This document shows, in pieces, positions 1-64,000 of a stretch of 64,000 nucleotides of DNA. This DNA comes from Variovorax sp. OV700. Lineage in GTDB: Bacteria > Pseudomonadota > Gammaproteobacteria > Burkholderiales > Burkholderiaceae_C. Both the position numbers and the translations under genes were made by a program. The notes below the pieces were generated by a model, which saw nothing but the letters and a program-made list of their open reading frames with translations, was not told the origin of the DNA and ran no database searches. The stretch spans positions 124,001 through 188,000 of the forward strand of contig NZ_FNDR01000003.1 in NCBI RefSeq assembly GCF_900099805.1. The letters run 5' to 3'. The number at the start of each line of letters is the position of its first letter. The first letter of the stretch is position 1.

Positions 1-2339
1 TGGTCTTCCACCAGAACGACGTCGCTGACCATCGCACAGCGCGCGACGCTGCCTTCGAGCAGGTCGTGGCTCAGCACGGCGCTGTCGGGCAGACGGTCGT
101 TCAGCGTGGCGTGCACCGCGCGCACGTTCAGCAAACCCTTGCCGGTGAAGGAGCCGCTGCCGAACACGTCCTGGTAGATGTCGGAGGCGCCGCTGCCGTA
201 CGGGTCGAGCCCGCACTGCCCGGCAAACACCCAGTGGAAGAAGGAGCGCTCGCTGCGCATCGGGAACGGCGTGACGATGCGCGGCTGCAGGATGCCGAAG
301 CCCGCGACCACGCGTCGGCTTGGCATGTCGATCACGGGCGCATTCAACGGATGCGCGGCAATGGAGACGAGGTCGCGCAGCGCGCCGGGCGGCAGGCCCG
401 TGTCGCTGTCGAGCGTTAGCACATAGGGCGTGCGGCCGGGCGTGAGCTGCTGGCCCGGTGCAAGCGGAAGAAAATCGCTGGCGTCGCCGCTGGCCAGCAG
501 GCGCATGAGCATTTCGAGCTTGCCGCGCTTGCGCTCCCAGCCCATCCAGCGCTGCTCGGTCTCGCTCCAGCTGCGCGGACGATGCAGCAGCAGGAAGCGC
601 GGCGCGGCGCCTTCCGCCGGCGGGTACTTGGCGTTGAGCGCGGCGATGCGTTGCTGGGCGTCGGCGAGCAAGGGCGCGTCGTCGGGCATCGATGCTTGCG
701 AGGCGTCGGCCCAGTCGGTCAGCAGCGCGAACTGCGCGTGCGCCTCGCGGTTGGCGAGCCAGTGCAGTTCGAGCCGGTGCGCGAGCTTTGAGTTGTTCGC
801 GGTCGAACCCAGCATCGTGGGCATGACGACGAGTGCGCGGTGCCGCTCGGGAATGCCGTTTGCAAAATCGAGGCGTGGCAGGGTCCGCGCGCGCACCGAT
901 TCCGCCATGATGCGTTGCGCCAGCGCAATCAACGCTTCGGACAGCGGCCATGCAAGAAGCAGCAACGCCGCGACGGTGGTCCAGTCGCCGCGATGCGGCA
1001 GACCGTGCACCACGGCCGCCAGCAGCAGCGCGGTGCCGATGGCGACGGCGCTCACGTAGACAGGCAGGCGCCAGCCGCGATGGCTGCGCGCGGGCCGCGT
1101 GTTTGCTGTGTGGGCGGAACGGCCCGGCGGACTGTCGGCCTGCAGTGATGCGATCAGCGCGGGCCGGCCCTGGCCGAAGAGGTAGTAGCCCGCGGTGCCG
1201 TCGGCGCGGTCGGTTTCCGCACCGACTTCGTCGGCCGACGCGCTGGATGCCAGCGTGACCACGGCCTGCGCCACGTCGCGCTCGGGCCGTTCGGTGCTGC
1301 GCGCCACCTGCTCCATCGCATGCGTGATCTGCTGGCGCGTGAGTTCGCTCTCGTTCGCAAAGCTCGGCAGTTCGCGCAGCACGCGCAGCGAGCGGCTCAC
1401 CGGCTCGATCAGATCGCTCCACTCGACCTGGCCGATCATGCGCAGGGTCGTGATGATGTTGCCGACCGTGAGGTTGGCCGCGGCCTGCGCGTTCTGCGCG
1501 TCGCCGATCAGCGCCGGGCCGTTGGGGCAGTGCTGCTCGGTCCAGCGCACCAGCGCGGGCATGTCGTCGCCGTGCTCGACGGGCAGGCGCTGCCACAGCT
1601 GCGTGAGGTAGCTGTCCTGCAGGCCGTGGCTTTGCAGTGCGCGGTAGAGCACGTCGAGGTCTTGCACCGAGAGACGCGGCGCCGCGTCCCACGCAGCGTG
1701 CGCGATCTCGCGTGCGACTTCGTTCTCGGCAATGCGCTCGGCCACGAGGCGCAGGTTTTCGAGCAGCACCACGCGCAAGGTGGTGGGCAGCGCCCACAGT
1801 TCGCCGAGCATGAGTTCGTCGATGTCCTGGTACGCGTTGAGGAAGGCGGTGAACAGCGTCTTGTTGAGCACGCTGTCGGTGTGCGCCACATAGGCCCACG
1901 CAATGCCGTACACGCGCGGCAGCCCCGCCAGCGGCGGCGTGATGAGCTTGGGCAGGCGTGCGTAGTAGCTGCGCGGCACGCCGTCATGGATCTGCCGGAG
2001 CTGTGCCTCGACAAGGTGAAAGTTGTCGAGCAGCCATTCCGCCGCCGGCGATACATAGCGCCCGTTCAGCGAGATCAGCGCGATGTAGTCGAAGGCAGCG
2101 CGCAGCGACTCGAGGTTTTCGTCAACCCGCGGAAAGAAGGGCGCGCCTCCGCGTGCGCGGTGGTGCTCGTCTTCCACCACCTGGGCACGGGCCAGGCTGT
2201 GGCCGTGCTGTTCGAAACGTTGGGCGCCGAAGAGTTCGGCGCGGATCGGGAGTGCTACCGGGTCGTGAGGACCGAGCAGAAGGGTCCGGGCGTAGTGACT
2301 GAGCCCTTGGAGGCGGTCGACGACGGCAACGACGCTCAA
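1..2339 (-). CDS. ndvB: Cyclic beta-1,2-glucan synthase, N-terminal part (cut by window start)
   Basis: The minus-strand reading frame stays open to base 1, so the C-terminal part lies outside the window; about 779 codons are visible. Its end contains the hallmarks of the GT84 glycosyltransferase domain of cyclic beta-1,2-glucan synthases: LDSDTGLPPGAL, GFGILQPR, FGSGSFTGKG and LSHDLLEG. Two membrane segments lie near residues 400-460. Known members are inner-membrane proteins of about 2,800 residues that build and cyclise periplasmic glucan from UDP-glucose, with a GH94-type domain at the C-terminus. I chose the TTG at 2339 because the family-like sequence (VVAVVDRLQGLSHYARTLLL) begins there and it overlaps the stop of the preceding gene as TTGA. 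An in-frame ATG at 2450 is the alternative but adds residues without family character. Confidence 0.9.
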   Translation of the reverse strand, partial: MSVVAVVDRLQGLSHYARTLLLGPHDPVALPIRAELFGAQRFEQHGHSLARAQVVEDEHHRARGGAPFFPRVDENLESLRAAFDYIALISLNGRYVSPAAEWLLDNFHLVEAQLRQIHDGVPRSYYARLPKLITPPLAGLPRVYGIAWAYVAHTDSVLNKTLFTAFLNAYQDIDELMLGELWALPTTLRVVLLENLRLVAERIAENEVAREIAHAAWDAAPRLSVQDLDVLYRALQSHGLQDSYLTQLWQRLPVEHGDDMPALVRWTEQHCPNGPALIGDAQNAQAAANLTVGNIITTLRMIGQVEWSDLIEPVSRSLRVLRELPSFANESELTRQQITHAMEQVARSTERPERDVAQAVVTLASSASADEVGAETDRADGTAGYYLFGQGRPALIASLQADSPPGRSAHTANTRPARSHRGWRLPVYVSAVAIGTALLLAAVVHGLPHRGDWTTVAALLLLAWPLSEALIALAQRIMAESVRARTLPRLDFANGIPERHRALVVMPTMLGSTANNSKLAHRLELHWLANREAHAQFALLTDWADASQASMPDDAPLLADAQQRIAALNAKYPPAEGAAPRFLLLHRPRSWSETEQRWMGWERKRGKLEMLMRLLASGDASDFLPLAPGQQLTPGRTPYVLTLDSDTGLPPGALRDLVSIAAHPLNAPVIDMPSRRVVAGFGILQPRIVTPFPMRSERSFFHWVFAGQCGLDPYGSGASDIYQDVFGSGSFTGKGLLNVRAVHATLNDRLPDSAVLSHDLLEGSVARCAMVSDVVLVED

Positions 2340-2554
2340 GTGATGGCGAACAAGCCGATGCCCAACACCGCGGCCACGCAGGCCATGGTGACAATGCGGC
2401 CCGCAGCGAGCGCGCGCACACGCTGCATGTGGCTTCGCAGCGAGAACCATCGCCCGTGGGCACGTGCACAGTGGTGCATGTGGGAGGCCAGGGCTTCGAA
2501 ATCGTTGCCGACGAAATCGACGTGCGAATGGGAAAGGGACTGCGGGACGGACAT
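2336..2554 (-). CDS. Small single-pass membrane protein upstream of ndvB
   Basis: A 72-residue protein starting MSVPQSLSHSH, with a histidine-rich first half and one hydrophobic segment at residues 53-71 (IVTMACVAAVLGIGLFAI) that ends at the C-terminus. A clear ribosome binding site (AGGAG about 9 bases before the ATG) supports it. Its stop overlaps the proposed TTG start of the glucan synthase gene, so the two are probably translationally coupled. I do not recognise the family. It could be a small partner or assembly factor of the glucan synthase, but that rests only on position. Confidence 0.6.
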   Translation of the reverse strand: MSVPQSLSHSHVDFVGNDFEALASHMHHCARAHGRWFSLRSHMQRVRALAAGRIVTMACVAAVLGIGLFAIT

Positions 2555-2821
2555 TGCAACGGGCTCCTGTGAAACGACTTCGAGCTGCCGCGCGATTGCG
2601 AGAACTGTGAACGTATCCCGACCGTACGCTTTTAAATGACCTTACGGGTTCCTGCTTTCACGGAACGACGTAGGAGGATGCTTACACATTCGCGCTTCAA
2701 GGCATCAGTCGCCTGGCGGTCGATGTCTACCATCGCTGCATTGCAGACATCGTCGCGACCGACAAGTGCCTCGCCCTATGGTCCTGATACCCTCCAAACC
2801 GACCATCCAAACCCAATACCG

Positions 2822-3445
2822 ATGCCCGACCTTCCGCACAGCCCAGCCGCCGACCGCAACAAGCAGCCCATCCTCGATGCATTGACCCGCATCCTCGGTG
2901 AGCGCGGCACCGCACTGGAGATCGCATCCGGCACAGGCCAGCATGCTGCCTGGTTTGCGGCAGCAATGCCCCAATGGATCTGGCAGCCCACCGACGCGGA
3001 CGCACGCATGATCCCCGCGCTGGCAAGCCGCGTTGCAGAAGCCGCGCTGCCCAATCTCCATGCGCCACTCCTGCTCGACGTGATGGCGTCTCAATGGCCA
3101 TCGCAGGGTGCCGCTTTCACCGAAGAAGAAAAGAAGTTCGATGCGATCTTCTGCGCCAACATGCTGCACATCGCGCCCTGGGCCACATGCTCCGCACTGA
3201 TGCAAGGAGCGGCGCGCCATCTGCTTCCTGGCGGGATGCTGATCACGTACGGGCCGTACTTCGAAGAAGAAATCCCGGCGGCGCCGAGCAACCTGGCGTT
3301 CGACGAAGACTTGCGCGCCCGCAATTCCGCTTGGGGCATACGCCGCCTGGAGGACGTCGCGGCAGAGGCGCATCGCGCAGGCCTTGCATTGCGAGAGCGG
3401 CATGCGATGCCCGCGAACAACTTGCTGTTGGTCTTTGGCTTCTAA
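2822..3445 (+). CDS. DUF938-type SAM-dependent methyltransferase
   Basis: A protein of about 207 residues starting MPDLPHSPAADRNK. The N-terminal block AADRNKQPILDAL and the motif-I-like ALEIASGTGQHAAWFA are typical of the DUF938 methyltransferase family, followed by QPTDAD (acidic motif II) and ICANMLHIAPW. The frame is open further upstream to 2636, but the conserved N-terminus begins at the ATG at 2822, so I use that start. Substrate is unknown for this family; a cytoplasmic small-molecule methyltransferase is expected. It stands alone, divergent from the small membrane protein/ndvB pair. Confidence 0.8.
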   Translation: MPDLPHSPAADRNKQPILDALTRILGERGTALEIASGTGQHAAWFAAAMPQWIWQPTDADARMIPALASRVAEAALPNLHAPLLLDVMASQWPSQGAAFTEEEKKFDAIFCANMLHIAPWATCSALMQGAARHLLPGGMLITYGPYFEEEIPAAPSNLAFDEDLRARNSAWGIRRLEDVAAEAHRAGLALRERHAMPANNLLLVFGF

Positions 3446-3456
3446 GGTCGAGGGTC

Positions 3457-3852
3457 ATGACGCTCCCGCGCCATCGCAGCCTGAACGTACAGGAGCAAAA
3501 CGCCTTGGTAGAAGATTCGATTCGGCGAGGGGCCATGCGCTGGCGACAGAAACCTCTTCCTGAAGCGCTCAAGGTTGTCGGTCTCGAGCGAGGCGTTCGG
3601 TGGGAGAAGTCCATCGTCGTTGATCTGGATATCGACTTCCCCGGAATGCCAAGGCTGTTCGGCCTGTTGCTCACGCAAGATGAGAGATTCGTGCACTTCG
3701 AAATCGACACAGACGAGACTCATGAGGTCGTTGAATCGGTGGAAGCTTGGGAAGACGTGACCGCGACTCAGAACACGGGTCTGCACAATCGCGGTGTCGG
3801 TGCGGGGCGTGGAGCCATCGCAATCAAGGTGCTTCGAGCACTCAACAGCTAG
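3457..3852 (+). CDS. Hypothetical protein (131 residues)
   Basis: Starts with ATG 11 bases after the methyltransferase stop, with GAGG just upstream. The protein (MTLPRHRSLNVQEQ...) is soluble, with no signal peptide or membrane segment, and alternates strand-like and charged stretches (SIVVDLDIDFPGMP, FVHFEIDTDETHEVVE). I do not recognise a family. Close spacing suggests co-transcription with the upstream methyltransferase and the following small gene. Confidence 0.6.
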   Translation: MTLPRHRSLNVQEQNALVEDSIRRGAMRWRQKPLPEALKVVGLERGVRWEKSIVVDLDIDFPGMPRLFGLLLTQDERFVHFEIDTDETHEVVESVEAWEDVTATQNTGLHNRGVGAGRGAIAIKVLRALNS

Positions 3853-3877
3853 AGAGTCAAACCCAAGGGTCACGACC

Positions 3878-4180
3878 GTGAGCAAACCCGTTACTCCCGA
3901 AATCGTCGTCGAACTGGAACTGCATGACGCGGCCGGGGGCGGCCGACAAAGACCATTGAATGAAGGCGAATACCGCGGTGTCTTCCTCGTCGGCGAGCAG
4001 GGTTTCTCGATTCGATTCGTCGTTCCTCTGACATCCAGCGAAGGAAAGTTGCAGAAATTCGGCGTTCAGTTTCTTGTCCCGGAAGCGGCTCTGCCTCATT
4101 TTCCAGTGGGAGCCTCGTTTTCGATGTGGGAGGGACGCGTCATCGGACATGGCCGAGTATTGGAGATCCTCGCAACATGA
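3878..4180 (+). CDS. Small stand-alone beta-barrel protein resembling EF-Tu domain 3
   Basis: About 100 residues from a GTG start at 3878, 25 bases after the previous gene. The order of elements (VELELHDAAGGGRQRPLNEG, then YRGVFLVG, a VQFLVPEAA segment, and a final GRVIGHGRVLEIL strand) resembles the C-terminal beta-barrel of elongation factor Tu, including the closing G..GAG.V..I type strand. No GTPase motifs are present, so it is not a translation factor. The function is not known to me; similarity to the barrel is a pattern-level judgement and would need a profile search. Confidence 0.55.
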   Translation: MSKPVTPEIVVELELHDAAGGGRQRPLNEGEYRGVFLVGEQGFSIRFVVPLTSSEGKLQKFGVQFLVPEAALPHFPVGASFSMWEGRVIGHGRVLEILAT

Positions 4181-4298
4181 ACACGATGCGCTTTGTCGCG
4201 TCGGGCGGCAATTCCGCGTGTGTCATTTCCATAGTCACTCTGGAAGAATGGCTCCCATCGCTAGCAACCGACTTCGTCCACCGCAAAAACTCCCATCC

Positions 4299-5093
4299 AT
4301 GACCGATCTCTCCACCCCCTCCCGCGTCGCCGTCGTCACCGGCGGCGCGCGCGGCATCGGCCTGGCCATTGGCCGCTGGTTCCTGGCGCACGGCTACAAC
4401 GTTGCGCTGCTCGACATCGATGCCCTCACGCTCGATCAGGCGGTTGCCGAACTGGCCGCGCCGGAGCGGGTGCTTGGTGTGCACTGCGACGTATCGAATC
4501 CTGCGCAGGTGGGCAGTGCCGCGAAGGCCGTGGTCGCGCGCTTCGCGCAGGTCGATGCGCTGGTCAACAACGCGGGGGTGGCGGTGTTCAAGCCGGTGCT
4601 CCAGACCTCGTTCGAAGAATGGCGCACGGTGCTCGGCACGAATCTCGACGGCGCGTTCTTGTGCACGCAGGCGTTCGGCGCACTGATGGCGGAGCGCGGG
4701 CGCGGCGCGGTGGTCAATGTCGCCTCCATTTCCGGCCTGCGCGCGAGCACGCTGCGCGTCGCCTATGGCACCAGCAAGGCGGCCCTTATCCATTTGACCA
4801 AGCAGTACGCGGTCGAGCTGGGCAACGCCGGGGTGCGCGTGAACGTGATCGCGCCGGGGCCGGTGGAAACCGAGATGGCAAAGCTCGTCCACACGGTGGC
4901 GATCCGCTCCGACTACTACGACGCCATCCCGCAGGGCCGCTACGGCACGCCGGAAGAGATGGCCAACGCGGTGGGCTTTTTGTGCAGCGACGAGGCCAGC
5001 TTCATCAACGGTCAGGTGCTGGCCGTGGACGGTGGCTTCGATGCCGCGGGGGTCGGCTTGCCGACCTTGCGCAAGGGACCGCCCGCGTCCTGA
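4299..5093 (+). CDS. Short-chain dehydrogenase/reductase (SDR)
   Basis: A classical SDR of 264 residues starting MTDLSTPSRVAVVTGG. Visible motifs are the cofactor-binding TGGARGIG near residue 15, the NNAG structural motif, the catalytic serine in VASISG, and the YGTSK active-site Tyr-Lys pair. The C-terminal NGQVLAVDGGF is typical of the family. It should catalyse NAD(P)-dependent oxidation or reduction of an alcohol or carbonyl; the substrate cannot be read from sequence. It is convergent with the serine hydrolase at 5124-6700. The start was chosen because the SDR N-terminus begins here although the frame is open further upstream. Confidence 0.9.
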   Translation: MTDLSTPSRVAVVTGGARGIGLAIGRWFLAHGYNVALLDIDALTLDQAVAELAAPERVLGVHCDVSNPAQVGSAAKAVVARFAQVDALVNNAGVAVFKPVLQTSFEEWRTVLGTNLDGAFLCTQAFGALMAERGRGAVVNVASISGLRASTLRVAYGTSKAALIHLTKQYAVELGNAGVRVNVIAPGPVETEMAKLVHTVAIRSDYYDAIPQGRYGTPEEMANAVGFLCSDEASFINGQVLAVDGGFDAAGVGLPTLRKGPPAS

Positions 5094-5123
5094 AACCTGC
5101 TCGCTTGCCTGCCTGCCTGCCTG

Positions 5124-6700
5124 TCAGCGTACGCGGGGCACCGCCGTCGTCAGCAGCGCAAGCGCCTGGTTCAGCGTCGAGATCGCGAAGCGCTCTCCCT
5201 TCGAATGCCCAATGCGCACCACGATGAGATCGTGCGACGGAATCACCAGCACAAACTGGCCCCCGGCGCCGAGCATGTAGTAGGCCGACGTCGGCATGGC
5301 CAGCGAGCCCATCCCGTTGATCCAGAAGAAGCCGCCGTAGATCGGGCGCTTGTCCGCTGCCCAGGCTGGTGCAACGCTGCTCACAAAATTGACGAAGCCC
5401 TCGGGAAGAAGGCGCTCGCCGTTCCACACGCCGTCTTGCAGGTAGAGATTGCCCAGGCGAGCCCAATCGCGCGCCGACATGAAGTCGTAGCCCTGCGTGA
5501 GAAAGTTGCCGTAGGGGTCGGTCTCGATCACCATCGAGCGGATGCCGATCCTGTCGAAGAGTGCGCGCTGCGGAAACGACAGGTACTCTTCTCCGCGCTT
5601 TTCTACGCGAGGCGAACCAGGTAGTTTGCAAGTACCGGATCGGTATTGCGGTAGCGGCCCACCGCGCCCGGAGGCCATTGCTGAGGGCGAGTGGCGGCGT
5701 AGTTGAACGCATTGATGCGGCCGGTGTAGTAGTAGATGTGATCGGGGTAGGTGCCGTTGGGATCGAAGTCCGGATCGTCCGGCGCCTTGATCCGCAGTCC
5801 GCTCGACATCTGCAGGATGTCCGAGATCTTGATCTTCTTTCGCTCATCGCCAGTGGCTTGCCACTCGGGAATCGGCGCCGGCTGGTCGAGCTTGTACACG
5901 CCTTGCTTGATCAGCAAGCCCATCATCGTGGCGACGACGCTCTTGCCCATGGACCACGATTCGAGCGGCGTCGTTGCACCGATGCCGTTCATGTAGCGCT
6001 CGGCAATGATGCGTCCCTTGTGCGTGACCACGAAGGCCGATGTGTAGGCCTCCGAAACGCCGAATGCGGCGTCCACGGCCTCGTTCACCTTGGCCATGTT
6101 GACTTCGGCCGGCGGCGGGTCGCCCGGCAGCACATCGCCCATCGGCCAGGGTTGAGTGGCGGGGTCGGGCAGCGTGCTCTTGACCACGACGGGCGTGAAG
6201 AAAACATCGTCCCTGCCGGCCGGCAGCGTGACGCAGCCTTGCGAGCCGAAGTGCCGCGCCACCAGCGTCGGACCATTGGGAATCGAGATGCGAACTTCCT
6301 TCTTCACGCGGTCGACCACGGGCTTGCCGACGTTCTTGCGCTGGTCGTACGGTCCTACGAAGTAGCCGAGGCTTTCAGCGGCTACGTCGGGGTCGATGCC
6401 CGTGATGAACACTGCGGAGCACATCGTCTTGGCATAGCCGGAGGTGTTGTGCTCCAGCACGTTGCCGGGCGGCGGCACATAGGGCGTGTTCAGTTCGAGC
6501 GCTCGTGCGCGGGCAATGAGCGCGTCGCGTTCCGGCAACTGTGCCGTGGTGTTCGGCGCGGCGGCCAATGGAACGCCGAAGCCGATTCCCCCGCCACCGC
6601 CACCGCCACCACCTCCGCCGCCACCGCAAGAGGTGAGGACGGCCGCGATGCCCAAGGCCGCGGCGGTCGTGGTAACTGAACGGCGAATCGAGAACTTCAT
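5124..6700 (-). pseudogene. Serine hydrolase (beta-lactamase/class C family) lipoprotein broken by a frameshift
   Basis: The first part (from ATG at 6700, with AAGGA upstream) encodes a lipoprotein signal ending LTSC, a 13-glycine tract, the SxxK nucleophile motif SMGK and the YRN motif of penicillin-binding-protein-like serine hydrolases, then stops at 5603 after NYLVRLA. The next frame continues with the rest of the same protein (VEKRGEEYLSFPQRALFDRIG...GAGGQFVLVIPSHDL) to 5124. The join at about 5606 is repaired by adding one G (GCGTAG to GCGGTAG). It is therefore either a recent one-base deletion or a sequencing error. The intact protein would be about 525 residues, anchored in an envelope membrane. 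Confidence 0.85.
6587..6625 (-). repeat. Poly-glycine coding tract (13 Gly codons)
   Basis: Immediately after the lipobox cysteine of the serine hydrolase, 39 bases of GGN codons in short CCACCGC-like tandem units encode 13 glycines. Such a linker follows the lipid anchor. The tandem units are prone to slippage. Confidence 0.85.
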
Positions 6701-6835
6701 TGAGGTCCTTGCTGGCATGCGTCAACACCGGCGGCATTCTGAGTGAATACCTTATGACCGCCTAGCTCTTTCAACGGCAGCGCACGCGGTGTAGCTCCAA
6801 GGTTCTCCTTTGGGGTCAAGGAAGGCAGAACATCG

Positions 6836-7612
6836 CTAGCGGCACATGTCGTACCCGCCGGTCTCCAGGTGAAAGTGGTCGTTGTGCACGGCGTTGTAGT
6901 CGGGGCTCAGAACGCCATTGAAGAAGCGGCACGCGCCGCGGTGCACGTCGAGCAGGAGCATTGCAGCGGGGTCGCCCACGCTCGTGGCAACGTCGCGCGG
7001 CCAGGATTGCAGCACCGAGATGCGGCGGCCATCGGCCAGCGTCAAGGCCGCCACGTCCAGTGCATCGGCGGTCGCATGCCGGCTGCGCGAAGCGCCGGGC
7101 ACGGCGCCTTCGCCACGGTTCACGTTGCGGCAGGCATAGCTGCCAAGGTGATCGATAGCCACCACCGGTTGGCCGAAGCGCTGCATGGCGGCGGGCTGCA
7201 ACGCGTGGTGCTCCCACATGAAGAAGGACAGCGCCATCGGGCAGCTGAGCGAAGGCGCGGTGCCGAGGCGCACGCCAGCAGTGCGCAGCCTGACGGCGTT
7301 CTGAAAGCCGCAGCCGACTCCCGTCACGCGGTCGGGCAGCAGGTCGTATTGCATGCCGGTTTGCGCCAACGCCGCAAGGCAGCGCGCCGGGTCGCGTCGG
7401 GCCCGTGAAAGCTTGAAGCCTGTCAGCCAGTCTGGCTCGGCCGCCACGTCGAGTGGCGCCCATGGATTGAAGCGCTCCGGAATCTCGACCGTGCCGGTTG
7501 CAATGGCCCATGCACCCGCGGCGAGGACGGCACAACACACGGCAGCCAAGGCGAGCCAGCGCTTGCGGCGCGAAGGCGTCGGCTTGATCGGATCATCAGC
7601 ATGAGGCGCCAT
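6836..7612 (-). CDS. Extensin-like family protein (putative peptidoglycan-active, membrane anchored)
   Basis: A 258-residue protein with an N-terminal membrane anchor (WLALAAVCCAVLAAGAWAIA, residues 19-38). The rest matches the bacterial extensin_C domain: VTGVGCGFQNAVRLR, SCPMALSFFMWEHHALQPAAM, GSYACRNVNR, SRHATADALDVAAL and the terminal HNDHFHLE. The His/Asp pattern in the last two blocks resembles metallopeptidases of the LAS type, so cleavage of cell-wall peptides is plausible but unproven. It lies alone, convergent with no close partner. Confidence 0.85.
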   Translation of the reverse strand: MAPHADDPIKPTPSRRKRWLALAAVCCAVLAAGAWAIATGTVEIPERFNPWAPLDVAAEPDWLTGFKLSRARRDPARCLAALAQTGMQYDLLPDRVTGVGCGFQNAVRLRTAGVRLGTAPSLSCPMALSFFMWEHHALQPAAMQRFGQPVVAIDHLGSYACRNVNRGEGAVPGASRSRHATADALDVAALTLADGRRISVLQSWPRDVATSVGDPAAMLLLDVHRGACRFFNGVLSPDYNAVHNDHFHLETGGYDMCR

Positions 7613-7653
7613 GCAGCAGACCTCGCCCGTTGTATCTTTAGTGGCTCGTCGCG

Positions 7654-8847
7654 TCAGGGCTGCACCGCAACCAGCGGGTCCAGCTCGGCCCGGATGCGCC
7701 GTATCGCCACTTCATGCCGCAGCGTCTGCGCGCCGCGGCCGTAGGTCATCGCTTTCCGGATCAGCCGCAATTGCTCGCGCTGCAATTGCGTCTTCAGCAG
7801 CCTGGCACGCAGGCCGAAGGTCCAGCCGATCTGCCTGCGGACCCTGTAGCGCAACAGAGGCGCACCCAGCCGCAGCCATTCGTCGTCACGGATCAAATCG
7901 CGCTCCGGCACGAAGTAGGCTGCAAGCGCATGGAGGTACGCGCCGTTCTCGCGGGCGGCTTCGCGCCAGAAGAGCCAGGCCGCGGCCATCGCCGGAATGC
8001 CCTTGATGACGAGCAGTACCGCCATCTCGCCGTAGCCGCCATCGAAGAGGTCTTCGAGCCACGGCGAGTTCCAGATGAAATGCATGGCCCACGCGAGCAC
8101 GAAGCACAGCAGGGCACAGGCGATCCTCACCGCCATTGGCCGCTCGGGGTGCAGCAGAAACCATGCAACGCCGAAGGATGCGATCGTCGTGTAGGCCGCG
8201 TGGCTCCACAGTCCGCTCAGCAGCCCGCGCGTCAGCAGGTTGATGAGCACCGGATACACCTGGTTCTCGAGCGGAAAGTGCATCGATGCATTGACGGTGT
8301 ACGTGAGGTTCTCGACCACCTGGAATCCCAGCCCCGTCATGGCACCGACGATCAGCACTGACAAGTAGGTCTGGAACTGGTTGCGCGCCACCAGCACCAG
8401 CAGCACGACGCCAGCAAGCTTCAAGAACTCCTCGGTGATCGGCCCCGCGATGGCCGGCCCCCAGGCCGCGACGAAATCCGGCGACACCAGCTTGGCGCAC
8501 AGGCTTTGAATGGCGATGTTCGCGGGCGCGGCAAAGTACACGGCGCCCAGTCCACCCCATGCAAAGGCCAGCGCAAAGGCCTCCGGCGGGTGCTGTTCGA
8601 GCAAGTCCAAGGCGCGAAAGACGAGAAGAAAAACCAGCGTGTAGATGGCCCACACCAGGATGCCGAGCAAGGCGGTGATGGGGACCACGCGGAATCCCAT
8701 CGAGAACATGTTGACCGTGTAGAACAGGCCATTGACGATCAGCGCCGCCAGCACCCAGAAGGCCGCGCGATGCGGCTGAAAGAACGAGTCGGTGCCAATC
8801 GGCCAATCGCCCTTGTCCTGCTGCTCGGCGACGTGGAGAAGGCTCAC
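7654..8847 (-). CDS. PrsW-type intramembrane metalloprotease family protein
   Basis: A 397-residue polytopic membrane protein. The glutamate pair in GPITEEFLK (E139, E140), GFQVVENLTYT, SGLWSHAAYT and the late AMHFIWN are the conserved membrane-embedded motifs of the PrsW/CAAX-type (glutamic) protease superfamily. Bacillus PrsW cleaves an anti-sigma factor; no such partner is visible here. A charged C-terminal tail of about 90 residues (rich in Arg) follows the membrane core. Its start overlaps the stop of the upstream gene by 4 bases (ATGA), so the two are translationally coupled. Confidence 0.85.
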   Translation of the reverse strand: MSLLHVAEQQDKGDWPIGTDSFFQPHRAAFWVLAALIVNGLFYTVNMFSMGFRVVPITALLGILVWAIYTLVFLLVFRALDLLEQHPPEAFALAFAWGGLGAVYFAAPANIAIQSLCAKLVSPDFVAAWGPAIAGPITEEFLKLAGVVLLVLVARNQFQTYLSVLIVGAMTGLGFQVVENLTYTVNASMHFPLENQVYPVLINLLTRGLLSGLWSHAAYTTIASFGVAWFLLHPERPMAVRIACALLCFVLAWAMHFIWNSPWLEDLFDGGYGEMAVLLVIKGIPAMAAAWLFWREAARENGAYLHALAAYFVPERDLIRDDEWLRLGAPLLRYRVRRQIGWTFGLRARLLKTQLQREQLRLIRKAMTYGRGAQTLRHEVAIRRIRAELDPLVAVQP

Positions 8848-9404
8848 AGCGGCGCCTCCAGGTCCATCGATTCGAGCATGCTCCGCGCCTCGGCCATTGC
8901 TTCGTTCAGGCCGTCGGTGGCGCCGTAGAAGTCGATCTGCACCAGCGACCGGCGCCGCAGGTCGACCACTTGCCAGAAGCGACCCGCCAGCTTCGATCCA
9001 TAGTAGGCAAAGGTCTTACCCTGCAGGCCCCAAGTCGTGACGAAGTCCGACGGGTCGCCGTCGATGCGCAATCGCTGGCCGCGCTCCATGAGCCGTTGCT
9101 GCCGCACCAGCGGTCCGTCCGGCCCACCCGCCCATGGGCCGGTGGTCACCAGAAACTTGTGGCCGCCCTTGAACAGCATCAGCGACCGGCCTGCCTTGGA
9201 GCGGGACACGTCCATCTCCCAACCGCTGGCGGGAACGAACCGCGCGTGCCCGATCTCGATCATTTCGCCGGCAGGCAACGGCCGGTTGGCGGGCGTGTGC
9301 CTGTCCCAGAACACGAGGCCGCCCACGTAGCCTGCAATGGCCAGCAGAACGGCGAGCGCACCTGGCCAGGTGCGGTACGGGATTCGGCGTGAGGGCTCGG
9401 GCAT
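8844..9404 (-). CDS. Hypothetical single-pass membrane protein coupled to the PrsW-type gene
   Basis: About 186 residues from the ATG at 9404 (MPEPSRRIPYRTWPG). There is one N-terminal membrane segment (ALAVLLAIAGYVGGLVFW) and then a soluble, probably periplasmic domain (MIEIGHARFVPASGWEMDVSR...KFLVTTGPWAGG...). I do not recognise the family. The 4-base overlap with the PrsW-type protease suggests that they function together, for example as substrate or partner; that is inference from position. The frame is open upstream of 9404 but that stretch is antisense to the NlpC/P60 gene. Confidence 0.7.
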   Translation of the reverse strand: MPEPSRRIPYRTWPGALAVLLAIAGYVGGLVFWDRHTPANRPLPAGEMIEIGHARFVPASGWEMDVSRSKAGRSLMLFKGGHKFLVTTGPWAGGPDGPLVRQQRLMERGQRLRIDGDPSDFVTTWGLQGKTFAYYGSKLAGRFWQVVDLRRRSLVQIDFYGATDGLNEAMAEARSMLESMDLEAPL

Positions 9405-9506
9405 GTTTTGATCGTGCCATATCCATCTGTTGCGCGGGCTCCTTGCCTTGGCCGGATCGGTCGCTCGCGTTAGAGTCCGGCCACGTCCACAAGACCGCCA
9501 ACCCAC

Positions 9507-10028
9507 ATGCCCGACGCACTCGCAGTACCCACGCCACGTCCCCGCATGCCACTGTTGCTGCTTCGCCTGCTTTCCATCGGCGCCTGCCTCCTGGCGCTGG
9601 GCTGCGCGAGCCCGCGGGCGCCGCCACCGTCGGCCGGCTACAGCAGTTCGCCGCTCAGCTCCGAGGAATCGAACAGCGTCGCGATCCATGCCCTCGGCCT
9701 CGTCGGCACGCCGTACCGCTACGGCGGCAATACCCCCGAGGGCGGCTTCGACTGCAGCGGGCTCATTGGCTACGTGTACAAGAACAGCGCGGGCCAGGCC
9801 ACGCCGCGCACCGTGGCGCGCATGGCGGCGTTCGGCCGGCCGGTGTCCGCGTCGGACATCCGTTCGGGCGATTTGGTGCTCTTCGGCGCGTCCACGCCAA
9901 CGCATGCGGGCATCTACGTGGGGGCAGGGCAGTTCGTGCATGCCCCATCGACCGGCGGGGAGGTGCGGCTCGACCGGCTGGACGGTATCTACTGGTCGCG
10001 CCAACCCATGCAGGCGCGGCGGCTCTAG
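9507..10028 (+). CDS. NlpC/P60 family lipoprotein (cell-wall endopeptidase)
   Basis: The protein carries a lipoprotein signal (LLRLLSIGACLLALGC, lipobox LALGC) and one NlpC/P60 domain: GTPYRYGG, the catalytic cysteine in GGFDCSGLIGYVY, and the histidine in THAGIYVGAGQFVHAPS. Members cleave within the peptide stems of peptidoglycan, here from an outer-membrane anchor. The ATG at 9507 gives 173 residues; the ATG at 9546 (MPLLLLRLLS) gives a more usual signal-peptide length and may be the true start. Confidence 0.9.
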   Translation: MPDALAVPTPRPRMPLLLLRLLSIGACLLALGCASPRAPPPSAGYSSSPLSSEESNSVAIHALGLVGTPYRYGGNTPEGGFDCSGLIGYVYKNSAGQATPRTVARMAAFGRPVSASDIRSGDLVLFGASTPTHAGIYVGAGQFVHAPSTGGEVRLDRLDGIYWSRQPMQARRL

Positions 10029-10158
10029 GCCCCGAAAACGCCAGTCAATCCAACTTAACGGATTGGCGTAGTCATTGGTCTACAGGGATGCCTGCCTTGG
10101 GGCCGCCTGATCGGTGTGGCATGCTGTGCCGATGTCACCGAACCTCCGAGAGGTCCCT

Positions 10159-10566
10159 ATGAAAAAACTCATCGTCCTGGCCATTCTGGGCCTTGCCACC
10201 ACGCTTCCGGCGCTTGCGCAGCGCGATCCCGACACCTACGAGCATGACCGCCGCTACTGCGCCAGCGGTCGCTCCGGCGTCGACTTCAACACCTGCATGT
10301 GGCGCGTCCAGCGCGACCGCGAGGAGCGCTATGAACGCCGCGAGCAGCGCGCCTACGAACGGGAGCAGCGCCGCGATTACGACCGTCGCGAGCGCTGGGC
10401 CGAACAACCGCCACCGCCGCCAGCCTATCGCCAGTGGGACACTCCGCCTCCCGGCGAGCAGCCGAGGCTGAGCGACATGCAGCAGCGCGCGCTGGACAAC
10501 TGCAACCTCCTGGCCCCGCGCGACCAGCCTCGCTGCCGCGCGACGGTGATGTCGACCGTCCGTTGA
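10159..10566 (+). CDS. Secreted basic, Arg/Glu-rich hypothetical protein
   Basis: Starts MKKLIVLAILGLATTLPALAQ, a clear Sec signal peptide cleaved after ALA, with GAGAGG just upstream. The mature protein of about 116 residues has four cysteines (YCASG, NTCMW, DNCNLL, PRCRAT), an Arg/Glu-rich middle (YERREQRAYEREQRRDYDRRER) likely to be helical, and a proline-rich patch. It is a periplasmic protein of unknown function. In-frame ATGs further upstream (10114, 10132) would place extra residues before the signal peptide and were rejected. Confidence 0.75.
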   Translation: MKKLIVLAILGLATTLPALAQRDPDTYEHDRRYCASGRSGVDFNTCMWRVQRDREERYERREQRAYEREQRRDYDRRERWAEQPPPPPAYRQWDTPPPGEQPRLSDMQQRALDNCNLLAPRDQPRCRATVMSTVR

Positions 10567-10727
10567 CGCCGCTGCTCGCATGAGGAACGAGGAGCGCCGC
10601 GGGCGCATGGCCGGCGCTAGGGTTTTCCATTAAGAATTCCCACGCATAGCGCCCACGCGGTCCGACGGATGCGGCTTCGAGGCTGGCGGGGAACACTCCC
10701 GGTTCCAATACCGAGGAGACATTCCCA

Positions 10728-12794
10728 ATGCACAGCATCCGCCGCCACCTGGTGTGGCTCGTCGTGGCCGTGGTCGGCGCATTCGCGCTGGGCACCGTCG
10801 CCCTCACGCGTGGTGAAAGCGTCAACGCCCTCTGGGTGGTGACCGCCGCGATCTGCACCTACCTGATCGCCTATCGTTACTACAGCCTCTTCATCGCCGA
10901 GAAGGTGCTGGGGCTCGACAGCAACCGCAAGACGCCGGCCCATCGCCACAACGACGGGCTCGACTACGTTCCCACCGACAAGAACGTGCTGTTCGGCCAC
11001 CACTTCGCGGCCATTGCCGGTGCCGGCCCGCTGGTGGGCCCGGTGCTCGCCGCGCAGATGGGCTACCTGCCGGGGCTATTGTGGGTGCTGGCCGGCGTGG
11101 TGTTCGCGGGCGCGGTGCAAGACTTCATCATCCTGTTCATCTCCACGCGGCGCGACGGCCGCTCGCTCGGCGACCTCGTCAAGCAGGAGATGGGCACCGT
11201 GCCCGGCATGATTGCACTGTTCGGCACCTTCATGATCATGATCATCATCCTCGCGGTGCTGGCGCTGATCGTGGTGAAGGCGCTGGCCGAATCGCCGTGG
11301 GGCACCTTCACGGTGGCGGCCACCATTCCGGTGGCGCTCTTCATGGGCGTGTACCTGCGCTTCATTCGACCGGGCCGCATCGGCGAGGTGTCGCTAATCG
11401 GCTTCGTGCTGCTCATGCTGGCCATCTTCGGCGGCCAGGCCGTGAGCCAGAACCCCGTGTGGGCGCCGCTCTTCACCTTCGACGGCAAGGCGCTCACGTG
11501 GATGCTGGTGGGCTACGGCTTCATCGCCGCCAGCCTGCCGGTGTGGCTGCTGCTGGCGCCGCGCGACTACCTGTCGACCTTCCTGAAGATCGGCACCATC
11601 ATCGCGCTGGCCCTTGGCATCGTGTTCGTCATGCCGACGCTGCAAATGCCCGCGCTCACGCAGTTTGCGCAAGGCGGCGGGCCGGTGTGGGCGGGCAGCA
11701 TGTTCCCGTTCCTGTTCATCACCATTGCCTGCGGCGCGGTGTCGGGCTTTCATGCGCTGATCTCCTCGGGCACCACGCCCAAGATGCTCGACAACGAGCG
11801 CCATGCGCGCTTCATCGGCTACGGCGGCATGCTGGCCGAATCGTTCGTGGCGGTGATGGCGCTGGTGGCGGCCTCGTGCATCGAGCCCGGTATCTACTTT
11901 GCAATGAACAGCCCTGCCGCGCTGGTGGGAAGTACCGCGCAGCAGGCCGCGCAAACCATCTCGAGCTGGGGCTTCGTGGTCACGCCCGAGATGCTGGTGC
12001 AAACCGCCAAGGACGTGGGCGAAAGCACCATCCTCGGCCGCGCGGGCGGTGCGCCCACACTCGCGGTGGGCATGGCCCACATCCTTCACCAGGTGATCGG
12101 CGGACAGGCCATGATGGCCTTCTGGTATCACTTCGCGATTCTGTTCGAGGCGCTCTTCATTCTCACGGCCGTGGACGCCGGCACCCGTGCGGGCCGCTTC
12201 ATGCTGCAAGACCTGCTGGGCAGCTTCGTGCCCGCGCTCAAGCGCACCGATTCGCTGCCGGCCAACCTGATTGCCACGGCACTCTGCGTGGCGGCATGGG
12301 GTTACTTTCTCTACCAGGGCGTGGTCGATCCGCTGGGCGGCATCAACACGCTGTGGCCGCTCTTCGGCATCTCCAACCAGATGCTGGCCGCGGTGGCGCT
12401 GCTGCTCGGCGTGGTGGTGCTGTTCCGCATGAAGCGCGAGCGCTATGCCTGGGTGGCCATTGCGCCGGCCACGTGGCTGCTGGCCTGCACGCTCACGGCG
12501 GGCTGGCAGAAGATCTTCTCGCCCGACCCGAAGATCGGCTTCCTCTCGCATGCGGCCAGGTACACCGAAGGCCTTGCCAACGGCGTGCTGGTGGCGCCGG
12601 CCAAGACGACCGAAGCCATGTCGCGCATCGTCTTCAACGACCGGCTCGACGCCGCGCTCTGCGCGCTCTTCATGTTCGTGGTGCTGAGCGTGCTGGTGTA
12701 TGCCGTGAAGGCATGCTTCGCGGCACGCGCGGCCAACCGCCCCACCGCGCAAGAGACGCCTTTCGAACCGCTCGCCGTATCGGCGGCGCGCTGA
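10728..12794 (+). CDS. cstA: CstA-family pyruvate transporter
   Basis: A 688-residue polytopic inner-membrane protein with the conserved CstA signatures: [23 protein letters not shown] near the N-terminus, [17 protein letters not shown] in the middle and [17 protein letters not shown] near the C-terminus. CstA and its paralogue BtsT import pyruvate with protons; the name comes from induction in carbon starvation in E. coli. The gene starts after a GAGG-type site (ACCGAGGAGACATTCCC). The YbdD-type small gene follows 8 bases downstream, the standard pairing. Confidence 0.95.
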
Positions 12795-12802
12795 ACGAAG
12801 CC

Positions 12803-13009
12803 ATGGGTCTCGCAATGCCGGAAGCCGGGCGCTACTTCGCCCGCTCGCTCAAGCAGTCGCTGCGGCTCATGGTCGGCATGCCCGACTACGATGCCTACCT
12901 GACCCACATGGCGGCCACCCACCCGGACCGCCCGCCGATGAGCTACGAGGCGTTTTTTCGGGAGCGGCTCGAGGCGCGCTACGGCGCCGGCAAGGGCCGC
13001 TGCTGCTAG
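12803..13009 (+). CDS. YbdD/YjiX family small protein, CstA partner
   Basis: A 68-residue protein beginning [18 protein letters not shown] and containing [36 protein letters not shown] and a terminal GRCC. These are the conserved features of the DUF466 (YbdD/YjiX) family, which is encoded directly downstream of cstA/btsT in many proteobacteria. In E. coli the small partner is needed for efficient pyruvate uptake. Only 8 bases separate it from cstA, so one mRNA is expected. Confidence 0.92.
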
Positions 13010-13041
13010 GGCGCAGGGCCCGCTTGTTGCTTGTTCGCTTG

Positions 13042-13099
13042 ACCCGCGCGGAACGCGGGTGATAGCCTGCGATCGCCCGCGAGAAGCGGGCTTTCTTTC
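13042..13099 (+). terminator. Double hairpin after cstA-ybdD, probable intrinsic terminator
   Basis: Two stem-loops follow the ybdD-like gene: ACCCGCG/CGCGGGT at 13042-13060 with a 5-base loop, and GCCCGC/GCGGGC at 13075-13091 with loop GAGAA, directly followed by TTTCTTTC. The second has the form of a Rho-independent terminator. Confidence 0.65.
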
Positions 13100-13135
13100 G
13101 CCCAAGCTCGAACGAACGAACAACAGAACGGACCT

Positions 13136-14401
13136 ATGACCTTTCAGAAGCGCCACCCCTTCTCCATGAAACCCGCGCTGCTGCGCACCGCCTGCCACGG
13201 CATGGTGCTGGCCTGTGCACTGCTGGCTGGCAATGCCATGGCCCAGAAGCCGCACCAGGCGGCGCTGGACGCCGCCACGCAACAGAAGGAAGAAGCGCTC
13301 AAGCTGTTGGAGCGTATGGTCAACATCGACTCCGGCTCGGCCAGCACCGAGGGCCTGGACAAGGTGCGCGGGATTGCCGTCGACGAGCTGCGCAAGCTCG
13401 GCGCTCGCATCGAGACCTTTCCCGCGGAGCCGCATCCCGGCACCAACGTGGTTGCCACGCTCACCGGCCAGGGCAAGAAGAAGATCCTGATCCTCGCCCA
13501 CATCGACACCGTGTTCAAGGAAGGCACGGCCGCAGCCAAGCCGTTCTACATCAAGGACGGGCGCGCCTACGGCCCCGGCGTGATGGACAACAAGGGCGGC
13601 GTGGTCGCCGGGCTGCAGGCGTTGAAGATCCTGCAGAAGATCGGTTTCAAGGACTATGGACAGATCACCTTCCTTATCGACACCAACGAAGAAGTGGGCT
13701 CGGTCGGCACCAGCGCGCTGATCGAGCGCGTCGCCAAGCAGCATGACGTGGCGCTGAACCTGGAGCCGGGCCGCCCGGCCGACGGCCTCGTGGTGGAGCG
13801 CAAGGGCTCGGCCACGGCTCTCATCGAGGTGAAGGGCCTCGCCTCGCATGCGGGCGTGGCGCCCGACGCGGGCCGCAATGCCGCCATGGAAGTGGCGCAC
13901 CAGGTGCTGCAGCTTTCAAAGACGGGGGATGCCGCAAAGAAGACCACCGTGAACTTCACGGTGCTCACGGCCAACGGCCCGACCAATGTAATTCCCGCGA
14001 GCGCCAGCGCCAAGGGCGATGTGCGCGCCGCCACGCCCGAAGAGCTCGACCGTGTCGAGAAGGACCTCGCTCGCATCTCGCAGAACAAGCTGATCCCCGA
14101 CACCGAAGTGCGCGTGCGCCTCATCCGCGGCCTGCCGCCGATGCCGCGCTCGCCTGCGTCGGACAAGCTGGTCACCATGGCCGAGGGCATCTATGCCGAG
14201 ATCGGCAAGAAGCTCACCATCGAGAGCAGCGGTGGTGCGGCCGACGCCAGCCTGGTGGCGGGCGTGGGCGTGCCGGTGCTCGACGGCTTCGGCATCGTGG
14301 GCGGCGGCATCCACACGCCGGAGGAATACGCCGAGGTCGAGAGCGTGGTGCCGCGGCTCTATCTGCTGTCGCGGATGCTGATGGACCTGAGCGCGAATTG
14401 A
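13136..14401 (+). CDS. M20 family metallopeptidase, glutamate carboxypeptidase (CPG2) type, secreted
   Basis: The 421-residue product has a signal peptide (second ATG at MKPALLRTACHGMVLACALLAGNAMA, cleaved after AMA). The M20 zinc site is complete: ILAHIDT (His), GVMDNKGG (bridging Asp), DTNEEVGS (Glu-Glu), LEPGR (Glu) and GGIHTPEEY (final His). The dimerisation domain with SHAGVAPDAGRNA sits in the middle. The closest described relative is the periplasmic glutamate carboxypeptidase of Pseudomonas that removes C-terminal glutamate from folates and peptides. The second ATG at 13166 may be the true start. Confidence 0.9.
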   Translation: MTFQKRHPFSMKPALLRTACHGMVLACALLAGNAMAQKPHQAALDAATQQKEEALKLLERMVNIDSGSASTEGLDKVRGIAVDELRKLGARIETFPAEPHPGTNVVATLTGQGKKKILILAHIDTVFKEGTAAAKPFYIKDGRAYGPGVMDNKGGVVAGLQALKILQKIGFKDYGQITFLIDTNEEVGSVGTSALIERVAKQHDVALNLEPGRPADGLVVERKGSATALIEVKGLASHAGVAPDAGRNAAMEVAHQVLQLSKTGDAAKKTTVNFTVLTANGPTNVIPASASAKGDVRAATPEELDRVEKDLARISQNKLIPDTEVRVRLIRGLPPMPRSPASDKLVTMAEGIYAEIGKKLTIESSGGAADASLVAGVGVPVLDGFGIVGGGIHTPEEYAEVESVVPRLYLLSRMLMDLSAN

Positions 14402-14420
14402 AGCTTGGCAGGCGCAGGCG

Positions 14421-14470
14421 CAGGCTCAGGCGCCGCCTGAGCCTGGCTGTGCGAATTCCAGTTTCTTTTT
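14421..14470 (+). terminator. Perfect 11-bp hairpin downstream of the M20 peptidase gene
   Basis: CAGGCTCAGGC (14421-14431) pairs with GCCTGAGCCTG (14435-14445) around a 3-base loop, 19 bases after the stop codon. A T-rich run (TTTCTTTTT) is at 14462-14470. The gap between stem and T run is longer than usual, so intrinsic termination is likely rather than certain. Confidence 0.55.
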
Positions 14471-14524
14471 GCAAGCGCTTGCTGCCACGATGCCCTCCAC
14501 ACAACTCAATGGTGGAGAACATCG

Positions 14525-14944
14525 ATGGCATCCGAACTGAACCAGATCGTGAGCTGGTCGCTGCGCTGGCGCATCTTTCTTGCGGGCGCGCTGTGCGTCG
14601 GGGCAGCACTTTCCGCGGCGCAGCCGCCCGACGCGAACATCGTGCTGCATGCCGAGCAGCGCTTTCAGCTGGCGCTGGAAGCGCAAGCGGCCCGCGACTA
14701 CCGGGCCATGCTCGAGGAACTCCGGCGGGCGGCTGCTGAAGATAACGCCGAGGCGCAGGAGATGCTCGGCATGGTGCTGCTGGCCGGCCCGACGCTGTAC
14801 GGCACCGAGGTGAAGGCCGACCGCTGCGAGGCCCGCCGGTGGATGCTGCGGGCCGCATCGCAGGGCAGCGATACGGCCAGGGTACAGCTCACCTTCCTGA
14901 ACAGGCTGCGCCAGTCTCCGGCCGGGAGAAACGTCTGCGAGTGA
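14525..14944 (+). CDS. Secreted/membrane-anchored Sel1-like (TPR-type) small protein
   Basis: A 139-residue protein with an N-terminal hydrophobic segment (IFLAGALCVGAALSAAQ) that may be a signal peptide or anchor. The rest is helical and reads like one to two Sel1/TPR-type repeats: ALEAQAARDYRAMLEELRRAAAEDNAEAQEMLGMVLL, then CEARRWMLRAASQGSDTARVQLTFL. A ribosome binding site (GGAGAA) precedes the ATG. Such proteins usually mediate protein contacts; no specific partner is evident. Confidence 0.65.
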   Translation: MASELNQIVSWSLRWRIFLAGALCVGAALSAAQPPDANIVLHAEQRFQLALEAQAARDYRAMLEELRRAAAEDNAEAQEMLGMVLLAGPTLYGTEVKADRCEARRWMLRAASQGSDTARVQLTFLNRLRQSPAGRNVCE

Positions 14945-15061
14945 GCATGCATGCCGGGGACGGTGACGTGCGGTTACCTGGGTGTGCGCGAGGATGTCTC
15001 ATCGGTGAATGCCGAGCTAGACTGTTGGATGACGAAATCCTCGGCACAGGCCGACTCATCA

Positions 15062-15394
15062 ATGAAACTCTGGTCGATATCCATGGTGCTTGCTTTTGCT
15101 GGCGCCGCCCACGGCGCTGAAAACTGCGAAGCCCTGCGCACCCAGATCGAATCGAAGATCGCCGCGTCGGGCGTGACGCGTTTCAGCGTGATCACCGTCG
15201 ATGCCAACGCACAGGCCGATGGCCAAGTGGTGGGCAGCTGCGATCTTGGCAGCAAGAAGATCATCTATCAGCGCGAAGGCGCTCCCGCAGCGGACGGCGC
15301 CTTGACGCGACCAGCGCCAGCACCTGCGAACGAACGCATCCTGACGGAATGCAAGGATGGCACGGTGACCGTCGGCGGCAGCTGCAAACAATAA
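15062..15394 (+). CDS. DUF1161 family periplasmic protein
   Basis: From the ATG at 15062 the protein starts with a signal peptide (MKLWSISMVLAFAGAAHGA) and then ENCEALRTQIESKIAASGV...FSVITVDA...GQVVGSCDLGSKKIIYQR, which matches the pattern of the DUF1161 family (paired cysteines, short secreted proteins). A proline/alanine linker and a C-terminal TECKDGTVTVGGSCKQ follow, an extra cysteine-containing tail. Function of the family is not known to me. The frame is open to 14951 but the upstream part lacks a signal sequence. Confidence 0.7.
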   Translation: MKLWSISMVLAFAGAAHGAENCEALRTQIESKIAASGVTRFSVITVDANAQADGQVVGSCDLGSKKIIYQREGAPAADGALTRPAPAPANERILTECKDGTVTVGGSCKQ

Positions 15395-15433
15395 GCGGCA
15401 ACCCTGGCGTCGCACTTTTTTTCGGAGCTCACC

Positions 15434-16294
15434 TTGTCCCGCAAAGTCTCTCGCATCGCACTCTCGGTTTCGGCCGCCGCGGTTGGCAGCATCGCCGCTT
15501 ACTGGACCATCCTGGCCGCACGCCAGGGACACATCCTCTTCAATGTCAGAAAGCATCCGGTCGTTCATCTGTCCGACCACTTTTCCACCTACTCGCATAC
15601 GGTGCCGGGCGGCATGGTCCGCGGCTACGTCTATCACCCGCAGGGCGAAGACTCGCTGCAAGACCTGTTCATCTATTTCGCGGGCCGCGGCGAGGACGTG
15701 CGCGCCACTGCGCAGGCGCTGCACTGGCTGCCCGAGGGCTTCGGATTTGCGGCAATCAACTATCGGGGCGTGGCCGATTCGCAAGGCCATCCTTCCGAGA
15801 TCGCCTCGGTGGCGGACGCGATCCAGTTTGCCAGCCACTTGCGCAAGGCTTTTCCCAAGGTCCGCCTGCACGTGGTCGGGCGCAGCCTGGGCACGGGCGT
15901 GGCCATCCAGCTGGTAGCGCAGCAGCATTTCTCCAGCTTGCAACTGGTCACGCCCTACGACTCGATGCTCGAAGTGGCGAAGCGGCGCTTTCCGCTGGTA
16001 CCGCTGTCGCTGCTGCTGCGGCACCGGTTCGATTCGCTCATGCATTGCAAGGAGGTGGCCGCGAAAACCCAGGTGCTGCTGGCCGAGAACGATAACGTCG
16101 TGCTGCCCGAGCGCTCGCAAAAGCTCATCGCGGCCTGGCCGACGCCCATCAGCGTGCAGACTGTTCCGGGTTCCGACCACCACAGCATCATGGGACTCGA
16201 ATCGACCTGGCTTCACCTGGTCGACTTTGCGCTGACGGCGATTCTTCCTGAACCCGAGCCTGAGCCAGAACCGGTTGAGCCGGTGGCGGCCTGA
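15434..16294 (+). CDS. Alpha/beta hydrolase, membrane anchored
   Basis: A 286-residue protein. The best start is the TTG at 15434, with GGAG 8 bases upstream. An N-terminal hydrophobic segment (IALSVSAAAVGSIAAYWTILAA) is followed by an alpha/beta-hydrolase core: FIYFAGRGEDV, the nucleophile elbow GRSLGTG, an acidic residue in LLAENDNVVLP and the catalytic-type histidine in VPGSDHHSIM. The organisation resembles BEM46/ABHD-type hydrolases. It ends with an unusual Pro-Glu repeat (EPEPEPEPVEP). Substrate is unknown. Confidence 0.85.
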   Translation: MSRKVSRIALSVSAAAVGSIAAYWTILAARQGHILFNVRKHPVVHLSDHFSTYSHTVPGGMVRGYVYHPQGEDSLQDLFIYFAGRGEDVRATAQALHWLPEGFGFAAINYRGVADSQGHPSEIASVADAIQFASHLRKAFPKVRLHVVGRSLGTGVAIQLVAQQHFSSLQLVTPYDSMLEVAKRRFPLVPLSLLLRHRFDSLMHCKEVAAKTQVLLAENDNVVLPERSQKLIAAWPTPISVQTVPGSDHHSIMGLESTWLHLVDFALTAILPEPEPEPEPVEPVAA

Positions 16295-16312
16295 GCCGGC
16301 AAAGTAACCCGC

Positions 16313-17518
16313 TCAGCCTGCGCTCAAGGCGGTAAACGCGCGTGCCAGATCGGCCAGCAGGTCCGAAGGCGCTTCGAGTCCCACATGCAGTCGCACCACG
16401 GCGCCGCGCGCGCTCCAGTCGGTCACGCTGCGGGCCACGCGCATGTTGGCCCAGGCCACGAGGCTTTCGTAGCCGCCCCACGACGAGCCCCGGCCGAACA
16501 GCGAGAGGGCATCGACCATCCGTTCGACCGCGGCGTTTCCGATGCCGGGTTGCAGCTCGAACGAGACCAGCCCATTGGTGCCGCGGCAATCGCGCCTCCA
16601 GAGTTCATGGCCCGGGTGCTGCGGCAGCGCCGGGCAGAACACCGCGGCCACTTCGCTCCGCGCCTCGAGCCAACCTGCCACTGCTAGCGCATGCCGCTCG
16701 TGCATCTGCAGCCGGGCCGACAGGGTGCGGATGCCGCGCAGCACCAGCCATGCGTCGTCGGGGCTCACCGTCATCCCGAAGGCGTCGCAGCGCTCGTTGA
16801 GCGGCTGCCAGGCTTCGCGCGTGGTGGCGACCGTGCCCATCATCACGTCGGAATGGCCCGAGAGGTATTTGGTGGCGGCCATCAGCGAGATATCGGCGCC
16901 CAGCGCAAGCGGGCGGTATTGAACGCCCGAGCCCCAGGTGTTGTCCGCGGCCAGCAGTGCGCCGCGCGCGTGGGCCAGCTCGGCCAGGCGGGGCAGGTCG
17001 CACATCTCGTACACCAGCGAGCCCGGGCATTCGGCATACACGAGCCGCGTGTTCGGCTCGAACAGTTCTTCCACGCCGCTGCCGTCCGCCGCGAAGAAGG
17101 TGCAGCGGATGCCGTAGGGGTCGAGAAAGGAATGCACCAGGTTGCGCGCCGGCTCGTAAACGCTGTCCGACATCAGCACGTGGTCGCCGGGCTTCAGGTA
17201 CGACAGCAGCACCATGCCGATGGCCGCGAGGCCAGTGGGAAAAAGGCGCGTGCGATAGCCGCCTTCGAGTTCGCTCACCGCATCTTCGAGCGCGAAGGTG
17301 GTGGGCGTGCCGCGTGCGCCGTAGCTGAAAACGCGCTCGTCGCCGCGCCGTGCGCGGGCATCGCGCATGTCGGCCACGCTGTCGAACACCACGGTGCTCG
17401 CGCGCACCAGCGGCGGGTTGACGGGCTTGCCGCCGGCATGAAGCGACTGCTTGCCGGTGTGGGCAAGGCGCGTTTCCAGCGCCTGCGCGGCGGCATCGGT
17501 GTGCGAAGAAGCGGGCAT
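16313..17518 (-). CDS. metC: Cystathionine beta-lyase-type PLP enzyme (Cys/Met metabolism family)
   Basis: A 401-residue fold-type I PLP enzyme. Visible motifs are SYGARGTPTTFALEDAVSELEGG, the PLP phosphate-binding LFPTGLAAI, the ADNTWGSG aspartate motif and the Schiff-base lysine in ATKYLSGHSDVMMG, all typical of cystathionine beta-lyases, which cleave cystathionine or cysteine-type thioethers to thiol, pyruvate and ammonia. It is the last gene of a four-gene operon with a Bug receptor, a rhodanese and a thiol dioxygenase, which argues for catabolism of an organosulfur compound rather than methionine biosynthesis. Confidence 0.88.
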   Translation of the reverse strand: MPASSHTDAAAQALETRLAHTGKQSLHAGGKPVNPPLVRASTVVFDSVADMRDARARRGDERVFSYGARGTPTTFALEDAVSELEGGYRTRLFPTGLAAIGMVLLSYLKPGDHVLMSDSVYEPARNLVHSFLDPYGIRCTFFAADGSGVEELFEPNTRLVYAECPGSLVYEMCDLPRLAELAHARGALLAADNTWGSGVQYRPLALGADISLMAATKYLSGHSDVMMGTVATTREAWQPLNERCDAFGMTVSPDDAWLVLRGIRTLSARLQMHERHALAVAGWLEARSEVAAVFCPALPQHPGHELWRRDCRGTNGLVSFELQPGIGNAAVERMVDALSLFGRGSSWGGYESLVAWANMRVARSVTDWSARGAVVRLHVGLEAPSDLLADLARAFTALSAG

Positions 17519-17561
17519 GGTGATGAACGAAGGGCGTGGTTCGCAGGGCCTCTATGTTGCG

Positions 17562-18572
17562 TCAATCGGCTTTTGCGCCGGAGAGCTTGACGATGCGCGA
17601 CCAGCGATCGATGTCCTGGCGCAGCTGCGCGGCAAAGGCTTCGGGCGTGTTGGCCACCACTTCGCTGCCGCCGTCGGTCACGAGCTTGCTCACTTCAGGC
17701 AGGCGCAACGTGCGCACGATGGCTTCGTTCAGATAGGCCACGCGCTCGGGCGGCGTGCCGGCCGGCGCGAAGAAGCCGTACCAGTCTTCGAAGCGGGCAT
17801 TGGCATAACCCAGCTCCTCGAGCGTGGGCGCCTTGGCGAACACGCCGATGCGGCGCGGGCTGGTGACCGCCAGCACGCGCAGCTTGCCGTTCTGCACCAT
17901 GCCCGCCACCGATGCGGTGGAGGTCACGAGCACGTCGACCTGGCCGCCGAGCAGATCGGTGAGCGCGGGGCCGGCGCCCTTGTAGGGCACGTGGGTCATG
18001 TCGACGCCACTGTCCTTTTGCAGCACCACGCCGACCATGTGCGAGAGCGTGCCGTTGCCCGGCGTGGCATAGGTGACCTTGCCGGGGCTGGCCCTGGCGC
18101 GACTGGCGAGATCGGCAAAGGTCTTGTAGGGCGAACTGGCTTCGACCACCAGTGCAAGCGGTGCCGCGTTGACCTGCGTGATGGGCATGAAGTTCTTGAG
18201 TGGATCGAAGCCCGGCGCCGAGTAGAGCGAGGGGTTCACCGCCATGATCGACACCTGCGAGGTGAGCACCGTGTAGCCGTCGGGCTTGGCCTCGGCCACC
18301 GACTTGGCGCCGATGTTCCCGCCCGCGCCGCCGCGGTTGTCGACCACCGCGGCCTGGCCCATGATTTCCGGCAGCCGCGTGGTGACCAGCCGGGCCGTGG
18401 CGTCGTTGCCGCCGCCCGGTGGAAAGGGCGAGACGAATTTCACCGTCTGCGAGGGAAAGCCGTTGCGCGCCGGAAGCGGCTCGGCCGCGGCAGGCTGCAG
18501 GGCCATGGCCGCCAGCCATGCGGCAACGACGGAGAGACGGGCAAGGCCCGGAAGGCGATCGGCAGACGACAT
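17562..18572 (-). CDS. Bug (TctC) family tripartite tricarboxylate-type solute receptor
   Basis: About 336 residues, starting at the ATG at 18572 (AGGAG 7 bases upstream) with a signal peptide ending PAAAEP. The mature protein has the Bug-family signatures VKFVSPFPPGGGNDATAR, VDNRGGAGGNIGA, DGYTVLTSQ, THVPYKGAGPALTDLLGGQVDV and the late GFFAPAGTPP. These periplasmic receptors are expanded in Burkholderiales and bind small carboxylates or other organics, often without a dedicated permease nearby. The operon suggests a sulfur-containing ligand; that is inference. Confidence 0.92.
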   Translation of the reverse strand: MSSADRLPGLARLSVVAAWLAAMALQPAAAEPLPARNGFPSQTVKFVSPFPPGGGNDATARLVTTRLPEIMGQAAVVDNRGGAGGNIGAKSVAEAKPDGYTVLTSQVSIMAVNPSLYSAPGFDPLKNFMPITQVNAAPLALVVEASSPYKTFADLASRARASPGKVTYATPGNGTLSHMVGVVLQKDSGVDMTHVPYKGAGPALTDLLGGQVDVLVTSTASVAGMVQNGKLRVLAVTSPRRIGVFAKAPTLEELGYANARFEDWYGFFAPAGTPPERVAYLNEAIVRTLRLPEVSKLVTDGGSEVVANTPEAFAAQLRQDIDRWSRIVKLSGAKAD

Positions 18573-18636
18573 GGCAGGACTCCTGGAATAGGAACAGACA
18601 GCGGCGAAGGAATGGAAGAAGCGATGCGAAACCGGA

Positions 18637-20217
18637 TCAGGCGCGCGGCGCGGCGGGCAGCCTGAAAGCTGCGCGCTCCGCCGCGTCAAGCTGCGCGACC
18701 AGCCCGGTTTCCCAAGCCAGGTAGCGGCGCGCCGCTTCCTTGTTGCCGTCGTGGCGGTCGTGCACGAAGAACAGATAGTCGATGCATTCCGCATCGACGG
18801 GGAGCTCGGGCGTTGCTTCCACTGGCAGCCCGGCGCCGCGCCATGCGGCCATGCCGCCTTCGAGCAGCAGCGGAGCGGGCGAACGGCCGGCCAGCTCGGA
18901 AGCCGCGGCCCACTCCGCGAGCGCGCCGTCTTCGGCCAGCAGCACCAGTTGCCGCGTTTCGCTTTTCACGTCGTTGGCGAGCCGCGGGCGAATGGACCAG
19001 CGTGCCTGCGGAATGTGGCCGGCGCGGAACTGCGTGCTCGGGCGCAAGTCGATCAGCGCCACGTCGCCTCGATCCAAACGGGTGGACAGTGCTTGCGCAT
19101 CGATGGTCCTTAGAGCGGGAGCCGCGGGAACGGTCGCGGACGAAAGAGCAAGCCCACTCTCGAGGCCGCCCTCGAGCACGCTCGCGTCGTGCCCCATCTG
19201 CCGAAGCCAACTCGCAATCGTCGGCGCGCGCACGCCGTCGTTGTCGAACAGCACGAGCCGCGCGCCGCGCACGCCGACGTACTGGTCTCCGGCTTGCATC
19301 AGCTGGCCACCGGGCGCGTGCTGTGCGCCCGGCAGGCTGCTGGCCGCGAATTCTTCGGGCGTGCGCACGTCGCAGAGAAACAGGGTGCGGCCCGTATCGC
19401 CGGCCCATTGCTGCACGGTTTGCGCGGTGACCGTGGGCACGCCGAAGCGTTCGGCCAAGGCTTGCGCGGCGGGCCGAAGATCGGTGTCGCCGCTGTCCAC
19501 CGGATAGCGGCGCGTGCCGCCGTGCTCCAGCGCGTGGTCGTTCAGGTACCAGCCCTGCGTGCCGTTCTCCAGTACATAGACGGGGTTGGGCAGGCCGAGG
19601 TTGATGAGCGTCTGCGCACCGATGATGCTGCGCGTGCGGCCCGCGCAATTGATCACGATGGGCGTGGTGGTGTCGGGCACCAGACGGCGCACGCGGTAGG
19701 CGAGTTCGCCGTTGGGGCAGCAGGTGGCTGTGGGGATGTTCATCTTGTGGAACTCGCTCACGGGCCGGCCGTCGAGCACCACCACTTTTTCGTTGCGCGC
19801 AAGCATGGCGGCCAATTGGTCGGCACTGACGCGGGGCGTGTGATAGACCTCTTCGGCCAGTTCGCCGAAGGTCTTCGAGGGCAGGTTGACGCCCGCGAAG
19901 AGCGCATGACCCGCGGCCTTCCAGGCGCGGGTGCCGCCTTGCAGCACATGCACGTCGGTGTAGCCCAGGACCGCGAGCCGCCGGGCGGCGCGCTCGGCCA
20001 CGTCGGATTCGCCATCGTCATACGCGACCACTCGCACGCCGCGGCGCGGCACCAGGCGCGGCGCATCGAGTTCGAGCCGGCTGAAGGGCAGGGGGGTGCC
20101 GTAGAACAGGTGCGCCTCGCCGTACTGGCCGTGCTCGCGCACGTCGAGCAGCGCGATCTCGCCGCCGTCGTGCAACCAGGATTTGAGGGTCTTCGGATCG
20201 ATATGAGAGGTCGTCAT
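18637..20217 (-). CDS. Four-domain rhodanese-type sulfurtransferase
   Basis: A 526-residue protein made of four rhodanese-homology domains (roughly residues 5-105, 125-235, 260-355 and 370-465) and a C-terminal extension (IDYLFFVHDRHDGNKEAARRYLAWE). Only the second domain keeps a catalytic-type cysteine (VINCAGRTRS, C191); at the same loop the others have Asp67, Asp325 and Ala428, so three domains are probably structural or regulatory. It likely handles sulfane sulfur or thiosulfate in the cytoplasm, since no signal peptide is present. It lies between the dioxygenase and the receptor genes. Confidence 0.88.
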   Translation of the reverse strand: MTTSHIDPKTLKSWLHDGGEIALLDVREHGQYGEAHLFYGTPLPFSRLELDAPRLVPRRGVRVVAYDDGESDVAERAARRLAVLGYTDVHVLQGGTRAWKAAGHALFAGVNLPSKTFGELAEEVYHTPRVSADQLAAMLARNEKVVVLDGRPVSEFHKMNIPTATCCPNGELAYRVRRLVPDTTTPIVINCAGRTRSIIGAQTLINLGLPNPVYVLENGTQGWYLNDHALEHGGTRRYPVDSGDTDLRPAAQALAERFGVPTVTAQTVQQWAGDTGRTLFLCDVRTPEEFAASSLPGAQHAPGGQLMQAGDQYVGVRGARLVLFDNDGVRAPTIASWLRQMGHDASVLEGGLESGLALSSATVPAAPALRTIDAQALSTRLDRGDVALIDLRPSTQFRAGHIPQARWSIRPRLANDVKSETRQLVLLAEDGALAEWAAASELAGRSPAPLLLEGGMAAWRGAGLPVEATPELPVDAECIDYLFFVHDRHDGNKEAARRYLAWETGLVAQLDAAERAAFRLPAAPRA

Positions 20218-20313
20218 GGGTCAGGAGAAAATCGATGAAGCGGAAGCGGCAGGGCGAGCGACTCCGTGCGGCGCCGCACCGCGGCCCGCATCGGAAAATG
20301 AATTAGGGGACGT

Positions 20314-20943
<630 letters not shown>

Positions 20944-20991
20944 TCACTTTAGTGACGCGGGAGTGACCCGACAATCCAGCCGGCGCACGAA

Positions 20992-21014
20992 ATACATCAA
21001 TAAAATTAATGTAT
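20992..21014. promoter_or_regulatory. Inverted repeat ATACAT-N11-ATGTAT, LysR-type operator candidate
   Basis: A perfect 6-bp inverted repeat with an 11-base AT-rich spacer lies between the thiol dioxygenase operon and the divergent lysR gene and runs into the lysR start codon. It contains the T-N11-A form of LysR-type binding sites, and its place suggests autorepression of lysR together with control of the operon. Confidence 0.55.
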
Positions 21015-21885
21015 GCCCACGCTCGATCTTGAACTGCTGCGCTCCTTCGTGGCAGTTGTCAGCCACCGCAGCTTTGCGGCCGCCGCCGTGCACCTGGGGC
21101 GCACGCAGTCGGCCATCACGCAGCAGATGCAGCGGCTCGAAGAGCAGGCGGGCCACCCGCTGTTCGCCAGGCAGGGCCGGCAAAAGCGGCTCACCGAACA
21201 TGGCGAGCGGCTGCTGACCTACGCCCACCATCTGCTCGCGCTCAACGACGAGGCGCTGCGCAGCCTCCGGCAGGGCGAACTCGAAGGCAACCTGCGCATC
21301 GGCGCGCCGCACGACGTGGCCGAGACCATGCTGCCGTTGCTGCTGTCCGAGATAGCGCGCACCTCGCCGCTGTTGCAGCTGGACATCCACATCGGCCGCA
21401 GCCCCTACCTCATGACCTCATTGAAGAGCGGCGAGGTCGACATGATCATCTCGAACCGCGCCGATCCGCAGTTCGACGGCGTGGTGCTGCGCAATTCGCC
21501 GACCGTGTGGCTCTGCGCGGCAAGCTATGTGCACGACCCGGCCAAGCCGGTGCCGCTGATCATGGCCGACGGTCCCAGCATCTTTCGCCGCATCGGCCAT
21601 GAGGCGCTCGATGCCGCGGGCGTGGCATGGACGCCGCGCTACACCTCGTCGAGCCTGATCGGCATCAAGGCGGCATTGCGCGCGGGCCTGGGCGTGACGG
21701 CGCGCGGGGTTGAGCAACTGGATGCGGGCCTGCGTGTGCTAGGCGCGGGCGACGGCATGCCGCGCTTGCCCGACCTGGCCTACTACCTGTATGTGCGCAG
21801 CCACGTGGTGAACCCGGTCACGCGGCAGGTGTTCGAAACCTTGAAGAAGCACCTTCGGCTGCCACGCACCGACATGCCGGCCTGA
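21013..21885 (+). CDS. LysR-family regulator of the organosulfur operon
   Basis: A 290-residue LysR-type regulator with an N-terminal winged helix-turn-helix (LDLELLRSFVAVVSHRSFAAAAVHLGRTQSAITQQMQRLEEQAG) and a C-terminal ligand-binding domain beginning around residue 92 (GNLRIGAPHDVAETMLP). It is transcribed divergently from the thiol dioxygenase/rhodanese/Bug/lyase operon, the usual arrangement for a LysR regulator and its target. The start codon overlaps the palindromic operator candidate. The ligand is unknown; a thiol or its sulfinate product is a reasonable guess. Confidence 0.92.
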   Translation: MPTLDLELLRSFVAVVSHRSFAAAAVHLGRTQSAITQQMQRLEEQAGHPLFARQGRQKRLTEHGERLLTYAHHLLALNDEALRSLRQGELEGNLRIGAPHDVAETMLPLLLSEIARTSPLLQLDIHIGRSPYLMTSLKSGEVDMIISNRADPQFDGVVLRNSPTVWLCAASYVHDPAKPVPLIMADGPSIFRRIGHEALDAAGVAWTPRYTSSSLIGIKAALRAGLGVTARGVEQLDAGLRVLGAGDGMPRLPDLAYYLYVRSHVVNPVTRQVFETLKKHLRLPRTDMPA

Positions 21886-21898
21886 ACCCTTGATGCTT

Positions 21899-22729
21899 CT
21901 AGGTGGCCCAGATGCGCGGAGAACTCGCGGGCAACTGCCACAGCTCGGCGCGCCATGCCTGCCACACCTGCCGCAGCAGCTGCATCGCGGGCTCGACCAC
22001 CGGCGCGAGCACGCGCAGCACGACGATCTCGGCATGCGGGCTCGTCGCGCCGGCACTCTCCTGCAGGCCATGCGCATCGATGGCCGTGCGCGCGAGGGCA
22101 AGCAACGCCTCGCGCCGTGCCTTCGTGGACGGAGTGCCCGCCACGAAGAACAGCGAGGCGATGCAGCGGTGCCCGCCGAAGCCCAGCGGGCTTTGCAGCA
22201 GCCGATGGTCCGCCGCATCGATGCGGCCGCGCTCGAGCCAGACGCCGGGCACTTCGATGTGCTGCAGATAGGTGCCGCGCTCGAATGGCTGGTTGGCATT
22301 GGGCAAGCCGAGCGCCGTCACGTCCCAGCCGATCATTTCGGCGCCGGGTTCGGCCTCGATGGTGAGCCGGTTCTCGGCCCGGCAGCCGCTGTAGCAGATA
22401 GCCTCCAGCGGCAGCCATTCGAGCCGCGCGCCCCTGGCAAGCCGGATGCGCGTACGCTGCAGCGCCAGTTCGCCTTCAGAGCGGTAGAAGCGCGACGCGC
22501 CGGGCGTGGTGATCAGGCCGTGGCTCCCGTCTGCCGCCTCGATGTCAATGTCCAGCGTGTCGCCGCCCACCAGCCCGCCCGGCGGATGCACCAGCACGTT
22601 GTGGCAGATCGCGTCGCCCTCCGGATAGAGGCTTTGCAGAATTCGAAGCGGCCCGTCATGCCGAAAGCGCGCGACGCTGCGAGCGGATTCGTGCCGGTAA
22701 TCGAGGTGGAGACGTGCGTGCCAGGACAT
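21899..22729 (-). CDS. ureD: Urease accessory protein UreD
   Basis: A 276-residue protein with UreD/UreH signatures: HDGPLRILQSLYPEG, HNVLVHPPGGLVGGD, TTPGASRFYRS, ARLEWLPLEAICYSGC and EMIGWDVTALGLP. UreD forms the UreDFG complex that delivers nickel to apo-urease. No urease subunit or other ure gene is visible on either side: downstream is the convergent lysR gene, upstream a deaminase and an NMT1-type receptor with the same orientation. So this ureD is either separated from the rest of its cluster or a second copy. It is 39 bases from the deaminase gene and probably co-transcribed. Confidence 0.9.
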   Translation of the reverse strand: MSWHARLHLDYRHESARSVARFRHDGPLRILQSLYPEGDAICHNVLVHPPGGLVGGDTLDIDIEAADGSHGLITTPGASRFYRSEGELALQRTRIRLARGARLEWLPLEAICYSGCRAENRLTIEAEPGAEMIGWDVTALGLPNANQPFERGTYLQHIEVPGVWLERGRIDAADHRLLQSPLGFGGHRCIASLFFVAGTPSTKARREALLALARTAIDAHGLQESAGATSPHAEIVVLRVLAPVVEPAMQLLRQVWQAWRAELWQLPASSPRIWAT

Positions 22730-22768
22730 CCAACGAGTCTATTCGCCCCGGACGCTTCTCCTGTGGAC

Positions 22769-23305
22769 CTAGCTGACCCAGGCCCCATCGTGGGCGGCGC
22801 TCGCTTCGTCGATCAGCGCGGGGCCGATGCATTCGATCGGGTGTGGAGAGGCGTGGAACACGTCGCGGCACGACAGTTCCGCATCGCGCTGGTCCTGCCG
22901 CTCGCCGCGGAACACGCGCAGCCGCTCCGCATCGATGCCGTACACCACGCGGCCGATGTTCGACCAGAAGATGGCGCCCGCGCACATCACGCAGGGCTCG
23001 CCCGATGCATAAATGGTGGCGCCGGCGAGCTCCTCGCGAGTGAGGCCGCGCCCCGCGAGCGCGCGCAGGGCATTCACTTCCGCGTGCGCGGTGCAGTCGC
23101 CGGTCTCGGCATTGCTGTTGCCCGCTTCGGCCAGCACTTCGCCGTCGGCCGAGACGATGAGCGAGCCAAAGGGCCGGTTGCCTCGGCGTCGAGCCGCATG
23201 CGACCAGACGATGGCCTTGCGAAGGTAGCGTTCGTCGCGCTCGTCGAGCGTGGTTTCTTCAGGGAATGCGATATGGCTGCCAGCGGAATTCATGTCTTCG
23301 ATCAT
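22769..23305 (-). CDS. Nucleoside/nucleobase deaminase (CMP/dCMP deaminase zinc family)
   Basis: A 178-residue protein with the zinc-deaminase motifs CTAHAEVNALRAL (His ligand and catalytic Glu) and SGEPCVMCAGAI (two Cys ligands), followed by the RVVYGID strand typical of guanine/tRNA-adenosine-type deaminases. Substrate cannot be set from sequence; guanine, cytosine or another amino-heterocycle is possible. Its start overlaps the stop of the NMT1-type receptor gene by 4 bases, so receptor and deaminase are translationally coupled, suggesting that the imported compound is deaminated. Confidence 0.88.
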   Translation of the reverse strand: MIEDMNSAGSHIAFPEETTLDERDERYLRKAIVWSHAARRRGNRPFGSLIVSADGEVLAEAGNSNAETGDCTAHAEVNALRALAGRGLTREELAGATIYASGEPCVMCAGAIFWSNIGRVVYGIDAERLRVFRGERQDQRDAELSCRDVFHASPHPIECIGPALIDEASAAHDGAWVS

Positions 23306-24336
23306 GTCTTGAGTGGGGTTCGTTCGCTGCGCAATGGCAGCATCGAAGTATTGAAGATCGCGTCAGACGCGGGCTTGACCTTGAGGCCGAATACTTCGAC
23401 GACCTCGTCGACCTGCAGCTCTAGCGTGAGCTTGTTGATTTCGCCCAGGCCGTGGCTTCGCGTATCGGCGGCGCCCACATATTGCGCCGTGACGCCCCAG
23501 CGTTCAAGCTCCATCCTTTCGTCGAGGATGGGTTCGCGCTGGCGCAGGGCCGCAATGCTGGGCGCGGGGTTGGCAAAGGTCTCGACGATAGCGCGGTTGG
23601 TGGCGCGCAGAAAGGCCGCAACCAGCTTCGGATTTTGCGCGATCAGGTTGCTGCTCGCGAGAATGGCGTTGCCGTACAGGTTGACGCCCGCGTCCGCATA
23701 CTTGAGCACAGAAAGCTCCTCCGGCTTCATGCGCGCAAAGAGCGAAATCGCCGAGTCATGAAAGTAAGTGGCGGCATCCACGTCGCCGCGCACCATCACG
23801 TTGTCGCGCGCGCTGAAGTCCGTCGTCTGCCACTGGAACGCATCGCTGCGCATGCCTTGCTTGCGCGCCACCATCGGCCAGGCGCGGCGGGTGGATTCGA
23901 CGGCCGCGGCCGCCACCTTCTTGCCCGCAAGGCTCTTGAAATCGTTCGTCACACCGCGGTCCTTGCGGCCGATGATGACGAAGGGCGCGCGGTTGTAGTA
24001 CTGGTACACGGCCTGGACCATCGGTGTTCCGGGGTTCTGCGCATTGAACTCCACCAGCGAACTGATGTCGCCCAGGCCCATCTGGTAGACGCCGCTCGCA
24101 ATGCGCGTGATCGAGGCGACCGATCCGGCGCCGGTATCAATGGTCACGTCGAGCCCTTCATCCCTGTAGTAGCCCTTGCTATGCGCAAGAAAGAATGGCG
24201 CGGTCTGACCGTTGATGCGGAAGTCGAGCGTGAACTTGAGTGGGGTCAGCTTGCCGCCGCCCTGGGCGAACACGGCAGGGGCGGCGAGAGGGAGCAGGGT
24301 GGCGGCGCTGGCGCCAAGAAAAAGTCGACGTTGCAT
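23302..24336 (-). CDS. NMT1/THI5-type ABC transporter substrate-binding protein
   Basis: About 344 residues from the ATG at 24336, with a signal peptide (MQRRLFLGASAATLLPLAAPAVFAQ). The body shows the family pattern: PLKFTLDFRINGQTAPFFLAHSKGYYRDEGLDV, GVYQMGLGDIS, APFVIIGRKD and ARDNVMVRGDVDAATYF. These receptors bind pyrimidines such as hydroxymethylpyrimidine, riboflavin precursors, nitrate or sulfonates. It is clearly paralogous to the receptor at 36008-37042 but has no permease or ATPase beside it. It heads an operon with the deaminase and ureD, and faces the Rieske gene. Confidence 0.88.
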   Translation of the reverse strand: MQRRLFLGASAATLLPLAAPAVFAQGGGKLTPLKFTLDFRINGQTAPFFLAHSKGYYRDEGLDVTIDTGAGSVASITRIASGVYQMGLGDISSLVEFNAQNPGTPMVQAVYQYYNRAPFVIIGRKDRGVTNDFKSLAGKKVAAAAVESTRRAWPMVARKQGMRSDAFQWQTTDFSARDNVMVRGDVDAATYFHDSAISLFARMKPEELSVLKYADAGVNLYGNAILASSNLIAQNPKLVAAFLRATNRAIVETFANPAPSIAALRQREPILDERMELERWGVTAQYVGAADTRSHGLGEINKLTLELQVDEVVEVFGLKVKPASDAIFNTSMLPLRSERTPLKT

Positions 24337-24388
24337 GTGGGCCTCGGAATCATTGCGAGTCTTGAATCCCCCGCACAAGGCGGAGGCA

Positions 24389-24630
24389 CTTCAAGAGCAA
24401 TTTCCGGGCGGGCGCACAACGGTGGTGCGTGCGCTGCTGAACGCTTCTACTCTTGCGCGAGTTCATGCACGAGCCATGCCAAGCTGCATGCCACCGTCTT
24501 TTGCTCGGGCATTGCGACCAAGGCTTTGAAGTGGCGCCGGCCCGCGCCACAATGCGGGCGCGCAATTTGCAAGGCAAATGGCGCAGAGTAGAAGCGTTCA
24601 GCCCCCGCGGCAGGAAATTGCTCTTTCAAG
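24389..24630. repeat. Two-block inverted duplication between divergent receptor and Rieske genes
   Basis: The 331-bp gap holds two sequence blocks present once per strand. Block A is GGAAATTGCTCTT, at 24613-24625 on plus and 24393-24405 on minus. Block B is GCGCAGAGTAGAAGCGTTCAGC-like, at 24581-24602 on plus and 24436-24458 on minus with one extra base. Each divergent gene thus has block B then block A ahead of its start, with 10 bases between them on one side and 30 on the other. This looks like a duplicated promoter, operator or leader that co-regulates both genes. Confidence 0.75.
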
Positions 24631-24667
24631 TTCGTACGTACCCACGCGCAACCGAAGGAGTCCACGC

Positions 24668-25750
24668 ATGCTCGTCACCCAACAACCCGTCTTCCGCAAG
24701 TTCTGGCATGCCGTCATGCCGCTGACCGAACTCGCCAACGGCCCGAAGCCTTTCAGGCTGCTGGGCGAAGACATCGTTCTATTCGTCGACGCCGCCGGCC
24801 AGCCGGCCGCCTTGCGAGACCGCTGCTGCCATCGCACCGCGAAACTTTCGAAAGGCTGGTGCGTCGATGCCGAAGGCCAGGCCTGCGGGCAGGGCGCCAT
24901 CCAGTGCGGCTATCACGGTTGGACCTACGACCGCAGCGGGCAGGTGATCCGCATTCCGCAGTACGAGGCCGACCGAAAGATCTCGCCGGAGTACCGCACC
25001 ACCGCCTACCGCTGCACCGCGCGCTATGGCTACGCGTGGGTGGCGCTGGAAGAACCCATTGCCGATATTCCCGCCGTTCCGGAGTTCGACGATCCGGGCT
25101 ACCGCACCATCTTCCAGTTTTATGAAGAGTGGCAGACCAGCCCCATGCGCGCACTCGAAAACTCTTTCGACAACTCGCATTTCAGCTTTGTGCATCGCGC
25201 CACCTTCGGCGTGGCTGCGAGCCCGAAGCCGAGCAAGTACGAACTGGTGGAAAACGAGGGCGGCTTCTATGCCGAGACGGTGATCGAGGCGGTCAACCCG
25301 GTCAAGTTTCACGCCATCAGCGGCGTGACCGACCCGATCACCACGCGCCACATGCGCAACGCCTACTTCCTGCCGTTCTCGCGCCGGCTAGACATCGAAT
25401 ACCCGAGCGGCGTGCGCCACATCATCATCAACTGCTTCACGCCCATTGATGACGGCCGCATGCAGCTGTGCCAATGGCTGTTCCGCAACGATACCGAGGC
25501 CGATTGCACCGCGCAGATGCTGATCGATTTCGACGAGGCGGTGACGCGCGAGGACAAGGACATCCTCGAATCGACCGACCCCGATGCGCTGGTCGACACG
25601 CGCCGGCGCGGCGTCGAGTATTCGATGGAATCGGACCGGCCCGGCATGCTGATCCGCAAGCATCTGATGCAGCTGCTTGCGAAGCACGGCGAGGCGGAGG
25701 TCTACCGCGGCATGACGAGCGCGACGATTCCGATTGCAAAAGCCGCCTGA
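24668..25750 (+). CDS. Rieske [2Fe-2S] non-heme iron oxygenase, alpha-subunit type
   Basis: A 360-residue oxygenase from the ATG at 24668 (GAAGGAG upstream). The Rieske cluster ligands are visible as CCHR and CGYHGW within the first 90 residues, and the mononuclear iron site as ENSFDNSHFSFVH around residue 160-172. It fits single-component-alpha oxygenases that need a separate reductase; none is nearby. Such enzymes hydroxylate or demethylate aromatic and heterocyclic compounds. Sharing an inverted upstream element with the receptor/deaminase/ureD operon suggests that it acts on the same nitrogen heterocycle, which is inference. Confidence 0.88.
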   Translation: MLVTQQPVFRKFWHAVMPLTELANGPKPFRLLGEDIVLFVDAAGQPAALRDRCCHRTAKLSKGWCVDAEGQACGQGAIQCGYHGWTYDRSGQVIRIPQYEADRKISPEYRTTAYRCTARYGYAWVALEEPIADIPAVPEFDDPGYRTIFQFYEEWQTSPMRALENSFDNSHFSFVHRATFGVAASPKPSKYELVENEGGFYAETVIEAVNPVKFHAISGVTDPITTRHMRNAYFLPFSRRLDIEYPSGVRHIIINCFTPIDDGRMQLCQWLFRNDTEADCTAQMLIDFDEAVTREDKDILESTDPDALVDTRRRGVEYSMESDRPGMLIRKHLMQLLAKHGEAEVYRGMTSATIPIAKAA

Positions 25751-25762
25751 GCGGCCGCCGCA

Positions 25763-27064
25763 TCAAGCGTGTGCCGTTGCCGGGTTCGGGCGCGCTGCGC
25801 GCGGCGAGCCCTGCGCGTAGCGGTCCATCGCCAATCCGTCGGTGCGGATTTCCGGACGCTGGCCGGTCACGAGGTCGGAGATGAGCTTGCCCGAGCCGCA
25901 AGCCATCGTCCAGCCGAGCGTGCCGTGGCCGGTGTTGAGGAACAGGTTCGCATAGCGCGTGGCGCCGACGATGGGCGTGCTGTCGGGCGTCATCGGGCGC
26001 AGGCCTGTCCAGAAGGTGGCGCGGGGCAGGTCGCCGCCGGGGAACAGGTCGCTCACCACTTTTTCTAGTGTGGCGCGGCGGTGCGGGTTCAGGCGCAGGT
26101 CGAAGCCGCCGAGCTCGGCCATGCCGCCCACGCGAATGCGGTTGTCGAAGCGCGTGACGGCCACCTTGTAGGTTTCGTCGAGCACGGTCGATTGCGGCGC
26201 CAGCGATTCGTCGAGCAGCGGCACGGTGAGCGAGTAGCCCTTGACGGGGTACACCGGGATGTCGAGGCCCAGCGATGCGATGGCGGCGCGCGAATAGCTG
26301 CCGAAGGCCATCACGTAACGGTCGGCCGTGAGGATCTTGCCGGCGCTGGTGCGCACGCCCGTGATGCGGTCGCCCGCCATCTCCAGGCCTTCGACCGCCT
26401 GGCCGAAGCGGAAGTCCACGCCCATGCCGCGTGCGATGTCGGCGAGGCCGCGGGTGAACAGGTGGCAGTCGCCGGTTTCGTCATTGGGCAGGCGCAGGCC
26501 GCCCGTGAGGCGGTCGCGGGCGCCGGCCAGCGCGGGTTCGACGCGCGCAAGCGCATCGCGGTCGAGCAGTTCGTAGGGTACGCCGCATTCCTCGAGCACC
26601 GCGATGTCGCGCTGCACCGCATCGAGCTGCGCCTGGGTGCGGAACAGCTGCAGCGTGCCGCCGGTGCGGTGCTCGTAGTCGAGGCCGGTTTCCGCGCGCA
26701 GCTGCTGCAGGCAGCCGCGGCTGTATTCGGCCACGCGCATCATGCGTTCCTTGTTGACGGCGTAGCGCTCGGGCGAGCAGTTGCGCAGCATCGCCGCCAT
26801 CCATCGCAGCTGGAACAGCGTGCCGTCAGGCCGGATCGACAGCGGCGCGTGCTTCTGGAACATCCACTTGATGGCCTTGAGCGGAATGCCGGGCGCGGCC
26901 CATGGCGTCGAGTAGCCCGGCGACACCTGTCCGGCGTTGCCGAAGCTGGTTTCTTCCGCGGGGCCGGCCTGCCGGTCGAGCAGCGTCACGTCGGCGCCGG
27001 AGCGCGCGAGATAGTAGGCCGTCGTGGTGCCGATCACGCCGCCGCCAAGAACGATGACTTTCAT
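25763..27064 (-). CDS. dadA: D-amino-acid dehydrogenase small subunit-type flavoprotein
   Basis: A 433-residue FAD enzyme with the N-terminal dinucleotide motif [29 protein letters not shown] and the DadA hallmarks [20 protein letters not shown] and [21 protein letters not shown]. DadA oxidises D-amino acids such as D-alanine to 2-oxo acids at the inner membrane, passing electrons to quinone. An Lrp-type regulator is divergently encoded, the common arrangement for dadA in proteobacteria. Confidence 0.93.
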
Positions 27065-27093
27065 GGGTATTTACGCGAATGAAGGTGAATGCA

Positions 27094-27126
27094 TGGAATC
27101 TAAAGCGCACAATGCAGTGGATTCCA
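27094..27126. promoter_or_regulatory. Inverted repeat TGGAATC-N19-GATTCCA between dadA and lrp-type gene
   Basis: Perfect 7-bp arms separated by 19 bases lie in the divergent dadA/Lrp intergenic region. Centres of the arms are about 26 bp apart. Further GATTC/GAATC half-sites follow (around 27138 and 27168). Lrp/AsnC proteins bind multiple phased sites, so this is a plausible operator for dadA and autoregulation. Confidence 0.5.
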
Positions 27127-27193
27127 TCGTTTTTGTAGATTCTGCAGTGAAATCCGCTGCGAAGAATCGCCTTCATGCCCCGTGCGAAGTGAA

Positions 27194-27661
27194 ATGCCCG
27201 AACTCGACCGCATCGACCGCAAGATCCTCGACCTGCTGCAGCGCCAGGGCCGCATTTCCATGACCGAACTCGCGGAGCGCATCGGCCTGTCGGCATCGCC
27301 TTGCGCCGAGCGCGTGAAGCGCATGGAGCGTGAGGGCGTCATCAGCGGCTACCACGCGCACGTGTCGCCCGAGGCGCTGGGCAAGACGCTTCTGGTGTTC
27401 GTTGAAATCAAGCTTTCGGCCAAGTCGGGCGACGTGTTCGACAAGGTGCGCAAGGAGCTGCTGCACATGCCCGAGGTGCTCGAATGCCACTTGGTGTCGG
27501 GCAGCTTCGACTACTTGGTGAAGGCGCGCCTGCGTGGCATGAGCGAGTACCGGCACCTCTTGGGCGACATCCTCAAGAAGCTGCCCGTGGCGGCCGAGTC
27601 GCACAGCTACGTGGTGATGGAGGAGATCAAGGAAACGCTGATGCTCGCGGTGGACCGCTGA
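27194..27661 (+). CDS. Lrp/AsnC family transcriptional regulator of dadA
   Basis: About 155 residues. The N-terminal helix-turn-helix (LDRIDRKILDLLQRQGRISMTELAERIGLSASPCAERVKRMEREGVI) is followed by the RAM/AsnC ligand domain (VFVEIKLSAKSGDVFDKVRKELLHMPEVLECHLVSGSFDYLVKARL). The ATG at 27194 is preferred; an upstream GTG at 27182 in frame is possible. Divergent orientation from dadA points to a DadR-like activator responding to an amino acid such as alanine. Confidence 0.92.
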   Translation: MPELDRIDRKILDLLQRQGRISMTELAERIGLSASPCAERVKRMEREGVISGYHAHVSPEALGKTLLVFVEIKLSAKSGDVFDKVRKELLHMPEVLECHLVSGSFDYLVKARLRGMSEYRHLLGDILKKLPVAAESHSYVVMEEIKETLMLAVDR

Positions 27662-27717
27662 GCGATTTGCTTGCGGGCTACGATGGCGCCGCATTCACAC
27701 CCCACAAGGACATCGGC

Positions 27718-28116
27718 ATGAGCATCACGGTCCGGCGCGACGGCACCACGGGTACGCGTCACATCCTCAAGATCCGCAACCATGAAATTGCCATCGACGC
27801 CTCGCCGGCCGGCGGCGGCAGCGATGCGGGGCCGGAGCCCCACGACCTGTACGACGCGTCGCTGGCCGCCTGCAAGGCACTCACCGTGCTGATCTATGCG
27901 CGGCGCAAGGGCATGCCGGTGGAAGACATCGAGGTGGTCGTCGATCGCGACGACACCGAGGAACGCAAGGGCGTCTACCGGCTGAAGTCGAGCCTGCGCG
28001 TGACCGGCGAACTCACCGACGCTCAGCGCGACGAACTGCTGCGCGTGGCGGGCAAGTGCCCGGTGCACCGGCTCATGACCGAGGTGAAGACCGAAATCGA
28101 GACGGGCTGGGCCTGA
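27718..28116 (+). CDS. OsmC family protein
   Basis: A 132-residue OsmC-type protein starting MSITVRRDG. The conserved features are the ASLAACKALTVLIYARRKGMPVEDIEV helix with its single cysteine and the second peroxidatic-type cysteine in AGKCPVHRLM. OsmC/Ohr proteins reduce organic hydroperoxides through two cysteines, or act on related substrates. The spacing of the two cysteines fits the OsmC subgroup. It follows the Lrp-type gene by 56 bases and precedes a convergent HxlR gene. Confidence 0.88.
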   Translation: MSITVRRDGTTGTRHILKIRNHEIAIDASPAGGGSDAGPEPHDLYDASLAACKALTVLIYARRKGMPVEDIEVVVDRDDTEERKGVYRLKSSLRVTGELTDAQRDELLRVAGKCPVHRLMTEVKTEIETGWA

Positions 28117-28135
28117 ACGGCACCGACATCGCCGT

Positions 28136-28468
28136 TCAGCGCGCGGCGCTCACGCGCTTGGCGTAGCGCTCGCCCCAATCGGCCAGCGGCCCGAGCGCCG
28201 CATTGAGCGTTGCGCCCAGTTTCGTTTCGGAGTAAACGACTCGCGGCGGCACTTCGTGGAACGCCTCGCGGTTGACGATGCCGTCGGCCTCCAGCTCGCG
28301 AAGCTGCTGGATCAGCATCTTCTCGCTGATGTCGGGCAAGAGCCGTTTCAGCTCGCCGAAGCGGCGTGGCTGCGCATGCAGCTCCCACAGGATCACCGCC
28401 TTCCACTTGCCGCCGATCACTTCGAACGCGGGCCCGATGCCGCAGTTGTAGGGCTTCTTTGCTTTCAT
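28136..28468 (-). CDS. HxlR-family transcriptional regulator
   Basis: About 110 residues beginning MKAKKPYNCGIGPAFEVIGGKWKAVILWEL, the standard HxlR/DUF24 start with a conserved cysteine in the NCG motif, followed by the winged helix (RRFGELKRLLPDISEKMLIQQLRELEADGIV) and ETKLGATLNAALGPLADWG. The cysteine suggests sensing of electrophiles or redox state as in some HxlR proteins. It is divergent from the NAD(P)-dependent reductase at 28593. An in-frame TTG at 28480 is an alternative start. Confidence 0.9.
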   Translation of the reverse strand: MKAKKPYNCGIGPAFEVIGGKWKAVILWELHAQPRRFGELKRLLPDISEKMLIQQLRELEADGIVNREAFHEVPPRVVYSETKLGATLNAALGPLADWGERYAKRVSAAR

Positions 28469-28495
28469 CCGACGTTCCAATAAATACGTTTTGGT

Positions 28496-28522
28496 AAGTA
28501 CCTCACTTTATGGTAGGTACTT
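28496..28522. promoter_or_regulatory. Inverted repeat AAGTACC-N13-GGTACTT, HxlR operator candidate
   Basis: Perfect 7-bp arms 13 bases apart lie between the divergent hxlR-type gene and the reductase gene, in a locally AT-rich stretch. The near-symmetric GTA(A/G)GTAC core occurs twice. Position makes it the natural binding site for the adjacent HxlR protein. Confidence 0.55.
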
Positions 28523-28592
28523 GACCATTGGCAAGTGCGATTCCTACGATGCAGGCCTCGTCACAACCTGCAAGATCTGCATTGGAATCGCC

Positions 28593-29462
28593 ATGAGCAA
28601 CAAGGAAGTTTCCGTTCTGGGCCTGGGCTCGATGGGCATCGCCATCGCGCAGCTTTATATCGACCAGGGCTACAAGGTCACGGTGTGGAACCGCACGGCG
28701 GAGAAAGCCGATGCGTTGGTCGCGAAGGGTGCGACGCTGGCGCGCAGCGCAGCCGAAGCGGTGAGCGCCGCCAGGACGGCGGTGATGTGCGTCTACGATT
28801 ACCGCGCCGCCGATGCAATCCTTGCATTGGACGGCGTCGCGGCGGCGATGGACGGCCGCCTGCTGGTCCAGCTGACCACCGGCAGCCCCCGCGATGCGCT
28901 TGCGGCCGAGGCCTGGGCCCATCGGCATGGCGCCGCCTACCTCGAAGGCGCGATCCAGGCCGCGCCGGACCAGATGGGACAGCCCGACACGCCGATCCTC
29001 CTGTCGGGCGCGCAAGGCGTTTTCCGCGAGGCAGAGCCGATCCTGAAGGCGCTGGCCGGCGGTATCGTGTACCTGGGCGAGAAGGCCAGTGCCGCGGCAG
29101 CCATGGACCTGGCGACGCTCTCCACCATCTACGGCACGTTGCTCGGGTTCATGCATGGCGCGCGCATCGCCGAGCACGAAGGATTCGACGTCGCGGAGTA
29201 CGGCCGTATCGTGGCCGGGGTCATGCCGACCTTCGCCGCATTCCTTCAGCACGAGGGCTCCGTGATCCAGTCTGGCGACTTCAAGGTGTCGCAGAGCCCG
29301 ATGCGCATCTCGGTCGAGGCGACGCAACGCATCCTGCAGACGGCGCAGGAGGCGGGCATCAACACCGAGTTCCCGGCCTTCGCTGCGGGCCTTTTCAGGC
29401 GCGCCGATGCGGCGGGGCTCGGCGGCGAGGAGATCGCGGCGCTGATCAAGCTGCTGCGCTGA
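28593..29462 (+). CDS. NAD(P)-dependent oxidoreductase, beta-hydroxyacid dehydrogenase/imine reductase type
   Basis: A 289-residue protein with an N-terminal Rossmann domain (VSVLGLGSMGIAIAQLYIDQGYKVTVWNRT) and a helical C-terminal domain typical of 6-phosphogluconate-dehydrogenase-like enzymes. The position of the canonical beta-hydroxyacid-dehydrogenase lysine is not obvious: the segment around AMDLATLSTIYGTLLG lacks the usual K-N pair, which is a feature of imine-reductase-like members. Regulation by the divergent HxlR protein is likely. Substrate unassigned. Confidence 0.85.
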   Translation: MSNKEVSVLGLGSMGIAIAQLYIDQGYKVTVWNRTAEKADALVAKGATLARSAAEAVSAARTAVMCVYDYRAADAILALDGVAAAMDGRLLVQLTTGSPRDALAAEAWAHRHGAAYLEGAIQAAPDQMGQPDTPILLSGAQGVFREAEPILKALAGGIVYLGEKASAAAAMDLATLSTIYGTLLGFMHGARIAEHEGFDVAEYGRIVAGVMPTFAAFLQHEGSVIQSGDFKVSQSPMRISVEATQRILQTAQEAGINTEFPAFAAGLFRRADAAGLGGEEIAALIKLLR

Positions 29463-29607
29463 CACGACGGGCGACCCGCCCCAGCCCATGCGCCGCATGC
29501 TGAAACCTCCCTCGGGGCACGGCCAAAAGGCGTGGTCAGGTCCAATTTGGGGCGACGATTTACACTACCCGGTTAGCCCCGGCGTCGTCTACAGGACACT
29601 TTCAACA

Positions 29608-30504
29608 ATGAAGTGGGTCATTCTTGCTATCTTCGCGCTCAGCGCGCTCTACGTTCACTTCCGCGGCCAGGTCCGGCATCGTTTCTTCAGGCAGCTGTCT
29701 GATCACTCGACCTTCCTGGCGCCGCTGAACGCCTTCATGTACATCTTCTCGAAGGTGCCGAGCACGCCGTACCTGTCGCCCGCGCAGTTTCCCGAGATGC
29801 GCGTGCTCGAGGAGAACTGGCAGGTCATTCGCGAAGAGGCGCTCGCCATGCGCAACGGCGGCAGCATCAAGGCCTCGAGCCAGTTCAACGACGTGGGCTT
29901 CAACTCCTTCTTCAAGAGCGGCTGGAAGCGCTTCTATCTGAAGTGGTACGACGAGGCGCATCCCTCGGCCGCCGTGCTGTGCCCGCGCACCACCGAGCTG
30001 CTCAAGAGCATCGGCACCATCAAGGCGGCCATGTTCGCCGAACTGCCGCCGGGCAGCCGCCTCGTGCGCCACCGCGACCCGTTCGCGGGTTCGCTGCGCT
30101 ACCACTTGGGCCTGTGGACGCCGGGCGTGGAGGGCTGCTACATCGACGTGGACGGCCAGCGCTATTACTGGCGCGACGGCGAGGCCGTGGTGTTCGACGA
30201 GACCTACATCCACTATGCCGAGAACACGACCGACCACGACCGCGTGATTTTGTTCTGCGACATCGAGCGCCCGCTGAAGTACCGCTGGGCCAGCGCCGTG
30301 AACCGCTGGTTCGCCAAGAACCTGCTCGCCGCCGCCAGTTCGCCCAACGAGGCCGGCGACAAGACGGGCGGCATCAACCGCGCGTTCAAGTACATCTACC
30401 AGATCCGCGTCATCGGCAAGCGGCTCAAGGCCTGGGACAAGCGGGTGTACTACCTTGTGAAGTGGGCCATCTTCGGCGGCCTGGCGCTCTGGATCTTCTG
30501 GTAA
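29608..30504 (+). CDS. lpxO: LpxO-like lipid A hydroxylase (aspartyl/asparaginyl beta-hydroxylase family)
   Basis: A 298-residue protein with an N-terminal membrane segment (MKWVILAIFALSALYVHF), a catalytic domain with the Fe(II)/2-oxoglutarate site motif RLVRHRDPFAGSLRYHLGL and VVFDETYIHYAENTTD, and a C-terminal hydrophobic end (LVKWAIFGGLALWIFW). This matches LpxO, which adds a 2-hydroxyl to an acyl chain of lipid A at the cytoplasmic face of the inner membrane. The gene stands alone. The ATG at 29608 is chosen because the membrane segment starts there. Confidence 0.88.
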   Translation: MKWVILAIFALSALYVHFRGQVRHRFFRQLSDHSTFLAPLNAFMYIFSKVPSTPYLSPAQFPEMRVLEENWQVIREEALAMRNGGSIKASSQFNDVGFNSFFKSGWKRFYLKWYDEAHPSAAVLCPRTTELLKSIGTIKAAMFAELPPGSRLVRHRDPFAGSLRYHLGLWTPGVEGCYIDVDGQRYYWRDGEAVVFDETYIHYAENTTDHDRVILFCDIERPLKYRWASAVNRWFAKNLLAAASSPNEAGDKTGGINRAFKYIYQIRVIGKRLKAWDKRVYYLVKWAIFGGLALWIFW

Positions 30505-30531
30505 GGCGCAAGCCTGCCGCGCGAACGCGCC

Positions 30532-31416
30532 TCACCGATGCGGCCGCATGCCAAAGGCCGCAGTGAAAGCTTCGGCCACAGCCTCGACATTGCGGTTGCC
30601 GGCGTCCGAGCTGCGCCAGACCAGGGAGAGCTTGCGGACCGGGGCGTGGCTTCCGAGGCTCACCTCTCGCACCGCATAGGCCTCGACCAGTGGCCGCCTG
30701 GGTTGGGGAACGACGGAAACCCCCAGGCCCTGGGCGACCATCGCCACGATCGCGTCCATCGAGCGCAGTTCCATGGCGCAGCGTGCATTCGGAATCTGGC
30801 TGCGCACGTAGCGCGCGGCCACGCGTCCTCCCGCAAGAGACAGGTCGTAGCCGATCCAGTCATGGGCCTCCAGCAGTTGCCTGGCCGTTTTGCCGGAGGC
30901 ATTCGGCGGCGCCAGCAGCACATAGGGCTGGCGGTGCAACTCCCGCCAGACGAGTCGGCGCGAACCGCCGGATTCCGGCCGGACAAGCAATGCAAGGTCG
31001 AGCCGCGCCGCCTTCAGCTCTGAAATCAGCTCGCCGCTGTCGTTCAGCGGCGGCACCACGATCTCCAGCGACGGATGCCGCTGGCGAAGCGCATGGAGCG
31101 CCTGCGGCAGCACATCGCTCTGCATGCTGGTGATCACACCCACCTTGACGCGGCCCGCCACTTCCACGACCGGACGGAAGCGCAGCATCTGGAGCCTGTG
31201 GGAAAAATCGCCCACGGCGTCCACCACCTCGCGGGCAAAGGCCGTGGGCACCACCACGCGGGTCGAGCGGTCGAACAGCGGCTTGCCGAAATACTGCTCC
31301 AGTTGCTTGACCTGCAGGCTCACCGCGCTCGGACTGCAGCCCACCACGCCGGCCGCTGCAGTGAAGCTGCCTTGTTCGAGGATGGTTCTCAGTGTGATGA
31401 GCATCGCGAGATTCAT
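30532..31416 (-). CDS. LysR-family regulator of the Bug/threonine-aldolase unit
   Basis: A 294-residue LysR-type protein: helix-turn-helix MLITLRTILEQGSFTAAAGVVGCSPSAVSLQVKQLEQYFGKPLFDRS, effector domain from about residue 88 (GRVKVGVITSMQSDVLPQ). It is divergent from the Bug receptor and threonine aldolase genes, so it probably controls them in response to the imported compound or its product. The effector is unknown. Confidence 0.92.
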   Translation of the reverse strand: MNLAMLITLRTILEQGSFTAAAGVVGCSPSAVSLQVKQLEQYFGKPLFDRSTRVVVPTAFAREVVDAVGDFSHRLQMLRFRPVVEVAGRVKVGVITSMQSDVLPQALHALRQRHPSLEIVVPPLNDSGELISELKAARLDLALLVRPESGGSRRLVWRELHRQPYVLLAPPNASGKTARQLLEAHDWIGYDLSLAGGRVAARYVRSQIPNARCAMELRSMDAIVAMVAQGLGVSVVPQPRRPLVEAYAVREVSLGSHAPVRKLSLVWRSSDAGNRNVEAVAEAFTAAFGMRPHR

Positions 31417-31540
31417 GAGAAAACCTCACAGTTGATATTTGGACATATCGCTTTACTCATTCTATGGGGAGCCTAGGATCGAATGGCTTCTGTTCCGGCT
31501 TCGTCCCGATCCTTCAACCTGCACGACCGACACCCTCACC

Positions 31541-32533
31541 ATGAACGACACCCGACACCACTCTTTCGCACGCGCCAGGCGGCTGGCATGCATGCTGGGG
31601 CTCGCGCTCGCCGCGTGGCAGGCGCACGCGGCCGATGCGTGGGTACCCGAGCGCGCGATCCACCTGGTCTCGCCGAGTCCGCCGGGCGGCGGCACCGATG
31701 CCGTCTGCCGCTTGCTTGCCGCCAAGCTCGGCGAGCAGGCCGGATGGCAGGTCGTCGTCGATACGAAGCCAGGCGCGGGCAACAACATCGGCCTGGATTT
31801 CGGCGCGAAATCGCCGCCCGACGGCTACACCGCCGTACTGGGAGAAACCAGCAACCTGACGGTCAACCAGTTTCTCTACAAGAAGCTCAGCTTCGATCCG
31901 GTCAAGGATCTCGCGCCGGTGGCGCTGGTGGGCACCGGCGTGTCGGTGCTGGTCGTGCGGGCCGACAGCCCGTTCGACAACCTGGCCTCGTTGCTGGCGG
32001 GCTCGAAGAAGAAGCCGCTCGCCTATGCCTCGTCCGGCAACGGAACCGTCGGGCACCTGGTATCCGAGAACCTGCGCGTTACCGTGGGCGCAGATCTTTT
32101 GCACGTGCCCTACAAGGGCGGCGGCCCCGCCATGGCGGACATGCTGGGAGGACAGGCCGACTTCTACGTCTCGTCGCTGGTTTCGGCACTGCCGCTGATC
32201 AAGAGCGGCAAGCTGCGGGCACTCGCGGTGACCTCGGGCACCCGGGACGTGTCGCTGCCCGATGTTCCCACCTTCGTCGAGAGCGGCTTCAAGGGATTCG
32301 AGTACTACACCCTCTATGGCGTCGTGGTGCCTGCGAAGACGCCGGAGCACATCGTGCGGACCATGAACAAGGAAATCAATCGCGTGCTCGATACGGCGGA
32401 GGTCCGGGCCAACCTGGCGGCGCGCGGCATCTATGTGCGTACCGGCACGCCCGAAAGTTTCGATGCGTTCCTGAAGAGCGAAAGAAAGAAGTGGGCAGCG
32501 CTCGTGAAGGCCACCGGAGCGACCGCCGAATGA
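31541..32533 (+). CDS. Bug (TctC) family solute receptor
   Basis: A 330-residue periplasmic receptor with a signal peptide ending AWQAHA. Family signatures are IHLVSPSPPGGGTDAVCRLLAAKLG, VDTKPGAGNNIGLDFGAKSPPDGYTAVLGE, LHVPYKGGGPAMADMLGGQADFY and YGVVVPAKTPEHIV. The stop overlaps the start of the threonine aldolase gene as ATGA, so the two are coupled; this suggests that the receptor captures a hydroxy-amino acid or a related carboxylate. No permease subunits are adjacent. Confidence 0.92.
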   Translation: MNDTRHHSFARARRLACMLGLALAAWQAHAADAWVPERAIHLVSPSPPGGGTDAVCRLLAAKLGEQAGWQVVVDTKPGAGNNIGLDFGAKSPPDGYTAVLGETSNLTVNQFLYKKLSFDPVKDLAPVALVGTGVSVLVVRADSPFDNLASLLAGSKKKPLAYASSGNGTVGHLVSENLRVTVGADLLHVPYKGGGPAMADMLGGQADFYVSSLVSALPLIKSGKLRALAVTSGTRDVSLPDVPTFVESGFKGFEYYTLYGVVVPAKTPEHIVRTMNKEINRVLDTAEVRANLAARGIYVRTGTPESFDAFLKSERKKWAALVKATGATAE

Positions 32534-33606
32534 CGCAGGCCGCAACAACGATGGCGGACGGTGCGGAACAGCCGCCGGTGGACCTTCGCAGCGACACGGT
32601 GACGCGGCCCACGCCGCAGATGTACGAGCGCATGGCCTCGGCACCGCTGGGCGACGACGGGCTCGACGGCGACCCGACCGCGCAAGAGCTGGAGGCAACG
32701 GCCGCGGCCATGCTCGGAAAGGAAGCCGCGCTGTATGCGCCAAGCGCCACGATGGCCAACCTCCTGGCCATCCTCGCGCAAGCCCAACGCCAGGAACTCG
32801 TGCTTGCCGAAGCGGCATCGCACATCTACGTGGCCGAGCGGGGCGCCGCGGCGCTGACCGGCGCGTTCTATCAGGGCATTGCGGGCGTCGATGGCGCCAT
32901 GGACCTGGACCTGCTCCAGGAGGCCCTCGCGCCGGGCCGCAACAAGCTGCCAACCGGCGTCGTGTGCCTGGAGACTTCCCACAACAACGCCGGCGGCGCG
33001 GCGCTGCCGCTTGCGCACATGCAGGCCGTGTTCGAGGCGTCCAGGCAAGCGGGAGCCGCCGTCCACCTCGACGGTGCGCGGCTGATGAATGCGGCCGTGG
33101 CCCTGGACGTGCCGGCGGCGCGTATTGCAGCTTTCGCCGACACCGTTTCGCTCTGCCTGTCCAAGGGCCTGAGTGCGCCCATGGGTGCCGTGCTCGCGGG
33201 GCCTGCCGCCACCATCGAACGTGCCCGGTGGCTCAGGAAATTGCTCGGGGGCGGCCAGCGTCAAGTGGGCATTGCCGCGGCCGCAGGGCTGGTGGCCGTT
33301 ACCACCATGGCGGAACGGCTTGCGCAAGACCACGCCAACGCAAGCCGGCTCGCCCGCGGAACAAGCCGGATTCCAGGCCTCACCGTCAATGCGCCCCAGA
33401 CCAACATCGTGCAGGTCGACGTGAAGGCGACGGGGCTCGATGCCGTTCAATGGGAGGCTGCGCTCAAGAGGCTGGGCGTGCTGGTCCGTCCGTGGGAAAG
33501 GCATCGGCTGCGCTGCGTCACCCATCGCCACATCGGCGAGCATGAGGTCGATCTTGCCCTGGAGGCTTTCGCCGCGGTTGCCGCATCGGCACCGGCCAGG
33601 GCTTGA
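32530..33606 (+). CDS. Threonine aldolase family PLP enzyme
   Basis: A 358-residue member of the beta-eliminating lyase/low-specificity threonine aldolase family. It begins VDLRSDTVTRPTPQMYERMASAPLGDDGLDGDPTA, has the VHLDGARLMNAAVAL aspartate motif, and the Schiff-base lysine in SLCLSKGLSAPMGAVLAG. Such enzymes cleave L-threonine, allo-threonine or other beta-hydroxy-amino acids to glycine and an aldehyde. The 4-base overlap with the Bug receptor gene suggests a dedicated uptake-and-cleavage pair under LysR control. Confidence 0.9.
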   Translation: MTQAATTMADGAEQPPVDLRSDTVTRPTPQMYERMASAPLGDDGLDGDPTAQELEATAAAMLGKEAALYAPSATMANLLAILAQAQRQELVLAEAASHIYVAERGAAALTGAFYQGIAGVDGAMDLDLLQEALAPGRNKLPTGVVCLETSHNNAGGAALPLAHMQAVFEASRQAGAAVHLDGARLMNAAVALDVPAARIAAFADTVSLCLSKGLSAPMGAVLAGPAATIERARWLRKLLGGGQRQVGIAAAAGLVAVTTMAERLAQDHANASRLARGTSRIPGLTVNAPQTNIVQVDVKATGLDAVQWEAALKRLGVLVRPWERHRLRCVTHRHIGEHEVDLALEAFAAVAASAPARA

Positions 33607-33651
33607 TCCCGGAAGGCCTGCTGAAGCGCCGACAATCGGCCGGTGCCTGCC

Positions 33652-33876
33652 ATGCTTCTTTCTGAACAAGACCTCGCTCGTCCGACCGATCTCGCCAGCG
33701 CCCAGGCGCTGATCGAGAGCGTCCAGTCGCTTCTCCGGGCCCGAGGCCTTGCCTTGCGCATGCCGCCACCGGAGCCCACCACTTGCTGCGGGCGCGGCTG
33801 CAACGGCTGCGTGTGGGAGGGCTGGCTGGCGGCCGTGGCCTACTGGCGCGACGAGGCCACGCTGCTGCTGGCCTAG
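33652..33876 (+). CDS. Small oxidoreductase-like domain protein
   Basis: About 74 residues from the ATG at 33652 (a GTG at 33643 is the alternative). The C-terminal PPPEPTTCCGRGCNGCVWEGWLAAVAYWRDEA block matches the pattern of the oxidoreductase-like (PF09791-type) domain, with four clustered cysteines that could bind metal or an Fe-S cluster. Function unknown. It is close behind the threonine aldolase gene (45 bases) but is not obviously related to it. Confidence 0.75.
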   Translation: MLLSEQDLARPTDLASAQALIESVQSLLRARGLALRMPPPEPTTCCGRGCNGCVWEGWLAAVAYWRDEATLLLA

Positions 33877-33882
33877 CGCTAC

Positions 33883-34359
33883 CTAACGCGCTTCCCAGAA
33901 CCCGCGATGGGTGGCGATCATTTCTTCCGCCACCTCGGGCACCGGGCCGATCACTTCGATCTTCTTTTGCCCGCGCGCGAACACTTCGCGGCAGGGCAGG
34001 CTCAGCGTCGGGTTCTCGGGGTGATCGCCCGTGAGCGCGAGTAATGCGCTTTCTTCTGCGCCGTAGACGATGCGGCCGATGTGGGCCCAGTAGCTGGTGC
34101 CCGCGCACATGGCGCAGGGCTCGAAGGTCGTCACCAGCGTGCATTGCCACAGGTAATCGGCCGGCCAGTTCTGGGCGGCATGCCGCGCCAGCGTGGCTTC
34201 GGCGTGGTTCACCGTGTCGATGTTGCCCTGCTCGGCGAGGATGGTTTCGCCGTCGGGCGCGACGAGCACGGCGCCGAAGGGGTGGCGGCCCATCGCCATG
34301 GCGCGGCGGGCCACTTCGTCGGCATGGCGCAGTGCTCGGATGATCTGGTCGCGTGTCAT
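33883..34359 (-). CDS. Nucleoside/nucleobase deaminase, last gene of the ABC transporter operon
   Basis: A 158-residue zinc-dependent deaminase: VNHAEATLARHA (His and catalytic Glu), TTFEPCAMCAGTSYWAHIG (two Cys ligands) and RIVYGAEE. It resembles the deaminase at 22769-23305 in length, motif context and C-terminal region (LPCREVFARGQKKIEVIGPVPE). It follows the permease gene by only 10 bases, so it probably acts on the compound that the transporter imports. Confidence 0.88.
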   Translation of the reverse strand: MTRDQIIRALRHADEVARRAMAMGRHPFGAVLVAPDGETILAEQGNIDTVNHAEATLARHAAQNWPADYLWQCTLVTTFEPCAMCAGTSYWAHIGRIVYGAEESALLALTGDHPENPTLSLPCREVFARGQKKIEVIGPVPEVAEEMIATHRGFWEAR

Positions 34360-34369
34360 CCGCGGTGCC

Positions 34370-35140
34370 TTATTGGTTTTGCGATCCGCGGTGTGCCCAG
34401 CCGGTCGTGTGCTTCTCGATCACGGAGAAGAGTTCATACATCAGCATGGCCATGGCGCCAACCACCATCAGGCCCGCGAAGGCCAGGCCCATCTGCATGG
34501 CCGAGCCGGCCGAGATCAGCAGGTAGCCGATGCCTTCGTTCGCCGCGGTCATCTCGCTCACCGTGGTGCCGACGAAGGCCAGCGTGATCGCGACCTTCAG
34601 CGAGCCGAAGAAGTAGGGCATGGAGCGCGGCAGGCCGATTTTCATGAGCACGTCCCAGCGTTTGGCGCCGAGCACGCGCAGCACGTCTTCCAGCTCGGGC
34701 TCCAGCGTGGCAAGGCCGGTGGCGATGTTGACCATGATCGGGAAGAAGCTGATCAGGAAGGCCGTGAGAATCGCCGGGCCGACGCCGATGCCGAACCACA
34801 CCACGAGGATGGGCACGAAGGCTGCCTTGGGCAATGCGTTGAACGCCGTCATGAGCGGATAGATCGCTGCATACGCGATGCGCGAACTGCCGATCACGAA
34901 GCCCAGCATCACGCCCACCACGATCGCGAGGCCGAAGCCTGCCATCGTGACCCAGAAGGTCCGCCACGCGTGGCCCGCGATGATTTCCTTGAACTCCCAG
35001 AACTGGTTCCAGATGCGCAGCGGGCTCGGAAAGATGAAGTCCGACACGCCGAAGCCCGCGCAGATCACCTGCCACAGCAGGATGACTGCGATGAGCAGCA
35101 GCCAGGGCGACCAGCGTTCGAGTTGCTTGGTGTTCTTCAT
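34370..35140 (-). CDS. ABC transporter permease, SsuC/ThiX type
   Basis: A 256-residue inner-membrane permease with about six membrane segments (WLLLIAVILLWQVIC near the start, FGLAIVVGVMLGFVIGS, etc.). The binding-protein-dependent transport signature sits in the EDVLRVLGAKRWDVLMKIGLPRSMPYFFGSLK loop that contacts the ATPase. It is read with the ATPase and receptor genes; 7 bases separate it from the ATPase gene. Confidence 0.92.
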   Translation of the reverse strand: MKNTKQLERWSPWLLLIAVILLWQVICAGFGVSDFIFPSPLRIWNQFWEFKEIIAGHAWRTFWVTMAGFGLAIVVGVMLGFVIGSSRIAYAAIYPLMTAFNALPKAAFVPILVVWFGIGVGPAILTAFLISFFPIMVNIATGLATLEPELEDVLRVLGAKRWDVLMKIGLPRSMPYFFGSLKVAITLAFVGTTVSEMTAANEGIGYLLISAGSAMQMGLAFAGLMVVGAMAMLMYELFSVIEKHTTGWAHRGSQNQ

Positions 35141-35147
35141 GGCGCCC

Positions 35148-36008
35148 TCAGTGAGACACCGCGGCAGCGGCGGTTTGCGCCGCGCTGATACCCGTGTTGC
35201 GGATGGCGCCGATGTGCCCGCGCAGCTCCAGCACGATATCGGTGAACTCCTTGGTGTAGGTGAGCTCCAGCTCGCGCGGACGCGGCAGCTCGATCTCGCG
35301 CTTGACCACGAAGCGGCCCGGGCTCTTGCTCATGACGTACACCGTGTCGGCCAGGAACACCGATTCACGCAGGTCGTGCGTCACCAGGATCACGTTGAAC
35401 TGCTGCTCGGTCCAGAGGTCGCGCAGGATGCACCAGAGCTCCTCGCGCGTGAAGGCGTCGAGCGCGCCAAAGGGCTCGTCGAGCAGCAGCATCTTGGGCT
35501 CGTGAATGAGCGCGCGGCAAATGCTCGCGCGCTGCTGCATGCCGCCCGAGAGCTGCCACGGAAACTTGTCTTCGTAGCCCGCGAGGCCCACCTTCTGCAG
35601 CAGCTTGCGCGCGCGCTCGACGTATTCCTTGCGCTTGGCCTTGAAGTTCGAGCGGTAGGGCTCGACGATTTCGAGCGGCAGCAGCACGTTGTCGACCGTG
35701 GTGCGCCACGGCAGCAGCGAAGGCGCCTGGAAGGCCATGCCCGAGATCTTGAGCGGCCCGGTCACGGGCTGGCCGTCGATGCGGATCTTGCCCATCGACG
35801 GCATCTTGAGGCCCGTGGTGAGCTTCATGAAGGTCGACTTGCCGCAGCCCGAAGGGCCGACGATGGCAATGAACTCGCCGCGCTTCACCTTCAGGTCGAT
35901 GGCTTCGACCGCGAAGTGGTTGGCGCGCAGCAGCTCTTCGTTGTAGGCGAGCCAGACGTCCTGGAAATCGACGAAAGGAGCAGCGTCCGCGCTCGATGCG
36001 TCCGCCAT
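35148..36008 (-). CDS. ABC transporter ATPase, SsuB/TauB type
   Basis: A 286-residue ATPase. Walker A is IVGPSGCGKSTFMKL, the signature is WQLSGGMQQRASICRAL, Walker B is KMLLLDEPFGALD, and the H-loop histidine is in VILVTHDLRES. It matches the family that energises nitrate/sulfonate/taurine/pyrimidine uptake. Its ATG shares one base with the receptor stop (TGATG), so expression is coupled to the receptor gene. Confidence 0.94.
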   Translation of the reverse strand: MADASSADAAPFVDFQDVWLAYNEELLRANHFAVEAIDLKVKRGEFIAIVGPSGCGKSTFMKLTTGLKMPSMGKIRIDGQPVTGPLKISGMAFQAPSLLPWRTTVDNVLLPLEIVEPYRSNFKAKRKEYVERARKLLQKVGLAGYEDKFPWQLSGGMQQRASICRALIHEPKMLLLDEPFGALDAFTREELWCILRDLWTEQQFNVILVTHDLRESVFLADTVYVMSKSPGRFVVKREIELPRPRELELTYTKEFTDIVLELRGHIGAIRNTGISAAQTAAAAVSH

Positions 36009-37042
36009 CACTTGCGCAGCACGCCGTTGAGTTCGGCTGCCGGAGGCAGCAGTGCAGCGGTCCACACGGCGTCGGGGCTCACGCGTGTCTTGGTGTTGAA
36101 AGCGTCCGACACCTGCGAGGCCATCAGCGACATGCGGCCTGCGTTCACCGCACCGAAGCCTTCGCTGCGCGCATCCGCGCTGTTGATCACGGTGTCGATG
36201 GCCAGCTGCAGGCGGCGGGTTTCGAGCTTGCTGTCGATGATGCCGTCGCGCGCCTTCACCGATTCGATGGCCACCGCCGGGTTGGCGATGACTTCCTTCG
36301 CGCCCTTGGCAAAGGCCGAGAGGAATTTCTTCACCGCCTCGGGGTTCTCCTTGATGAGCTTGGGCGACGCGATGATCACGTTGCCGTAGAGCTTCACGCC
36401 GTAGTCGGGGTAGGGCAGCACGACGATGTCGGCAGCCTTGGCGCCGCGCGCCTCCAGGTTCAGGAGCGAGGTGAAGGTGAAGCCGGTGATCGCGTCGATG
36501 TCGCCGCGGATCAGCATGGTTTCGCGCAGCGTCGGGTCCATGGCGGTCCAGTTCACGGCGCCGATGCTGTTGGCCTTGGCGAAGATCGGGAACGCGCGGC
36601 GGCCCGCGTCGAACACCGGGGCGCCGAGCTTCTTGCCGGCCAGGTCGGCCGGCTTGGTGATGCCGCTCTTCTTGAGCGCCATGACCGAGGCCGGCGTGTT
36701 GTTGTAGACCATCATCACCGCGACCGGCTTGTTCGGGCTGTCCGGGTTGTTGGCGTGGAATTCCATCAGCGCCGCCAGGTCGGCAAAGCCCATGTCGTAG
36801 GCGCCCGAGGCTACGCGCGTGACCGTGCCGCCCGAGCCGTTGCCCGCGTCGATGGTCACGTCGAGGCCCGCGGCCTTGAAGTACCCCTTGGCGGCGGGGT
36901 GCAGGAAAAGCGCGGCCGGTCCTTCGAAGCGCCAGTCGAGCTGGAACTTGATCGGCGTCGTGGTCTGCGCAAAGGCCGGGGAAAGGCCGAAGCTGAGGGC
37001 CGAGGCCGCGAGGAAGGACTGGAGAAGTTGGCGCTTGTTCAT
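36008..37042 (-). CDS. NMT1/THI5-type ABC transporter substrate-binding protein
   Basis: A 344-residue receptor with a signal peptide (MNKRQLLQSFLAASALSFGLSPAFAQ). The family pattern is PIKFQLDWRFEGPAALFLHPAAKGYFKAAGLDVTID, GAYDMGFADLAALMEFHANN and LIRGDIDAITGFTF. It is strikingly parallel to the receptor at 23302-24336 over the first 90 residues. First gene of a receptor-ATPase-permease-deaminase operon, so the ligand is probably an amino-heterocycle such as a pyrimidine or purine derivative; this is inference from the deaminase. Confidence 0.92.
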   Translation of the reverse strand: MNKRQLLQSFLAASALSFGLSPAFAQTTTPIKFQLDWRFEGPAALFLHPAAKGYFKAAGLDVTIDAGNGSGGTVTRVASGAYDMGFADLAALMEFHANNPDSPNKPVAVMMVYNNTPASVMALKKSGITKPADLAGKKLGAPVFDAGRRAFPIFAKANSIGAVNWTAMDPTLRETMLIRGDIDAITGFTFTSLLNLEARGAKAADIVVLPYPDYGVKLYGNVIIASPKLIKENPEAVKKFLSAFAKGAKEVIANPAVAIESVKARDGIIDSKLETRRLQLAIDTVINSADARSEGFGAVNAGRMSLMASQVSDAFNTKTRVSPDAVWTAALLPPAAELNGVLRK

Positions 37043-37060
37043 GCGGGATCCGTGAAAGGT

Positions 37061-37076
37061 GAATGCTTCTGCATTC
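37061..37076. promoter_or_regulatory. Hairpin motif GAATGC-TTCT-GCATTC upstream of the receptor gene
   Basis: A perfect 6-bp inverted repeat with a 4-base loop lies about 18 bases before the receptor start at 37042. Read on either strand its core (TGAATGCTTCT) resembles TGAACGCTTCT in block B of the inverted duplication at 24389-24630, upstream of the paralogous receptor and in the same orientation relative to the gene. It could be a shared operator or leader element. Confidence 0.4.
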
Positions 37077-37140
37077 AAGCAAAAACGGTGCCCGCACGCG
37101 ATTGGTGCGAACCCTTCCGCCGGCCCCGCGCCTAGCGGGC

Positions 37141-38142
37141 TCAGAGTGCCGCGCCAATCTTGCGCAGCTCGGCGATCTGCGGCGCCTTGGGCAGCCAGAT
37201 CTTGTCGAATTCCGCAATGATCGGCGCGGGGTTGTAGCCGGCGTCGCTCTTGATGGTGATGCCGCTGGCCTTGAACTTGTCGACCAGTCCGAGCTCGGTG
37301 GTCACGATGTCCTTGATTTGCGCGTCGAGCGACTGCTTCACCAGGTCGGTGATGAGCGCCTTGTCCTTGCCGTCCAGCGTTTGCCAGATGCGGCCCGACA
37401 CCAGCGGCGCAAAAGGCATGAACAGCGCGTTCATCGGCAGCATCGTCTTGGCCACGCGGTCGAAGCGCTGGTTCCACGAGAACTCGATGTCCGCTTCGAG
37501 CCCGTCGACCTGGCCGTTGGACATGGCGTCGAAAACGCCCGGGGTCGGAATGGGCGTTGGGGCGGCGCCCAGCAGCTGGTAGAAGTCGCGGTACACCGGC
37601 GTCGGGTTGATGCGCAGCTTCATGCCCTTGAGGTCGGTGGGCGTCGAGATGGGCTTGGTCGCAAACACCACACGCATGCCCGTGATGCCCCAGCCCAGCC
37701 CGATGGTGCCGGTCTCGCGCGGCAGCACGTCGAGCAGTTTGAGCGCGGCGGGCGTGCGCACCAGCGAGGCCACGTTGGTGGTCGAGCGCACGAGGTACGG
37801 TGCGTTGATGGCCGCCACGCTGGAAACGCGCGAGCCGAGTTCGGCGGCCTGGATCCAGCCCATGTCCAGCGCGCCGGACTGCAGCTGCTGCATCATGGCC
37901 GACTCGTTGCCCAACTGGCCCGAATGGAACACGGTGGCGCTCAGGCGCCCGTCGGTCGCCTTCTTCAGCGCCTCGCCGAAGCCCAGCGCGGCGCGGTTCC
38001 ATGAGTGGCCGGCCGGCGTGATGAGGCCGAGGCGGAATTCCTTGGCGGCCGCGGCGCGCGACACGCCGGTGAAGAGAGCGGACGACGCGGCGGCGGTTCC
38101 GGCGGCGGCCTGGACGACGAATTTGCGGCGGGAAAGGGACAT
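37141..38142 (-). CDS. dctP: TRAP transporter solute receptor (DctP family)
   Basis: A 333-residue periplasmic receptor with a twin-arginine-type signal (MSLSRRKFVVQAAAGTAAASSALFTG). Typical TRAP features: LGLITPAGHSWNRAALGFGEALKKATDGRLSATVFHSGQLGNESAMMQQLQSGALDMGW and the substrate-arginine region LKGMKLRINPTPVYRDFYQLLGAAPTPIP. It is the last gene of the lyase-dctQ-dctM-dctP operon. Ligand is a small organic acid, unidentified. Confidence 0.92.
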   Translation of the reverse strand: MSLSRRKFVVQAAAGTAAASSALFTGVSRAAAAKEFRLGLITPAGHSWNRAALGFGEALKKATDGRLSATVFHSGQLGNESAMMQQLQSGALDMGWIQAAELGSRVSSVAAINAPYLVRSTTNVASLVRTPAALKLLDVLPRETGTIGLGWGITGMRVVFATKPISTPTDLKGMKLRINPTPVYRDFYQLLGAAPTPIPTPGVFDAMSNGQVDGLEADIEFSWNQRFDRVAKTMLPMNALFMPFAPLVSGRIWQTLDGKDKALITDLVKQSLDAQIKDIVTTELGLVDKFKASGITIKSDAGYNPAPIIAEFDKIWLPKAPQIAELRKIGAAL

Positions 38143-38194
38143 GCGAGGCTCCGGTTGAGTGAAGGGAAGGAGGGGAAAAGAAGAAAGGCGGGAC

Positions 38195-39460
38195 TTACTT
38201 GATGAGCGCGAGCGACAGGCTCGGGAACAGCGACAGCAGCACCAGCGCCGCGCAGCAGATGAGGAAGAACGGCAAGGTGACGATGAACATCTTTCCGGGC
38301 TTGGCGCCGGTCACGGCGGAAGCCACGAAGAAGCTCAGGCCCACGGGCGGCGTCATCAGCCCCAGCACGAGGTTGATCACCACCACCACGCCGAAGTGGC
38401 GCGGGTCGATGCCGTAGATCTCGGTGGCAATGGGCAGCAGGATGGGCACCGTCATGATCAGACCCGGAATGCCGTCGATCACCGTTCCGATCACCAGCAG
38501 AATCAGGTTCACCAGCAGCAGGAACGCGATCGGGTCTTTCGCCACGGTCTGGATCCACGTGGCCGTGGCCTGCGGCACCTTGCCGTAGATCAGGAGCCAC
38601 GAGAACACGGCGGCCGCAGCCACCAGGAACAGCACCACCGCCGAGTAGATCGCCGACTTCAGCAGGATCTGCGGAATCATCCCGAAGCGGAATTCCTTCG
38701 TGACGTAGCGGCCCACTAGCACCGCGGCCACCGCGCCCACCGCCGCCGACTCGGTCGGATTGGCGATGCCACCCAGGATCGAGCCGACGATGACGATGGG
38801 AATCAAGAGCGTGGGGCAGGCCGTGAGCATCGTGTGCAGGCGTTGTTTGATCGTGCGTTTCTCGGTGCGCGGGTAGTTGTAGATCAGGCCCATGCACGCA
38901 ATCACGATGAAGAACAGCACCGTGAGAATCACGCCCGGAATGATGCCGGCAATGAGCATGTCGCCCACCGCCACCTGCGCGAGCACGCTGTACACCACGA
39001 ACATCACAGAGGGCGGAATGATCGGCCCCAGCATGCCGCCGTACACCGTGATGCCGGCCGCGAAGGTCTTGTCGTAGCCCTGCTTCTCCATCTCCGGGAC
39101 CATGATCTGGCTCATGATCGCCACTTGCGCGGTGGCCGATCCGATGATCGACGACACCAGCATGTTGGCCAGGATGTTCACGTAGGCAAGGCCGCCCTTC
39201 ACCGAGCCGATGAAGGCCAGCGCGAGGTCGACCAGCCGCTTCGTGATGCCGCCGCCGTTCATGATTTCGCCGATCAGGATGAACAGCGGAATCGCGATGA
39301 GGCTGTAGCTGTCGACGCCGCCGAACATCTGCACCGGAAACGACTGGAACAGCACCGTGTCGCCCGAGTCGAGGATGTAGACGATGCCCGCAAGGCACAG
39401 GCAGGCGCCGATCGGCACGCCCACCAGCATGATCAATAGAAAGAATGCGGAAGTCAGCAT
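38195..39460 (-). CDS. dctM: TRAP transporter large permease (DctM family)
   Basis: A 421-residue membrane protein with about 12 membrane segments. DctM signatures are ILIGEIMNGGGITKRLVDLALAFIGSVKGGLAYVNILANMLVSSIIGSATAQVAIMSQIMVPEMEKQGYD (read in pieces at residues 50-130) and GLMTPPVGLSFFVA near the C-terminus. It forms the Na+-coupled channel of the TRAP transporter with DctQ. It starts 1 base after the dctQ stop. Confidence 0.94.
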   Translation of the reverse strand: MLTSAFFLLIMLVGVPIGACLCLAGIVYILDSGDTVLFQSFPVQMFGGVDSYSLIAIPLFILIGEIMNGGGITKRLVDLALAFIGSVKGGLAYVNILANMLVSSIIGSATAQVAIMSQIMVPEMEKQGYDKTFAAGITVYGGMLGPIIPPSVMFVVYSVLAQVAVGDMLIAGIIPGVILTVLFFIVIACMGLIYNYPRTEKRTIKQRLHTMLTACPTLLIPIVIVGSILGGIANPTESAAVGAVAAVLVGRYVTKEFRFGMIPQILLKSAIYSAVVLFLVAAAAVFSWLLIYGKVPQATATWIQTVAKDPIAFLLLVNLILLVIGTVIDGIPGLIMTVPILLPIATEIYGIDPRHFGVVVVINLVLGLMTPPVGLSFFVASAVTGAKPGKMFIVTLPFFLICCAALVLLSLFPSLSLALIK

Positions 39461-39461
39461 G

Positions 39462-40076
39462 TCAATTCACCGCGTCTGCGTTGGTCACGTGGAACTCGGC
39501 GTGCGTGCGCCGGGGCTGCAGGCCGAGGTCTTCGACGAGGTTGGCCAGCGCATGCAGGCTGAGCGTGGCCGAGAAGATCGGCAGGATCAGCTGGATGGCC
39601 CAGACTGGCCAGTTCAGCGTCTGGGTGCGCTCGGTATAGAGAAAGTTGAAGGATTCGGCCGCGTACTCCTTGGCATCGAAGCCCCAGCGCACGATGCCCA
39701 CCGGGTCCATGTAGAGCCAGCACATCGCCAGCAGCGCAAGCCCCAGCAGCAGCACGCCGCCAGAGGCACTGGCCTTGGCGATGCGCACGGCTTTTTCGCC
39801 GAGTTTGTCGGTGAGCAGCGTCACCGCAAAGTCGAGCCGCAGCCGCGTCATCGCGGAGGCGCCGATGAAGGTGAGCCAGACCACGCAGTACACCGAGGCC
39901 TCGTCGACCCAGTAGAGCGGAAAGCCGCCGTAGCGCGTGACCACGTTCAGCAGCACCAGCACGATGAGCAGGCCCATCAGGCCCGAGAGGAGTCGGCGCT
40001 CGCAGGCGAGGACGAAGTCCGACGCGTCGAGCACCCGGCGGGAGAGGCCCCCGCGTTCCAAGGCGTGTTCTTCCAT
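39462..40076 (-). CDS. dctQ: TRAP transporter small permease (DctQ family)
   Basis: A 204-residue protein with four membrane segments (LLSGLMGLLIVLVLLNVVTRY, EASVYCVVWLTFIGASAMTR, GVLLLGLALLAMCWLYM and VWAIQLILPIFSATLSL). The WVDEAS...FIGASAMTR stretch is typical of DctQ. It pairs with the dctM product. Located 21 bases after the lyase gene on the same strand. Confidence 0.92.
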   Translation of the reverse strand: MEEHALERGGLSRRVLDASDFVLACERRLLSGLMGLLIVLVLLNVVTRYGGFPLYWVDEASVYCVVWLTFIGASAMTRLRLDFAVTLLTDKLGEKAVRIAKASASGGVLLLGLALLAMCWLYMDPVGIVRWGFDAKEYAAESFNFLYTERTQTLNWPVWAIQLILPIFSATLSLHALANLVEDLGLQPRRTHAEFHVTNADAVN

Positions 40077-40097
40077 GGTGAGAAGGGAGCCGCGCCT

Positions 40098-41012
40098 TCA
40101 GGCAACCGACTGATACTGCACAGGCCGCGTCGCCAGCGCCTTCTTCACGATCGCCTCCACCGCCGCGCGCTCCTCGCCGATGAGCGGCAGCCGCGGACGG
40201 CGCATGTGCTCCGTGCCCACGCCCACCAGCGCGTCGATCAGCTTCAGGTTCTGCACCAGCTTGTTCGAGACATCCAGGTGCAGCATCGGTGTCATCCACT
40301 GGTACAGCGCCAGCGCCTCGGCAAACTGGCCGGCCTTCATCAGGTCATACAGCGCCACCGTCTCGCGCGGGAACGCGCAGCCCACCCCGGCCAAGAGACC
40401 ATCCGCGCCCAGCGCCAGGCCCTCATAGGCCAGGTCGTCCACCCCCAGGAACAGCTGGTAGCGGGTCCCCACCGTGTTGCGCAGGTCCGTGATGCGGCGG
40501 ATGTCGCCCGTGCTCTCCTTGATCGCCGCGATCCACTCGCAGTCCGCCAGTTCGACCATGTGCTCGGGCTTCAGATCCACGCGGTAGGCCACCGGGTTGT
40601 TGTAGACCATGACCGGCTTCTGAGCCGCGTTGGCAATGGTGCGCACATTCAGCATCGCCTCGCGCGCATCGGCCACGTAGATCACCGAAGGCATCACCAT
40701 GAAGCCCGCCACCCCCAGCTTGTTGGCCCCGTCCACATAGCGCAGCGCTTTGCGGGTGCTGGTTTCCGACACATTCGCCAGCACCGGGATGCGGCCGTCG
40801 GCCGCTTCCAGCGCGATCTGGGCCACCTGCAGTTTTTCTTCGAGCGAAAGCGTGCTGGCCTCGCCCAGCGAGCCGCAGGTCACCAGGCCATGGATGCCGT
40901 TGCGGATCTGGAAGTCGATGTGCCGCGCGGTGCCTTCGGCATCGATGCTTTCGTCGGCGTGGAACTTGGTGGTGATGGCGGGGAAGATGCCTTGCCAGCG
41001 GGGATGGGTCAT
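40098..41012 (-). CDS. DapA/NanA family class I lyase of the TRAP operon
   Basis: A 304-residue TIM-barrel lyase. The Schiff-base lysine is in WIAAIKESTGD, the tyrosine in MVYNNPVAYR, and the GSLGEASTLSLEEK motif corresponds to the pyruvate carboxylate-binding loop. Family members cleave or dehydrate 2-oxo acids (dihydrodipicolinate synthase, N-acetylneuraminate lyase, KDG aldolase, pyrroline-4-hydroxy-2-carboxylate deaminase). As first gene of a TRAP transporter operon it is catabolic, not lysine biosynthetic. The exact substrate is unknown. Confidence 0.9.
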   Translation of the reverse strand: MTHPRWQGIFPAITTKFHADESIDAEGTARHIDFQIRNGIHGLVTCGSLGEASTLSLEEKLQVAQIALEAADGRIPVLANVSETSTRKALRYVDGANKLGVAGFMVMPSVIYVADAREAMLNVRTIANAAQKPVMVYNNPVAYRVDLKPEHMVELADCEWIAAIKESTGDIRRITDLRNTVGTRYQLFLGVDDLAYEGLALGADGLLAGVGCAFPRETVALYDLMKAGQFAEALALYQWMTPMLHLDVSNKLVQNLKLIDALVGVGTEHMRRPRLPLIGEERAAVEAIVKKALATRPVQYQSVA

Positions 41013-41084
41013 GGGTTGCTTCTGGAATCGGAGAGGGTGGATGGAGAGCCCAAAGGGGCCGTTGCTTCGGTAAATATATTAATA

Positions 41085-41120
41085 AGATATTTAAAATATC
41101 TGCTCAGGGTATTAGCAGAT
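41085..41120. promoter_or_regulatory. Two AT-rich palindromes upstream of the lyase-TRAP operon
   Basis: AGATATTT-A-AAATATCT is a perfect 17-base palindrome at 41085-41101. Partly overlapping it, ATCTGCT-N9-AGCAGAT spans 41098-41120. Both lie 73-108 bases upstream of the lyase start in the most AT-rich stretch of the neighbourhood (41070-41120). They look like operator sites for the operon; no local regulator gene is adjacent. Confidence 0.55.
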
Positions 41121-41255
41121 TGCATGCCAGCCCAAAAAATGATGGGCAGGCGAAAAACGGCTTCAGCGGCGGCTGCGGCGCTCCCGGCGCGCCCTTCTGG
41201 CGCGTGCGGGCGCCGCATCGAGGCACGGCGTGCACCTGATCGGCCCGCAATGAAA

Positions 41256-41285
41256 AACGCCCCGCTGCGTGCGCAGCGGGGCGTT
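41256..41285 (-). terminator. Strong intrinsic terminator of the malic enzyme gene
   Basis: A 14-bp perfect stem (AACGCCCCGCTGCG with its complement) and a 2-base gap, starting 28 bases after the malic enzyme stop. Reading on the minus strand, the stem is followed directly by a run of T (TTTTT including the stem end, then CATTGC). This is a textbook Rho-independent terminator. Confidence 0.85.
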
Positions 41286-41313
41286 CGGACGAAGAGAAGA
41301 AAGCGGGGAGCGC

Positions 41314-43617
41314 CTACTTCAGCGCCGTGGTCGCGTTAGCCACAGCCAGCGCCGTCATGTTGACCACGCGCCGCACCGTCGACGACGGCGTGAGCACGTG
41401 CGCCGAGCCCGCGGCGCCCAACAGGATGGGGCCGACCGTGATGCCGTTGGCACCGGTCATCTTCAGCACGTTATAGAGGATGTGGGCCGAGTCGAGGTTC
41501 GGGCACACCAGCAGGTTGGCCTCGCCAGTGAGGGTGCTTTCGGGCAGCGCGGTGCGGCGCACTTCTTCCGACAGCGCCGCATCGCCGTGCATCTCGCCGT
41601 CGCATTCGATGTCGGGTGCCAGCTGCGCGAACAGGTCGCGCGCGAGCCGCATCTTGCGCGCCGAGCCGCGGTTCGAGGTGCCGTAGTTCGAGTGCGAGAG
41701 AAAAGCCACCTTGGGCGGCAGCCCGAAGCGGCGCACCTCTTCGGCCGCCATCAGCGCAATGCTCGCCAGCAGCTCGGCGCTCGGGTCTTCGTTCACGTTG
41801 GTGTCGGTGATGAAGACCGTGCGCTTCTCGAGCGTGAGCGCGTTCAGCGTGGCAAAGCCCGGCGCGCCGCGCTTCAGGCCGATGAGGTTGCGGATGTGCT
41901 CCAGGTGCACGTCGAAGCGCCCGACCAGGCCGCAGATCATGGCGTCGGCATCGCCCAGGTGCATCATCAGCGCCGCAATGGTGGTGTTGGAGCGGCGCAC
42001 CATGGTCTTGGCGGCCTCGGGCGTCACGCCGCGGCGGCCCATGAGCTTGTGGAAGCTCTCCCAGTAGATGCGAAAGCGCGGATCGTCCTCGGGGTTGACG
42101 ATCTCGAAGTCGGTGCCCGCGCGGATGTGCAGCCCGGCCTTCTGGATGCGTGCCTCGATCACCGCGGGGCGTCCCACCAGGATGGGCTGGGCCAGGCCTT
42201 CGTCGATGGCCCATTGCGCGGCGCGCAGCACGCGCTCGTCCTCGCCCTCGGCGTAGGCCACGCGCTTGGATGCGGCGATCTTGGCGGCGCCGAATACCGG
42301 CCGCATGAACATGCTGGTCTGGTAGACGAAGCGCGTCAGGTGCTGGCGGTAGGCATCCATGTCCTCGATGGGCCGTGCGGCCACGCCGGAGGCGGCGGCG
42401 GCCTTGGCCACGGCCGGCGCGATGCGCAGGATGAGCCGCGAATCGAAGGGCTTCGGAATGATGTAGTCGGGCCCGAAGGAGAGTTCCTGGCCCGCATAGG
42501 CCGTGGCCACCTCTTCGCTGATGTCGGCCTTGGTGAGCTCGGCGATCTCGCGCACGCAGGCCAGCTTCATTTCTTCCGTGATCTTGCTGGCGCCGCAGTC
42601 GAGCGCGCCGCGGAAGATGTACGGGAAGCACAGCACATTGTTGACCTGGTTCGGGTAGTCCGAGCGGCCGGTGGCAATGATGCAGTCGGGCCGCACGGCC
42701 TTGGCGAGCTCGGGGCGGATTTCGGGCTCAGGGTTGGCCAGCGCCAGGATGATCGGCTGGCCGGCCATGGTCTTCACCATGTCGGCACTCATCACGCCGG
42801 GCGCGGAGCAGCCCAGGAACACATCGGCGTCCTTGACCACGTCGGCCAGGGTGCGGGCGCCGGTGTCTTTCTGGGCGTAGCGCGCCTTGGATTCGTCGAA
42901 GCCGCCCGCGCGGCCCATGTAGATCAGGCCCTTGGAGTCGCAGGCGTAGATGTTGGCGGGCTTGACGCCCAGGCCCACCATCACGTCCAGGCAGGCAATG
43001 GCGGCCGCGCCGGCGCCCGAGACGGCGACTTTCACCTCTTCGATCTTCTTGCCGACCAGTTCCAGGCCGTTGATGAGCGCCGCGGCCGAGATGATGGCCG
43101 TGCCGTGCTGGTCATCGTGGAAGACCGGGATGTTCATGCGCTCGCGCAGCTTCTTCTCGATGTAGAAGCACTCGGGCGCCTTGATGTCCTCGAGGTTGAT
43201 GCCGCCCAGCGTGGGCTCCAGCGCCGCGATGATGTCGACCAGCTTGTCGGGGTCGTTTTCGGCCAGTTCGATGTCGAACACGTCGATGCCGGCGAATTTC
43301 TTGAACAGGCAGCCCTTGCCTTCCATCACCGGCTTGGCGGCCAGCGGGCCGATGTTGCCCAGGCCCAGCACAGCCGTGCCGTTGGTGACCACGCCCACTA
43401 GGTTGCCACGCGCGGTGAAGTCGGCCGCCAGCGACGGATCGGCCGCGATGTCCAGGCAGGGGTAGGCCACGCCCGGCGAATAGGCCAGCGACAGGTCGCG
43501 CTGGTTCAGCAAGGGCTTGGTCGGCGTGATCGAGATCTTGCCCCTGACGGGCGAGCGGTGGTATTCGCGCGCTGCTTCGCGAAGAGCTTCTTCTGCGGGC
43601 GAGAGAGGTGCAGCCAT
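41314..43617 (-). CDS. maeB: NADP-dependent malic enzyme with phosphotransacetylase-like C-terminal domain
   Basis: A 767-residue fusion typical of bacterial MaeB. The N-terminal malic enzyme part has [47 protein letters not shown] and [16 protein letters not shown]; the C-terminal third (from about residue 430) is a phosphotransacetylase-like domain ([30 protein letters not shown]) that is regulatory in this family. It converts malate to pyruvate and CO2 with NADPH formation. The gene has a strong terminator and its own promoter region. Confidence 0.95.
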
Positions 43618-43858
43618 GAAAAGTCTCCTTGTTTCTGACGGGCAATGAGGCTACCGCAAAAGCGGGGCCTGTTCAGAGAGGGGGAATGCCGAAAACGCCT
43701 GAATCCATAGCCAATTCGGTAGGGGGCGCCGGTTCGCTAAACTCCGAAAGTGTTAGCCAACGTCAACTTAGGTTGCACGAGGCAATGCAACGCCGTGCAG
43801 CCCAAGCGCCCGGCCATCGTCAACCAAGACACACACAAAGACAACGGAGGGGCAGCGC

Positions 43859-45196
43859 ATGACACCCGGAGCTTTCACCACCACCGACCCCGACGTCGTG
43901 GTCATCGGCGGCGGGCCTTCGGGCTCGACCGTGGCCGCGCTGCTTGCGGACAAGGGCCACGACGTGGTGCTGATCGAGAAGGCGCAGCACCCGCGCTTTC
44001 ACATCGGCGAGTCGCTGCTGCCCATGAACATGCCGCTGTTCGACCGGCTGGGCGTCCGCGCCGAGGTCGAGGCCATCGGCCTGCGCAAGCACGGTGCGGA
44101 GTTCGTCTCGCCCTGGCACGACCACAGCAGCCACTTTCACTTCGCCGAGGCGATGGACAAGAGCTTTCCGTATGCCGTGCACGTGCGCCGCTCGGAATTC
44201 GACGAACTGCTGTTCCGCCATGCCGGCAAGCGCGGCGCGCGAACTTTCGAGGGGCAGCGGGTCACCGGCGTCGACATGGACGCCGGCAAGGGCAGCCCCG
44301 ACAACCGTCTGCTGGTCAAGGTGAAGGCCGACGACGGCACCGAAACCAGCTGGCGCCCGCGCTTCGTGATCGACGCGAGCGGGCGCGACACGCTGCTGTC
44401 GAACCAGTTCGACGCCAAGCAGCGCAACCGCAAGCATGCGAGCGCGGCGCTCTATGGCCACTTTGCCAATGCCCAGCGCAGGCCCGGCCGCTTCGAGGGC
44501 AACATCACGCTGTTCTGGTTCGACCACGGCTGGTTCTGGTACATCCCGCTGAAGGACGGTACCGTGAGCGTCGGCGCGGTGGCATCGCCCGCCTATTTCA
44601 AGCGCCGCAAAGGCTCGCTCGAAGAGTTCCTGATGGAAACCATTGCGCTCGCGCCCAAGCTGGCCGAGCGCCTGAAGAACGCCACGCTGATGGAAGGCGC
44701 CACCTCCACCGGCAATTACGCCTACGACAGCAAGTTCTGCCGCGGCGACCGCTTCATGATGGTGGGCGACGCCTACGCCTTCGTCGACCCGATGTTTTCC
44801 TCAGGCGTGTACCTGGCGATGAACAGCGGCTTCGAGGCCGCCACCGCGGCCGACCACTGGCTGAAGGGCGAGGCGAAGGAGGCCGAACGCGCTTTCCGGC
44901 ATTACGAGAAGGTGATGAAGCACGGACCAAAGATGTTCTCGTGGTTCATCTACCGCATCACCTCGCCGGCCATCCGCCGGCTGTTCATGGCGCCGCGCAA
45001 CATCTGGCGCATGCAGGAGGCGCTCTTGTCCATCCTGGCGGGCGACCTGTTCCGCAACACGCCCATCGGCCCGCGCTTCTGGGGCTTCAAGGTGACCTAC
45101 TACGCCTCGTGCCTCGGCATCCTGCCGCAGGCCGTGAAGACCTGGGCATGGCGCCGCCGCAACCTCAAGGAATCGCTCGAGGCCGCGAAGACCTGA
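43859..45196 (+). CDS. Flavin-dependent halogenase-like FAD monooxygenase
   Basis: A 445-residue flavoprotein. The FAD motif GGGPSGSTVA starts at residue 17, followed by HPRFHIGESLLP. It has features shared with flavin-dependent halogenases: K77 in LRKHGAEF at the position expected for the catalytic lysine, the WxWxIP signature (GWFWYIPL, W225-P230) and FVDPMFSSGVYLA. Related non-halogenating FAD-dependent oxidoreductases can also carry these, so halogenation is not proven. GGAGG lies upstream of the ATG. It has no biosynthetic neighbours; it is convergent with glxR. Confidence 0.82.
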   Translation: MTPGAFTTTDPDVVVIGGGPSGSTVAALLADKGHDVVLIEKAQHPRFHIGESLLPMNMPLFDRLGVRAEVEAIGLRKHGAEFVSPWHDHSSHFHFAEAMDKSFPYAVHVRRSEFDELLFRHAGKRGARTFEGQRVTGVDMDAGKGSPDNRLLVKVKADDGTETSWRPRFVIDASGRDTLLSNQFDAKQRNRKHASAALYGHFANAQRRPGRFEGNITLFWFDHGWFWYIPLKDGTVSVGAVASPAYFKRRKGSLEEFLMETIALAPKLAERLKNATLMEGATSTGNYAYDSKFCRGDRFMMVGDAYAFVDPMFSSGVYLAMNSGFEAATAADHWLKGEAKEAERAFRHYEKVMKHGPKMFSWFIYRITSPAIRRLFMAPRNIWRMQEALLSILAGDLFRNTPIGPRFWGFKVTYYASCLGILPQAVKTWAWRRRNLKESLEAAKT

Positions 45197-45205
45197 GCCG
45201 CAGGC

Positions 45206-46114
45206 TCAGTCCGGGGTCACCGTGTGCTGGGCGAGCGCTTCGAGCGCGCGCACCAGCGCGGAATGGTCCTGCTGGCCATGGCCCAGCGCCGCGCAGGCGT
45301 TCATGAGCTGCGCCGCGCCGGCCGTCTGCGGCAAGGCCACGCCCAGCGCCCGGGCGCTTTGCAGCGCCAGGTTCAGGTCCTTCTGGTGCAGCGAAATGCG
45401 GAAGCCCGGGGCGAAGGTGCGCTTGATCATGCGTTCGCCGTGCACTTCGAGGATGCGCGAGCTCGCGAAACCGCCCATCAGCGCCTGCCGCACCTTGGCC
45501 GGATCGGCCCCCGCCTTGGAGGCGAACAGCAGCGCCTCGCCCACAGCCGCGATGTTCAGCGCCACGATGATCTGGTTGGCCACCTTGCAGACCTGGCCGT
45601 CACCCACGTTGCCCACCAGCGTGACGTTCTTGCCCATCTTCTCGAGCAGCGGCCGCACATGGCCGAAGGTGCCTTCGTCACCGCCGCACATGATGGTGAG
45701 ACTCGCCGCCTTGGCGCCCACTTCGCCGCCCGAGACCGGCGCGTCGATGTAGCCGCAGCCGAGCGCGATGATGCGCTTGGCAAAGCCCTTGGTGGCAATC
45801 GGATCGATGGAACTGCAGTCGACCACGATCTTGCCGCGCGAGTCCTTCAGGCCTTCGGCCACGCCCACCGTGCCGGGCTCGCCGAACAGCACTTTCTCCA
45901 CGTCGGGCGTGTCGGGCACCATGATGAAGATCACATCGGCCCGGCGCGCCACCTCGGCCGCCGAGGCGCAGATGGTTGCCTTCGAGATGAAGGGCTCGGG
46001 CGTGTTGCCCTGGGTGTTCACGAAAAGCTGGTGCCCCGCGTCGAGCAGATGGCCGGCCATGGGTGCGCCCATGATGCCGAGGCCGATGAATCCGATTTTT
46101 TGAGATTGCGACAT
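45206..46114 (-). CDS. glxR: 2-Hydroxy-3-oxopropionate (tartronate semialdehyde) reductase
   Basis: A 302-residue beta-hydroxyacid dehydrogenase: N-terminal IGFIGLGIMGAPMAGHLLDAGH, substrate motif DAPVSGGEVGAKAASLTIMCGG, and the catalytic lysine in GDGQVCKVANQIIVALN. It reduces tartronate semialdehyde to D-glycerate. As third gene of the gcl-hyi-glxR cluster its role in the glyoxylate-to-glycerate route is well supported. Confidence 0.94.
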   Translation of the reverse strand: MSQSQKIGFIGLGIMGAPMAGHLLDAGHQLFVNTQGNTPEPFISKATICASAAEVARRADVIFIMVPDTPDVEKVLFGEPGTVGVAEGLKDSRGKIVVDCSSIDPIATKGFAKRIIALGCGYIDAPVSGGEVGAKAASLTIMCGGDEGTFGHVRPLLEKMGKNVTLVGNVGDGQVCKVANQIIVALNIAAVGEALLFASKAGADPAKVRQALMGGFASSRILEVHGERMIKRTFAPGFRISLHQKDLNLALQSARALGVALPQTAGAAQLMNACAALGHGQQDHSALVRALEALAQHTVTPD

Positions 46115-46150
46115 GTCTTCAGTTTCCTTGGATGCTGTTGTCTTCTTCGT

Positions 46151-46936
46151 TCACTTCTGCTGGGTCAGGGCCCGGCGCCATCCGAGACCGTCGACCGTAT
46201 TCGTGCGCGGCTTGTATTCGCAGCCGATCCAGCCGTCGTAGCCGATCGAATCGATGTGCCTGAAGAGCCACGGGTAGTTGATTTCGCCCGTGCCCGGCTC
46301 GCCGCGCCCGGGGTTGTCGGCCAGTTGGATGTGGCCGATGTGCGCGAGGTTTTTCGACAGCGTGTTGCCGAGCTCGCCTTCCATGCGCTGCGCGTGATAG
46401 ATGTCGTACTGCACCCGCAAGTTGGAAGAGCCCACCTCGTCGATCAGCGCCAGCGCCTGGTCGGTGCGCGTCAAGAAGAAGCCCGGGATGTCGAAGGTGT
46501 TGATGGGCTCGATCAAAAGCCGCAGGCCGGCCGCTTCGAGTTCACCGGCGGCAAGGCGCAGGTTCTCGACCACGGTCTTATGCGCGGCCTCGGTGCTCAC
46601 GCCCGCCGGCACCTTGCCGACCAGGCAGTTGAGCTGCGGGCAGCCCAAGGCTGTGGCGTAGTCGATGGCCATCGCGATGCCTTCGCGGAACTCGCCGGTG
46701 CGGTCCGGATGGCAGGCGATGCCGCGCTCGCCCTTGTCCCAGTCGCCGGCCGGCAGGTTGTGCAGGACTTGCTGCAGGCCGTTGGCGCGCAGGGCCGCGG
46801 CGAGTTCCTTCTTCTCGAAGGGGTAGGGAAACAGATATTCCACCGCCTCGAAACCCGCCTTGGCGGCGGCTTCGAAACGTTGCATGAACGGCAGCTCGGT
46901 GAAGAGCATCGTGAGGTTGGCTGCGAACTTGGGCAT
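46151..46936 (-). CDS. hyi: Hydroxypyruvate isomerase
   Basis: A 261-residue TIM-barrel protein of the xylose-isomerase-like superfamily. It begins MPKFAANLTMLFTELPFMQRFEAAAKAGFEAVEYLFPYP, the standard Hyi start, and has metal-binding-type residues in LIEPINTFDIPGFFL and QYDIYHAQRMEG. It interconverts hydroxypyruvate and tartronate semialdehyde. The gene lies 17 bases after gcl and 36 before glxR in one operon. Confidence 0.94.
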   Translation of the reverse strand: MPKFAANLTMLFTELPFMQRFEAAAKAGFEAVEYLFPYPFEKKELAAALRANGLQQVLHNLPAGDWDKGERGIACHPDRTGEFREGIAMAIDYATALGCPQLNCLVGKVPAGVSTEAAHKTVVENLRLAAGELEAAGLRLLIEPINTFDIPGFFLTRTDQALALIDEVGSSNLRVQYDIYHAQRMEGELGNTLSKNLAHIGHIQLADNPGRGEPGTGEINYPWLFRHIDSIGYDGWIGCEYKPRTNTVDGLGWRRALTQQK

Positions 46937-46953
46937 GGTGCGTGTCTCCCTGC

Positions 46954-48747
<1,794 letters not shown>

Positions 48748-48822
48748 GGGACTGTCTCCTTAGTGGCGTCCACTTTATGAAGCAGAGGCCATTCGAAGAA
48801 GACGGCTGCGGGCCATAAAACC

Positions 48823-48839
48823 TATTCCACAGCGGAATA
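48823..48839. promoter_or_regulatory. Inverted repeat TATTCC-N5-GGAATA between gcl and lysR
   Basis: Perfect 6-bp arms around ACAGC in the 110-bp divergent gcl/lysR interval, 18 bases before the lysR start. It fits a LysR-type operator (T-N11-A within the palindrome) and is the likely autoregulatory site. Confidence 0.55.
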
Positions 48840-48857
48840 AGTCAGTACGATCCGGTC

Positions 48858-49760
48858 ATGGACCGATTGCTGGCAATGGAAATGTTCGTGCGCGTGGTCG
48901 AGACCGGCAGCTTCTCGAAGGCGGCGCTCGAGTTCCACACCACGCAGCCCACCGTGACCAAGCAGGTCGCGGCCACCGAGGCGCGCCTGAAGGTGCGGCT
49001 GCTCAACCGCAACACGCGCGGCGTGAGCCTTACCGAGCCGGGCGCGCTCTACTACGAGAAGTGCAAGAACATCGTGCGCGAGGCCGAGGAGGCCGAGAGC
49101 ATCGTGCAGCTGCGGCAGAACCAGGCGCAGGGGCTGCTGCGCGTGGGCACTTCGGTGGCTTTCGGCCGCCGGGTGGTGGTGCCGCTGGCGCTGGAGTACA
49201 TGCGCCGGCATCCGCAGGTGCAGCTCGACCTGAGCTTCGAGGACCGGTACGTCGACCTCATCGCGCAGGGCATCGACGTGGCCATCCGCATGGGCAAGCT
49301 GGCCGATTCCTCGCTGGGCGCGCGCTATCTCGGCACCAACCCCTGGGCCATGGTTGCGGCGCCGGGCTACCTGAAGAAGCACGGCACGCCCAAGCGCGCG
49401 CAGGACCTGAGCGCGCACGTGGCCCTCGTCTACAGCAGCGTGGTGGGCGACGAGTTCTGGCGCATGCACACGCCCAAGGGCGATCCGGTGACGGTGCCCG
49501 TTTCGGGCCGCTTCCGCTCCAACAACCTTTCCGCGGTGCTGGCCGCGGCACGCGACGGCCTGGGCATTGCGCTCATGCCGCGCTACGTGGCGAGCGAGTC
49601 GCTGGCTTCGGGCAAGGTGCTCGAAGTGCTCGGCGACCATAAGCTGCCCGAGCAGGAAATCCACGCCGTCTTTCCCTCGCCCAAGCTGGTGCCCGGCAAG
49701 GTATCGGGCTTCGTGGCCTTCCTGCAGGGGCGGTTTGCCGAAGGGTGGTGGGCCGGCTGA
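48858..49760 (+). CDS. LysR-family regulator of the glyoxylate cluster
   Basis: A 300-residue LysR-type protein of the CrgA-like subgroup: MDRLLAMEMFVRVVETGSFSKAALEFHTTQPTVTKQVAATEARL is the helix-turn-helix, and RVGTSVAFGRRVVVPLALEYMRRHPQVQLDLSFEDRYVDLIAQGIDVAIRMG starts the effector domain. It is divergent from gcl-hyi-glxR, so glyoxylate-responsive control of that operon is the obvious role. Confidence 0.92.
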   Translation: MDRLLAMEMFVRVVETGSFSKAALEFHTTQPTVTKQVAATEARLKVRLLNRNTRGVSLTEPGALYYEKCKNIVREAEEAESIVQLRQNQAQGLLRVGTSVAFGRRVVVPLALEYMRRHPQVQLDLSFEDRYVDLIAQGIDVAIRMGKLADSSLGARYLGTNPWAMVAAPGYLKKHGTPKRAQDLSAHVALVYSSVVGDEFWRMHTPKGDPVTVPVSGRFRSNNLSAVLAAARDGLGIALMPRYVASESLASGKVLEVLGDHKLPEQEIHAVFPSPKLVPGKVSGFVAFLQGRFAEGWWAG

Positions 49761-49780
49761 CCGTGCCCCGCCGTTCTTGG

Positions 49781-51289
49781 TCAGGCCGGCACGAACGCGC
49801 CGTGCAGGCCCAGCGGCAGGGCGTAGGGCAGCGTGGCCTGCGCCACCGGTCCCGCCGCCAGGTGGTCGGCCGCGAAGCAAGACAGCACCGTCTTCTGCCG
49901 GCCGAAATCGAGCACGGTGCCCAGCACCCAGCCGGGCCTGGTGCCGTCCGGCACGAAGACATGCTCTTCCACCATGGCCTGGGTGCCGTAGCTGAAGCGC
50001 TGGCTGCGACCGCTTTCGACATCGGTTCGCGCGATCGCGCCGAAGCCCGGCACGTCGAGGCGCGTCTGTGTGGCATGCACCACATGGCGATGGCGCAGGC
50101 CCACGCGGCGCGGATCGATGCGCGGAAACTCGGCTTCCTGCGCCAGCGCCTGCTGTGTGGCCTGGCCAGTGCCGAGGTTCAGCGTGGCGACGGTCAGCCG
50201 CGGATCCGTGCTCTTCACGCGGCGCGCGCGCATCACTTCGCGGTTGCTCGTGAACACCGAATCGGCGTTGTCCGAACGCACGTAATCGATGTGCACGAGC
50301 GTGCCGCGCGGCGTGCCTTCTTGCCAGGCATTGCCCACATGGAACAGGAAGCCGGCCGGCAGCGCGAGCATCTGACGCCGCTCCCAGTTCTGCTTGTCGA
50401 CGACCAGCGCGCGCATGCCGAGTTCCGGCCGCCAGACGTGGGCGTCGAGAAAGCTCGCGCCGGCCTCCTTGCGCTTGCCGTCGTAGACCAGCGGCGGCAT
50501 CAGGAACACCAGGTGCCGCTCGGTCACGGCGAAGTCATGGATCATCGGCATGTCGGCCACCGGCACCACGGCTGCGCGCCGCAGCGTGCCTTCGGGCGCA
50601 ATCTCGTAAAGCGCCAGCAGGCCCTGGCCGGAACTCACGCCAAAGTTCCACACCGTGCCGTCCGGATCGACCTTGGGATGGGCCGAGAACGGCATGCCCG
50701 CGAGGTCGGCGCGCCAGGTCTTCACGCCCAGCGTGTCCAGCGTGCGCGCGTCGACGCGCGTGGCCGAGCCGCCTTCCCACAGCGCCAGCACCTCGCCCTG
50801 CATCGGCAGCACGCTGGTGTTGGCGACGTTGATGCTGTCGGCGGAGGTAGGCGGCTCGACGCCCGGCGGCATGGTGCCGAAGGCCTCGAACAGCCGGCGC
50901 CCGGCCCGCACCTCGGCCACGCGCTTGGGCGTGGCGACGTAGCGGCCCTGGTGCCGCACGTCGGCCCCGTCGATCACGAAGCGGTGCACCATGCCGTCGC
51001 CATCGAACCAGTGGTGATAGCGCTCGCCGCCCAGGTCGTGGCCGGCCGGGCCGATGCGAAACAGCGTGCCGGCCACGGCGTCGGGGAAGCGCCCGCGCAC
51101 CGTGGCTCGGGTCAGCGGCAGGTCGTCCGGGGGCGTGGTGAAGCCGGTCTTCCAGGGCGCGGCGGCGCCTTCGAACTGGGCTTGCCAGTCGTTGGCAGTG
51201 CCGGCCGCGCGGGCCAGCGGTGTCAGTGGTGCCAAGAGGGGCAGGGCGCCGGCCGAAGCCAGCAGGCGCAGGAGTTCGCGTCGTTCCAT
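49781..51289 (-). CDS. Carotenoid cleavage oxygenase family protein, exported
   Basis: A 502-residue protein with a twin-arginine-like signal (MERRELLRLLASAGALPLLAPLTPLARA). The four iron-ligand histidines of carotenoid/stilbene oxygenases are visible in FSAHPKVD, MIHDFAVTE, FLFHVGNAW and GLHGAFVP, and GTLFRIGPAGH is the usual N-terminal motif. Members split a carbon-carbon double bond of carotenoids or lignin-derived stilbenes. Export to the periplasm would suit a lignostilbene-type substrate. Co-transcribed with the upstream DUF2141 gene, 12 bases apart. Confidence 0.88.
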   Translation of the reverse strand: MERRELLRLLASAGALPLLAPLTPLARAAGTANDWQAQFEGAAAPWKTGFTTPPDDLPLTRATVRGRFPDAVAGTLFRIGPAGHDLGGERYHHWFDGDGMVHRFVIDGADVRHQGRYVATPKRVAEVRAGRRLFEAFGTMPPGVEPPTSADSINVANTSVLPMQGEVLALWEGGSATRVDARTLDTLGVKTWRADLAGMPFSAHPKVDPDGTVWNFGVSSGQGLLALYEIAPEGTLRRAAVVPVADMPMIHDFAVTERHLVFLMPPLVYDGKRKEAGASFLDAHVWRPELGMRALVVDKQNWERRQMLALPAGFLFHVGNAWQEGTPRGTLVHIDYVRSDNADSVFTSNREVMRARRVKSTDPRLTVATLNLGTGQATQQALAQEAEFPRIDPRRVGLRHRHVVHATQTRLDVPGFGAIARTDVESGRSQRFSYGTQAMVEEHVFVPDGTRPGWVLGTVLDFGRQKTVLSCFAADHLAAGPVAQATLPYALPLGLHGAFVPA

Positions 51290-51301
51290 GGCAGTGCCTT
51301 T

Positions 51302-51733
51302 TCAGCGCAGGTGAATGACGGTCTGCAGGTCGGCCTCGACGCTGATCGCCGCGGCTTCGAAGGCCGGCGCGGCGCGGTTGCCCTTTGCGTCGTTCGAGAA
51401 GCCGTAGCGCTCAGTCGGCATGCCTATGAGGTTGGTGTCGAGCTTGCCATTGCCGTTCTCGTCGGCGAACGCTCGCAGCGCGTAGCGCCCGGGCGCCAGT
51501 CCCGTGAACACGAGACGGGCCTTGCCGCCCTGCATCGGCGCGGTCTGCGAGGCCACGGCCTTGCTGTCGGCATAGCTGGCGGCGTCGTTGTACAGCGCCA
51601 CGTAGAGCGTGGCTTCGGTGGCTGGGCCGTCGGCGACGTTCAGGCTCAGATCGGCGGCCAGACAGGCCAGCGGGGAAATGAGCGCGGCGGCGCACAGGGC
51701 GCGCGCACCCGGTCGGGGCAGTAAAAAGTTCAT
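51302..51733 (-). CDS. DUF2141 family periplasmic protein
   Basis: A 143-residue protein from the ATG at 51733 (AGAGG upstream), with a signal peptide ending LACLAA. The pattern ATLYVALYNDAASYA...GLAPGRYALRAFADENGNGKLDTNLIGMPTERYGFSNDA is characteristic of DUF2141. In many bacteria these proteins are encoded beside carotenoid oxygenases, and the same pairing occurs here. Function is not established. Confidence 0.85.
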   Translation of the reverse strand: MNFLLPRPGARALCAAALISPLACLAADLSLNVADGPATEATLYVALYNDAASYADSKAVASQTAPMQGGKARLVFTGLAPGRYALRAFADENGNGKLDTNLIGMPTERYGFSNDAKGNRAAPAFEAAAISVEADLQTVIHLR

Positions 51734-51907
51734 CGACAAGACCTCTTCTGGAAGTTGGAGGCCTCGACGATCTCGCAGCCGGCACGCGCTCGCCAGCGCC
51801 ATGCGACGGAATGCGAAAACGCACGCGCGAAATGCACGCGGCAGGCGCGGGGCGCACCTGCCGCGGTGCCCGGGCCGCCTCGCCTGGGCGGCCTTCAAGG
51901 GCTTGTT

Positions 51908-52990
51908 TCAGCCGTTGTTCTTGTCGTCGCCAGGGCTGGTTTCGAGCTGGCCCGACTCCACGAACAGGCTCCACGCCGCCATGAACAGCGCCGCGATCAC
52001 CGGCCCGATCACGAAGCCGTTGATGCCGAAGATCGCCATGCCGCCGATGGTCGACATCAGCACGATGTAGTCGGGCATCTGCGTGTCCTTGCCCACCAGC
52101 ACCGGGCGCAGGATGTTGTCGACCAGCCCGATCACGAACACGCCGATGAAGATCAGGATGCCGCCCTGCCAGAAATGGCCCGTGGCAAGGTAATAGATGG
52201 CCACCGGGCCCCAGATGAGCGCCGCGCCTACCGCGGGCAGCAGCGAGAGAAAGGCCATCAGCACGGCCCACAGCAGCGCGCCCTGCACGCCCAGCAGCCA
52301 GAACGCAATTCCACCGATGGCGCCCTGCGCAATAGCCACCGCCACGTTGCCCTTCACAGTCGCGCGGATCACGGTGGTGAACTTGTTGAGCAGGTAGTGG
52401 GTGTGCGGCTTGGCCAGCGGCACAGCCTCCCGCATCATCTTCGACAGCCCCGCGCCGTCGCGCACCAGGAAATACAGCAGGTACAGCATCACGAAGAAGC
52501 TGATGACGAAGTCGAAGGTGTTCTGCCCGATGGTGAGCGCCTGGCCTGCGATGAGCTGGCTACCCTGCGCGGCGCCTGCGGAAATGCGGGCCTGCCAGGC
52601 CTCCATGTCGCCGAGGTTGAAGCGGTCGAAGATGCTCAGCAGCCATTGCGGCACGGCGTTGAGGATCTGCTGGAAGTAGGCCGCGAAATTGATCTGCCCC
52701 GAGCGGATGTTCTGCGTGACCTGTACGATTTCCTGCACCAGCGACACCCCGACCATGGCCAGCGGAAGAATCACGATGAAGAGGCAGATGGCCAGCGTCG
52801 AGAGCGCCGCGGCGTTGTGCCAGCCGGGCATTCTCTTGAGCAGCCGCTTGTAGAGCGGTGTGAACAGGATCGCCAGCGCAACGCCCCACAGCACCGCGCC
52901 GAAGAACGGCATCAGCACCCAGAGGAAGGCCACAGTGACGACGGCGAGCAGGGCGAGGAACACGCCGCGCTGGAGTTGGGGTGAATTCAT
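51908..52990 (-). CDS. AI-2E family (PerM/YdiK-like) transporter
   Basis: A 360-residue membrane protein from the ATG at 52990. It has about eight membrane segments, with the conserved FDFVISFFVMLYLLYFLVRDG, the central AVAIAQGAIGGIAFWLLGVQGALLWAVLMAFLSLLPAVGAALIWGP and late GLVDNILRPVLVGKDTQMPDYIVLMSTIGGMAIFGINGFVIGPV. These are the core motifs of the AI-2E exporter/permease family; substrates range from autoinducer-2 to ions and are not predictable here. Confidence 0.92.
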   Translation of the reverse strand: MNSPQLQRGVFLALLAVVTVAFLWVLMPFFGAVLWGVALAILFTPLYKRLLKRMPGWHNAAALSTLAICLFIVILPLAMVGVSLVQEIVQVTQNIRSGQINFAAYFQQILNAVPQWLLSIFDRFNLGDMEAWQARISAGAAQGSQLIAGQALTIGQNTFDFVISFFVMLYLLYFLVRDGAGLSKMMREAVPLAKPHTHYLLNKFTTVIRATVKGNVAVAIAQGAIGGIAFWLLGVQGALLWAVLMAFLSLLPAVGAALIWGPVAIYYLATGHFWQGGILIFIGVFVIGLVDNILRPVLVGKDTQMPDYIVLMSTIGGMAIFGINGFVIGPVIAALFMAAWSLFVESGQLETSPGDDKNNG

Positions 52991-53055
52991 AGGTGATTCG
53001 GACTGTAGCCGAGCCGGAACACGCGCCCATGTCGGTCGGCATGCACTTGTCCTTG

Positions 53056-53093
53056 CCGCGGCGGCCGGCGGGCCGGGCCGCCGGCCGCCGCGG
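53056..53093. terminator. 16-bp perfect GC hairpin between gntR and AI-2E-family gene
   Basis: CCGCGGCGGCCGGCGG (53056-53071) pairs perfectly with 53078-53093 around a 6-base loop, 6 bases beyond the gntR stop. No T run follows on either strand, so it may be a transcript-stabilising 3' hairpin or a Rho-type end rather than a classical terminator. Confidence 0.5.
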
Positions 53094-53099
53094 CGGGCT

Positions 53100-53804
53100 T
53101 CAGCGCCGGGCGCGCGGCAGCGCCACCGGCGCCAGGGTGGCGCGCAGCCGGGCCGGAGCGTCGGGCTCGGCCGCGGTTTCCACCTCGAGAGAGCGTTCGA
53201 CATTGCCGATGTGTTCGATCATCAGCGTGCGCGCCCTGGCCGTGTCGCCGGCCTCCAGCGCGGCGACGATGGCGCCATGCTCCGCGCAAGACTGCCCGGC
53301 TTCGTGCTTCGACTGGTAGAGCGTGGCGGCCAGCGTGGTGCGGGCCGTCAGGTCGCGCAGCACGTCGACCAACAACTGGTGCCCCATCTGCTCGGCCAGG
53401 CAGACATGAAAGTCGGCCAGCAGGAAGGCGCGGGTGGCGGCGTCGGCGGCCTCGATGGCGCGCCGCTCGTCGGCAATGTGGTCGCGCAGCTTGCGAATCA
53501 CGTTTTGCAGCGGCCGGCCTTCGCTTTCGGCCAGGATGCCGGCTTCGACGATCCGCCGCGCCGAGAAGGCATCGCGCGCTTCTTCGGCCGAAGGCTCCAC
53601 CACGTACCAGCCGCGGCGCGATTGCACCTCGACGAAGCCGCGTGCCTGCAGCTGCATGAGCGCTTCGCGCACCATGGTCCGGCTGACCGCGAAGTTCTCG
53701 GCCAGCGCCTGCTCGCCAAGCCGTTCGCCGGGTGCGAGCTTTTGCGCCAGGATGGCCTCGACCACGCGCTCCGCGATGGACGTGGGAGTGACGTCGGTGC
53801 TCAT
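53100..53804 (-). CDS. GntR-family regulator (FadR/FCD type), partner of dctA
   Basis: A 234-residue regulator with an N-terminal winged helix (IAERVVEAILAQKLAPGERLGEQALAENFAVSRTMVREALMQLQARGFVEVQSRRGWYV) and a C-terminal all-helical FCD domain (ADFHVCLAEQMGHQLLVDVLRDL...EHGAIVAALEAGDTARARTLMIEHI) that has metal-type His/Asp ligands. It lies 5 bases after dctA in the same operon and probably controls it in response to a dicarboxylate. Confidence 0.92.
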   Translation of the reverse strand: MSTDVTPTSIAERVVEAILAQKLAPGERLGEQALAENFAVSRTMVREALMQLQARGFVEVQSRRGWYVVEPSAEEARDAFSARRIVEAGILAESEGRPLQNVIRKLRDHIADERRAIEAADAATRAFLLADFHVCLAEQMGHQLLVDVLRDLTARTTLAATLYQSKHEAGQSCAEHGAIVAALEAGDTARARTLMIEHIGNVERSLEVETAAEPDAPARLRATLAPVALPRARR

Positions 53805-53809
53805 CGGCT

Positions 53810-55144
53810 TCAGTGACCGCCGACGCCCGCGCCCAAAGGCGCCGCCGGAAGTTCGGGCTCGGCCAGCGGCTCGTCGTCGGGCGAATCGGTACCGTTGAGC
53901 ACGGCATGGGCACGCTCGCGGTCGATGTCGCCTTCCCACGCGGCGATGGCCACCGTGGCCACGCAGTTGCCGATCAGGTTGCCCAACGCGCGGGCGATGC
54001 CCATGAACCAGTCGACCGAAAGCACCAGCACCAGCCCGATGGCGGGAATGGCGGGAATGGCATGCAGCGTGGCGGCCAACACCACGATAGCCGAGCCCGG
54101 CACGCCGTGCGCGCCCTTGGAGGTGACCAGCGCAATGGCCAGGATGGTCAGCAGGTCGGCCATCGAGATCGGCGTGTTGGTGGCCTGCGCGATGAACACG
54201 GCCGCCAGCGTGATGTAGATCGAGAAGGCGTCCAGGTTGAACGAGTAGCCGGTGGGAATCACCAGCCCCACCGTCGAGTCGCGGATGCCCATGCGGCGCA
54301 GCTTGGCCATGATCTGCGGCAGCACGCTGTCCGACGAGGTGGTGGCGAAGACGATGGCGAGCTCTTCGCGCAGGTAGCGCAGCAGCTTCCACAGGCTGAA
54401 GCCCGAGAAGCGCATGACCAGCCCGAGCACCACGAACACGAAGATCAGCACCGCGCCGTAGAAGAGGGCGACCAGCATGCCGAGCTGCTTGAGCGAGCCG
54501 ATGCCGTATTTGCCCACGGTGAAGGCAATGGCGCCCAGCACGCCGAGCGGCGCCAGCTTGATGATGATGCCCATGATCTTGAACAGCACCAGCGACAGCG
54601 CGTCCACCACCGCGCCCACCGGCTTGCCGCGATCGCCCAGCAGCGACAGCGCGCAGCCGAACAGCACCGCGAACAGCAGCACCTGCAGCACGTCGCCGGT
54701 GGCGAAGGCGTTGACCACCGTGGTGGGAATGAGCTTCATCAGGAACTCGACCGTGCCGCCGCTCGTGAGCTTGTCGGCGTTCGAGGCATAGGCGCTCATG
54801 GCGTTGGCGTCCAGCTTGCCAGGGTCCACGTTCATGCCCACGCCAGGCTGGAACACGAAGGCCAGCACCAGGCCCATTGCCAGCGCGATGGTGGTCAGCA
54901 CCTCGAAGTAGATCAGCGCCTTCACGCCGACCCGGCCCACGCGCTTCAGGTCGCCTGCGCCCGCGATGCCGTGCACCACCACGCAGAACACCAGCACCGG
55001 GATGATCATCTTGATCAGCTTGATGAAGCTGTCGCCGAGCGGCTTGAGTTTGACGGCGAATTCCGGCACGAAGAGGCCGGCCAACACGCCGAGCACCAGC
55101 GCGATGACGACCTGGCCGAAGAGGGATTTGGCAAAGCGAGGCAT
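53810..55144 (-). CDS. dctA: C4-dicarboxylate/proton symporter DctA
   Basis: A 444-residue DAACS-family carrier: MPRFAKSLFGQVVIALVLGVLAGLFVPE at the start, VFATTSSDSVLPQIMAKLRRMG (serine-rich re-entrant loop), VIPTGYSFNLDAFSIYITLAAVFIAQAT and TSKGAHGVPGSAIVVLAATL, all signature regions of DctA. It imports succinate, fumarate and malate. An AAGGAGA site precedes the ATG. Only about 50-100 bases separate its start from the IS110 element, so its native promoter region may have been disturbed. Confidence 0.95.
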   Translation of the reverse strand: MPRFAKSLFGQVVIALVLGVLAGLFVPEFAVKLKPLGDSFIKLIKMIIPVLVFCVVVHGIAGAGDLKRVGRVGVKALIYFEVLTTIALAMGLVLAFVFQPGVGMNVDPGKLDANAMSAYASNADKLTSGGTVEFLMKLIPTTVVNAFATGDVLQVLLFAVLFGCALSLLGDRGKPVGAVVDALSLVLFKIMGIIIKLAPLGVLGAIAFTVGKYGIGSLKQLGMLVALFYGAVLIFVFVVLGLVMRFSGFSLWKLLRYLREELAIVFATTSSDSVLPQIMAKLRRMGIRDSTVGLVIPTGYSFNLDAFSIYITLAAVFIAQATNTPISMADLLTILAIALVTSKGAHGVPGSAIVVLAATLHAIPAIPAIGLVLVLSVDWFMGIARALGNLIGNCVATVAIAAWEGDIDRERAHAVLNGTDSPDDEPLAEPELPAAPLGAGVGGH

Positions 55145-55225
55145 GGAGTCTCCTTATATCTTTCGATTGGTTCAAACTTCAGCGTGCAGACCGGTTGGTG
55201 AACTGCATGCCGATCCGGTTGGCTG

Positions 55226-55292
55226 GCCGCGGTGCAGCTTGTGTCTCCTGCGAGCGAACAAGCTCCAACGACAGCTCAAGGCGTACCGCGGC
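55226..55292 (+). ncRNA. Nested stem-loop in the IS110 left end, bridge-RNA candidate
   Basis: GCCGCGGT (55226-55233) pairs with ACCGCGGC (55285-55292), and inside it AGCTTGT (55236-55242) pairs with ACAAGCT (55258-55264) around a 15-base loop. This non-coding structured region directly upstream of the transposase is where IS110-group elements such as IS621 encode the bridge RNA that guides recombination. The full RNA probably spans about 55190-55360. Assignment is by location and folding only. Confidence 0.5.
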
Positions 55293-55346
55293 TGCCTCGT
55301 TCTGCGTCATCCCGAATGGTTGATTGATCTCATTTCGCATCCGTAA

Positions 55347-56312
<966 letters not shown>

Positions 56313-56354
56313 CTTCAAGGTTTTCAAGATGGTTGCTGTCTGTCTTGTCTGGGT

Positions 56355-56405
56355 TTGCATGCATGCAAGCAAGGCCTTGTCTTGCATACAAACAATGTAG
56401 GCAAG
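56355..56405. repeat. Cluster of palindromes at the IS110 right side
   Basis: TTGCATGCATGCAA (56355-56368) is a 14-base palindrome, followed by CAAGGCCTTG (56370-56379) and a stem-loop CTTGC-A-TACA/TGTA-G-GCAAG (56381-56405). They lie 43-93 bases after the transposase stop and may form the structured right end or a transcription stop. Confidence 0.5.
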
Positions 56406-56463
56406 ATGACTTCCGAGGAGTCAGAGGGTATTCCCGGGCTCGCTGATGCCCGCGGGGGGATGT

Positions 56464-56694
56464 CTAGATCAATGCCCGAAGCCGGCGCTGGGCGCGGTCG
56501 AGTCCGACGACCAGGCGATTCTCGATACTTTCCGCCTCGGTGATTCGCTCGTCGAACCATGCCGCATCGGCGCATCCGGCTTGGGACATCTTCTGCATCA
56601 TGACGCCGATGAGGGCGTTTTGATCCGTGATCAACCCATCCCAGAGGTCGATATCCGCCTGGGCGCCTTGTATTTCCACGTAGCTGGCCGTCAT
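56464..56694 (-). CDS. Small helical hypothetical protein downstream of katG
   Basis: A 76-residue protein from the ATG at 56694, with AGGAGA 7 bases upstream, a good ribosome binding site. It is acidic, without signal peptide or membrane segment, and mostly helix-like (VEIQGAQADIDLWDGLITDQNALIGVMMQKM...ERITEAESIENRLVVGLDRAQRRLRALI). It has the same direction as katG, 165 bases downstream, and the IS110 element lies beyond its 3' end. I do not recognise the family. Confidence 0.55.
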   Translation of the reverse strand: MTASYVEIQGAQADIDLWDGLITDQNALIGVMMQKMSQAGCADAAWFDERITEAESIENRLVVGLDRAQRRLRALI

Positions 56695-56858
56695 GGTTGT
56701 CTCCTGCGCCTCGCTGCATGGGCGTACGGCGCTAATTGCAAACAGGCCCGTGTCCGGACACGCGGGACACCATGGCGTTGCAGCGATGCGTCGCCGAGAA
56801 CCCGCGTTCGAGCGGCGACTGCTTCCAGCTACATCAAATCGGCAACCGCGAGGATTGT

Positions 56859-59478
<2,620 letters not shown>

Positions 59479-59514
59479 ATGTGACATTTTCACATTCCTC
59501 ACATATAGTCACAT
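59479..59514. promoter_or_regulatory. TCACAT repeat array upstream of the pilin operon
   Basis: ATGTGA-N5-TCACAT forms a perfect palindrome at 59479-59495, and two more TCACAT copies follow at 59499-59504 and 59509-59514. The three direct copies start 9 and 10 bases apart, about one helical turn. The array is 93-128 bases before the pilE start, a place for an activator of the pilus operon. Confidence 0.5.
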
Positions 59515-59606
59515 TTAAACGACCCTGCTTCCGGTTCAATTTGAGATCGGGCGGCAAATGGCCGTGTCTTATGTATCAGTTTTCACGAAAATCGAAGACG
59601 GCATCA

Positions 59607-60053
59607 ATGCGTGTCAGCTTGTCCGGCCCCCAGCCTGGGCCGGCAGGGGTGCGCGGTTTCACGCTGATCGAACTGATGGTGACGGTGGCGATCGTCGGCA
59701 TCCTCGCGGCCATCGCTTATCCGTCGTACACCAACTACATCGTTCGCTCCAACAGGTCGGCGGCCCAGGGTTACATGCTTGAGGTCAGCAGCCTGCAGCA
59801 GCGTTACCTGCTGGACGCGCGGACCTATGCCGCTGACCTTGCCACGCTGAATTCGAGCGTTCCCTCCCACGTGTCGTCCAACTACACAGTCACGACGCCC
59901 CTCAAGACTGGAACCACGCTACCTGGCTTCACGGTCACTGCAACGCCGATCGGCAGCCAGTTGGCGCGCGACACCGCCTGCGGAACGCTGACCATCGATG
60001 AAGCGGGCACGAAAACCGCGTCGGGCTCCAGCGGAGTCGCGGGATGCTGGTAG
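59607..60053 (+). CDS. pilE: Type IV pilus PilE-like minor pilin
   Basis: About 148 residues from the ATG at 59607. The prepilin leader ends in VRG followed by [27 protein letters not shown], the class III signal: PilD would cut after Gly and methylate Phe, with Glu5 present. The remainder ([25 protein letters not shown]) matches PilE-type minor pilins, with a C-terminal Cys pair (DTACGT, AGCW). Earlier in-frame starts would give an over-long leader. Overlaps the next gene by 10 bases. Confidence 0.9.
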
Positions 60054-60523
60054 GCCGCCGTCCAAAGCTCCGCGCGCGGGGCTTCACGCTGATTGAACTG
60101 GTTACCACCATCACGGTCATGGCGATCCTGGCCGGCCTCGCGTTGCCGTCCTTCAGCGCATTCATCGCCAACCAGCGAATCCGCAATGTCTCCTTCGACC
60201 TGATGGCCGCCATCACGCTCGCCCGGAGCCAGGCTGTCACCCGCAACACCAGCGTGTCCCTGCAGAAGGTCGGTACCGACTGGGACGGCGGCTGGAGAGT
60301 GAGCGACGGCACTCTCACGTTCCACAACCAGGAAGCCTACAAGAACCTCTCGATCACCGATTCGCAGGGCTTGGGCGCCATCACCTATGGCAAGGATGGC
60401 CGCACCGTGACAACGAGCACCAAATTCACCATCGCGCCGTCGCCCGAGGTGAGCGGCGTGAGTTCGCGCTGTGTCTCCATCGGCCTGAGCGGCGTGCCGA
60501 GCAGCAGCACGGGAGCCTGTTGA
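60044..60523 (+). CDS. fimT: FimT/GspH-type pseudopilin
   Basis: A 159-residue pseudopilin with prepilin site [31 protein letters not shown] and the GspH/FimT body ([19 protein letters not shown]...DWDGGWRV). FimT proteins are minor pilins linked to pilus assembly and DNA uptake. It overlaps pilE at its start and pilV at its stop (TGATG), so it is coupled to both. Confidence 0.9.
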
Positions 60524-61158
60524 TGTCGCATCGTACTTATGGCCACCTGCCTTGGATGGCCGCACCCCAGCAAGGGATCGCGCTGATCGAGGTGCTGGTC
60601 TCGCTCGTCATCCTGCTGTTCGGGCTGCTCGGCCTCGTGGGGGTGAGCAGTCGTTCGAGCACGGCCGAAATGGAGTCCTACCAGCGAGTCCAGGCCCTTC
60701 AGCTCGTGCAGGACATGTCGGACCGCCTCAATGCCAACCGGAAGGTTGCGACGTGCTACTCCAACGGAGCGACCGGCGTGAAATTGGGCACCGGCACCGG
60801 GAACACCGGGGCTGCCAGCTGCGCCGCGGGCAATGCGCAGCAGCAGGCGCGGGCCGTGGCCGATCTGGCGGCCTGGGACAACATGCTCAAGGGGCAGGCC
60901 GAGATCCAGCCGGCCGCCACGCCCGGCCAGGCGAGTACCAATGTCGGCGCCATGATCGGCGCCATCGGCTGCGTGACGCTCGACGACGCCGCGAACAACA
61001 TCTACATGATCGCCGTGTCGTGGCAAGGCCTCGTCAAGACGGCCGCGCCGACCCTTGCAGATGGCGCCACCGCGTTCCCTTGCGGAAGCGGCGCCTACAG
61101 CGACGAGAAACTGCACCGGGTCGTCACCACCAAGGTCCGGATCGGGGCGCTGTCGTGA
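60523..61158 (+). CDS. pilV: Minor pilin PilV
   Basis: A 211-residue pseudopilin. The N-terminus QQGIALIEVLVSLVILLFGLLGLVGVSSRS is typical of PilV, with IA in place of the usual FT after the cleaved Gly and Glu5 kept. Later NNIYMIAVSWQG and the repeated cysteines are also PilV-like. The ATG at 60523 overlaps the fimT stop. PilV is part of the minor-pilin priming complex with PilW, PilX and PilY1. Confidence 0.88.
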   Translation: MSHRTYGHLPWMAAPQQGIALIEVLVSLVILLFGLLGLVGVSSRSSTAEMESYQRVQALQLVQDMSDRLNANRKVATCYSNGATGVKLGTGTGNTGAASCAAGNAQQQARAVADLAAWDNMLKGQAEIQPAATPGQASTNVGAMIGAIGCVTLDDAANNIYMIAVSWQGLVKTAAPTLADGATAFPCGSGAYSDEKLHRVVTTKVRIGALS

Positions 61159-62225
61159 GAAAGCCAACCATGTTCCATCGAAGACGGTGCAGCCGGGGCT
61201 TCACGCTGGTCGAGTTGATGGTGGCCATCACCCTCGGCCTCTTCCTTCTGATCGGCCTGAGCAGCCTGCTGGTGTCAACCGTCAGCTCCCGGTCGGAACT
61301 CGACAAGTCTTCGCGCCAGATCGACAACGGGCGCTACGCATTGCAGGTGCTCACTGACGACATACAACTCGCCGGCTTTGTGGGCGCAACCTCGAGCACG
61401 GCTTTCGCGACCGTGACGCCCGTGGCCTGCCCGTCGAGCATTGCCGACTTGGGCTACTCGGCGACGACGAGCCCGGGCACCTCCAACGTTCCTTTGCCGG
61501 TCTACGCGCTGGGCAGCGAGCCGACTTGCCTCGACCACGTCATGTCCGGCACCGCCATGCTGGTCGTCACGCGCGTCAGCACGACTGCCGTGAACGTGGC
61601 CACCGCGGCCAGCGGCGAGCGCTACCTGCAGATCTCCGCCTGCTCGACCGACTTGCTGCCCTTCGTAGCGGCGGCCGGCTCTTCGGCGTCGAGTTTCAAC
61701 CTGATGCAGAAGGATTGCCTTTCGACCAAGCTCGCGCCGGTGCGCAAGATCGTGCAGCACGTGTACTTCGTGAGCACCTGCAACGTGTGCGGCACTGACA
61801 CCACGCCCACGCTCAAGATGGCCGAATACGTCAATGGAGCGATGACCATCACACCGCTGGTGGAAGGGATCGAGAACCTGCAGCTCGACTACGGCATCGA
61901 CATGGATGCCAATGGCTCACCCGACTGCTACACCAGCAACCCGGGTAGCCCTCCCGCGGCGGAAGTCGCCGTGGCCGTATGCCCGCAAACGACGCCGTCT
62001 TACGACTGGACGGTGGCCGCGACCAACTGGGCCAACGTGATGGCGATCCGCATCCACGTGCTGGCGCGCAACACCGAGTCCAGCAGCGGCTGGACCGACT
62101 CCCGGACCTACAACCTCGGCCTGGCGACGCCGACGGCCGGCCCGTTCAACGACCGCATCAAGCGGCACGTCTACAGCACGGTTGCCCGCCTCTACAACAG
62201 CTCGGGCCAGAGAGAAACACCATGA
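61155..62225 (+). CDS. pilW: Minor pilin PilW
   Basis: About 356 residues from a GTG at 61155 that overlaps the pilV stop (GTGA); an ATG at 61170 (MFHRRR) is the alternative. Prepilin motif SRG|FTLVELMVAITLGLFLLIGLSSLL, then SSRQIDNGRYALQVLTDDIQLAGFVG, which is characteristic of PilW. Several cysteines suggest disulfides in the periplasmic head. Part of the minor-pilin priming complex. Confidence 0.9.
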   Translation: MRKPTMFHRRRCSRGFTLVELMVAITLGLFLLIGLSSLLVSTVSSRSELDKSSRQIDNGRYALQVLTDDIQLAGFVGATSSTAFATVTPVACPSSIADLGYSATTSPGTSNVPLPVYALGSEPTCLDHVMSGTAMLVVTRVSTTAVNVATAASGERYLQISACSTDLLPFVAAAGSSASSFNLMQKDCLSTKLAPVRKIVQHVYFVSTCNVCGTDTTPTLKMAEYVNGAMTITPLVEGIENLQLDYGIDMDANGSPDCYTSNPGSPPAAEVAVAVCPQTTPSYDWTVAATNWANVMAIRIHVLARNTESSSGWTDSRTYNLGLATPTAGPFNDRIKRHVYSTVARLYNSSGQRETP

Positions 62226-62776
62226 ACCGTTCGAAAAATGCCTGCTCCCGCGCACGGGGCCAAACAGGTGCAACCTTGCTCGTCTCCATGATCTTCCTTG
62301 TGGTGCTGACGCTCATGGTGGTTTCGGCCGTCAAGGTCACCAACGTCAACACCAAGGTGGTCGGCAACATGCAGACCGAGAGCGAGGCCAATGCGGCCGC
62401 GACGCAGGCGATCGAAGGGACGATCAGCAGCGACTTCACTTCGATGCCGGTAGCCAGCACCACTGCGGTGGACATCAACAACAGCGGCCAGACCGGCTCC
62501 ACCTACAGCGCAGCCGTGGCCGCACCGGTTTGTACCGGCATCAAGCCCATCAAGCTCAGCGAACTGGATGCGACCCAACCCAGCGACCAGCCCTGCTATG
62601 TGAGCGGCGCCTCGCAGAACACAGGCATTGCTGGCAGCAGCGCCGGTGGCAATTCGTTGTGCTCGAACTCCAACTGGGACGTCAGTGCAAGCGCTACCCC
62701 GCCCGCCGGTGGCGCTGCGAACGCCCCGACTCACCAAGGCATTGCAGTGCGCGTCGCAGTGGGTGCGGCATGCTGA
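62222..62776 (+). CDS. pilX: PilX-type minor pilin
   Basis: A 184-residue protein starting MNRSKNACSRARGQTGATLLVSMIFLVVLTLMVVSAVKVTNVNTKVVGNMQTESEANAAATQAIEG, the pattern of PilX/PilX_N proteins, which lack the FTLIE signature and have QxGATLL instead. It overlaps pilW by 4 bases (ATGA). Two cysteine pairs occur in the head (VCTG, PCYV, LCSN, GAAC). Confidence 0.88.
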   Translation: MNRSKNACSRARGQTGATLLVSMIFLVVLTLMVVSAVKVTNVNTKVVGNMQTESEANAAATQAIEGTISSDFTSMPVASTTAVDINNSGQTGSTYSAAVAAPVCTGIKPIKLSELDATQPSDQPCYVSGASQNTGIAGSSAGGNSLCSNSNWDVSASATPPAGGAANAPTHQGIAVRVAVGAAC

Positions 62777-62793
62777 TCAAACGGGAGTCGGAC

Positions 62794-64000
62794 ATGAAGA
62801 AGCCTTCGAACTTTTGGCGGTTGGGTGCCCTGACGTTGCTTGCGCTGGCAAGCGCCGGCGCGCGGGCCGACGACATCGACATCTATCAGGGCACAGCCAG
62901 CGGCGGCGCCCCCAATCTGCTGCTGCTTCTCGACAACTCGGCCGCAGCGAGTGCGAGTTCGAGCTTCACCTGTTCTGACTTGACAGTGAACGATCCGTCG
63001 AAGAACCTGGGCTTCGAGCAGTGCGGGCTGTACAGCGCCATCAAGTCCGTTGCCACCGACGCCTCTCTGAACGGCAACATCAGCCTGGGCCTGATGTACT
63101 TCCCCGACGGGGGAACCAACGGCAGCACTTTCGTCTTGCCCGCTGCATCGCCGGCGCCGAGCTCTCTGCTGCTGATGGACGGCAACGGTGCCGACGGCAA
63201 GGGTGTCGACAAGATGCTAACGAGGGTCGCGGCGTTGAGCCTCGCCCGCGATAAGTCGAACAACAACCAGACTGCTCAGGCCATGCAAGAAGCCTGGGCC
63301 TTCTACCAGGGCAAGACCGGCCTGTCTGGCACCACCTACCCGGGGCTGACGAACCAGCAAGCCTGCGCCAGGAATTTCCTTCTCTACATCACGCTCGCCA
63401 CCAACAACCAGAAACCGCAGGACAGCGGCAACGTGGGCGGATCGGCCTTGCAGACGGCCGGAGCCCTGACCGCGCTTCCCACCCAGGTGGCGCTGCCGAG
63501 CTGGAAGTCGCCGATCTCTCCGTACGCCACGGCTGCAGCCAAGTACAAGAGCGACTACTCCGACGAGTGGGCCAACTTCATGTACACGGGGACTTCGCCC
63601 AACCTCACGACGCCGTATCCGGCCATCACTACCTACACCATCATCCTGAGCGATGGCAGCAACCCGGACTACGAGCAGCTCATGGTCAGCATGGCCAACC
63701 AGGGCGGCGGCAAGTACTTCATTGTGAGGCTGGGCGACGTCAGCGCACTGGCCAACGCCATCGGGCAGGTGTTCAGCGAAGTGCAGGCCGTCAACAGCGT
63801 GTTCGCGGCGCCGGTACTGCCGGTGAGCGCCAATACGCAGGGCACCTACGTCAACCAGATCTACATGGGCATGTTTCGCCCCGACGGCAGCGACAACCCG
63901 CGTTGGATGGGCAATCTCAAGCAATACCAGTTCGGCGTGGACATCACCGACCCGACCGCGCCGCAGCTGTTTCTCGCCGACGCCTCATGGGGTACCTATT
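62794..64000 (+). CDS. pilY1: PilY1-family tip adhesin, N-terminal part (cut by window end)
   Basis: About 402 residues are visible. The ATG at 62794 follows GGGAG at good spacing and starts a signal peptide (MKKPSNFWRLGALTLLALASAGARA); an ATG at 62770 overlapping pilX is less likely. The N-terminal half is a von Willebrand A-like domain (PNLLLLLDNSAAASA, ITTYTIILSDGSNPD) with a deviating metal site: DNSAA instead of DxSxS. The start of the C-terminal part (GTYVNQIYMGMFRPDGSDNPRWMGNLKQYQFG) matches PilY1. It promotes pilus extension and adhesion. Confidence 0.92.
   Translation, partial: MKKPSNFWRLGALTLLALASAGARADDIDIYQGTASGGAPNLLLLLDNSAAASASSSFTCSDLTVNDPSKNLGFEQCGLYSAIKSVATDASLNGNISLGLMYFPDGGTNGSTFVLPAASPAPSSLLLMDGNGADGKGVDKMLTRVAALSLARDKSNNNQTAQAMQEAWAFYQGKTGLSGTTYPGLTNQQACARNFLLYITLATNNQKPQDSGNVGGSALQTAGALTALPTQVALPSWKSPISPYATAAAKYKSDYSDEWANFMYTGTSPNLTTPYPAITTYTIILSDGSNPDYEQLMVSMANQGGGKYFIVRLGDVSALANAIGQVFSEVQAVNSVFAAPVLPVSANTQGTYVNQIYMGMFRPDGSDNPRWMGNLKQYQFGVDITDPTAPQLFLADASWGTY

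Follow-up and report, generated by a model that had tools for sequence, protein, structure and literature searches.

The two sequence blocks that lie once on each strand between the divergent NMT1-type receptor and Rieske oxygenase genes of Variovorax sp. OV700 are, with high probability, two xanthine (NMT1-motif) riboswitches, one in each of the two 5′ leaders, as judged from their match to a known RNA family. In the window, i.e. the whole 64,000-nucleotide stretch of DNA that was analysed, the search with Rfam 15 at gathering thresholds gives two matches, both to RF03054, and a whole-genome search finds only these two in the organism's own genome. The elements and genes concerned are as follows.

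24390–24457, minus strand: xanthine riboswitch aptamer RF03054 in the NMT1-type receptor leader (cmscan 54.2 bits, gathering threshold 36, E 2.8e-09, model positions 1–56 of 56)
24581–24628, plus strand: xanthine riboswitch aptamer RF03054 in the Rieske oxygenase leader (cmscan 48.2 bits, gathering threshold 36, E 1.3e-07, model positions 1–56 of 56)
24458–24580, no strand assigned: stretch separating the aptamers, where both promoters are expected, with conserved segments in a 10-sequence alignment
23302–24336, minus strand: NMT1/THI5-like periplasmic substrate-binding protein gene, the receptor (Pfam PF09084, 126.7 bits)
22769–23305, minus strand: TadA-like deaminase gene with the cytidine/deoxycytidylate deaminase fold, following the receptor gene in its run (Pfam PF00383, 79.4 bits)
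21899–22729, minus strand: UreD-like gene, next in the receptor run (Pfam PF01774, 163.8 bits)
24668–25750, plus strand: Rieske oxygenase gene (Pfam Rieske PF00355, 66.0 bits)

The repeated blocks and the aptamer fold

The window repeat search returned a perfect 18-nt inverted repeat, AGAGTAGAAGCGTTCAGC (arms 24436–24453 and 24585–24602), and a second pair of 18-nt arms of 89% identity (24393–24410 and 24608–24625) with a perfect 13-nt core, GGAAATTGCTCTT. This bears out the initial annotation in that the blocks occur once per strand and in the same order ahead of both divergent starts, those of the receptor and the Rieske gene, and its 13-base block is recovered as the perfect core; of its block of about 22 bases, 18 are exact, but the remainder are flanks that match in part. 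The span it had given, 24389–24630, agrees almost to the base with the two Rfam matches (24390–24628), and the centre it had called asymmetric corresponds to the 123 bases between the aptamers (24458–24580), which fall outside the repeat.

In the aptamer, P1, J1, P2a, and the beginning of the P2b pairing make up the 5′ strand, which is the 18-mer; the 3′ strand, with J2, P2a, J1, and P1, is the 13-mer. According to the cmscan alignments, the junctions J1 and J2 and the stems P1, P2a, and P2b of RF03054 are present in both copies, and the P2b stem and loop differ between them in sequence and length. Since the P2b stem-loop is free to vary in the family, the two blocks are common to both copies, whereas the spacer between them (30 versus 10 nt) is not. 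By a strict count, at least four contiguous P2b pairs occur in 34 of 149 distinct arms, against a shuffled mean of 4.3 (maximum 10), with 12 different helices. The initial annotation had left the choice between an operator, a promoter, and an RNA leader, and the last of these is borne out by both copies exceeding the Rfam cut-off and sitting in 5′ leaders. Its term “duplicated” holds insofar as one aptamer class is present twice, but the identity is confined to the class-conserved part, with P2b being different.

That the blocks are instead a DNA operator or promoter element serving a shared transcription factor would be in keeping with their symmetric placement between divergent genes, and the short segments that 10 Variovorax loci conserve between their aptamers could be a separate operator. 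This reading is nevertheless highly improbable and was rejected, as the blocks correspond to the paired strands of an established RNA structure whose P2b stem covaries; they also lie, in 34 divergent close pairs, always on the sense strand of the leader, and the start codon is close and the Shine-Dalgarno sequence invariant in the 41-leader alignment.

With up to three mismatches, the 18-mer occurs in the window at these two sites only (0.02 expected) and elsewhere in the genome at three further sites, each with three mismatches; the genome-wide block search that the initial annotation had proposed thus yields no further copy above 15 of 18 matches. By itself the 13-mer is less telling, with three window matches at up to two mismatches versus 0.73 expected, a number reached in 4 of 100 shuffles. 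A plasmid search gave one match, at 76.3% identity, in a record of Variovorax sp. PDNC026 that carries no gene annotation there. The identity of the copies over 18 nt might also be taken as the mark of recent inverted duplication or of a dispersed repeat, in either case functionless. It is extremely improbable that this is so, given the genome's lack of an additional copy above 15 of 18 matches, the unlike P2b arms of the two copies, and the retention of the same blocks at loci in other genera, which marks the identity as constraint rather than recent copying; a mobile or dispersed repeat was rejected on the same genome search and on the blocks being RF03054 strands.

The NMT1-motif aptamer binds xanthine and uric acid (PMC7373994), with xanthine sandwiched against the end of P1 in the ligand pocket (PMC8266621), and a mutant with a broken P1 loses binding (PMC7373994). 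The OV700 elements resemble the motif as presented by Yu and Breaker (2020, PMC7373994) in aptamer consensus, structure, and host group, and also in gene partners, which there include an NMT1-type receptor, a Rieske-type dioxygenase, and a TadA-like deaminase. The class is characterised by a place in the 5′ leaders of genes for purine transport or oxidation, and here these genes are the NMT1-type receptor, the deaminase, and the Rieske oxygenase.

The deaminase gene overlaps the receptor gene by 4 bases, and its product scores 74.6 bits against the NCBIfam TadA model, below the cut-off of 150; no NCBIfam equivalog exceeds its cut-off for the receptor, the Rieske protein, or the deaminase. By sequence (phmmer), the solved structures nearest to the Rieske protein are NdmA (top, 105.9 bits), SxtT, SxtDIOX, and NdmB (100.3 bits), of which NdmA and NdmB are methylxanthine demethylases. 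As a separate observation, searches of the genome returned no UreD gene other than that at 21899–22729 on the minus strand and a single match to urease alpha, on another contig (C19); with the sole UreD behind the receptor riboswitch and urease alpha elsewhere, urease maturation may be tied to purine sensing.

Conservation and divergent pairing in relatives

Conservation in orthologous intergenic regions, the absence of which the initial annotation had held to count against its proposal, was assessed at the Rieske-orthologue loci of the best 80 of 243 relatives, some of which end at a contig edge. Within this set an aptamer precedes the Rieske gene in 71 of the 80 loci, a divergent aptamer pair with copies on both sides is found in 52, and 9 have no aptamer; the gap between paired aptamers ranges from 55 to 621 nt (median 112). 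The family sample gave 96 matches in 56 of 299 genomes, 55 genomes being above the cut-off, and all 34 pairs within 1 kb are divergent, with none convergent or tandem. In the class-wide sample, 4 of 369 genomes match, 2 of them in the own family of Variovorax sp. OV700 and 2 below the cut-off, which may mean that the element is concentrated in that family.

For the comparisons of leaders and pairs, copies were found by a strict sequence pattern rather than by the covariance model, so that variant aptamers are missed. The 202 copies were assigned to genes by tblastn against four reference proteins, giving 86 Rieske, 86 NMT1, 27 pcbC-type, 1 deaminase, and 2 unassigned copies, “pcbC” standing for a reference taken from a single reading frame of locus L150, with Pfam matches to 2OG-Fe(II) oxygenase and DIOX_N. 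In the family loci, the partner of the receptor is pcbC-type in 23 pairs and Rieske in 3; the Rieske-anchored loci hold 53 receptor/Rieske pairs, a count biased by the anchoring.

Adjacent NMT1 motifs in opposing orientations have been reported for Hydrogenophaga intermedia S1 (Yu and Breaker 2020, legend of Figure 5, PMC7373994), and the OV700 arrangement is alike in having two adjacent copies in opposite orientation. It differs in the second arm, which is the Rieske oxygenase in OV700 and pcbC in H. intermedia. The sensor and its divergent arrangement are therefore already known, and what is added here is a proposal on the output ends.

Some loci depart from the compact layout. At L069 an NlpC/P60 gene (2329–2853, minus strand; Pfam 91.1 bits) lies between the two aptamers, showing that a gene can split the pair with both aptamers kept, and the long gaps of 621 and 591 nt belong one to L069 and the other to L060. 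As to the region between the OV700 aptamers, no sigma-70 consensus site was found in 24300–24700, and no promoter is claimed for that reason; neither was a transcriptional terminator-like site found in that interval, on which ground a terminator-type expression platform was rejected. Ten Variovorax loci share stretches between the aptamers, e.g. CATGCACGA-(n)-GCATGCCAAGG and GGGCGCGCAAnTTGCA, which are candidate promoters or a candidate operator.

Output ends of the leaders

P1 belongs to the bound fold (PMC8266621, PMC7373994), and any other helix that uses the P1 3′ strand would accordingly compete with the ligand; without ligand, this strand would be free for downstream pairing. The predicted partners in the two OV700 leaders are given below.

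24620–24661, plus strand: in the Rieske leader, a predicted hairpin between the P1 3′ strand GCUCUUUC and GAAGGAGU, covering the Shine-Dalgarno sequence (folding energy −12.3 kcal/mol, z −2.30, matched by 4 of 200 shuffles)
24655–24660, plus strand: Shine-Dalgarno sequence AAGGAG of the Rieske gene, read from sequence
24360–24396, minus strand: in the receptor leader, a predicted anti-P1 hairpin between the P1 3′ strand CUCUUGA and UUCAAGA, with the upper stem CCUCCGC/GCGGGGG (folding energy −21.9 kcal/mol, z −1.58, matched by 14 of 200 shuffles)
24342–24345, minus strand: likely Shine-Dalgarno sequence GAGG of the receptor gene, read from sequence by resemblance

The alignments took 41 of 55 listed Rieske leaders and 34 of 45 listed receptor leaders. 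In the 41 Variovorax-type Rieske leaders AAGGAG is invariant, and RNAalifold predicts exactly eight pairs of the P1 3′ strand with the Shine-Dalgarno sequence. Seven of the eight core pairs are invariant and hence uninformative for covariation; the single variable pair, which falls just beyond P1 and beyond the Shine-Dalgarno core, is C-G in 36 leaders, G-C in 3, U-G in 1, and unpaired in 1. The covariation score of the hairpin is 0.093 versus 0.065 in shuffled alignments (reached in 0 of 500) and at most 0.038 when the strands are slid, but the number of pairs changed on both sides shows no excess (2 versus a shuffled mean of 2.0, 349 of 500), and the RNAalifold covariation terms are small (−0.13 and −0.11 for the Rieske and receptor sets). 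Rieske leaders of other genera have extensions of the hairpin that change on both sides, e.g. GAAA:UUUC in L143, GAUA:UAUC in L146, and CGG:CCG in L094.

A wider comparison used the leaders that are distinct and long enough (71 of 86 Rieske, 85 of 86 receptor, and 26 of 27 pcbC-type), thinned to 45, 56, and 24, respectively. In 39 of the 45 Rieske leaders, which come from several genera, the P1 3′ strand finds its best partner in a segment overlapping the Shine-Dalgarno sequence; among receptor leaders this holds for 20 of 56, and among pcbC-type leaders for 7 of 24. In permutation tests, for which relatedness was thinned by similarity and not by tree, the P1 3′ strand of Rieske leaders pairs better with its own partner than with swapped ones, a gain reached in 0 of 20000 permutations. 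With 16 strongly thinned leaders the figure is 1 of 20000 (78 of 20000 when limited to the last 24 nt), and with the 15 leaders left after removal of Variovorax it is 5 of 20000 (154 of 20000 for the last 24 nt). The corresponding gain in the last 24 nt is weak in receptor leaders (837 of 20000) and absent in pcbC-type leaders (9264 of 20000), a point against the proposed output ends.

The accessibility of the ribosome-binding site was computed with and without enforced P1 by means of fold energies that omit tertiary contacts and the ligand. Leaders above 200 nt (1 receptor and 1 pcbC-type, by subtraction) and those lacking a Shine-Dalgarno sequence (11 receptor, 1 Rieske, and 2 pcbC-type) were left out, leaving 74 receptor, 85 Rieske, and 24 pcbC-type leaders. 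With P1 enforced, the Rieske site becomes more accessible (0.38, up from 0.10), with an increase of more than 0.1 in 67 of the 85 leaders, a decrease in 3, and 15 in between; the OV700 site goes from 0.00 to 0.28. The site opens in 58 of 58 leaders (by subtraction) of the Variovorax group, defined by a list of locus ids that includes an assembly titled Burkholderiales bacterium 8X, and the 27 leaders outside it are mixed (9 up, 3 down, 15 in between). When the linker is shuffled, site accessibility is 0.31 against 0.20 observed, with the observed value being lower in 18 of 28 cases; the P1 3′ strand CUCUU is itself anti-Shine-Dalgarno-like, which means that part of the pairing comes free. Folding of the Variovorax Rieske leaders revealed no masking partner that requires a formed P1. 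It is possible on these models, if somewhat short of an even chance, that the ligand turns translation of the Rieske gene ON.

The receptor leaders have a different end. The anti-P1 hairpin is the consensus structure of the 34 Variovorax receptor leaders, in which CUUGAA pairs with a downstream UUCAAG and closes a hairpin with a variable upper stem. Enforcing P1 here moves the accessibility from 0.28 to 0.29 with no trend (28 up, 18 down, 28 in between; n = 74). The OV700 receptor site drops from 0.25 to 0.05, which would be OFF; the run that gave this value comprised 41 receptor leaders, those without an MQRR start or a recognised Shine-Dalgarno sequence being excluded.

The pcbC-type leaders present two further layouts. 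In seven of them (L124, L139, L140, L142, L156, L159, and L160) a near-perfect anti-P1 copy, CUUCAAGAGC or similar, faces GCUCUUGAAG at 60–136 nt ahead of the start codon and off the Shine-Dalgarno sequence. In the short ones (L120, L121, L123, L138, L150, and L165) pairing of the P1 3′ strand with the Shine-Dalgarno sequence is feasible as in the Rieske leaders, and a possible ON design might therefore extend beyond Rieske genes.

Polarity of the response

In some translational riboswitches, the closing stem of the aptamer competes with an anti-Shine-Dalgarno hairpin, as in the add adenine riboswitch, which is ON. The Rieske leader would be alike in that one aptamer strand serves both the bound fold and the masking hairpin, with the aptamer class being different and the OV700 case built on sequence comparison and folding. 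In the model proposed here, the Rieske leader without ligand would have its Shine-Dalgarno sequence blocked by the GCUCUUUC:GAAGGAGU pairing and translation would be low; upon ligand binding P1 would form, freeing the site and raising translation (ON). In the receptor leader without ligand, the P1 3′ strand would be held by the anti-P1 strand (CUUGAA:UUCAAG), and the ligand would break this hairpin, following which the Shine-Dalgarno sequence could be masked (OFF). The net effect of xanthine or urate would be less uptake and more oxidation. That the same aptamer is thus used twice with opposite outputs, the ligand shutting the receptor run and opening Rieske translation, is put forward tentatively, as a reading we hold to be rather doubtful; we infer the opposite polarity as a point open to test, for which the folding is clear in Variovorax leaders and mixed outside the genus. 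The initial annotation had the two units locked into common control, and in this respect one ligand class is indeed expected for both leaders, but their predicted output ends differ, and the two may therefore respond with different signs.

The proposed OFF response of the receptor leader agrees with the published reporter for the class, as the H. intermedia construct in E. coli was OFF, the wild type being lower than the binding mutant (Yu and Breaker, PMC7373994). The same result also argues for both leaders being OFF, i.e. for end-product feedback in which xanthine or urate represses uptake as well as oxidation through masking of the ribosome-binding site in the bound state. Yu and Breaker (PMC7373994) moreover call the class OFF and place all its genes before xanthine and urate. 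This alternative comes close to an even chance. It has to be noted that the published assignment comes from one representative, examined by mutant and medium, the text available describing no in-cell ligand titration (PMC7373994). Against repression of the Rieske gene speak the lack of a P1-dependent masking partner in the folded Variovorax Rieske leaders and the opening of the site by P1 throughout the Variovorax group, as well as the nearness of the protein to methylxanthine demethylases, by virtue of which it need not act upstream of xanthine.

The opposite-output model therefore differs from the published NMT1 class, described as OFF from one reporter (PMC7373994), in that the Rieske leaders look built for ON. 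No report of an ON xanthine riboswitch was met in the xanthine-riboswitch literature looked at, although one may exist. Yu and Breaker (PMC7373994) themselves remark that no enzyme consuming oxidised purines figures in their gene list.

With the aptamer assignment, an unexplained repeat becomes a named regulator that indicates the signal to which both genes answer. Should the polarity proposal prove right, it would point to the Rieske enzyme using up oxidised purines instead of producing them, which would explain why a class regarded as OFF only had no xanthine- or urate-consuming genes, and the opposite outputs would constitute an ON branch of that class, serving an oxidised-purine-consuming enzyme. 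Variovorax would then provide a natural paired test, with the same aptamer core in the same DNA region attached to output ends of opposite sign.
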